34,162 nt of DNA. Origin: Dehalococcoidia bacterium (lineage in GTDB: Bacteria > Chloroflexota > Dehalococcoidia > Lucifugimonadales > UBA3495). The position numbers were made by a program, and so were the translations under genes. Positions 1 through 34,162 of the stretch are shown here, piece by piece (within the stretch, counting starts at the first letter, position 1; each line of letters begins with the position of its first letter). Under the pieces are notes generated by a model. It was not told the DNA's origin and ran no database searches. It saw nothing but the letters and a program-made list of their open reading frames with translations. The stretch is taken from positions 1 to 34,162 of the forward strand of contig JAJDWF010000135.1 of assembly GCA_022825745.1 (NCBI GenBank), written 5' to 3'.

Positions 1-246
1 CAGGTGGTCCAGCAGCCCACGAAGGTCGTCCACAAATGACGCGGCCCCCGGACCCTCCGGCACGTCCAGCGAATGGCCGAACCCGCGATGGTCGAATGTG
101 ACGCACTGGTACCGCTGGGAGAAGAATGGAATCTGCTGCCACCAGCTGAGCAGGTTGCCGCCGGCGCCGTGGGCGAACACGATGGCGTCGCCCTCGCCGT
201 AGCATTGGTAGTGCAGGTCGGTCCCGTTGATTTTCGCGCTGCTCAC
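1..246 (-). CDS. Alpha/beta hydrolase, N-terminal part (cut by window edge)
   Basis: The reverse strand encodes about 82 residues of an alpha/beta hydrolase N-terminus; the rest lies beyond base 1. The oxyanion-hole segment FAHGAGGN is visible, followed by TFDHRGFGHS, the strand-turn typical of this fold before the nucleophile elbow, which is outside the window. I chose the GTG at 246 because GAGGTG lies 5 bases upstream; an in-frame ATG at 267 would add seven residues. Substrate unknown: the fold covers esterases, C-C hydrolases, haloperoxidase-like enzymes and others. It is divergent from the Uma2-type gene at 418. Fold confident, function open. Confidence 0.75.
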   Translation of the reverse strand, partial: MSSAKINGTDLHYQCYGEGDAIVFAHGAGGNLLSWWQQIPFFSQRYQCVTFDHRGFGHSLDVPEGPGAASFVDDLRGLLDHL

Positions 247-349
247 GTGGACACCTCGAGCGTGCATGTTTCATATCCGATGTTCGCGCCGATTCTAGCA
301 CGGATGGGATGTAGCGCCGGCCGGGATCGGCTATTGATTCGGCAGGCGG

Positions 350-355
350 TATAAT
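350..355 (+). promoter_or_regulatory. Candidate -10 element (TATAAT) upstream of the Uma2 gene
   Basis: A perfect TATAAT lies 62 bases before the ATG at 418, in the context GGTATAATGG. No good -35 hexamer is present at 16-18 bases spacing, so this is only a candidate promoter for the Uma2-type gene and perhaps the acyl-CoA ligase behind it. Confidence 0.35.
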
Positions 356-417
356 GGCGCTGGACTAGACGGCCGATTTGGCCGGCCACCACCACCGACC
401 GTAGCAGGGGTGCATCC

Positions 418-1056
418 ATGACCACGGCCACGAAATCACGCATTTGGCAGGACAACGCGCTGGTGATTGATCCCAAGCACTTGGGCATCTCGGCATCCGG
501 CCGGGATCTGGAAAAACTGTTCGTCGATTTCTGCAACCGCAACGCCCAGAATACTTGGCAGTTCGAACTGAGTCCGGACGGAGAGATAATCGCAATGCCG
601 CCAGTGCATCATCCCAGCGATGACCATGAGAATCAAACCGCCACCAGGCTGACCCTTTACACAGACGACTATGGTGGTCAGGCCAGAAACTCCAATGCGG
701 CGTTCCTAATGCCCAGCGGCGGTGTGCTCGTGCCCGATGCCTCGTGGACTTCTCAGGAAAAGTGGGACGCACACTCCCACATCGCCGGCGACGCGCACCC
801 GTTATGTCCCGATTTTGTGGTGGAAATCCGCTCAACCTCCGACAACCTGGCTCCGCTGCAAGCCAAGATGCAACTGTACCTGGAAAACGGCGTCCTGCTG
901 GGCTGGCTCATTGACCCAGCCAACCGGCGAGTGTTTGTGTACCGAGCGGGACGGGAAGAACCCGAGCAACTGGACGATCCGGCCACTCTGTCAGGCGAGA
1001 GCGTGCTGCCCGGCTTCGTGTTCGACGTCGCTCGCTGGATCTTCGAACGCAACTGA
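418..1056 (+). CDS. Uma2-type (DUF820) putative restriction-endonuclease-fold protein
   Basis: This 212-residue protein has the Uma2/DUF820 pattern: VLVPDASW in the middle, PDFVVEIRS near residue 140, and GWLIDPANRRVFVYR in the C-terminal half. In this family these segments carry the PD-(D/E)XK active-site core (Asp of VPDA, Glu of VVEI). Members are common in Cyanobacteria and Chloroflexota in many copies per genome; their biological role is poorly known, with nuclease activity inferred from fold. AGGGG precedes the ATG. The stop at 1056 is 15 bases before the start of the acyl-CoA ligase, so they are probably co-transcribed, although Uma2 genes often sit beside unrelated genes. Confidence 0.88.
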   Translation: MTTATKSRIWQDNALVIDPKHLGISASGRDLEKLFVDFCNRNAQNTWQFELSPDGEIIAMPPVHHPSDDHENQTATRLTLYTDDYGGQARNSNAAFLMPSGGVLVPDASWTSQEKWDAHSHIAGDAHPLCPDFVVEIRSTSDNLAPLQAKMQLYLENGVLLGWLIDPANRRVFVYRAGREEPEQLDDPATLSGESVLPGFVFDVARWIFERN

Positions 1057-1071
1057 ATGCGGAGGTATGCC

Positions 1072-2784
1072 ATGACCGGTTCGATCGATCCCCGCAGCAC
1101 CATAGGCGACGTTCTGGACCAGCAGGCCGAGCGCTTCGGCGACCGCGATGCCTTCGTGCACGTCGAAACCGGGGCGCGATACACCTACTCGCAGTTCCGC
1201 GCTGAGGTGGACCGGGTCGCTCGGGGGTTCCTGGCCCTGGGCATCCAGCGGGGCCAGCACGTGGCGATTTGGTCCACCAACTACACCGAATGGGCCCTCT
1301 GCCAGTTTGCCGTTGCCAAGATCGGCGCGGTGCTGGTGAACGTCAACCCCGCCTACCGCACCCGTGAGCTGGCCTACTTGTTGGAGCAGTCGAAGGTCGC
1401 CGCCCTGGTAATGATTGGTCAGTTCCGCGCCCCGGTCCTCACCGGCCGCTCCTCCGACTTTGTGGCAATGGTGAACGAGGCGGTCCCCGAGTTGAAGGAC
1501 TCCCATCCGGGCGAATTGTCGTCTTCCCAATTTCCCAACCTGAGAAACGTAATCTACATTCCTCCCCCGGCGGAACCGACGGCCACGCCGCCCGCCGGGA
1601 TGTGGGCCTGGAGCGAGGTCGTAGAGCGGGGCCGGGCAACCGGCGAATCCGAATTGGCGCGGCGGCAAGCCGTCTGTAACCCCGACGACGTGGTCAACAT
1701 CCAATACACCTCCGGGACCACGGGCAACCCCAAGGGAGCCATGCTCACTCACCATAACCTGGTTGCCAACGCGCTATACGTCGGGGACGGAATGAAAATG
1801 ACCGAGGACGACCGGCTGTGCATCCCGGTGCCCTTTTACCATTGTTTCGGCTGCGTTCTGGGCAACCTGGGCTGCGTAACCCACGGGTCAACCATGGTGG
1901 TGCCGGCCGAGTACTTTGATCCCCTCAAGACGCTGACCGCAGTCGCCCGGGAGAGGTGCACCGTCCTCTACGGCGTTCCCACGATGTTTATCGCACAGCT
2001 TGGACATCCTGAGTTCGATACATTCGACCTTTCGTCGCTGCGCACCGGCATCATGGGCGGGTCACCTTGCCCCATAGAGGTCATGCGACAAATAATCGAC
2101 CGGATGGGCGCTGACGAGCTAACCATCTGCTACGGGCTGACCGAGGCCTCGCCGATAATTACCCAGACCCGGATCGGCGACCCTGTCGAGCGCCAGGTGT
2201 CCACCGTGGGGGTGGCGCTGCCGGAAGTGGAAGTGAAACTGGTTGACCCGGAGACCGACCTGGAGGTGGCCGCAGGGGAACAGGGCGAGCTGTGCACCCG
2301 CAGCGTAATGGTGATGAGGGGCTACTACGACATGCCCGACGCCACCGCCGCCGCCATCGACTCCGACGGCTGGCTGCACTCCGGAGACCTCGCGACGGTC
2401 GATGCGGAGGGCTACTACAGGATAACCGGCCGGCTGAAGGACATGATTATCCGCGGTGGCGAGAATATCTACCCTACGGAGATCGAGGACCTTCTCTACG
2501 CCCACCCCAAGGTGCTGGACGTGCAGGTCATCGGCGTCCCCGACGAACGGTTCGGCGAAGAAGTCATGGCCTGGGTGATATTGAAGCCGGGGGAGACGGC
2601 GACGGAAGTTGAGATCCGGCGGTTCTTACGCGGCAAAATAGCCGACCACAAGGTCCCGCGCTACGTCAAAATGACCGCCGAGTTCCCCATGACCGTCACC
2701 GGCAAGATCCAGAAGTTTCGGATGCGCGAGATGGCGGTGGAAGCGCTGGGCCTGCAAGCGGCCAGCCGGATCGAAACGGCGTGA
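1072..2784 (+). CDS. AMP-forming acyl-CoA synthetase (ACSF2/FadD-like)
   Basis: A 570-residue ANL-superfamily enzyme that would activate a carboxylic acid to acyl-AMP and then acyl-CoA in the cytosol. The P-loop YTSGTTGNPKG begins at Tyr212, CYGLTEASP is the A5 motif, GWLHSGDLA and GRLKDMIIRGGENIYP are the A7/A8 hinge region, and TVTGKIQK near the C-terminus carries the catalytic lysine. Overall pattern matches the ACSF2-type medium-chain/fatty acyl-CoA ligases; the true substrate is unknown. The ATG at 1072 is preferred over 1057 because GGAGG (1061-1065) stands 6 bases before it. Its stop lies close to a convergent hydrolase gene, with only a weak 5-bp hairpin (2804-2817) between. Confidence 0.93.
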   Translation: MTGSIDPRSTIGDVLDQQAERFGDRDAFVHVETGARYTYSQFRAEVDRVARGFLALGIQRGQHVAIWSTNYTEWALCQFAVAKIGAVLVNVNPAYRTRELAYLLEQSKVAALVMIGQFRAPVLTGRSSDFVAMVNEAVPELKDSHPGELSSSQFPNLRNVIYIPPPAEPTATPPAGMWAWSEVVERGRATGESELARRQAVCNPDDVVNIQYTSGTTGNPKGAMLTHHNLVANALYVGDGMKMTEDDRLCIPVPFYHCFGCVLGNLGCVTHGSTMVVPAEYFDPLKTLTAVARERCTVLYGVPTMFIAQLGHPEFDTFDLSSLRTGIMGGSPCPIEVMRQIIDRMGADELTICYGLTEASPIITQTRIGDPVERQVSTVGVALPEVEVKLVDPETDLEVAAGEQGELCTRSVMVMRGYYDMPDATAAAIDSDGWLHSGDLATVDAEGYYRITGRLKDMIIRGGENIYPTEIEDLLYAHPKVLDVQVIGVPDERFGEEVMAWVILKPGETATEVEIRRFLRGKIADHKVPRYVKMTAEFPMTVTGKIQKFRMREMAVEALGLQAASRIETA

Positions 2785-2810
2785 GCCGGAGAGGATAGAT
2801 CGAGGTTTGC

Positions 2811-3707
2811 CTAAACCAACCCGCGCCTTTCAAGGAATTCCACAGTCAGCGCGGCGCACTGTTCGGGTTCTTCCATTTGCAGGAAGTGCGTGGTCTCGGG
2901 TACGAAGTCGTAGTCGAGATCGTCCAGCACGGAAAGGTCCATGCTTGGCATGAAGGAGAACCTGTGGGTGGGGTCGGCGCCAATGGCCTTTACCGGGCAG
3001 CCGGTCCGCCCCAGATCAAGTTCTATCGCCCAGCTGAAATAGTAAGTGACGGCCTGTGCCTCGTATTCCCGAGGGCAACGAAGTTCGAAGTCCCCGCCCT
3101 CGACCGGGCGGGTTATGGCAGCCACCAGAAGGTCAATCGCGCCCGGTTTGAACCGTCGGTAAGACGGTACTTCGCGCATGAGGTCGGCTAATTCGGCCCG
3201 GGATTTGAAGCGCGGCCTCCGGCGGCTGGCGTGCAGCGCCAACCGGGCGCATACACCTTCCATGTCGGCGGGCAGCCCACCCGGAGGGCATATTGGCGGG
3301 TCGAAAAGCACCAGCGCCTCGAAACCGCCCCGTTCCTGTGCATGCAGCAGAGCGACCGCGGCCGAAAAGGAGTGAAAGATGCCGATGGGGGGTTTGTTTC
3401 CGAATTGTTCCGCGATAGCCTGTAGTATGTTGTCCAGATCCAGTATGAAAGTGGGCACATTGTGGAGTCGCCGGTCGCCCGCGGAACTCAGCCCATGGCT
3501 TCGGTAGTCGTAGATGAACAGGTCAAATCGCTCGGTCAATAGCGACCAGAATGGGTAATAAGCTTCGGCCGCCAGTCCGTTGCCGTGGCTCAGGACGATC
3601 CTCGGGCCTTCGGGGTTCCCGTACCGCCGTAAACTAAGAACCGCTCCGTCATCCGTTGGCACGCCAAGCGCCAATGACGGAGCGGGCACTTTCCACTCGC
3701 TGGTCAT
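2811..3707 (-). CDS. Alpha/beta hydrolase with atypical nucleophile elbow
   Basis: A 298-residue alpha/beta-hydrolase: oxyanion loop SHGNG (residues 40-44), FIYDYRSHGLSS, then the elbow at 111-115, F-H-S-F-S, in place of the usual G-x-S-x-G. Ser113 sits where the nucleophile is expected and the late TTHFLQMEEPE supplies the catalytic His. It lies 12 bases behind the acyl carrier protein gene on the same strand, so the two are likely one transcript. That pairing suggests a thioesterase or acyl-transfer role on the carrier-bound chain, which is inference. No clear ribosome-binding site precedes the ATG at 3707, so translation may depend on the upstream gene. Confidence 0.82.
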   Translation of the reverse strand: MTSEWKVPAPSLALGVPTDDGAVLSLRRYGNPEGPRIVLSHGNGLAAEAYYPFWSLLTERFDLFIYDYRSHGLSSAGDRRLHNVPTFILDLDNILQAIAEQFGNKPPIGIFHSFSAAVALLHAQERGGFEALVLFDPPICPPGGLPADMEGVCARLALHASRRRPRFKSRAELADLMREVPSYRRFKPGAIDLLVAAITRPVEGGDFELRCPREYEAQAVTYYFSWAIELDLGRTGCPVKAIGADPTHRFSFMPSMDLSVLDDLDYDFVPETTHFLQMEEPEQCAALTVEFLERRGLV

Positions 3708-3719
3708 TTCAAGGGTGGA

Positions 3720-3953
3720 CTACCCAGCGTGGGCGTTCAGGTAACTTACCAGTTGCCCAATGTTTTCGATGGCGTGGGCTTCCTCGTCCTCCATGATCTG
3801 GCACTGGAATTCCGTCTCCACGGCCCTGGCCAGTTCGACTATGCCAAAAGAGTCGGTCAGGTCGAGAAACAAAGTGTCGGGACTGATGTCGCTCTCGCTG
3901 ATGTTGAGCTGTCGCGCCAGCAACTGAGTGACCCGTTCCTGTGTGTCAGCCAT
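3720..3953 (-). CDS. Stand-alone acyl carrier protein
   Basis: A 77-residue acidic protein with the acyl/peptidyl carrier fold. DLTDSFGIVELA contains the phosphopantetheine attachment serine (Ser35), in a D-S-F context instead of the common D-S-L. GGGGGGAG lies just upstream of the ATG at 3953; an earlier in-frame ATG at 3998 would add 15 residues of poor quality. No fatty-acid synthase genes are adjacent, so this is probably a dedicated carrier for a side pathway, paired with the hydrolase downstream. The 175-base gap to 4129 is a divergent promoter region shared with the tautomerase genes. Confidence 0.88.
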   Translation of the reverse strand: MADTQERVTQLLARQLNISESDISPDTLFLDLTDSFGIVELARAVETEFQCQIMEDEEAHAIENIGQLVSYLNAHAG

Positions 3954-4128
3954 GTCTTTTCTCCCCCCAAAAAAATTTTGTGAATAATAATGGTTCACCC
4001 CCCTCCGCGCAAGTCCCGATGCTGGCGGCCATTATGCGGCCGGTATAAGGACGTTCTCGTTGCCCCCACTTGCCCCGCTATGTTACCCTTTGACACGAAC
4101 CACCACCGGCGGATCCGGGGAAGTGTTG

Positions 4129-4458
4129 ATGATCACCTTCAACTGCACCATTCAGGAAGGAATAATTCCCGACGACTTGCGGCCCACTCTGGCTTCGGAG
4201 CTGGCCCGCATCAGCACCGGCATCCTTGGCGGCGCCCCCAACGAAGTATCGGTCCAGTGGATCGAGGTCCCCCACGGTTTCGGTTTCCGTGGCGGCGAGC
4301 TCTCCACCACCTCCGCCGTGCGCGGTGAAATCCCGCCCGGCTGCGACCAGGAGACCCGAGTCCGGTTGATGCAGACCATACAGGACCGGTGGATGGAACT
4401 GACCGGCTGCACCACCGCTGAACTGGTCGTGTCCGCCCGCGACCGGAGAGACAACTAA
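4129..4458 (+). CDS. Tautomerase-superfamily protein lacking Pro1
   Basis: A 109-residue protein with a beta-alpha-beta tautomerase layout: short first strand, a helix DDLRPTLASELARISTGILG, then VSVQWIEVPHGFGFRGG. The second half repeats the plan with a helix ETRVRLMQTIQDRWMELTG and strand AELVVSARD. Canonical members use an N-terminal proline as catalytic base; here the residue after Met is Ile, so this chain should lack the standard mechanism. GGGGAAG lies before the ATG at 4129; an upstream in-frame ATG at 4060 does not give Pro1 in a plausible context either (MPPLAPLCY followed by unrelated sequence). It is 23 bases from a Pro1-containing paralogue, which suggests a mixed complex. Family call moderate, function inferred. 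Confidence 0.7.
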   Translation: MITFNCTIQEGIIPDDLRPTLASELARISTGILGGAPNEVSVQWIEVPHGFGFRGGELSTTSAVRGEIPPGCDQETRVRLMQTIQDRWMELTGCTTAELVVSARDRRDN

Positions 4459-4481
4459 CCAACCCGACAGGAGCGAACACC

Positions 4482-4889
4482 ATGCCGTACTACCGCTGCA
4501 TCATCCCCAAGGACGCGCTCTCTTTCGAACAGCGCCAGGACATCGCCCGCGCCTTCACCGACATCCATTGCGGCAGCACCGGCGCGCCCCGCAGTTTCGT
4601 GTCCGTCGCCTTCTTTGAGACTCCCGACGGGGAGCAATCCGAGTTCGGCTCCGAGTACTACCTGGACGGTGGCAACCGCGCCGGCCGCTCTGAGGAAGTC
4701 AAGCAGCAGCTTCTTGCCGACCTGACCAACGCCTTCTCCGACATCGCCGGCGTCCCGGCAGAGCGGATTCCCGGCCGCATCAGGGAAAACCCGGCGTCCT
4801 GGACCATGGAAGGCGGTTTCGTCCTGCCCGAGCCCGGCCAGGAAGGCCCGGAGTGGTACGCCGAAGTGGCAGCGGCCGCCGCCGACTGA
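4482..4889 (+). CDS. Tautomerase-superfamily protein, cis-CaaD/Cg10062-like
   Basis: A 135-residue protein starting M-P-Y-Y, giving the catalytic Pro1. Aligned from memory with cis-3-chloroacrylic acid dehalogenase, it keeps His28 (FTDIH), the Arg pair of NRAGRSEE (Arg65 and Arg68, matching Arg70/Arg73) and the Glu of TMEGGF (matching Glu114), and ends with LPEPGQEG as in that family. The position matching Tyr103 appears to be Arg, in GRIRENP. That mix points to a hydratase/dehalogenase-like or tautomerase activity on a small unsaturated acid; dehalogenation cannot be claimed. AGGAG precedes the ATG. It follows the Pro1-less paralogue and ends at a hairpin terminator. Confidence 0.83.
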   Translation: MPYYRCIIPKDALSFEQRQDIARAFTDIHCGSTGAPRSFVSVAFFETPDGEQSEFGSEYYLDGGNRAGRSEEVKQQLLADLTNAFSDIAGVPAERIPGRIRENPASWTMEGGFVLPEPGQEGPEWYAEVAAAAAD

Positions 4890-4916
4890 GCGCGGCAGCA
4901 TAAGCAAAAGTAGCGC

Positions 4917-4940
4917 GGGGCGGGTTTTATTGCCCGCCCC
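4917..4940. terminator. Hairpin terminator between convergent genes
   Basis: GGGGCGGG and CCCGCCCC form a perfect 8-bp stem around an 8-base loop, 28 bases after the tautomerase stop. A T6 run follows on the + strand about 11 bases later. It lies between convergent genes ending at 4889 and 4945 and could serve both directions. Confidence 0.65.
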
Positions 4941-4944
4941 TGCT

Positions 4945-5331
4945 CTATTCCGTTTTTTGTCGCCCGGCGATTTCCAGCAGCAGCCCGACGAATGCAACGC
5001 CACCAGCTATCTCGTCGGCGAGTTGTGCTTCACTTAACCGAGCGGTGTAAAAGTTGTTGTGCAACCTGCGCTGTGCCCTGCGTAGTCCACCTTCCAATGC
5101 GTCCTGAACGTCAGCTTGGGCGTCAATAGTTCGCAGGATGTTTATCATACCGTTGTTCTTTGTTGGGTGTTGGGGCCGGATAGAGGCGGCGTGGCCCACG
5201 GCGTGGAGTGCATGAACAACCGCGCCCCAGACCAACTCGCCGGCCATAATCGCCGTCCTGGAGTCGCGCGCCAGCGGAACGGATGTAGCCAGCATCAGCT
5301 CCGCCAACGCGGCGTGTTCGTCTTCCGTCAT
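4945..5331 (-). CDS. Small helical PaREP1/HEPN-like protein, gene 2 of pair
   Basis: A 128-residue, mostly helical protein. The segment RRLHNNFYTARLSEAQLADEI resembles the LHxNFY motif of PaREP1/HEPN-like proteins, and GELVWGAVVHALHAVGHAA matches the first helix of that fold. HEPN-fold proteins are often RNases or nucleotide-binding partners in toxin-antitoxin and defence loci; a clear Rx4-6H active motif is only loosely present here (RRAQRRLH). Its ATG overlaps the stop of the upstream gene as ATGA, so they are translationally coupled. Function unknown; family assignment from pattern only. Confidence 0.6.
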   Translation of the reverse strand: MTEDEHAALAELMLATSVPLARDSRTAIMAGELVWGAVVHALHAVGHAASIRPQHPTKNNGMINILRTIDAQADVQDALEGGLRRAQRRLHNNFYTARLSEAQLADEIAGGVAFVGLLLEIAGRQKTE

Positions 5332-5786
5332 TCCGTTTCGGTTCCCACCCGCGCTCCATTTACAGTGGCTATGTACCTCCGCATAGAACCGAGATAATGA
5401 GCGTATTCGTGGGGCTCGAACCAGTAGCCTTCCACGTATTCATCATAGTCCACGTCATCGGGCATCTCGTAATGCTCCCGGTAGGTGTCCGCCATACTGA
5501 AGAATGCCCCGTTTCTGGGGTATTTCTCAGGAATCGTCAATGTTTCCAGCCGGTCGTTGCCGGCCATCGTGGGATCGGCGTGTACGTCCAGGTGGAAGGC
5601 GATCTTTCTGGCTTCCTCTGGAGTGGTACAGGGGAGGCCGTGCCGCTTTCCGGCGACCGCCAAGGCTTCCATCGCCGCCTGCCAGACCAAGCCGGCGCCT
5701 TCCCGGTAGTTCCCGTTGTTGATTTCCCGCTCAGCAGCGTCCAGCAGTTCCTCACCCGGCAAAGCGGCGGTCCGTTCCTTGACCAT
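5328..5786 (-). CDS. Small PaREP1/HEPN-like protein, gene 1 of pair
   Basis: A 152-residue protein whose first half (GEELLDAAEREINNGNYREGAGLVWQAAMEAL, written here as positions 10-41) is the helix pair typical of PaREP1/HEPN-like proteins, followed by a Tyr/Glu/Asp-rich C-terminus with HEYAHYLGSMRRYI. I chose ATG 5786 because GGAGG lies 9 bases before it; the longer frame to 5834 has no such site. It is the promoter-proximal member of a two-gene unit with the gene at 4945-5331 and divergent from secA. Two related helical proteins in one unit could form a heterodimer; a toxin-antitoxin role is possible but not shown. Confidence 0.6.
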   Translation of the reverse strand: MVKERTAALPGEELLDAAEREINNGNYREGAGLVWQAAMEALAVAGKRHGLPCTTPEEARKIAFHLDVHADPTMAGNDRLETLTIPEKYPRNGAFFSMADTYREHYEMPDDVDYDEYVEGYWFEPHEYAHYLGSMRRYIATVNGARVGTETE

Positions 5787-5883
5787 TGCGGCGTACCTCC
5801 ATTGACGTAGCGGTATTATCGCAGTTTGACCCACGCCTTGTCACCAATCCGCCTGCGCGCGCCCTGCGTAACCCCGGCAACCT

Positions 5884-5892
5884 TGCTATACT
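5884..5892 (+). promoter_or_regulatory. Extended -10 promoter for secA
   Basis: TGCTATACT is an extended -10 (TGn plus TATACT) 57 bases before the secA ATG. No good -35 is visible, as expected for extended -10 promoters. The same TGCTATA-T core precedes copA and the MFS gene at 22122. Confidence 0.5.
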
Positions 5893-5949
5893 GTGAGCAT
5901 ACCGCCGGATCGCTCCCCAGTTGAGGGCGACCCGGGGGAGGGTTCTCTT

Positions 5950-8609
<2,660 letters not shown>

Positions 8610-8613
<4 letters not shown>

Positions 8614-8840
8614 CTGCGGCGGAACAAGCGCCGCACGAACGTCAGCGGTTGCGGCTGCGGTTCTTCCATCGCGACAGGCTTGTTGCGACCCGAAGCCCAG
8701 CCCTCCGGGTCGCGCTCGAACGCGATGCGGCAGCCGGGCGCGCAGAAGTAGTAGGTCTGCCCCTCGAACTCGCTGGTCCCGCCGTTGGGATTCTCGGTAT
8801 CCACCTGCATCAGGCAGATGGGATCGGTTGCGGTTGCCAT
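8610..8840 (-). CDS. YHS-domain protein
   Basis: A 76-residue protein with the metal-binding YHS fold: DPICLMQVDTENP, then FEGQTYYFCAPGCRIAFERDPEGW. The cysteines of ICLM and FCAPGC are the usual ligand set. YHS domains are found alone or fused to heavy-metal P-type ATPases, and this gene lies 70 bases downstream of copA on the same strand, so a role in copper binding or delivery is likely. AAGGAG is well placed before the ATG. The basic C-terminal tail (VRRLFRRS) is unusual. The 3' end overlaps that of secA. Confidence 0.9.
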
Positions 8841-8909
8841 CGGGTTGCTCCTTTATCAGCGCGAGTCCTGGGCCAGGATTATACCAGTGTACTCACGTCC
8901 TCGGCTGCG

Positions 8910-11240
8910 TCAGACGGTGGCGCGCCGCAGCCGCAGCGAGTTGCCCACCACGCTGACCGAGCTGAAGGCCATCGCCAGCGCGGCCAGGATCGGATTCAGG
9001 AACCCGGCGTCGCCGAAGAAGAAGGTCAACCCGCCCGGCACGCCGCCCAGCGCCGCGAATACCGGATACAGCGCGCCGGCCGCCACCGGAATCAGCAGCG
9101 AGTTGTAGAAGAACGCCCAGAACAGGTTCTGCCGTATCGTCCGCATCGTGTCGCGGGACAGCCTGAGCGCGGTGGCGATGCCCGCCAGGTCGTCGCGCAT
9201 CAAGGTGATGTCCGCAGTTTCCCGGGCGATGTCGGTGCCGCCGCCCATGGCGATGCCCACATCGGCCCGCGCCAGCGCCGGCGCGTCGTTGATGCCATCG
9301 CCGGCCATCGCCACCACGCTGCCGTCGGACTGCATTCGCGCCACCGCGTCCGCCTTGTCGGCGGGCAGCATGCCGGCGTGATACTCGTCAATCCCGCACT
9401 CCGTCGCCACCGACGCCGCCACCTCGGGCCGGTCGCCGGTCAGCATCACCACGCGCACGCCCGTGGCTTGCAAAGCCGCCACCGCCTCGGGCGCGCCGGG
9501 CTTGATGCCGTCAGCCACCGCGATGACCCCTGCCACCCTGCTGTCACGCGCCACCAGCATCGGCGTCTTGCCTTGGGTCGCGAGTTTCCCCGCTGCGTTG
9601 GATAAGCCGGCGTCCATAGCGACCGCCTGGTCCTCCATCAACGACGTGTTGCCCACCACGACGTCCTGACCGTCCACCCGGGCCGTTACGCCGACCCCGC
9701 GATGGGCGACAAAATCGGTCGGGGTGGTCAACGTCAGACTCTCGTCGCGCGCGCGTTCGACCACCGCGCGGCCTATCGGGTGTTCGGATAGCTGCTCCGC
9801 AGACGCGGCGATAGCCAGTAGCGTTTCCTGATCCATGCCATCGCCGGCGATCACGTCCGTGACCTGCGGCCGGCCAACGGTCAACGTGCCCGTCTTGTCC
9901 ACCGCGACGACGCGCACCCGGTGCGCCGTTTCCAGCACGGCGGCGCTGCGGATCAGGATGCCACGCTCGGCGGCTTTGCCCACGCCCACGATGATTGCCG
10001 TAGGGGTCGCCAAGCCCAGCGCGCACGGGCAGGCGATGATGAACACCGCCACCAGCGTGAGCATGGCGTACTGCCACGCATCCCCAGACAACGCCGGCGC
10101 CGGCCCCACGAACAGCCAGACCACTGCCGCCACCAGCGCGATCAGTCCCACCGCCGGCACGAACCACGCCGATACGCGGTCCGCCAGCCGTTGCACCGGA
10201 GCGGCGGAACCCTGGGCTTCCTCCACCAGGCGGATCACACGGGCCAGCGTAGTATCCGCGCCTACTCGCGTCGCCCGCATGATGAAACCGCCGGTGCCGT
10301 TCAGCGCGCCGGTGAGAACCGCGTCGCCGGGCGATTTCTCGGCCGGCATGCTTTCGCCCGTCAGCGCCGATTCGTCCACCTCGGTGCTGCCGCTGACGAC
10401 CTCGCCGTCCACGGGGATCTGCTCGCCGGGCCGCACTGCCAGCGTGTCGCCCACGGCAACCTGATCCACGGCAACATCGCGGATGCTGCCGTCGTCCGAA
10501 ATCAGGTGCGCCACCTGGGGCCGCAGATCCATCAGCCGCCCGATGGCGTCCGATGCCCGCGACAGCGCCCGTGCTTCCAGCCACCTGCCCAGCAGTATCA
10601 GGGCCACGATGATGGCCGCCATGTCGAAATGCAGATGGTGGCCCCCATGCAGCGGGGCGTTGGCCCCGGGAGCGAACAGCATCAGCGCGACGATCACCAC
10701 GCTGTACCCGTAGGCCACCGACGTGCCCAGGGCGATCAGCGTGTGCATGTTGGGCTGCATCCGCCGCAGTCCGGCAAAGCCGGCCACGTAGAACGGCCAG
10801 CCGGCCCATAGCTGCACCGGCGTCGCCACCGCCCACAGCAGCAGCGGATACCACCACCCGCCGGCCGCGAACAACCCGTCGGTCCAGGGCAGCGCCGGAA
10901 ATCCGCCCAACAGCAGCAGGACGCTGCCGGCCATCGCCACCAGCATCCGGCGGAGCAGGTCGCGTTCCTCGTCGGAGCGGCCGGTATCAACCTCGGAGTT
11001 GGTGGCGTCGGTATCCAGCCGGTAGCCGGCATCGGCGACGGCGCGGGCCAGTTCGTCCAGCGGCGGGTCGGTAACAGCGAGGCCGTCGAGGCTCACCGTG
11101 GCCCGGGCGGTGGCCAGGTTGATGGACACGTTGGCCACGCCGGGCACAGTGCGGATCGCCTCGCCCACGTGATGCACACAGGCGGCGCAGGTCATCCCCG
11201 ACACGGGGATGATGAGGGTATCGGAGTTTGATTGGGCCAT
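8910..11240 (-). CDS. copA: Copper-exporting P1B-type ATPase
   Basis: A 776-residue membrane ATPase for Cu(I) efflux. An N-terminal HMA domain carries GMTCAAC (Cys18, Cys21). The intramembrane CPC motif is at 404-406 and the phosphorylated aspartate of DKTGTLT is Asp448; TGES (actuator), HPIGRA (nucleotide pocket), MLTGDRPEV and GDGINDAPALARADVGIAM complete the set. A histidine-containing stretch HGGHHLHFD lies in an early extracytoplasmic loop. CPC and a single HMA indicate the Cu(I)/Ag(I) class. The YHS gene follows. The ATG at 11240 lies 8 bases after a consensus -10, so the message may be almost leaderless; a TTG at 11249 would overlap that promoter. Confidence 0.96.
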   Translation of the reverse strand: MAQSNSDTLIIPVSGMTCAACVHHVGEAIRTVPGVANVSINLATARATVSLDGLAVTDPPLDELARAVADAGYRLDTDATNSEVDTGRSDEERDLLRRMLVAMAGSVLLLLGGFPALPWTDGLFAAGGWWYPLLLWAVATPVQLWAGWPFYVAGFAGLRRMQPNMHTLIALGTSVAYGYSVVIVALMLFAPGANAPLHGGHHLHFDMAAIIVALILLGRWLEARALSRASDAIGRLMDLRPQVAHLISDDGSIRDVAVDQVAVGDTLAVRPGEQIPVDGEVVSGSTEVDESALTGESMPAEKSPGDAVLTGALNGTGGFIMRATRVGADTTLARVIRLVEEAQGSAAPVQRLADRVSAWFVPAVGLIALVAAVVWLFVGPAPALSGDAWQYAMLTLVAVFIIACPCALGLATPTAIIVGVGKAAERGILIRSAAVLETAHRVRVVAVDKTGTLTVGRPQVTDVIAGDGMDQETLLAIAASAEQLSEHPIGRAVVERARDESLTLTTPTDFVAHRGVGVTARVDGQDVVVGNTSLMEDQAVAMDAGLSNAAGKLATQGKTPMLVARDSRVAGVIAVADGIKPGAPEAVAALQATGVRVVMLTGDRPEVAASVATECGIDEYHAGMLPADKADAVARMQSDGSVVAMAGDGINDAPALARADVGIAMGGGTDIARETADITLMRDDLAGIATALRLSRDTMRTIRQNLFWAFFYNSLLIPVAAGALYPVFAALGGVPGGLTFFFGDAGFLNPILAALAMAFSSVSVVGNSLRLRRATV

Positions 11241-11248
11241 ACGGCCCA

Positions 11249-11257
11249 ATTATAGCA
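11249..11257 (-). promoter_or_regulatory. Extended -10 promoter for copA
   Basis: On the minus strand TGCTATAAT is a perfect extended -10 whose last base lies 8 bases before the copA ATG. Transcription would start within a few bases of the start codon. An imperfect palindrome GGGCC-ATAC-GGCCC (11234-11247) spans the start region and might be an operator. Confidence 0.5.
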
Positions 11258-11268
11258 AGCCCGTACTG

Positions 11269-11709
11269 CTACGCGGGGCGGAACATGGGCAGGGAGATGT
11301 TGTCGTCGATGTCCTCAAAGACGACCTCCACGGCCATGCCGCACTGCACGGAGTCAGGCCGAATCTCGCCCTCGGCGAACTCGATGCCCACCAGCCAGGT
11401 GGGGATCTGCGGGCCTTCTTCCAGCGTGACCACGGCGGCGATGTAGGGAACCTTGTCCCGGAAGGCCGGCGTGGGGCCCCGGTGCACGATGGCGAAGGTG
11501 TGCAGCGTGCCGCGTCCGCTGCTCTGGACCCAGTCGGTGTCGCGGCAGAAGCACCCGGGGAACGGGCAGATGTCCCGGGGATAGAAATAGGCCTGGCCGG
11601 ACTTGACGCAGCGACGCAGCCACAACTCGTGGGCCTTGCACTTCTCCCAGTAGAAATCGGATTCCGGTTGAGGAACCGGCAGGGGAATCTGGGGGGCGGC
11701 CTGGGTCAT
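11269..11709 (-). CDS. DUF35-type zinc-ribbon/OB-fold protein
   Basis: A 146-residue protein of the DUF35 family: an N-terminal helix and ribbon (LRRCVKSGQAYFYPRDICPFPGC) followed by an OB-fold (GTLHTFAIVHRGP, PYIAAVVTLEEG, VEVVFEDI). These proteins normally accompany thiolase-like enzymes in acyl-CoA or polyketide metabolism and bind acyl-CoA. The ribbon is incomplete: Cys34 lacks its usual CxxC partner (Ser37), whereas Cys48 and Cys53 remain. No thiolase gene is beside it; upstream is the phosphotriesterase-like gene, downstream copA. GGGAG lies 9 bases before the ATG. Confidence 0.88.
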   Translation of the reverse strand: MTQAAPQIPLPVPQPESDFYWEKCKAHELWLRRCVKSGQAYFYPRDICPFPGCFCRDTDWVQSSGRGTLHTFAIVHRGPTPAFRDKVPYIAAVVTLEEGPQIPTWLVGIEFAEGEIRPDSVQCGMAVEVVFEDIDDNISLPMFRPA

Positions 11710-11808
11710 TTTGCGAATCTCCCGTTGTGGTCGGTCAACGAATGTCTAACGATGGTCGGCAGCAAGGATAGCGGCAGAGCGTTGTCAACGCAAGCGGCAA
11801 CCTGACGC

Positions 11809-12759
11809 TCAGTCCTCGAAGAACCGGCGCGGGTTGTCCACCATGATGGCGTTCACGTCGGCGTCGGTGGCGCCCAGCTCGATCAGGCGCGGCAGCACGT
11901 TGCGGGTGATGAACAGGTAGCCGTCGGGGTTGAACTCCTCGCGCTCGCGGCGCAGTTCCTCGGATGGCTGCACCAGCGGCGTGGAATGGTCGTGGGAGAG
12001 CATCAGGCGATGGGCCCAGCCGGCATCTATGAGTTGCTTGACCACCTCCGTTCGCGTCTCCCATCTGGGCGTTTCGGGTGTCCGTCCTCCGGGGTAGCGG
12101 TCGAGGCCGAGCCAGACTCCCTCTTCCAGCAAACCGATGAGATACTCCACGTCGGTGTCGTCATTGCTGTGGCCGATGTACACTCGGTTGAGATCGACTC
12201 CCTCCTCCTTGAGGATGCGCACCTGCTCCTCGCCCACCCGGTCGGGCGACCAGGTATGCGTGCTGATGCGGGTGCCGGTGGCGTTGCAGGCGCGGGCGGC
12301 GGCGCGCAGCACGATTTCCTCGTTCTCGGTAACGCCGCCCCGGTCGCTGGCGACCTTGATGATGCCGGCCTTGACGCCGGTGTCCTCGATGCCCTCCTCG
12401 ATCTCCTTGATGAACAGCGCGGCGACCTTGTCCACGGGCGCGCCCCAGAAGATGCGGGGGACGGCCAGGTGGTTGCCGGTGCAGGGGATGGCATGGACGC
12501 CGGAGCGCCGGCTGACATCCTGCATCATTGGTATGTTGCGGCCCAGGTCCAGGGTGGTTACGTCGATGATGGTGCGCACTCCGCCGTCGTAGGCTTCCTG
12601 CAGCGCCTCCGTAGCAGCGTCGGCGATGGCGTCAAGGTCCTGGAACCCGGGGTACGCGGCGGCGGTGCCGGCGGCGCCCAGCGTAATGTGTTCGTGGCTG
12701 AGGGTGAAGCCCATATCAGCCGAGTCAATCGGCCCCAGCACGGTGTTCACTTGCGACAT
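11809..12759 (-). CDS. Phosphotriesterase-family amidohydrolase
   Basis: A 316-residue TIM-barrel metal hydrolase. The HxH pair of SHEHITLG (His22, His24) opens the binuclear site; AGIIKVASD holds the probable carboxylated lysine, ISTHTWS and YIGHSND give the next histidines and LSHDHST the final aspartate. All ligands of the phosphotriesterase/lactonase family are present. Such proteins are often lactonases or esterases; organophosphate activity cannot be assumed. The start at 12759 has GGAGG 9 bases upstream; the longer frame to 12882 runs into the DUF488 gene and is rejected. It begins 18 bases after the DUF488 operon and could be read from it. Confidence 0.92.
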   Translation of the reverse strand: MSQVNTVLGPIDSADMGFTLSHEHITLGAAGTAAAYPGFQDLDAIADAATEALQEAYDGGVRTIIDVTTLDLGRNIPMMQDVSRRSGVHAIPCTGNHLAVPRIFWGAPVDKVAALFIKEIEEGIEDTGVKAGIIKVASDRGGVTENEEIVLRAAARACNATGTRISTHTWSPDRVGEEQVRILKEEGVDLNRVYIGHSNDDTDVEYLIGLLEEGVWLGLDRYPGGRTPETPRWETRTEVVKQLIDAGWAHRLMLSHDHSTPLVQPSEELRREREEFNPDGYLFITRNVLPRLIELGATDADVNAIMVDNPRRFFED

Positions 12760-12776
12760 AAACGCTTCCCTCCGGG

Positions 12777-13214
12777 TCAAGTCAGATGGACGATCTCCAC
12801 GTCGCCCCAATGCCTTTGCAGGTGTTCGGCGACCAGGCGGCGATGGCAACGGTCGGCGGTGGGTTCGCTGCACAGCAGGCAACTGTCGGCGATTATATCC
12901 CGAGGGATGGCGGCGTGGATGAGCCGGCGTTCAATCTGGCGAGTGAATATCGGAACGTACTCGTCCCAGGTAACCTGCTTGCTGCGGTAGGCGTCCAACA
13001 GTTCATCGCTGGGCGCAAGCTTGGGCAAATGGATGTAGTCCATGCCGCAGAGTTCCCGCAGGAACCAGGCGAGGTCGTCCTTTTTGGAGAATCCGGCGAG
13101 TCCCGAGGTGTTGCGCCTGCGGATGTCCACCACGCGCTTGGCGCCCGAATCGCGCAGCAGGCCGAAAAACTGGGCGGCCGACTTTCGGGTAAAGCCGATG
13201 GTGTAGAGGTTCAT
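12777..13214 (-). CDS. DUF488-family protein (short)
   Basis: A 145-residue DUF488 protein. YTIGFTRKSAAQF opens the fold, VVDIRRRNTSGLAGF is the second conserved strand-loop, and LLCSEPTADRCHRRLVAEHL is the family signature with CHRR. The biochemical role of DUF488 is not established. Its ATG overlaps the stop of the preceding DUF488 gene as TGATG, indicating translational coupling. It shares the general motif plan with its neighbour but is clearly diverged and shorter, so the two are probably not interchangeable. Third gene of the dual-OB/DUF488/DUF488 operon. Confidence 0.9.
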   Translation of the reverse strand: MNLYTIGFTRKSAAQFFGLLRDSGAKRVVDIRRRNTSGLAGFSKKDDLAWFLRELCGMDYIHLPKLAPSDELLDAYRSKQVTWDEYVPIFTRQIERRLIHAAIPRDIIADSCLLCSEPTADRCHRRLVAEHLQRHWGDVEIVHLT

Positions 13215-13849
13215 CAGGCGGGTTCCCATTCGTCGCGGCCGGCGGCCGGCTTTTCGCCCACGTAGGCGAACTTGCGGGCCTGACGTTCCAGGGCCTCCAA
13301 GATTACGTCCTCGCGGGTGCGGAACATATCCCCTTCAGGCGGCAGTTTGTGGGCTTCCACCAACCGCGTCATGGCCTCGCCGTGCGATTCCAGCGCGCCG
13401 TCAGCCAGGATGTGCTGCACGGCAACGCCGCGCTCGGCCAACGCGCGCGCCACCAGCAGGGTGCGGTGACATTCCAGCGGTTCCTTTTCCGTGCAGAGCA
13501 GTGCGACATGACGCTCGTCGGCGGCGCGGATGACGCTGCGGATACCGTCGTCAAACTGCTCAGTGTCCGCTACTCGGTCGTACCGGACACGGCCATCAGG
13601 ATCATAGCAGGAACGGTCGGCGGGACGCCCGCCCAGTTCTCCGCCGAGATAAGCGTAGGCGATGCCTATGTCATCCAGCGAGTTTTGCAGGGCGTCGTGG
13701 TTGAAATGGGGAGTGTAGCGGCTATAAGGAGCGGAACGGACATCGATTATTTCATCCACGCCGTGGCGGACCAGCAGGTTGATGAACGTCTCCGGCGGAT
13801 GGTTGGAATGCCCGACGGTGAATACGGGGTATTGGGTTTGGCTCAACAT
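13214..13849 (-). CDS. DUF488-family protein (long)
   Basis: A 211-residue DUF488 protein: FTVGHSNHPPETF at the N-terminus, EIIDVRSAPYSRYTPHF in the second strand, and LLCTEKEPLECHRTLLVARAL, where Cys, Glu and the CHR triad are the conserved cluster. A C-terminal extension of about 50 residues after GALESHGEAM is absent from the shorter paralogue. It starts 11 bases after the dual-OB gene (AGGA before the ATG) and overlaps the next gene, so the three form a tight operon. Function unknown; the fold is compatible with a nucleic-acid or nucleotide-directed activity. Confidence 0.9.
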   Translation of the reverse strand: MLSQTQYPVFTVGHSNHPPETFINLLVRHGVDEIIDVRSAPYSRYTPHFNHDALQNSLDDIGIAYAYLGGELGGRPADRSCYDPDGRVRYDRVADTEQFDDGIRSVIRAADERHVALLCTEKEPLECHRTLLVARALAERGVAVQHILADGALESHGEAMTRLVEAHKLPPEGDMFRTREDVILEALERQARKFAYVGEKPAAGRDEWEPA

Positions 13850-13860
13850 TCAATCCTAAA

Positions 13861-14544
13861 TCAGGGTTTGATGATGGTGGCGATGAGCTTGTAAGCGTAA
13901 CCTTCAAAGGGTTCGCCAAGGCTGACGCAAAGATACCTTTCACCAACCTGATAATCTCCGTATGGCAGGCCCAACGAGCCGTTTTCGCTTTCGGGGTCGG
14001 TGATGCGAAAACAATAGTCGTCTCCATGATAATTGAATAAGCCACGCAGTATGGGGAAATCAGCGCTGGGGCGCAACGGTTCAGACACGGATACGGTCAG
14101 TGCGTCAACCCGAATCAGGCGCAAGGAGTCGTCAAGGTCAGCGGCGGCGTCAGTGGGAACCCGGTCGTTGTGCTCGCTGGAGGTGCTATGCCCGTTTATC
14201 CAGAGCGGCTCGTCCCCATCAAGCATGGTGCACAGGTCGTCCCAAGTGACCTGACCAGCTTTGTTCCATTGCTGATAGGGGTCGAGCAGCCAGTTTTCCT
14301 GCTGGTAGGATTTCCGATGTGGGCGGAGCAGCGGCACGTCAATAATGTCCAGCACCTGCGGGTCGCCGCCGTCGGGATAGCAGCGTTCCTGTGGCCCCAC
14401 TTCCTCATCATCCCGAGCGCTTACGGGACGAATCCACCCGCCGACACGATCTTCAGGCAGCAACTCCTTGCCGGCGACGCAACGGCCGCCCCGCTTGCGG
14501 GAGTTGGCGAGGCAGACGATGCGCTTGACAGTGGAGGTGGTCAT
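13861..14544 (-). CDS. Dual OB-domain-like protein
   Basis: A 227-residue protein starting VKRIVCLANSRKRGGRCVAGKE, a pattern I recognise from proteins annotated as dual-OB-domain proteins. WIRPVSARDDEEV and DIIDVPLLRPH follow in the first domain; the second has LGLPYGDYQVGERYLCVSLGEPFEG, the beta-rich end. OB domains suggest binding of nucleic acid or a nucleotide. AGGAG lies before the ATG at 14544; the earlier start at 14583 is weaker. First gene of an operon with two DUF488 genes, which suggests one shared process. Family call moderate, role unknown. Confidence 0.72.
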   Translation of the reverse strand: MTTSTVKRIVCLANSRKRGGRCVAGKELLPEDRVGGWIRPVSARDDEEVGPQERCYPDGGDPQVLDIIDVPLLRPHRKSYQQENWLLDPYQQWNKAGQVTWDDLCTMLDGDEPLWINGHSTSSEHNDRVPTDAAADLDDSLRLIRVDALTVSVSEPLRPSADFPILRGLFNYHGDDYCFRITDPESENGSLGLPYGDYQVGERYLCVSLGEPFEGYAYKLIATIIKP

Positions 14545-14823
14545 ACCCCTCGTCTCCTTGCAGTATTGCGCAACGTTACGCACATCTGGCGCATTGCCTC
14601 ATACGTCCAACAGAATCTTCCTGCGGCAATAATCGCGGTTGCTCTGGCGGAACTTGCGCCACGCGGCATCACGCTCGACTTCACAACATGACTTGGAAAA
14701 ACGTTTGCAACCTACTGTCAAGCGAGGAGTTCTAACCAACTGACCCGGCGGTTTAGCGCGCCGGCCGCCTTTGTAATCCATAATGAACCTCGCGTTGCAT
14801 AGCGATAATACTCTTTTGACTAC
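14545..14823. other. Gene-poor spacer (279 bases), probable promoter region of the DUF488 operon
   Basis: This is the longest gap in the window. It is less GC-rich than its surroundings and must hold the promoter for the dual-OB operon, but I could not pick out a convincing -35/-10 pair. A 60-codon frame on the minus strand (14599-14781) has no recognised similarity and is not called. Confidence 0.4.
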
Positions 14824-15585
14824 TCATTTTAGCAGCTCTATCGCCGCCCCCACGTACGCCACTGCCGCTCTGACGTCCAGCACGTCATTCCCATCCCGCA
14901 GCCGCCCCTCTGCGTCGATGCTGACGCCGGCCCAGCGTGGTAGCAGTGGTGACAGCAGTTCGCCGACGTTCTCCGCGCAGAGACCGCCGGCTACCACCAG
15001 ACCCAAATCCGGCGCGGCTTCGGCGATGGCTTCCAGGTATTCGGCGGAGCGAGTGGCGTCCAGGGGGAGGCCCAATCCCTCCGAAGCGTCCACCAGCACG
15101 TCGGTTACGATGCCGGCGTAATCGGCGCACCGTTGGGCGAGCCTGGTGGGGTCGCCATCCACCGACGCCATCGCCTCGCGGCCGGCTTGCAGGACGATGC
15201 GTTGCGGCTGGCAGCGTTGCCGGTATGCGACCAATGTCGCAGGGTCGGGCCAGGGTATGCCGCGAGTGGCGTTGATCTGAACGCCGTGGCAGTTGGGGCC
15301 GCCGACCTCATGCGCGCGCGCCAGCGCATCCGCGAGGTTCGCCCCCGGCTGAGGCCGGTAGTGGACCAGGTTCACGCAGCGCGGGTCGGCGGAGAAGATG
15401 CCGGCGATGGCGTCCGGCGGCGGGCAGCGGTTGGGCGCGTCGCTGGACTCGCCGGTCAGCAGCGCGTTGCTGAGCGGCACACCGCACATCAGCAGCCGCT
15501 CGGGTTCAGTCGGCAGGGCGGCGACTACGTCGGCGACTTCGGCGGGAGAGGTAAATCCGGTGATGCCGATGTAAGGCGTCGTCAT
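14824..15585 (-). CDS. TrpF-like TIM-barrel protein
   Basis: A 253-residue protein with the phosphoribosylanthranilate-isomerase plan: YIGITGFTSPAEV at the start, CHGVQINATRGIPWP mid-barrel, then LGLVVAGGLCAENVGELL and a strand-loop WAGVSIDAEGRLRDG in the place of the TrpF phosphate site. The catalytic Cys/Asp pair of TrpF is not obvious, so tryptophan synthesis is not claimed. No trp genes are near. Its ATG overlaps the stop of the acyl-CoA ligase (ATGA), so both are made together, which is an odd pairing and may mean a different barrel activity. Confidence 0.65.
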   Translation of the reverse strand: MTTPYIGITGFTSPAEVADVVAALPTEPERLLMCGVPLSNALLTGESSDAPNRCPPPDAIAGIFSADPRCVNLVHYRPQPGANLADALARAHEVGGPNCHGVQINATRGIPWPDPATLVAYRQRCQPQRIVLQAGREAMASVDGDPTRLAQRCADYAGIVTDVLVDASEGLGLPLDATRSAEYLEAIAEAAPDLGLVVAGGLCAENVGELLSPLLPRWAGVSIDAEGRLRDGNDVLDVRAAVAYVGAAIELLK

Positions 15586-17219
15586 ACGCCCACCAACCCC
15601 AGCTGCTCGGCGGCCATCTGGCGCAGCAGGTACTTTTGGACTTTGCCGCTGGACGTCATGGGGTAGTCATCCACGACCAGCAGGTGGCGCGGAATCTTGA
15701 AGCTGGCCATCTTGCCCCGGCAGTGGGCGTCAATGTCGGCGTCGGTGATGGCCTGGCCCGGCTCGACGACCACGCAGGCGCAGGCCACCTCGGCCAGGCG
15801 CGGGTCGGGGACGCCGATCACCTGGGCCTTGCTGATGGCCGGGTGCTCCAGCAGGAACGCCTCAACCTCGGTGGGGTCGACGTTCTCGCCGCCCACCTTC
15901 AGCATGTCCTTGTAGCGGCCCAGGAAGCGCACGCTGCCGTCGTCGCGGATGGTCGCCACGTCGCCGGTGTGGAACCAGCCGTCGCCGTCAATCGCCTCCG
16001 CCGTGGCCTCGGGGCGCTTGTAGTAGCCCTGCATGGTGGCGTAGCCGCGCACGCACAACGCGCCCATGGTGGACGGGGGCAGCATTTCGCCGGTGTCGGG
16101 GTCGATGACCTTGAACTCGTAGCCGGGCAGCGGGTGCCCGCTCTCCACGCAGCGGTCGTCGGTGGGCGCGTCCAGGAAGGTGCGGGTCGCGCCGACGCCC
16201 ACCTCGGTCATGCCCCACGCCGACAGGGTGGGGCAGAACTTCTCCTGCGCCAGCCGAGCCACGGGTTCGCTGCTGGCCATGCCCACGGCCAGCAGGATGG
16301 TGCGCAGGCTGCTGCGGTCGGTTTTATCAACGTCGGGGTGATGGCACAGGTCGTAGAAATGGGCGTCAAAGCCGTTCATCACCGTGGCCTGCTCGGACTC
16401 GATGAGCCGTAGCGTCTCGCCTGCCTCGAACATGGTGGTGAGCACCACGCGCGCGCCCGTCACCCACGACATCAGCGGCCCCTCGTACAGCCCGAAGCAG
16501 TGGAACAGGGGCAGGTACATGAGGATGACGTCGCGGGAGGACATGCCCATGCGGTTGGCGGCGTCGGTGATGGTGCGGATGGGGTTGTGGCAGTGCATCA
16601 CGCCCTTGGGGAAGCCGGTGGTGCCCGACGTGTACATCAGCAGGAACGTGTCGTCGGGGCTGACGCCGGCCTCGCGCTGCGCCAGTTCGCTGGCGGGTAC
16701 CTCGTCGGCGCCGGCGACCATGGCATCCCAGCCGATGACGCCGGACGGCCGCTCGTCGCCCACGATGATGACGTTGCGCAGGGCGGGAAAGGCGGCGGGC
16801 CGGAGATTGGCAGCGTCGCCATCGTCCACCTCCGGCGCCACTTCCCGGAGCATATCCAGATAGTTCACCGGGCCGGACTTGTCCATCAGGATGAGCGCGG
16901 CGGAATCGGAGTGGTTGACCAGGTACTCCATGTCGCCGGTGCGGAAGCGGGTGTTGATGGGCACCAGGATGGCCCCGATCTTGGCGACCGCCCCGAACAG
17001 GAACAGCCACTCCACCCGGTTGGGCATCCACAGCGACACCTTATCCCCGGGCAGGATGCCCAGGTTGATCAGAGCGCGGGCGACGCGATCAACCTCATCG
17101 CGAAACTCGTCGAAAGTCCAGCGCTGCCCCTCGTACATCAGCGCCTCACGGGGGCCGAAACGGTCGGCGGCGGAGTTGAGCAAATCGCCAAGAGTCTGCT
17201 TGTCAAACCAGTCGGGCAT
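15582..17219 (-). CDS. AMP-forming acyl-CoA synthetase
   Basis: A 545-residue ANL-superfamily ligase. YTSGTTGFPKG starts at Tyr196, SAWGMTEVGVG is the A5 motif, GWFHTGDVA and GRYKDMLKVGGENVDP the hinge, and MTSSGKVQKYLLR holds the catalytic lysine. It differs from the ligase at 1072 in the acyl pocket region and is not a recent duplicate. Likely activates an organic or aromatic acid to its CoA ester; substrate unknown. GGAGG lies 10 bases before the ATG. The TrpF-like gene is translationally coupled behind it. Divergence from BrnA is absent: BrnA ends 53 bases upstream on the same strand. Confidence 0.93.
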   Translation of the reverse strand: MPDWFDKQTLGDLLNSAADRFGPREALMYEGQRWTFDEFRDEVDRVARALINLGILPGDKVSLWMPNRVEWLFLFGAVAKIGAILVPINTRFRTGDMEYLVNHSDSAALILMDKSGPVNYLDMLREVAPEVDDGDAANLRPAAFPALRNVIIVGDERPSGVIGWDAMVAGADEVPASELAQREAGVSPDDTFLLMYTSGTTGFPKGVMHCHNPIRTITDAANRMGMSSRDVILMYLPLFHCFGLYEGPLMSWVTGARVVLTTMFEAGETLRLIESEQATVMNGFDAHFYDLCHHPDVDKTDRSSLRTILLAVGMASSEPVARLAQEKFCPTLSAWGMTEVGVGATRTFLDAPTDDRCVESGHPLPGYEFKVIDPDTGEMLPPSTMGALCVRGYATMQGYYKRPEATAEAIDGDGWFHTGDVATIRDDGSVRFLGRYKDMLKVGGENVDPTEVEAFLLEHPAISKAQVIGVPDPRLAEVACACVVVEPGQAITDADIDAHCRGKMASFKIPRHLLVVDDYPMTSSGKVQKYLLRQMAAEQLGLVGV

Positions 17220-17271
17220 GGGTGGGGGCCTCCGGCGTTGGTTTAGCTGGGATCAATTTGACGAAAGGAGG

Positions 17272-17553
17272 CTACGTAGTGGGGGATATTCTGGCGCTTT
17301 CGCGCTGGACATGCTCGCGGAGAGCCTGATTGATGCAGGTCTGATAGCCCTTGCCGTCAGAGGCGGTGAGTTTAAACCAGTCAATTATGTCGGCATCCAA
17401 CCGCAGGGTAATCTGCTGCTTGACCGGACGATAGAACACGCCGCGTCGAGCTTTTGACCAGTCCATTGGGACTTCGGGTATGTCGGTGGTATCAATCTCG
17501 TCGTCGGACATCGCGGCTAAGGCGGCGAGTTCGGCTTTTTGCTGGTCAGTCAT
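17272..17553 (-). CDS. brnA: BrnA antitoxin
   Basis: A 93-residue BrnA-type antitoxin. The N-terminal acidic half (MSDDEIDTTDIPEV) would wrap the toxin, and the C-terminal part KQQITLRLDADIIDWFK...GKGYQTCINQALREHV is the ribbon-helix-helix DNA-binding domain. The ATG at 17553 overlaps the brnT stop as TGATG; a GTG one codon earlier is possible. As in known BrnTA modules, the antitoxin with its toxin should repress their own promoter, and a palindrome is present there (17858-17879). Confidence 0.93.
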   Translation of the reverse strand: MTDQQKAELAALAAMSDDEIDTTDIPEVPMDWSKARRGVFYRPVKQQITLRLDADIIDWFKLTASDGKGYQTCINQALREHVQRESARISPTT

Positions 17554-17843
17554 CACAGGTATCCCTCCTCATAGTCCAATCTCTCTAATCTGGTAGCTTT
17601 TCGCGCGCTGATGATGCGCCCCGGCAGTTCGCCGATTATTGGATGTGTTTCCGGCCAAGTATGAACTACCAGCAGAGTAACGGATTGTACGCATCCAGTA
17701 GTTCGCCAACGTGATTCGTAAAGATAAGGGTCGGGTTGCGTTACAGCGAAGTGGTCGTAGAACACCCGCTGCGCTATTTCAAAGCCGACCTTGTGTTTGT
17801 CTTGGTTGATGCGGTCCTTGTCAGGGTCCCAAGTCCAACTCAA
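17553..17843 (-). CDS. brnT: BrnT toxin
   Basis: A 96-residue RelE-superfamily RNase toxin. The family pattern is complete: WTWDPDKDRINQDKHKVGFEIA at the N-terminus, RW in the middle, LLVVHTWPE, then RIISARKATRLERLDYEEG. BrnT toxins cleave mRNA and stop translation. The start is a TTG at 17843 with GGAGG 7 bases before it. brnT precedes brnA, the usual order. Residue-level oddity: the segment GCVQSVTLLVVHT is slightly different from the usual G-xxx-LVVVHT but no key residue appears lost. Confidence 0.93.
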   Translation of the reverse strand: MSWTWDPDKDRINQDKHKVGFEIAQRVFYDHFAVTQPDPYLYESRWRTTGCVQSVTLLVVHTWPETHPIIGELPGRIISARKATRLERLDYEEGYL

Positions 17844-17857
17844 AATACCGCCTCCAC

Positions 17858-17879
17858 GTAACTACAATATAGTAGTTAC
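17858..17879. promoter_or_regulatory. Palindromic operator of brnTA
   Basis: GTAACTAC-AATATA-GTAGTTAC is a perfect 8-bp inverted repeat around 6 bases. It covers the -10 region of the brnTA promoter and contains the stop codon of the preceding gene. Its position fits an autoregulatory site for BrnA's ribbon-helix-helix domain. Confidence 0.6.
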
Positions 17880-17898
17880 AAAGCTAAAGGGTTGTCAA
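17869..17898 (-). promoter_or_regulatory. brnTA promoter (TTGACA-18-TACTAT)
   Basis: On the minus strand a consensus TTGACA (17893-17898) and TACTAT (17869-17874) are separated by 18 bases, placing the start just upstream of brnT. The -35 lies inside the 3' end of the preceding gene. Confidence 0.6.
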
Positions 17899-19045
17899 GG
17901 TTTGACGGGCTTTCGCGGGCATGACTGCCTCTCCTTGCTGGTTTAGGGTTGCTGATTGCTTTGCCTACGGAACCATTCGATTGCTGCTGTCGTTCTTCCT
18001 GTTCTTCAAGGGCTTTTTGTTTCTGCAGCTCCCTGAGCTCTTGCTGCCGCCGCTCCCATTCTTGCTGTTCTTGCAACTGTTGCTGTTCTCGGTTGACAAA
18101 GTAACACCCGCCCTGCTGGCATCGGTCGGGATAAAAGCACTCCCGGTCAGGTTTGTTAGGACACATCACCCTCTCCGCCTCTTCCAGGCAGGCAGGACAG
18201 TGATTGGTTTCTCGGTAATCTAGGTATTCCCCGTGGGTTATGCAGTAGCGAGTGGCGCATTTTTCGCAAGGACCGTACTCGTGTTTCTCAGTCCTAAAGA
18301 GATTGAACCTGTCGTGGAATGGGTCCACGTACAGGAACCAGTTACCTTGAATCTGGTTGCAGCTAGTGCAGACGTTTGCCAAGTACTTGCCCTCGGCGGT
18401 TGCGCTGTATCTCCTCTGTAGCGTCACGCCGTTAGCTTGCGCAAACGCTATCTCCTCCGTGGTGAAGAAGTCCTGCCATAAGTCTTCCCCGTCTTGATGC
18501 CCTATCGCTACGTTAACGTTCTGACCGCAATTCCAGCAGTCCGTAGTCCTGATTGTTATCGTCCTCAGCGGTAGTGGAGTTCCACACTCCCTACATGGAG
18601 GCTTCCGGCACAACAGGTTGTGGGCGTCTATACGGATTCGCCCGGCAGCGAGTTCCCGTATTCTCGCTTGTACTGTCAGAGCAGCGTCCAGTGCCCTGTT
18701 CCTTCTCCTGCCGGCGAATTCCCTTTCCGCCCGGAGATATACCTCAACTATCTCTATGCCATTGGCCAGAGCGTACTCGTGGACGTTGCTCTCGGGGGCG
18801 TGGCTGTCCACAACCTCGATAAATCTTAGTGGGTTTCCGTCCTGGTCGAGTAGGCTGAGATCGGGCCGTACTGTTCCGATACGCTTTTCTCTGTGAACGC
18901 CAGCAACTCTCTCAACCAAATTGATCGTCAGTTCCTCGGAACACTGGTTGCAGTTCCCGACAGCTTCAAGAGACCCGCCCAGGTTGTCGATTACCAGCTT
19001 CTCAATTACGGAAATTGCCTGTTGATGGGGTGTCGGTTGTGGCAT
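17876..19045 (-). CDS. Cysteine-rich protein with possible nuclease core, unknown function
   Basis: A 389-residue protein not assigned to a family by me. Cys32/Cys35 come first, then a segment 58-81 (TVRPDLSLL ... LRFIEVVDSH) with the D-x(14)-E-V-V spacing of PD-(D/E)XK nucleases such as CoiA-like domains (Asp62, Glu77). From 146 to 314 there are many CxxC-type pairs (C151/154, C170/173, C226/229, C260/263, C283/286, C295/303, C309/314), i.e. several zinc ribbons. Residues about 318-355 are Gln/Glu-rich and probably coiled-coil, and the tail is basic. Start supported by AGAGGA. It sits directly upstream of brnTA. Role unknown; nucleic-acid binding likely by inference. Confidence 0.75.
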   Translation of the reverse strand: MPQPTPHQQAISVIEKLVIDNLGGSLEAVGNCNQCSEELTINLVERVAGVHREKRIGTVRPDLSLLDQDGNPLRFIEVVDSHAPESNVHEYALANGIEIVEVYLRAEREFAGRRRNRALDAALTVQARIRELAAGRIRIDAHNLLCRKPPCRECGTPLPLRTITIRTTDCWNCGQNVNVAIGHQDGEDLWQDFFTTEEIAFAQANGVTLQRRYSATAEGKYLANVCTSCNQIQGNWFLYVDPFHDRFNLFRTEKHEYGPCEKCATRYCITHGEYLDYRETNHCPACLEEAERVMCPNKPDRECFYPDRCQQGGCYFVNREQQQLQEQQEWERRQQELRELQKQKALEEQEERQQQSNGSVGKAISNPKPARRGSHARESPSNLDNPLAL

Positions 19046-19149
19046 TGCCCGTCCTCTGGTTCTTGATTATGCCAGCTTAGAAAAAGTGCGACAGTCGGCG
19101 ATTTTTTGTCATCACAGAAAATCCCGCCCATCCCGTTCGTTGATGTGAA

Positions 19150-20241
19150 TTAAGCCACTGCCGGCAGCAGCGCCTTCAGCTCCGGCATCACCTCGGCCGC
19201 AAACAGGCGCATGCTGGACTCGGCCATGTCGTAGGGCATGGCGGCGTAGCTGAACGCGCCTACGTAGGTGTCGTGGCCGGTGCGCTCGCGTATCTGCAGG
19301 ATCTTGTCGTAGCATTGCTCCGGCGTGCCCCACACTTGCAGGTCCACGAAAAAGTCCACCACCTCGTCGTCGCCGTAGTCAATCATCTTTTCGGCGACCT
19401 TGCCGTAGTATTCGTAGCCCCGAATGTCCTTGTGGTGATCGGCCTTGAACTGGTAGTGGTCCATGACGGTGTGCCAGTAGCCGCCGATGTAGCGGCGGGC
19501 CATGTCGCGGGCGTAGTCGGCGTCCTCGTGACAGAAGGTCCAGCAGGCGACGACGGGGGCCGGCGGCGCGCTGTCATTATCGGTTCCCTGATGGCTTTCG
19601 TCCCACGCGGTGCGGTAGTTGGCCAGGTCCCGCTCCACCTCGTCCCACGGCTTTTGCGGGATCACCAGCATGCCGACGCCGAGTTGGGCCATGATGCGGC
19701 TGCTCTCCGGCGAGATGGCGGCGGCGTAGGTGCGGTCGCGGAAAGTGCGGAACGGATTGGGCCGGATCTCCCGTCGCGGCTGCTTGATGTACTCGCCGTC
19801 AAACTCGCAGAAGCCCGACTCCAGGCCGGCCAGCAAGCACTCGGCCGACTCGATGAATCGGGTGCGCGACTCGTTCATATCCACGCGGAAGCCGTCGTAC
19901 TCCACCTTGGCCAGCCCGCGCCCGACGCCCAGGATGAACCGCCCGTCGCTGAGGTTGTCCAGCATGGACACCTGCTCGGCGACGCGCATGGGGTCGTGCC
20001 ACGGCAGGACGCACACCATGCTGCCGAGTTTCATGTAGGTGGTGCGGCCGGCCATGTAGGTCAGGAACTGCAACACGTCGGGGCACATCGTATAGTCGGT
20101 GAAGTGGTGCTCCACGCCCCAGATGGACTGGAACCCCAGCGGCTCGGCCAGGTCGGCCAGCCGCAATTCCTCACGGTACACCCGATAGTCGGAGGCGGAC
20201 TTGGCCGGGTTCTGAAAGATGGTGGCGGTTCCGACGTGCAT
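19150..20241 (-). CDS. Luciferase-like flavin-dependent oxidoreductase
   Basis: A 363-residue LLM-class TIM-barrel protein. FQSIWGVEHHFTDY near residue 40, LGSMVCVLPWHDPMRVAEQ, LDNLSDGRFILGVGRGLAKVEYDGF and the C-terminal YAAMPYDMAESSMRLFAAEVMP are characteristic of bacterial-luciferase-like monooxygenases that use FMNH2 or F420. Substrate unknown. The start at 20241 has GAGGGC close upstream; a much longer frame reaching 20772 only reads the neighbouring gene in a shifted frame. It lies 53 bases behind a second LLM gene on the same strand, so they probably form an operon. Confidence 0.93.
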   Translation of the reverse strand: MHVGTATIFQNPAKSASDYRVYREELRLADLAEPLGFQSIWGVEHHFTDYTMCPDVLQFLTYMAGRTTYMKLGSMVCVLPWHDPMRVAEQVSMLDNLSDGRFILGVGRGLAKVEYDGFRVDMNESRTRFIESAECLLAGLESGFCEFDGEYIKQPRREIRPNPFRTFRDRTYAAAISPESSRIMAQLGVGMLVIPQKPWDEVERDLANYRTAWDESHQGTDNDSAPPAPVVACWTFCHEDADYARDMARRYIGGYWHTVMDHYQFKADHHKDIRGYEYYGKVAEKMIDYGDDEVVDFFVDLQVWGTPEQCYDKILQIRERTGHDTYVGAFSYAAMPYDMAESSMRLFAAEVMPELKALLPAVA

Positions 20242-20294
20242 GATGCCCTCGTTTTCCAGGCGTATTTGACCTTGCAATTGCCACGATTGTGGAG

Positions 20295-21353
20295 TTACAG
20301 AGCAGCCCGCACCTTGTCCGGCGCGCAGGCGTGCATCACGGCTTGGGTGGACGCGATCTGCGGCCTGGCGGCGATGACGCGCACCAGCGCCACGTCCAGA
20401 CCCTCGGCCAGCTTGGCGAAGGCGGCGGCGGCTCCGTCGGGCTTGCCGTAGTAGCCGACGGCCAGCAGGGCCTCGGAGGGGTAAGCGTCGGCCACGGCGT
20501 CCATGTCGCCGCCCTCGCGTCGGATGGCGTCGGCGCCGGCCAGTTCCTCGGTGTAGCCCATGCGCTCGAAGTGGGCGCGGTAGCCGAACTGCCGCTCGCG
20601 GTCGGTGGGCACGGCTGCGCCCAGCGGGTAGCCCAGGCAGTTCTTGGCGAAGGAGCGCCGGGCAACCTCCTCGTCGTCGTCCACGCAGATGCGGATGTAC
20701 TCGACGACCTTGACTTCCGACGGGTCGCGGCCCACGCGCTCCGCGCCCTCGGCGATGCGGTCCCGGCTCCACGCAATCTGCTCAGGCGTACACCAGTTGA
20801 GGCAAACGCCGTCGGCAATCTCGCCGGCCAGCCGCAGCATCTCGGGGCCCAGCGTGCCCAGGTACACCGGCGTGTTGGGTGCGGGCCGGATGGCCATGCG
20901 GATGTTGTTGTAGTTGATGTACTCGCCCTGGTGGGACACCCGCTCCCCGTTGACCAGTCCCTTGATGGTGGTCAGGTAGTCGCGCATGAGGTTGAGGGCG
21001 GACACCCGGGGGAATCCCAAATCCCGGCGGTTGGCGGGACGATATGCGCTGCCGGCGCCGATGCCCATGATGAATTTGCCGCCGGTCTGCTGGCTCAGCG
21101 TGCCGCCGGACATGGCGAACCCGATGGGCGTGCGGTACATCACCGGCGAAACGCCGATGCCGGTGGTCAGGCCGCCGTCAACCACGTCGCAACTGGCCTG
21201 CCAGCGTCGTGCGCACACCTGGAAGGAGTCGGTGCCGATGTTCTCGGGCGTCCAGATGCTCTCATAGCCCAGCTCCGCCGCCTCGCGGGCCAGGTTCGCC
21301 TGGTCGTCCCAGTTCATGCCCAGGGTGTGGTCCAGTCCGACGCCGATTTCCAT
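20295..21353 (-). CDS. LLM-class flavin/F420-dependent oxidoreductase
   Basis: A 352-residue luciferase-like TIM-barrel enzyme: GVGLDHTLGMNWDDQANLAREAAELGYESIWTPE at the N-terminus (positions 4-37), then GTLSQQTGGKFIMGIGAGS, GRVSHQGEYINYNNI-like segment and TPVYLGTLGPEMLRLAGEIADGV. That last block is typical of F420-dependent members, but cofactor cannot be settled by eye. GGAGG precedes the ATG. It is clearly diverged from the downstream LLM gene. A 29-bp inverted repeat of the ATTCC...GGAAT type lies 29 bases upstream of the start. Confidence 0.92.
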   Translation of the reverse strand: MEIGVGLDHTLGMNWDDQANLAREAAELGYESIWTPENIGTDSFQVCARRWQASCDVVDGGLTTGIGVSPVMYRTPIGFAMSGGTLSQQTGGKFIMGIGAGSAYRPANRRDLGFPRVSALNLMRDYLTTIKGLVNGERVSHQGEYINYNNIRMAIRPAPNTPVYLGTLGPEMLRLAGEIADGVCLNWCTPEQIAWSRDRIAEGAERVGRDPSEVKVVEYIRICVDDDEEVARRSFAKNCLGYPLGAAVPTDRERQFGYRAHFERMGYTEELAGADAIRREGGDMDAVADAYPSEALLAVGYYGKPDGAAAAFAKLAEGLDVALVRVIAARPQIASTQAVMHACAPDKVRAAL

Positions 21354-21381
21354 TGTGGTTCCTCCTGCCTGCTATTTAAGT

Positions 21382-21410
21382 CGTCATTCCGGCGAAAGCC
21401 GGAATCCAGA
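21382..21410. repeat. ATTCC-type dispersed inverted repeat, copy A
   Basis: ATTCCGGC-GAAA-GCCGGAAT is a perfect 8-bp stem with a 4-base loop (21386-21405), flanked by CGTC on the left and CCAGA on the right. The same skeleton recurs at 28091. It resembles the widespread dRS3/REP-like palindromes of bacterial genomes. Confidence 0.75.
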
Positions 21411-21464
21411 AACTCATAAGGGGTCGGCCGGATTGTATCACGCAGAGTTTTCTCTCCCGAAGTC

Positions 21465-21746
21465 CTACCCAACCAACGGCTCGACGGTGCTGACATCGGT
21501 AACGTCCCTGGCTACGTCGAGGTCGTACATTTTTTGGAGATTCAGCCAATACTCCGGCGTCATCCCCAAAGCCTTCCCGATCCTCAACGCAGTGTCTGCT
21601 GTGACCGAACGGTTGCCGCGTACTATCTCGTTAATGCGGCGCGGCGGCGCGCCGATGGCCTTGGCCAGACGATACTGGGTGATGCCGAGCTCATCGAGTA
21701 TCTCCAACAAATGTTCCCCAGGATGGATCGGAGTGATATGTGACAT
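21465..21746 (-). CDS. higA: HigA-type antitoxin (module 1)
   Basis: A 93-residue HigA antitoxin: IHPGEHLLEILDELGITQYRLAKAIGAPPRRINEIVRGNRSVTADTALRIGKALG is the Xre-type HTH of this family (positions 5-59), followed by PEYWLNLQKMYDL. It would bind HigB and the promoter. GAGGGTG lies just before the ATG at 21746; an alternative ATG at 21761 overlaps the higB stop (TAATG). Toxin first, antitoxin second, as usual for higBA. Confidence 0.93.
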   Translation of the reverse strand: MSHITPIHPGEHLLEILDELGITQYRLAKAIGAPPRRINEIVRGNRSVTADTALRIGKALGMTPEYWLNLQKMYDLDVARDVTDVSTVEPLVG

Positions 21747-21760
21747 TATTCGCACCCTCA

Positions 21761-22057
21761 TTAGTGGTAATCGGTGATCTCTATCTGGGTCGCTCCTTCG
21801 TCAGTCCAGCGGAAGCATACGCGCCACTGGTCGTTGATCCGGATGCTGTACTGTCCTTCACGATTGCCTCTGAGCCTTTCCAATCGGTGGGAGGGTGGCA
21901 ATCGCAGGTCGGACAGTCTTTCCGCAGCGACCACTCTCTGAAGCCGCATCCGAGCCCTCCGCTGAATGTCCTGGGGAAGATGGCGAACCGCCAGGCCCCG
22001 AAATACTCGTTCGGTATCGTTGTCGAAGAATCTGCCCACAGCAATATGATAACGCAT
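21761..22057 (-). CDS. higB: HigB-type RelE-fold toxin (module 1)
   Basis: A 98-residue HigB toxin. The C-terminal signature RLERLRGNREGQYSIRINDQWRVCFRW ... ITDYH (residues 65-98) is diagnostic; HigB cleaves mRNA on the ribosome. The N-terminus here, RFFDNDTERVFRG, differs from the common start but keeps the helix pattern RARMRLQRVVAAERLSDL. I place the start at 22057; much longer frames reading back to 23062 run antisense through the MFS gene and are rejected. The divergent MFS gene shares the 64-base intergenic region. Confidence 0.9.
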   Translation of the reverse strand: MRYHIAVGRFFDNDTERVFRGLAVRHLPQDIQRRARMRLQRVVAAERLSDLRLPPSHRLERLRGNREGQYSIRINDQWRVCFRWTDEGATQIEITDYH

Positions 22058-22080
22058 TGCGATAATAGCGCCAATCCCGG

Positions 22081-22089
22081 TGCTATAAT
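22081..22089 (+). promoter_or_regulatory. Extended -10 promoter of the MFS gene
   Basis: TGCTATAAT is a perfect extended -10, 32 bases before the TTG start at 22122. CGGTG (22078-22082) and CACCG (22090-22094) flank the TATAAT as a small inverted repeat, a possible operator in the region shared with higBA. Confidence 0.5.
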
Positions 22090-22121
22090 CACCGCCGTTT
22101 TGCGAGGGAGGGTTCAACCAG

Positions 22122-23399
22122 TTGGCCGGATTGGTCAGGAACACGGGGCTGGGCGGGCGAGCGAGCGACACCTTTGGCTCGTTCCGAACCCGCGACTTTT
22201 CGCTGGTATGGGTGTCGGCGAACATCGCTATGGTGGGGCGGCAGATGGAGGTCATCGCCGTGCTGTGGCTGGTGCTGGAGCTGACCGGCGACCCGCTGCT
22301 GGTGGGGCTGGCCGGCGGCTCGGCCCTTGGCCTGGCTTTCCTGTCCGTGTTCGCCGGCGCAGTGGTGGACCGGCTCCCGCGTCGCCTGCTCATGGCGGCA
22401 GGGCAGTTCATCGCTGCGGCGCTGGCATTCCTCCTGATGGCGCTATTCCTGGTGGAAGGCCTGAAGGTCTGGATGATCTTCGTGATCATCATCGGCGGCG
22501 GCGCCTTCCGCACCATCGAACTGCCGGTCACCAACGCTCTGCTGATCGACACCGTTCCACGCGAGCGTCTCACCAACGCCGTGGCGATGCTGGGATTCGG
22601 CCAGAACCTCACCCAGTTCATCGGGCCGATTGCGGCCGGTTTCCTGTACACGCCCCTGACGCCGGCCGGCCTGTTCGGATTTATCGGCGCACTGTACGTA
22701 GTTGGCGGCGTAATGGCCCTGATGGTGCGGACGCGCAACCTGACCGTGGGCGGCACCACGCCGCGCCAGGTGATTATCGGCGTCGCCGCCGGCCTGCGCC
22801 ACGTCTGGCAGCGCAAGGAACTGTTCATGGCATTGCTCATCGCCGCCATGTACAACGTCACCGGGTTCCCCTTCACCACCGCGCTCATGCCCATCTTCGC
22901 CCACGACACCCTCATGGGGGGCGTCGAGGCCCTGGGGCTGCTCAACGGAGCCATGGGCGCCGGGGCGGTGCTGGGCGCGCTGGTGGTGGCCGGCCTGGGC
23001 AACGTGCGGCGGCAGGGCTGGTGGCTGGTCTGGGGGGTCAACGGCGGCTGGCACGGCTCCATGATCCTGTTCGCCGTCGCCGTGATGATCCTGCCCGGCC
23101 TGCTCCCCTACGGCGCGGTGCTGGCCGTGGCCATGGCCATCAAGGTGCTCACCGGCATCGGCCGCTCCGTGTCGCTGGTGCTGGTGATGACCGTGCTGAT
23201 GGGCAACTCAGACCCGGAGTTCCGCGGACGCATGGGCGGCATGCGCGTGCTGGCGATCCAGGCCCACTTCCCCGCCAGCGCCCTCAACGGCTGGATGGTA
23301 ACGCAGATCGGCGCGCCCCTGACCGCCCTCTCCCTGGGCATTGCCGGCTCCGTAGCCGTGTTCCTTTGCCTGCTCTCCCGCCGCCTGCGGGAGGCGTAG
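22122..23399 (+). CDS. MFS transporter (EntS/DUF894-like)
   Basis: A 425-residue polytopic membrane protein with about 12 hydrophobic segments. FRTRDFSLVWVSANIAMVGRQMEVIAVLWLVLEL at the N-terminus (21-54), RLPRRLLMAAGQ in the loop after helices 2-3, and GLLPYG and PEFRGRMGGMRVLAIQ in the C-terminal half match the enterobactin-exporter-like MFS group. It probably exports a small molecule by proton exchange; substrate unknown. The start is TTG at 22122 with GGGAGGG 9 bases upstream. It is divergent from higBA module 1 and upstream of the DUF262 gene by 83 bases. Confidence 0.9.
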   Translation: MAGLVRNTGLGGRASDTFGSFRTRDFSLVWVSANIAMVGRQMEVIAVLWLVLELTGDPLLVGLAGGSALGLAFLSVFAGAVVDRLPRRLLMAAGQFIAAALAFLLMALFLVEGLKVWMIFVIIIGGGAFRTIELPVTNALLIDTVPRERLTNAVAMLGFGQNLTQFIGPIAAGFLYTPLTPAGLFGFIGALYVVGGVMALMVRTRNLTVGGTTPRQVIIGVAAGLRHVWQRKELFMALLIAAMYNVTGFPFTTALMPIFAHDTLMGGVEALGLLNGAMGAGAVLGALVVAGLGNVRRQGWWLVWGVNGGWHGSMILFAVAVMILPGLLPYGAVLAVAMAIKVLTGIGRSVSLVLVMTVLMGNSDPEFRGRMGGMRVLAIQAHFPASALNGWMVTQIGAPLTALSLGIAGSVAVFLCLLSRRLREA

Positions 23400-23482
23400 C
23401 GCTATGGCGTCGTTGACCGGCACTGCAAAAGGGCAATACAATCAAGTTGGCCGTCCGAATGACAGGACGCCCAGGAGGTAAA

Positions 23483-24640
23483 ATGGTTGCTGCCACAGAT
23501 TTGGAAGCGGAAAGCGGCGACGGCCGGGTCGCCGATACAGACTTCGACAACGACACCACCGACGGCCCTCTGAGTGATGCCGCAAGCAATGTTGACGACG
23601 ATACGGAAAGGGATGATATCGAAGAAGACGTTAGCTACCGTATCGCCAGCTACGGCGTGGATTTTGACGTGGCGGGTTTAGTGCGTCGTATGAACGAGGG
23701 GGACATTTTCGTACCTGATTTCCAGCGCGGGTTCGTATGGACACAAAAAGAGGCATCGCAATTTGTCGAATCTCTGCTGCTGGACCTGCCAGTGCCCGGG
23801 ATATTCCTCACGTTGGAACTCGACACAGAAAAGATGATGGTAGTTGACGGACAACAACGCTTAAAAACGTTGCAGTATTTCTACGCCGGCAAGTTTGAGG
23901 AAAGTGACCGTCCCTTTGCTCTGCAAGGAGTCGCGCCGGCATTCGCCGGCAAGCGATACACCGACTTGCGCGAGCCGGACCGACGCCGGCTCGATAATTC
24001 GCTCTTTCATGCTACTGTCACCCGCCAGCTTTTCCCTGAAGAAGGAATGAGCAGCGTGTTTCACATTTTCCAACGTCTGAACACCAGCGGGCGACGCTTG
24101 TCGCCACATGAAATACGGCAGGCAATTTACCGAGGAACGTTATTGGACTGTATCAGAATGCTCAACGGCAATGACAATTGGCGTGCCTTGTTTGGCCGTG
24201 TCAATCCTCGCCAAAAAGACCAGGAACTGATTCTCCGGTTCTGGGCTATGTATTTGAACGGAGAGAGATACACCGCGCCAATGGTGGCGTTTCTCAACGG
24301 GTTTGCCGAGGAACATCGCAACCCAAGCGAAGAATTTTTACAGCAAGGGCAGTCGATGTTCGCTGAGGTAGTGGCAGCATTCAACGACGCTTTGGGCATA
24401 AGGGCGTTCCGAACGAGTGCGAGTCGCCAACTGAATGCTGCCGTCTTTGACTCAATGGCGGTCGGTCTTGCCCGGCGCATAAAGCGGAATGGCATTCCTG
24501 GAAACCGTGCGTTGAAGGACGCTACAGATGCGCTCCTCAAAGACGCGGAATATCTCGATAGCGTTTCCGGCGGAACAGCGCAACCGGCCTCGGTGCAGAC
24601 GCGCATTGCAAAAGCGACCGAGATTTTTAGAGGCTTATAG
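23483..24640 (+). CDS. DUF262-domain protein (candidate defence nuclease subunit)
   Basis: A 385-residue protein. An acidic, low-complexity N-terminus (about 50 residues) precedes the DUF262 core: FVPDFQRGFVWTQKEASQFVESLLLDLPVPGIF and the hallmark VVDGQQRL (Asp122-Arg126), a ParB/Srx-like fold that in GmrSD-type proteins handles nucleotide hydrolysis and modified DNA. FQRLNTSGRRLSPHEIRQAIY is the second conserved block. The DUF1524 nuclease domain often fused behind DUF262 is absent. AGGAGG lies just before the ATG at 23483. The next gene, a HEPN protein, starts 1 base after the stop, so the pair is one unit. Confidence 0.92.
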   Translation: MVAATDLEAESGDGRVADTDFDNDTTDGPLSDAASNVDDDTERDDIEEDVSYRIASYGVDFDVAGLVRRMNEGDIFVPDFQRGFVWTQKEASQFVESLLLDLPVPGIFLTLELDTEKMMVVDGQQRLKTLQYFYAGKFEESDRPFALQGVAPAFAGKRYTDLREPDRRRLDNSLFHATVTRQLFPEEGMSSVFHIFQRLNTSGRRLSPHEIRQAIYRGTLLDCIRMLNGNDNWRALFGRVNPRQKDQELILRFWAMYLNGERYTAPMVAFLNGFAEEHRNPSEEFLQQGQSMFAEVVAAFNDALGIRAFRTSASRQLNAAVFDSMAVGLARRIKRNGIPGNRALKDATDALLKDAEYLDSVSGGTAQPASVQTRIAKATEIFRGL

Positions 24641-24641
24641 G

Positions 24642-25118
24642 ATGCAAAACCAAAGCCTCCAGAATCAATTGGCCGAAATCAACAGCCTTATCGCTATGGC
24701 CCCGGCAGATGACATTATGCGGATTCACTGGGGACGCTATATGTGCATTCTGGTTGCGGGATTTATGGAGAATGCTTTGCAAACGATTTACAGCGACTAC
24801 GTGGCAATTTCTGCAAATGACAACGTGGCCAGTTACGCCAACGCCCGAATCTTACGCATCCGCAATCCCAATGCCAGTACATTTATCGCCACAGCGCGAG
24901 CTTTCAATTCGATTTGGGGAGATGAACTCAGCTCTTTCATCAACGGTAATCAGCGTAAGGACGCTCTGGACGCTGTAATGAGTAACCGACATAGCGCTGC
25001 CCACGGTCGTCAGTCGACTATATCTGTAGAACAAGTATCGGCACATTTACCCAAATGTGTAGAGATAATTGACTTCATCGAAAGCCAATGCCTCGGTTCA
25101 CCACAATCTACTCCCTAG
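24642..25118 (+). CDS. HEPN-domain protein (RiboL-PSP-HEPN-like) paired with DUF262
   Basis: A 158-residue helical protein. RHSAAHGRQ gives an R-x4-H motif (Arg116, His121), the metal-independent RNase signature of HEPN domains, and IHWGRYMCILVAGFMENALQ matches the first helices of the RiboL-PSP/MAE_28990-type HEPN group. It begins 1 base after the DUF262 stop. A DUF262 sensor with a HEPN effector recalls abortive-infection systems; this is inference from family roles. Its DNA is less GC-rich than neighbouring metabolic genes, consistent with transfer. Confidence 0.85.
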   Translation: MQNQSLQNQLAEINSLIAMAPADDIMRIHWGRYMCILVAGFMENALQTIYSDYVAISANDNVASYANARILRIRNPNASTFIATARAFNSIWGDELSSFINGNQRKDALDAVMSNRHSAAHGRQSTISVEQVSAHLPKCVEIIDFIESQCLGSPQSTP

Positions 25119-25192
25119 GCGTACACCATTTCATCCAGAGACAACCCCCCATGATCGCTCCTATCCATTCACAACCGAAGGCGACATGCAGG

Positions 25193-25208
25193 CCTGGTAC
25201 GTGCCAGG
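25193..25208. repeat. Short palindrome before the small membrane protein gene
   Basis: CCTGGTACGTGCCAGG is a near-perfect 16-base palindrome ending 18 bases before the ATG at 25227. It could be an operator or a leader hairpin; no -10 element is clear here. Confidence 0.4.
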
Positions 25209-25226
25209 TCGCAAGGGAGATCACAC

Positions 25227-25652
25227 ATGAGCACTCAACGGCAGCCGCCTCGCATGTTTGGCGAATCGCTTACCAATTGGTGGGGCGGACTGCGAAAGAG
25301 AACCAAGGTCGCCGTCATTATCTTCGGAATTTTCATTTTGCTGGTCGCGATCAATCAGACACTGAGCAGTGGGCAAGGTTCGACTGCTGATCCCCGGCAA
25401 AATTATAGTGAGGTGACACCCGACGGCTCTGGAGCTCCTGAGTTTCAGGCTGGATGGGATGAAGTAATGCGTCTTAACCGAGCGGGTCAAGCGTATAGCT
25501 CCTGTAATGTGGTGCTACAAGCCGTCCGAAATCAAGGGGGCGTGTCTAACACTTGGTCAGCACTTGGCCACCAAACCGGCGGAGATGTCAGAACTACATA
25601 CGCTTTTTTCGCAGGCACAGTAGGTGCTTGCGAATATATCGCTGATCAGTAA
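25227..25652 (+). CDS. Small membrane-anchored protein, unknown function
   Basis: A 141-residue protein with a short cytoplasmic N-terminus containing WWGGLRKRTK, one membrane helix VAVIIFGIFILLVAINQTL (about residues 28-46) and an exported domain of roughly 90 residues. Two cysteines (SSCNVV and GACEYI) in that domain could form a disulfide. AGGGAG precedes the ATG. It follows the DUF262-HEPN pair by about 100 bases and may or may not belong to it. I do not recognise the family. Confidence 0.7.
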   Translation: MSTQRQPPRMFGESLTNWWGGLRKRTKVAVIIFGIFILLVAINQTLSSGQGSTADPRQNYSEVTPDGSGAPEFQAGWDEVMRLNRAGQAYSSCNVVLQAVRNQGGVSNTWSALGHQTGGDVRTTYAFFAGTVGACEYIADQ

Positions 25653-25653
25653 C

Positions 25654-25795
25654 GAGTATCTTTACGTTACGTTGGGCTGCCGATGCACAAATCGGCATTG
25701 GCTTGTGGCTAATCGACGCGGCCAACTTTGATGACCTCGGCGACTTTCAGCCGACGCCGCAACCGTTGGTATATCATGTTTACCTTAGCTCGCCC
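25654..25795 (+). pseudogene. Decayed C-terminal fragment of a cyclase-family gene
   Basis: Directly after the stop of the small membrane protein, the + strand contains a broken copy of the cyclase C-terminus. It reads EYLYV, then after a 5-base tandem duplication (ACGTT-ACGTT) GLPMHK, then after a small deletion IGLWLIDAANFDDL, matching EYPYVGLPIHKVG and MGLWLIDAANFDEL of the intact gene at 27146. Nothing of the first 240 codons remains here. The end is lost under the 3' end of the convergent MFS gene. It is too diverged for a very recent duplicate (codon third positions differ). Confidence 0.78.
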
Positions 25796-27021
25796 TGCCG
25801 GCTGGACAGGCCGTGCCGCATTAACAGGCCGGACACGCTGAGGATCAGGCCCGTGAAGCTGACCACCTCCAGGGCCAGTTGCAGGTCGCCGGTCGCCTGC
25901 TGCACCGCGCCGGTAATCAGCGGGCCCAGCGCAATGCCGCCCGAGCTGGACATCTGGATGAACGCCAGGCTCATCGCGATCTCGCGCGGGCGGATTCCCG
26001 GCAGGTGGAACGGCGACGAATACAGCACGGGCCAGAACCCGAAAGCCGCTCCGTTGAGAAATGTCAGCGCCAGCAACAGAGGCAGCGAGCCGGTCATGGT
26101 CATCCCGACAAAGGTGACGGTGATCACCACGCCGTTGACCAGCAGGATGGTGCGCCCCCGGTCGTAGGTGGTCGCGACCCAACCCAAAGCGAGACCGCTC
26201 GCGCCGCCGGCGAAAATGCCCAGCGCCAGTATCGCCCCCGACCAGACCAGGGGAGTCCGGTGAGCGTCCAGCATGAACGTGGGGTAGAAGCTGAGGAAGC
26301 CGGAGAACGCGGTGGTGGCCCCAACGAACCCCGCGCCGCCGATCCACAAATCGCGGTGGCGCAGCGCCCCGCTGAGCACGTTCACGTCCTGCGCGCCCAG
26401 TTGGCTCCGGTATTCCGAGGTCTCCCGCTCCCGGCCGAAGATCATCCAGATTACCGTCATGCCCGCGAATACCGCCACGAACGACAACAGGGTCGCCCGC
26501 CAGTTGTCGCCCAGCGCCGCGAATACGAACGGCGCCGCTGCCACGCCGCCGCCGACCACCAGCCCGAACATGGCGTTGGAGATGCTGTTGAGCAGCACCA
26601 CCTGGCGCGACGGGAACCACTGCTGCGTCAGGAAGGCCCGGGCCGGCTGCCGGGCAATGATCGTGATTCCGAAAGCCACTCGCCCCAGGATCAGGACCGC
26701 GAATCCGGGCGACAGAGCCTGCGCCAGCAGGCAGAGCGCGCCCAACACCATAGTTACCGTGGTCAGTATCTTGGGCGCGAACCGGGATGCCCACCAGCCG
26801 ACGGGTATGGCCATCGTCAGGTTGCCCCAGTAGGCCGCGGAACCGAGCATCCCCTGCTGGAAGGGCGACAGCCCCAACTCCTCGCTGATGCCCGGCATCA
26901 GGATGCCGATGGTGGAGACGATCATGAAGGCCACCACGGTGGCGGAAACCCAGATGCCCATCACCACCCACCGGTAGGCGGACGCGGATTCCTGCATGGT
27001 TTCGCCGGCAACCTGGCTCAT
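25780..27021 (-). CDS. MFS transporter (oxalate/formate-antiporter-like)
   Basis: A 413-residue major-facilitator protein with about 12 membrane helices. YRWVVMGIWVSATVVAFMIVSTIGILMPGISEELGLSPFQQG starts it (positions 15-56), and WWASRFAPKILTTV, GRVAFGITIIARQPARAFLTQQWFPSRQ and ASGLALGWVATTYDRGRTI are the conserved loop motifs of the group carrying organic anions. Located divergently from the cyclase and CoA-transferase genes, so an uptake role for their substrate is plausible inference. The start at 27021 is chosen; a longer frame to 27267 reads antisense through the cyclase. No strong ribosome-binding site. Confidence 0.9.
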   Translation of the reverse strand: MSQVAGETMQESASAYRWVVMGIWVSATVVAFMIVSTIGILMPGISEELGLSPFQQGMLGSAAYWGNLTMAIPVGWWASRFAPKILTTVTMVLGALCLLAQALSPGFAVLILGRVAFGITIIARQPARAFLTQQWFPSRQVVLLNSISNAMFGLVVGGGVAAAPFVFAALGDNWRATLLSFVAVFAGMTVIWMIFGRERETSEYRSQLGAQDVNVLSGALRHRDLWIGGAGFVGATTAFSGFLSFYPTFMLDAHRTPLVWSGAILALGIFAGGASGLALGWVATTYDRGRTILLVNGVVITVTFVGMTMTGSLPLLLALTFLNGAAFGFWPVLYSSPFHLPGIRPREIAMSLAFIQMSSSGGIALGPLITGAVQQATGDLQLALEVVSFTGLILSVSGLLMRHGLSSRQGELR

Positions 27022-27060
27022 GGGAAACGAACTCTCAGCGCCGGGACAGCATACCCTACG

Positions 27061-27089
27061 TTGACCATGCTGGCGCGGGCCAATAGAAT
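27061..27089 (+). promoter_or_regulatory. Promoter of the cyclase/CoA-transferase operon
   Basis: TTGACC (27061-27066), a 17-base spacer and TAGAAT (27084-27089) form a good sigma-70-type promoter. Transcription would begin near 27096, about 50 bases before the cyclase ATG. Confidence 0.62.
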
Positions 27090-27145
27090 CGGGCTGACTC
27101 ACAGGAATCTGGCAATGGACTGCGGTTGCATACGGAGGGAGCGCT

Positions 27146-28081
27146 ATGACTACGCCGGCTATTCCCACGGAAGAACAGGTCCTGGGCTGGTTCGACTCGC
27201 TGAGCAACTGGGGCCGCTGGGGCGATGACGACGAGCTGGGCACGCTGAACCTCATCACCGACGCCAAGCGTCAGCAAGCCGCCGGCCTGGTCACCGAGGG
27301 CATCTCGGTCACCTGCTCGCGCCTGCTGGTGCCGGAGATGGCGCCCGACGTCACCAGCATCCCGCCGCTGCACTACATGGTGTCCACCGGCGAATCGGCC
27401 CCGTCGGAAGGCGGCGGCGGCGCCAGCGATTTCCTGGGCGTATCGTTCCACGGCCTGACCGTCACCCACCTGGACAGCCTGTGCCACCAGTTCTGGAACG
27501 GCAAGATGTACAACGGCAAGGACGCCGGCCTGGTCAACAACGCCAACAAGGCCGGCGCCGGCGCCATCGACAACGTGAAGCACGGCGTCATCACCCGCGG
27601 CGTGCTGCTGGACATCACCGCCGTCAAGGGCCGGGACTGGCTGGACGCCGCCGAGCCCGTGTTCACCGCCGACCTGGAAGCCGCCGAAGAAGCCCAGGGC
27701 GTCCGCGTCACCGAGGGCGATGCCCTGTGCGTGCGCCTGGGCTGGTACAAGCGCCGGCAGGAAGTCGGCCCGCCCACCGCTGCCGAGGGACGCCCCGGCC
27801 TGCATGCGGAGACTCTGCCCTGGCTGCGCGAGCGCGGCGTGTCCATCGCCGCCTGCGACGCATCGTGGGACGTCGCCCCCAGCGAGTACCCCTACGTCGG
27901 CCTGCCCATCCACAAGGTCGGCATCGTCGGCATGGGCCTGTGGCTCATCGACGCGGCCAACTTTGACGAGTTGGCCCCCGTGTGCCGCCGCCTCAACCGC
28001 TGGGAGTTCATGTTCACCGTCGCCCCACTGCGCTGGCACAACGCCACCGGCTCCCCGGTAAACCCTCTCGCTACGTTCTGA
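27146..28081 (+). CDS. Cyclase-family (KynB-like fold) metal-dependent hydrolase
   Basis: A 311-residue member of the putative cyclase family, whose best known enzyme is kynurenine formamidase. The metal-site segment is THLDSLCH (His108, Asp110, His114), a variant of the usual GTHxDxPxH in which Gly and Pro are replaced. FHGLTVTHLD, CVRLGWYKR and GMGLWLIDAANF are other family blocks. These proteins hydrolyse amide or lactone bonds of small acids. GGAGGGA precedes the ATG. It is the first gene of a run with two CoA transferases, and a broken relative lies at 25654. Confidence 0.9.
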   Translation: MTTPAIPTEEQVLGWFDSLSNWGRWGDDDELGTLNLITDAKRQQAAGLVTEGISVTCSRLLVPEMAPDVTSIPPLHYMVSTGESAPSEGGGGASDFLGVSFHGLTVTHLDSLCHQFWNGKMYNGKDAGLVNNANKAGAGAIDNVKHGVITRGVLLDITAVKGRDWLDAAEPVFTADLEAAEEAQGVRVTEGDALCVRLGWYKRRQEVGPPTAAEGRPGLHAETLPWLRERGVSIAACDASWDVAPSEYPYVGLPIHKVGIVGMGLWLIDAANFDELAPVCRRLNRWEFMFTVAPLRWHNATGSPVNPLATF

Positions 28082-28090
28082 TTTCACCGC

Positions 28091-28119
28091 CGTCATTCCC
28101 GCGCAGGCGGGAATCCAGG
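28091..28119. repeat. ATTCC-type dispersed inverted repeat, copy B
   Basis: ATTCCCGC-GCAG-GCGGGAAT is a perfect 8-bp stem and 4-base loop (28095-28114), with CGTC on the left and CCAGG on the right, as in copy A at 21382. It occupies the gap between cyclase and CoA transferase; its right edge (CCAGGAAC) could supply a weak ribosome-binding site for the latter. Confidence 0.75.
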
Positions 28120-28131
28120 AACCTGAACCCC

Positions 28132-29409
28132 ATGACCGACGATAATCACAACGACTACGGCCCCGGTCTCCTGGCGCCCTACCGCGTGCTTGACCTTACC
28201 GACGGGCGCGGCCTGCTGTGCGGCAAGATGCTGGCCGACCTGGGCGCGGACGTGGTGCAGGTTGAACCGCCCGGCGGCAGCCCCGCCCGCAACGTCGGCC
28301 CGTTCTACCACGACAACCCCGGCGCCGAGCGCAGCCTGTTCTGGTGGGCCTGGTGCGCCAACAAGCGCGGCATCACCCTGGACATCGCCACCGACGACGG
28401 GGCCGCGCTGCTCCGACGTCTGGTCGCCAACGCCGATTTTCTGATCGAGTCGGGCGACCCGGGACGCATGGCGTCGCTGGGGCTTGGTTATCCCGACCTA
28501 CAGGCGATCAACCCCCGGCTGGTGATGGTGTCCATCACCGCCTTCGGGCAGGATGGCCCCTACGCCGACTACCGGGCGTCGGACATCGTCGGCATGGCGT
28601 TGGGTGGGTTCATGCATCTGACCGGCGACGGCGACCGTCCGCCCCTGCGGGTCAGCATGCCCCAGTTCTACCAGCACGGCAGCGCCGCCGGGGCCGCCGC
28701 CGCGATGATCGCCCACACCCACCGACAGCTCACCGGCGAGGGCCAGCACGTGGACGTGTCCTGCCAGCAGGCCGTGGCCCGCACCCTGGCTCACGCGCCG
28801 CAGTACTGGGACCTGGAGCAGACCATCCTGCGCCGCATGGGGGCCTACCGCGAGTCGGCCGGCGGCACCTTCACCCGCATCAACTGGCCCTGCAAGGACG
28901 GCTACGTCAACTTCCAGCCGGGCGGCGGCACGGCGGGAGCGGCACGCAGCGTTCGCTCAATGCTGGCGTGGATGACCGAGGAGGGTATGGGCAGCCCCGA
29001 ACTGGACGCCGTGAACTGGGAGGAGCTGGGCTATGGCACCGCCCGCGCCGAGATCATGGAGATGACCGTGGCGGCCGTCGCGCCGTTCTTCATGACCCAC
29101 ACCCGGAACGAGCTGGCCGACGGCGCGCTGGAGCGGCGCATCCTGCTGTTCCCGGTGGCCACGCCGTCGGACATCCTGGCGCACCGACAGCTGGCCGCCC
29201 GCGACTACTACGACCGCATCGAGCATACCGACATCGGCGAGACGGTCACCTATCCCGGCCACTTCGTCAAGGACATGCAGGACGCGAAGCGAGTAGGCAT
29301 CAGCCGCCGCGCGCCCCACGTCGGCGAGCACAACCGCGAAATCCTGGGCGGCGAACTGGGGCTGAACGACCGCGACCTCGCCCGCCTCACCGAACTTGGA
29401 GCGATTTGA
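28132..29409 (+). CDS. CaiB/BaiF-type CoA transferase (first)
   Basis: A 425-residue family III CoA transferase, moving CoA between a donor thioester and a carboxylic acid. PYRVLDLTDGRGLLCGKMLADLGADVVQVEPPGG is the N-terminal signature (positions 16-49), NKRGITLDI follows, FGQDGPYADYRASDIVGMALGG lies mid-protein, and GEGQHVDVS carries Asp208, the expected catalytic aspartate. The start at 28132 begins the conserved protein; a longer frame reads the repeat. It overlaps the next transferase by one base (TGATG). Confidence 0.93.
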   Translation: MTDDNHNDYGPGLLAPYRVLDLTDGRGLLCGKMLADLGADVVQVEPPGGSPARNVGPFYHDNPGAERSLFWWAWCANKRGITLDIATDDGAALLRRLVANADFLIESGDPGRMASLGLGYPDLQAINPRLVMVSITAFGQDGPYADYRASDIVGMALGGFMHLTGDGDRPPLRVSMPQFYQHGSAAGAAAAMIAHTHRQLTGEGQHVDVSCQQAVARTLAHAPQYWDLEQTILRRMGAYRESAGGTFTRINWPCKDGYVNFQPGGGTAGAARSVRSMLAWMTEEGMGSPELDAVNWEELGYGTARAEIMEMTVAAVAPFFMTHTRNELADGALERRILLFPVATPSDILAHRQLAARDYYDRIEHTDIGETVTYPGHFVKDMQDAKRVGISRRAPHVGEHNREILGGELGLNDRDLARLTELGAI

Positions 29410-30644
29410 TGTCCACTTTGCCGTTGGAAGGGCTGAAGGTTCTGGATTTCTGCTGGGTTGCCGTCGGCCCGATGACCACCAAGTACCTGTCGGAGTACGG
29501 GGCGACGGTGCTGCGGGTGGAGTCGGCCAAGCGTCCTGAAACCCTGCGCCGGGCCGGCCCCTTCGCCGGCGGGCAGTCGGGCATCAACCGCTCCGGTTAC
29601 TTCGCCAACTACAACGCCAACAAGTACGGCCTGTCCATCGACATGGGCCACCCCAAGGCGCCGGAACTGATCCTGCGCATCGCGCAGTGGGCCGACGTGA
29701 TTACGGAGAACTTCACCCCCGGCACGCTGGAACGCTGGGGTCTTGGTTATGACGAACTGAGCCGGGTCAACCCCCGCATCGTGCTGTTCAGCGCGTCCAT
29801 GCTGGGGCGCGGCGGCCCGATGCAGACCCAGCCGGGCTTCGGCGCGGTGCTATCGTCGCTGGCCGGCTACACCAACATCATCGGCTGGCCCGACCGCGGC
29901 CCCGTGAACCCCTATGGCGCGTACACCGACTTCGTGTGCCCCAAGTTCGCCGTCGTTGCCATCCTGGCCGCCGTGGACCGCCAGCGCGCCACCGGACGCG
30001 GCACTCACCTGGACATGTCCCAGCTGGAAACCAGCCTGCACTTCGGCGGCCCCATGCTGCTGGATGCCGACGTCAACGGACGCGAACCGGAACTAGTCGG
30101 CAACCGCCATCCCGCCGCGTCGCCCCACGGAGCCTACCCGTGCGCTCCCGATGTGAGCGGCGAGACCGACCGCTGGATTACCATCGCCGTGTTTACCGAC
30201 GAGCAGTGGGCCGCGTTGCGCGACGAGATGGCCGCCGACGGCGTAACCGACGCGCAGTCCGGCGAGTTCCGCACCTTCCGCGTACGCAAGGCCCACGAGG
30301 ACAAGCTGGATGGCATCATCGCCGGCTGGACGGCCAACCACGACCGGCATGGCCTGATGCGGCGGTTGCAGGCCGCCGGCGTCCCGGCGGGCGTGGTGAA
30401 CGACACCCGTGATCTCTTCGAGGACGCCCAGCTGCAGCACCGTAATCACTTCACCTGGCTGGACCACCCCGAAATGGGCCCCTACGCCACCGACTACACC
30501 GAGTCCCACCTTTCGGCAACACCCGGCCGCCTGGACCGCCCGGCCCCTCTGCTGGGCCAGGACACCGAGCACGCCCTGTGCGAAATCATCGGCCTGAGCG
30601 AAGCGGAGTACCGAGAGTTGGAGGAGGCCGGCGCGCTGGAGTGA
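29409..30644 (+). CDS. CaiB/BaiF-type CoA transferase (second)
   Basis: A 411-residue family III CoA transferase: LEGLKVLDFCWVAVGPMTTKYLSEYGATVLRVES (positions 7-40), then NKYGLSIDMGHP, ENFTPGTLERWGLGYDEL and GRGTHLDMSQLE with Asp202 at the catalytic position. The start is set by TGATG overlap with the first transferase, so both are translationally coupled. The two are diverged (about the length of separate subfamilies), so they may form a heterodimer or act on different acids, as in two-subunit transferases of this family. The frame that runs from 28344 is a shifted reading of the first gene and not real. Confidence 0.93.
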   Translation: MSTLPLEGLKVLDFCWVAVGPMTTKYLSEYGATVLRVESAKRPETLRRAGPFAGGQSGINRSGYFANYNANKYGLSIDMGHPKAPELILRIAQWADVITENFTPGTLERWGLGYDELSRVNPRIVLFSASMLGRGGPMQTQPGFGAVLSSLAGYTNIIGWPDRGPVNPYGAYTDFVCPKFAVVAILAAVDRQRATGRGTHLDMSQLETSLHFGGPMLLDADVNGREPELVGNRHPAASPHGAYPCAPDVSGETDRWITIAVFTDEQWAALRDEMAADGVTDAQSGEFRTFRVRKAHEDKLDGIIAGWTANHDRHGLMRRLQAAGVPAGVVNDTRDLFEDAQLQHRNHFTWLDHPEMGPYATDYTESHLSATPGRLDRPAPLLGQDTEHALCEIIGLSEAEYRELEEAGALE

Positions 30645-30646
30645 CG

Positions 30647-30665
30647 GTTGACGTACCTCGTCAAC
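30647..30665. promoter_or_regulatory. Palindromic operator of higBA module 2
   Basis: GTTGACG-TACCT-CGTCAAC is a perfect 7-bp inverted repeat around 5 bases. It overlaps the -35 (TTGACG, 30648-30653) of the module, as expected for HigA autoregulation. It starts 3 bases after the stop of the CoA transferase gene. Confidence 0.65.
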
Positions 30666-30677
30666 AGTCGCTATATT
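30648..30677 (+). promoter_or_regulatory. higBA module 2 promoter
   Basis: TTGACG (30648-30653), 18 bases, TATATT (30672-30677). The -10 ends 8 bases before the higB ATG at 30686, so the leader would be very short or absent. Confidence 0.65.
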
Positions 30678-30685
30678 GTGCCTGC

Positions 30686-30970
30686 ATGATCCTCGGTTAC
30701 TACGACAGACGGACTGCGCTGTTTGCTTCCGGCGGCTACGTAGCCGCGTTTCAAGGATTCGAGGAGCAGGCGGAACGTCGGCTAGCGATTTTGAACGCGG
30801 CGGTATCGCTGGACACCCTCCGGCAGTTGCCCAGCAATCGCTTGGAATCTCTAAGGGGGGCGCGCGCCGGGCAGTATTCCATCAGGATTAACCGGCAATG
30901 GCGCATCTGCTTCGCTTGGCCGTCAGACAGTCCTGGGCCTATCGACGTTGAGATTGTTGACTACCATTAG
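30686..30970 (+). CDS. higB: HigB-type RelE-fold toxin (module 2)
   Basis: A 94-residue HigB toxin. NRLESLRGARAGQYSIRINRQWRICFAW and the final EIVDYH are the family signature, matching module 1 closely in this block but not in the N-terminal half. The gene has its own promoter and operator in the gap behind the CoA transferase. No ribosome-binding site is visible before the ATG, consistent with the near-leaderless message predicted from the promoter. Confidence 0.92.
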   Translation: MILGYYDRRTALFASGGYVAAFQGFEEQAERRLAILNAAVSLDTLRQLPSNRLESLRGARAGQYSIRINRQWRICFAWPSDSPGPIDVEIVDYH

Positions 30971-30992
30971 TCAGCGAGGAGGGAACGTAATT

Positions 30993-31292
30993 ATGTTCAA
31001 GAGAGCCGTTCATCCTGGCGTGATTCTGAAAGACGAGCTTGCCGAACTGAGCGTAAGTCCCACTGCCTTCGCTCGACAGATAAGTGTACCTCCCAATCGC
31101 ATCAGCCAGATTATCGCCGGCAAGCGGTCGATAACCGGCGATACCGCCCTGCGCTTTGGGCACTGGTTCGGCGTTGACCCGCAGTTCTGGCTGAATCTGC
31201 AAACGCAGTACGACCTGATTATCGCTGAAAGACAATCGGGAGAGGCAGTGCGCGCGTTGCCGACCGCTAAAACGCAAATTCCTGCCGCCTAG
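30993..31292 (+). CDS. higA: HigA-type antitoxin (module 2)
   Basis: A 99-residue HigA antitoxin: VHPGVILKDELAELSVSPTAFARQISVPPNRISQIIAGKRSITGDTALRFGHWFGV (positions 6-61) is the Xre-type HTH, followed by PQFWLNLQTQYDL. GAGGAGGG lies just before the ATG at 30993, 22 bases after the higB stop. The C-terminal tail is longer than in module 1. Its stop overlaps the convergent substrate-binding-protein gene by a few bases. Confidence 0.93.
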   Translation: MFKRAVHPGVILKDELAELSVSPTAFARQISVPPNRISQIIAGKRSITGDTALRFGHWFGVDPQFWLNLQTQYDLIIAERQSGEAVRALPTAKTQIPAA

Positions 31293-32215
31293 TCGTCGGC
31301 GGCTACGGCGGCCGGCTCCTCCAGGCGGTTGTCGATCAGGTCGGTGCTGCATGCCGCGCCGTCCAGCAGACCCCAACGCACCATCCAGTGGTAGGTGTCC
31401 TCCACGATCTCGTCGGTGTACGGGGTGTTGTACGAGTAGCGGATGCGGGGCAGGTGGAAGTCCTCCGGCGTGATGCCGCCGTACTGCCTGGCCACCGCCG
31501 CGAAGCGGGGCTCGTCAATCAGGTAGTGCAGGTACTTGCGCTTGTCGGCGTTGATCCGGTCCACCGCGTTGACGATGGCCCGGTTGATGGCGGCAAACGT
31601 CTCCTCGTCCATGTTGTCGCTGGCGTTCTCCGCGCCCAGGTAATGACCCTCGCAGACGGGACGGCAGCCCAGCTTCTCGGCCAGGGTGATCCAGGGTTCC
31701 ATCAGCGCGGCGGCTTCCACGTCGCCGCGCATCATGGCCTCAAACCGGAACTGCGGGGAGCCGTGATGCACCAGTTTGATCTTCTCTTCGGGAAGATAGC
31801 CGGACAGCAGCCGCAGCGCGACGTAGTGGGAACCGGCGTGGAACTGCACCGCCACCGGCTGGTTCGCCAGCGTGCCCGGGTAGTAGTGGTTGGAATCGGG
31901 ACGCACCAGGATGGCCTGGCTGGCGACGGCCGACCGGAGGGCGATGATGCGCGCGCCCTGCTTGCTTTCATAGGCCCGACGGACCTGACCTTCCTCTCAA
32001 GCGCGGTAGATTGCTACCTGCGCGTCCTCGAAGGCCACGTGGCCCAGGATCGGGTTCACCTCCGCGTGGTTTTCGGTGGGCGTCACCCGGCCGCTGTTGA
32101 GCGCCGTGACGAACTCCATGTCGATGCCCTCGGCCTCGAACAGCCCTTCGTCTTTGGCCACCAGCCACGGCAGGCTGAAAACCACCCCGCTGATTTCGCT
32201 GACTACTTTCTTCAT
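31289..32215 (-). pseudogene. NMT1/SsuA-like substrate-binding protein gene with in-frame TGA
   Basis: A 309-codon reading frame for a periplasmic-binding-protein-like fold (THI5/NMT1/SsuA type) is interrupted once, at codon 73 (TGA, 31997-31999). Before it: SLPWLVAKDEGLFEAEGIDMEFV and FEDAQVAIYRA; after it, in the same frame, EEGQVRRAYESKQGARI, SAVASQAILVRPDSN and AVQFHAGSHYVALRLLSGYL. No insertion or deletion is needed. GGAGGGG precedes the ATG at 32215. No signal peptide or lipobox is seen, so it may act in the cytosol. Either a recent nonsense mutation, a sequencing error, or recoding; TGA is an ordinary stop elsewhere in the window. Confidence 0.85.
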
Positions 32216-32381
32216 CGCCGATGCCCCTCCGGTAAATCTCGTGGAATCAATAGTAGTGGGCAGTTTAGCAAAGTGAGCGATGGTCGTCTATTTCGGCGGC
32301 ACGCCAATCGCAGTTGGCCGTATGATACCCCGAAAGGCGTATAATGCCACGTGTATAACTATGCCTTGGAGGGGATCGATA

Positions 32382-32645
32382 ATGACTACGCCAGTACGCC
32401 GCCCGCGCGGGGAGACGGCACGCCTGGGCAAGGAGATGTACCAGCGAGACATCCTGCCCCTGGTCGAAGCCGACCACCACGGGGAGGTCGTCGCTATTGA
32501 CGTGGACAGCGGAGACTACGCCCTTGCCGACACTGCCCTGGCAGCGGTGGAACGTCTGCGGGCGCAGCGCCCCGATGCCGTCAACATCTTGTGCGAGCGG
32601 GTGGGGTATCCGACGCTGCGTAAATTTGGGGAATTATATCCCTAA
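32382..32645 (+). CDS. Small conserved hypothetical protein
   Basis: An 87-residue protein: ARLGKEMYQRDILPLVEADHHGEVVAIDVDSGDYALADTALAAVERL (positions 13-59), then VNILCERVGYPTLRKFGE. I recognise the general type (GKE-Y-RDI-P-VEAD-G-VAID, and VGY-xxx-FG) as a small family often found in Cyanobacteria and Chloroflexota upstream of a retropepsin-like aspartic protease. Here no such protease follows; the IS element begins right after the stop. GGAGGGG precedes the ATG. Function unknown, perhaps an antitoxin-like partner. Confidence 0.75.
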   Translation: MTTPVRRPRGETARLGKEMYQRDILPLVEADHHGEVVAIDVDSGDYALADTALAAVERLRAQRPDAVNILCERVGYPTLRKFGELYP

Positions 32646-32675
32646 CTACACAGGATAGAAAGTGTGTAGTATAAT
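32645..32675 (+). promoter_or_regulatory. IS element promoter with palindrome
   Basis: ACTACACA (32645-32652) and TGTGTAGT (32663-32670) form a perfect 8-bp inverted repeat around 10 bases. It overlaps a promoter, TACACA-17-TATAAT (-10 at 32670-32675), driving the transposase. The palindrome may be an operator rather than the IS end. Confidence 0.45.
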
Positions 32676-32702
32676 GCCTGAAAAGCCCGAAGGGGTGCAA
32701 CT

Positions 32703-33614
32703 ATGGCGGATGGTGATTTATCCCTGATCGAAGCCGTGCGGCGGTTCAGTGACGAGAAAGCCGCAGAGGAATGGTTCATAGCTCGGCGCTGGCCTGACGG
32801 GATCAAGTGTCCCCACTGTGCCAGCGCCGAGATTTCTGTCCGCGAGAACCGCAAGCCCATGCCGTTTCACTGCCGGGCTTGCCGCCAGTATTTCAGCGTT
32901 CGCACCGGGACGCTGCTCCACGCCAGCAAGTTGCCCCTGTCGAAGTGGGCGTTGGCCTTCTACCTGATGAGCGTCAACCGCAAGGGAGTCAGCAGCGTCC
33001 AGTTGAGCAAGGCCCTGGGCGTCACCCAAAAGACAGCGTGGCACCTGGAACACCGCATCCGTGAAGCGTGGGCCATCCAGGGTGAACAGTTCGAGGGGCC
33101 GGCGGAGGTGGACGAAACCTACGTAGGCGGTAGAGAGCGCAACAAGCACGCCGACAAGAAACTCCACGCGGGCCGTGGCGCGGTGGGCAAAACCGGCGTG
33201 GCCGGCGTATGGGACCGGCCCACCGGCCGGATCTACACCGAGATTATTCCCGACTCCACCAAGTCCACGTTGCAGGGTTTCGTGAAAGACCACACCAAAC
33301 CCGACGCCACGGTGTACACCGATGAACACATCAGTTACCGGGGGTTGCCCAGGACCCACGAGACGGTCCGCCACGGGCGGGGCGAGTACGTCCGGGATGA
33401 CGTGTCAACGAACGGAATCGAGTCGCATTGGGCGGTGCTGAAACGCGGCTACATCGGCGTCTATCACCAGATGTCGCCCAAGCACCTGCACCGCTACCTG
33501 CGGGAGTTCTCCGGCCGCCACAACGCCAGGGCTATGAGCCTGCCGGACCAGATGGGGGCGTTGGCCGAGGGTTCGGTCGGTCGGCGGTTGCCTTATGCCA
33601 CATTGACGGCGTAG
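32703..33614 (+). mobile_element. IS1595-family transposase (ISXO2-like)
   Basis: A complete 303-residue transposase. An N-terminal zinc ribbon has Cys36, Cys39, Cys57 and Cys60 (IKCPHC, FHCRAC). The catalytic domain has EVDETYVGG (Asp137), YTDEHISYRGL (Asp207) and NGIESHWAVLKRG, giving the DDE/DDN-type site with the following lysine typical of IS1595. AAGGGG precedes the ATG. I could not define terminal inverted repeats or a target duplication by eye, so the element limits are unknown; only the gene is given. It is likely active or recently so, since the frame is intact. Confidence 0.93.
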
Positions 33615-33615
33615 G

Positions 33616-33840
33616 TCAGTATTTGCCCATCTGCGCCATCAATGCGTCGAAGCGAGTATGGAAGGGCGCCAGTAGTTGTTGACGACGCGGCCTTGCGAAT
33701 ACCGGATAGAGCATCGCAACCATTCGCTCTGACAGCAGTGGGTAGTGATTGAGCCGACGCCAGTGGTTGACGTACCGCATTAGCTCGGAGAACGGGTCCG
33801 GCGTCCGCCGGGCCCGTTGCTTTTCCCCGTAGGAAAGCAT
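33616..33840 (-). CDS. Small basic protein, unknown function
   Basis: A 74-residue basic protein (RRTPDPFSELMRYVNHWRRLNHYPLLSERMVAML) with helical character. GGAGGA lies 3 bases before the ATG at 33840, a close but good spacing; a longer frame to 33864 is possible. Its stop lies 2 bases after the transposase stop in convergent orientation. It may be IS cargo or a host gene; no family recognised. Confidence 0.55.
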   Translation of the reverse strand: MLSYGEKQRARRTPDPFSELMRYVNHWRRLNHYPLLSERMVAMLYPVFARPRRQQLLAPFHTRFDALMAQMGKY

Positions 33841-33896
33841 CGTTCCTCCATTGGTATGTCCCACTGGAGGATTTGCGCCGGCGGGCGGACAGCCCG

Positions 33897-33902
33897 TATA
33901 AT
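33897..33902 (+). promoter_or_regulatory. -10 element (TATAAT) for a predicted small RNA
   Basis: A perfect TATAAT in the context CCGTATAATGGC. A weak TTGCGC lies 18 bases upstream. Transcription would begin near 33909, with no open reading frame before the strong terminator at 33950-33984. Confidence 0.45.
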
Positions 33903-33908
33903 GGCATC

Positions 33909-33983
33909 GTCCGGCCAGACACTAACCCGCGTCCCAGTGGGTTGATTCGCCCCCGTTGCGCAAACAACGGGGGTCCCTTTTTT
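33909..33983 (+). ncRNA. Predicted small RNA of about 75 nt
   Basis: Between a consensus -10 (33897) and a strong intrinsic terminator (33950-33984) there is room for an RNA of about 75 bases. Besides the terminator stem it can form a smaller hairpin, AACCC-GCGTCCCA-GTGGGTT. It does not resemble a tRNA. Could be a small RNA or a prematurely terminated leader; there is no + strand gene just downstream for it to control in this window. Predicted only. Confidence 0.4.
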
Positions 33984-33984
33984 G
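33950..33984 (+). terminator. Intrinsic terminator
   Basis: CCCCCGTTG-CGCAAA-CAACGGGGG is a perfect 9-bp stem and 6-base loop, followed by TCCC and a T7 run. One of the strongest terminators in the window, on the + strand. Confidence 0.85.
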
Positions 33985-33995
33985 TGGCCAGCGAA

Positions 33996-34162
33996 CTATA
34001 TCACTATGCTCTCGTCCTGTCCCCCCAGCTTTTTGTCGTATTTCTCGGCTTCGTCCATTAGCTGCATAGCGTTGAAGTAAGTGTACCCAGTCAGAGGTGC
34101 CCCTTTGAAGAAAAGGGCGAAGGTGCCGTCTTTCTCGTGGATGCTGTACTCACCTTGTTCAG
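33996..34162 (-). CDS. C-terminal end of an unknown gene (cut by window edge)
   Basis: The last 55 codons of a minus-strand gene: EYSIHEKDGTFALFFKGAPLTGYTYFNAM, then LMDEAEKYDKKLGGQDESIVI, stop at 33996. Charged and partly helical; no family recognised. Its 5' part lies beyond the right edge. The + strand terminator at 33950 does not carry a T-run in this direction, so it may not end this transcript. Confidence 0.65.
   Translation of the reverse strand, partial: EQGEYSIHEKDGTFALFFKGAPLTGYTYFNAMQLMDEAEKYDKKLGGQDESIVI

Follow-up and report, generated by a model that had tools for sequence, protein, structure and literature searches.

Three co-directional open reading frames, called on the minus strand, make up an operon within a 34,162-nucleotide stretch of Dehalococcoidia DNA (hereafter the window, meaning the whole of the stretch that was analysed; Table 1). 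They are tightly packed: 11 bases separate the stop codon of gene A from the start codon of gene B, whereas the TGA stop of B (13216–13214) and the ATG start of gene C (13214–13212) have one base in common within the sequence TGATG, and in this respect the description given in the first-pass annotation is exact to the base. Gene A matches the Pfam domain DuOB (PF22557; E = 1.3e-64), B matches DUF488 (PF04343; E = 2.3e-23), and C matches both DUF488 (E = 9e-19) and DUF488-N3a (PF22751; E = 1.9e-10); the scores of B and C against the DUF488 profile, 83.5 and 68.7 bits, respectively, both exceed the curated cut-off of 22.2. The assembly (2.99 Mb in 149 contigs) has no DuOB or DUF488 gene besides these three. 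The GC content is 0.585, 0.629 and 0.611 for A, B and C, respectively, and 0.66–0.69 for the flanking genes, and it is lowest in the gap upstream of the operon (Table 1); no match to a sigma-70 promoter consensus or to a terminator was found around the operon.

Table 1. Positions of the operon genes and associated features in the window
Feature	Position	Strand	Details
Gene A, DuOB (dual OB-fold) protein, PDC-M45A	13861-14544	-	227 aa; first gene of the operon
Gene B, long DUF488 protein, PDC-M45B	13214-13849	-	211 aa
Gene C, short DUF488 protein, PDC-M45C	12777-13214	-	145 aa; 150 aa from in-frame ATG at 13229
B/C stop-start overlap, TGATG (translational coupling)	13212-13216	-	sequence
B active-site loop, C119-T-E121-x5-C127-H128-R129	13463-13495	-	alignment and model
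C active-site loop, C120-S-E122-x5-C128-H129-R130 (150-aa numbering)	12840-12872	-	alignment
B tail peptide EGDMF, aa 172-176, degenerate clamp-like motif	13322-13336	-	alignment
Lower-GC upstream spacer, presumed promoter region	14545-14823	.	GC 0.527

The trio had been put forward as a candidate for an undescribed system; this does not hold, as the operon already corresponds to PDC-M45 of PADLOC and its OB protein to a named Pfam domain. PADLOC-DB (2023) lists PDC-M45 as a candidate defence system, the prefix PDC denoting computed phage-defence candidates, and in release 2.0.0 the three proteins match PDC-M45A (E = 2.1e-81), PDC-M45B (E = 1e-75) and PDC-M45C (E = 3.4e-60), respectively. All three components are there, encoded by adjacent, co-directional genes, and each match runs end to end. 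By these profile matches the operon is of PDC-M45 type, a candidate anti-phage module that has already been catalogued; there is no structural difference, and the window simply provides a further member, from a Dehalococcoidia genome, in which the clamp-like motif of B is degenerate (see below). An Escherichia coli homologue of A is named 'dual OB domain-containing protein' in RefSeq. A literature search for PDC-M45 found no paper naming it and no experiment on any member.

Folds, active sites and tails of the three proteins

The AlphaFold2 model of A (pLDDT 94.5) has a tandem OB fold, and the conserved residues of the protein are C22, G25, R39, E83 and S140. Its fold matches are all weak: the best is to LEF-3 with ssDNA (Z = 5.8), and RPA70 with ssDNA (1jmc) is matched with Z = 5.6 over 173 residues. 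Further matches are to HIN, CST, SSB and PriB, such that the match rows are dominated by DNA-binding OB proteins; weak as they are, they suggest that DuOB is closest to the RPA-type tandem-OB DNA binders. Solved structures related by sequence were found for none of A, B or C. Moreover, one Chloroflexota genus has two loci at which DuOB is joined in a single gene to a full RecQ helicase (with DEAD, Helicase_C, zinc-binding, RQC and HRDC domains), and B and C lie just upstream. The earlier suggestion that the OB partner points to an action on nucleic acid is thus well supported, both by the likeness of the tandem OB fold to DNA binders and by the RecQ fusions. Elsewhere, DuOB frames run into an NHL beta-propeller (locus L049, 9640–11223) and a glyoxalase/VOC domain (L058, 3664–4797), respectively; these are either genuine fusions or artefacts of the reading frame.

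The two DUF488 proteins both appear to be intact. A Cys-x-Glu-x5-Cys-His-Arg loop and a D-x-R strand are kept in every aligned homologue (32/32 for B and 33/33 for C), so that B and C are probably both active enzymes. The catalytic Cys and its partner Arg are there in both alignments, and in the model of B (pLDDT 93) C119 lies at the end of a strand and R129 at the start of a helix; as B and C keep all of the catalytic residues, the idea that one DUF488 protein serves as a dead partner is ruled out. The model of B matches dual-specificity phosphatases (KAP, Z = 8.6, rmsd 4.0 over 135 residues; PRL-1, Z = 8.1) as well as methylases of the tetrapyrrole/diphthine type (CbiL, Z = 8.9; PH0725, Z = 7.9), values of 8–9 being only just above, or near, the level of common arrangements. 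Phosphatases and methylases of these kinds belong to the rhodanese–phosphatase superfamily. Burroughs and Aravind reportedly placed a RapZ-C-DUF488-DUF4326 clade within the rhodanese/tyrosine-phosphatase superfamily in 2023. B resembles that superfamily in its probable fold class and in the placement of a Cys after a strand and an Arg at the next helix, but where the superfamily has C-x5-R, the loop here reads C-x9-R and contains an additional invariant Cys-His.

Stand-alone DUF488 proteins (YeaO-type and others) have the same domain and in some cases the C-x-E...CHR motif, but the examples examined are not encoded beside DuOB and their tails are without a Q-x-x-L-F motif. One of them, on an Acidithiobacillus plasmid (L086, 4456–6479), belongs to a compact cluster with carboxymuconolactone decarboxylase-like and DNA-3-methyladenine glycosylase genes, which is another DNA-linked context for DUF488.

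In B proteins of the trio, the DUF488 core is followed by a tail of variable sequence, within or at the end of which there is often a short peptide such as QLSLF, QLNLF, QTDLF, QPDLF, QLSLL or QIDMF. The consensus of the bacterial sliding-clamp (beta-clamp) motif is QL[S/D]LF, with QLNLF in UmuC (PMC3716654). The pattern Q..[LMI][FWL] occurs in 17 of 32 trio tails in the first sample, against 1.7 expected from shuffles, and in 16 of 33 (1.6 expected) in a second, later sample; taken together, 33/65 trio tails carry it versus 0/16 stand-alone DUF488 proteins (Fisher p = 1e-4, uncorrected for relatedness). As a family, the trio B proteins therefore have a predicted beta-clamp-binding motif, which this enrichment suggests to be trio-specific. 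The window's own B has EGDMF in the motif position, with no Gln, and the model gives it an ordered tail (pLDDT about 97), for which reasons it is doubtful that this B binds the clamp. Among its relatives, several carry HGD[LM]F, NGD[LM]F or SGDMF, and those at L036, L041, L040 and L169 keep the Gln. Two haloarchaeal plasmid matches to B, sought as archaeal forms with a PCNA box, are stand-alone DUF488 proteins. No earlier mention of either the tail motif or the DuOB–RecQ fusions was found in a literature search outside which lay the PADLOC preprint and the paper on the rhodanese–phosphatase superfamily.

Distribution, transfer and genomic setting

DuOB occurs in 45 of the 400 Chloroflexota genomes sampled and in 39 of 393 from the window's class, two samples that overlap; the DuOB genomes listed in the class of genome G196 were all already within the first sample. 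The distribution of the trio is patchy, in that it is absent from the majority of genomes sampled from the order and class to which the window belongs. Both B- and C-type DUF488 genes lie beside DuOB in 28 of the 41 Chloroflexota loci examined in the first sample and in 33 of 42 further loci in the second (genes in these other genomes being simple ORF calls), usually in the order A-B-C or B-C-A, and the recurrence of the adjacent trio in dozens of genomes is far beyond chance. The first-pass annotation had proposed a search for the same gene order elsewhere, and considered a joint function unlikely if the trio proved to be confined to this genome or if DUF488 genes were usually alone. The order is indeed found elsewhere and the trio is not so confined. 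On the latter point, the picture is divided: DUF488 in general is often alone, being carried by 218 of the 400 Chloroflexota genomes and far commoner in stand-alone form than in the trio, but the B- and C-type proteins encoded next to DuOB differ in type from these common, often lone ones. The remaining DuOB loci are mainly contig ends or divergent DuOB subfamilies without an adjoining DUF488 gene (families f50 and f77; L067, 9546–10253, L065, 9400–10086, and similar), one of which adjoins a guanylate/adenylate cyclase gene; these divergent proteins possibly represent a separate DuOB function. Additionally, in three genomes of genus g66, two tandem DuOB genes precede B and C (L035, 1677–3170; L037, 8729–10251; L038, 9214–10768), a duplication of the putative DNA-reader gene.

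The pairwise distance matrices of A, B and C are correlated with r = 0.64–0.71, compared with a maximum of 0.27–0.46 over 2000 permutations; common genome ancestry contributes to correlations of this kind. In the tree of B, the window and L033, a locus in a related Dehalococcoidia MAG, cluster with L036, which belongs to another class (support 95/88), and not with the Dehalococcoidia loci L043, L044 and L049, a placement incongruent with taxonomy. Because the proteins co-vary and their phylogeny departs from that of their hosts, A, B and C appear to travel as a unit; the view that the three genes act together is well supported by this co-variation and by the conserved gene order. Phages do not appear to encode them: no DuOB was found in phage records, matches to B in Gordonia and Microbacterium phages are distant only, and two scans of viral_contigs found no relatives of the trio.

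At L033, the trio (78% DNA identity to that of the window) has the same neighbours as in the window, namely, an AMP-ligase and an isomerase-like gene upstream and a phosphotriesterase-family gene downstream (76–86% DNA identity). A recent accessory insertion at the window site is thereby ruled out; of the earlier notion of an accessory insert there remain the lower-GC gap, the patchy distribution and transfer over longer time scales. In both genomes the trio is resident and stable among metabolic and housekeeping genes. At L033, a small ORF without a Pfam match (7319–7660) separates the trio from the isomerase-like gene; it is absent from the shorter spacer of the window. Also near the trio, at 11272–11709 on the minus strand of the window, is a gene for another OB-fold protein, of the ChsH2 C-terminal type (PF01796) and unrelated to DuOB; such proteins are typical of acyl-CoA metabolism loci. 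A BrnT toxin/BrnA antitoxin pair (17275–17843, minus strand; Pfam 6e-20 and 1e-14) is located ~3 kb upstream of the trio, and the genes scanned around the trio in the window include no defence gene besides this pair.

A suggested test for residence in defence islands gave a mixed answer: nothing of the kind in the window and an unclear result in Chloroflexota, but positive instances further afield. Near the Chloroflexota trios, PADLOC matches are few, come mostly from one locus (a IIG RM/SNF2-PLD pair) and are similar in number to those in control regions, so that a comparison of 147 neighbour genes with 142 control genes gives no clear enrichment. By contrast, A-B-C trios occur on plasmids of Agrobacterium, Allochromatium and Rhodovastum, and a B-C-A trio on a plasmid of Rhodothermus marinus; the Agrobacterium copy adjoins a CBASS cyclase and a HORMA gene, the Allochromatium copy csm6, csx16 and a type III-B CRISPR module, and the Rhodothermus copy cas1, cas2 and cas6.

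A variant operon in Enterobacteria and Acinetobacter retains DuOB and the C-type DUF488 protein in the same order, but has a DUF4326 protein in the slot of B, accompanied in E. coli by an mSLOG domain; no clamp motif was seen in the DUF4326 gene. It is present in 13 of 5426 E. coli genomes, and the two copies examined reside in islands that carry an integrase, one at ffs and the other at icd, the latter adjoining a prophage with mcrA. DUF4326 is a family reported within the rhodanese–phosphatase superfamily and predicted to process phosphates on ADP-ribose derivatives (PMC9503650), and a link of NAD signalling with DNA modification has also been predicted for it (PMC7824862).

Candidate function

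Our tentative reading, to which we would assign a probability of roughly 45%, is that the operon is an anti-phage module of the PDC-M45 type in which DuOB binds DNA and the DUF488 pair acts on DNA ends or nucleotides. The candidate defence role is based on the PADLOC listing, the CBASS, CRISPR and island settings, and the patchy transfer of the genes. In such a mechanism, DuOB would use its pair of OB folds to engage ssDNA or DNA ends, and B and C, as catalytically intact enzymes of the rhodanese–phosphatase superfamily, would act via a covalent cysteine intermediate on the termini so bound or on nucleotides released from these; phosphate transfer would be likelier than sulfur transfer. The outcome would be to spoil replication or ligation of the invading DNA. 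In many relatives, the tail motif would probably tether B to the replication clamp, and in some the RecQ helicase fused to DuOB would open the DNA. A fuller version, in which PDC-M45 is a replication-linked immunity whose pair of cysteine enzymes edits DNA ends, delivered to forks by the beta-clamp tail and the tandem-OB ssDNA reader, sometimes with a fused RecQ, is speculative and, taken as a whole, rather unlikely.

Against the defence reading stands the stable residence of the trio among metabolic genes in the window and at L033. Indeed, as the Chloroflexota copies show no clear enrichment of defence genes around them, a role in repair is a serious rival, even if a rather improbable one. 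Here, the trio would be a genome-maintenance module, an ssDNA-binding, clamp-recruited accessory of DNA-end repair or replication restart that cleans blocked or damaged host termini, and its patchy spread would be that of mobile repair genes rather than of immunity. The RecQ fusions, the clamp motif and the RPA-like fold of DuOB would suit this role, as would the housekeeping neighbourhood and the weak defence-island signal in Chloroflexota; what speaks against it is that the trio is missing from most of the genomes sampled in the same order and class, that the genes are transferred horizontally and carried on plasmids and integrase islands, and that in unrelated hosts they lie next to loci for CBASS or CRISPR.

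The DUF4326 variant raises another option, which we regard as unlikely: that DUF488 and DUF4326 process ADP-ribose-, NAD-derived or other nucleotide signals, with DuOB as a sensor or scaffold and not chiefly a DNA binder. The exchange of B for DUF4326 and the predictions made for that family are in keeping with this, and the mSLOG domain may hint at nucleotide signals instead of DNA ends; however, DNA is what the RecQ fusion and the clamp motif indicate, the likeness of DuOB is to tandem OB proteins that bind DNA, and no NAD-consuming enzyme was seen in the operons inspected. That the trio is a toxin–antitoxin-like cassette for plasmid or island maintenance, with one DUF488 protein toxic and its partner neutralizing, is very improbable despite the compact overlapping operon and its frequent location on small plasmids beside toxin–antitoxin genes, given the complete active sites in both DUF488 proteins of every homologue, the presence of three genes rather than two with no small antitoxin-like gene among them, and the long-term chromosomal residence of the trio.

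DUF488 is a very common bacterial domain whose function is not settled, and the trio places it in a DNA context. It also leads to clear predictions, namely, that DuOB binds ssDNA, that activity depends on the invariant Cys and that the B tail binds the clamp, and the natural occurrence of a close variant in E. coli makes these predictions testable in a standard laboratory host. If the proposed mechanism is true, it would provide an enzymatic role for DUF488 and an explanation for one of the PADLOC candidates.
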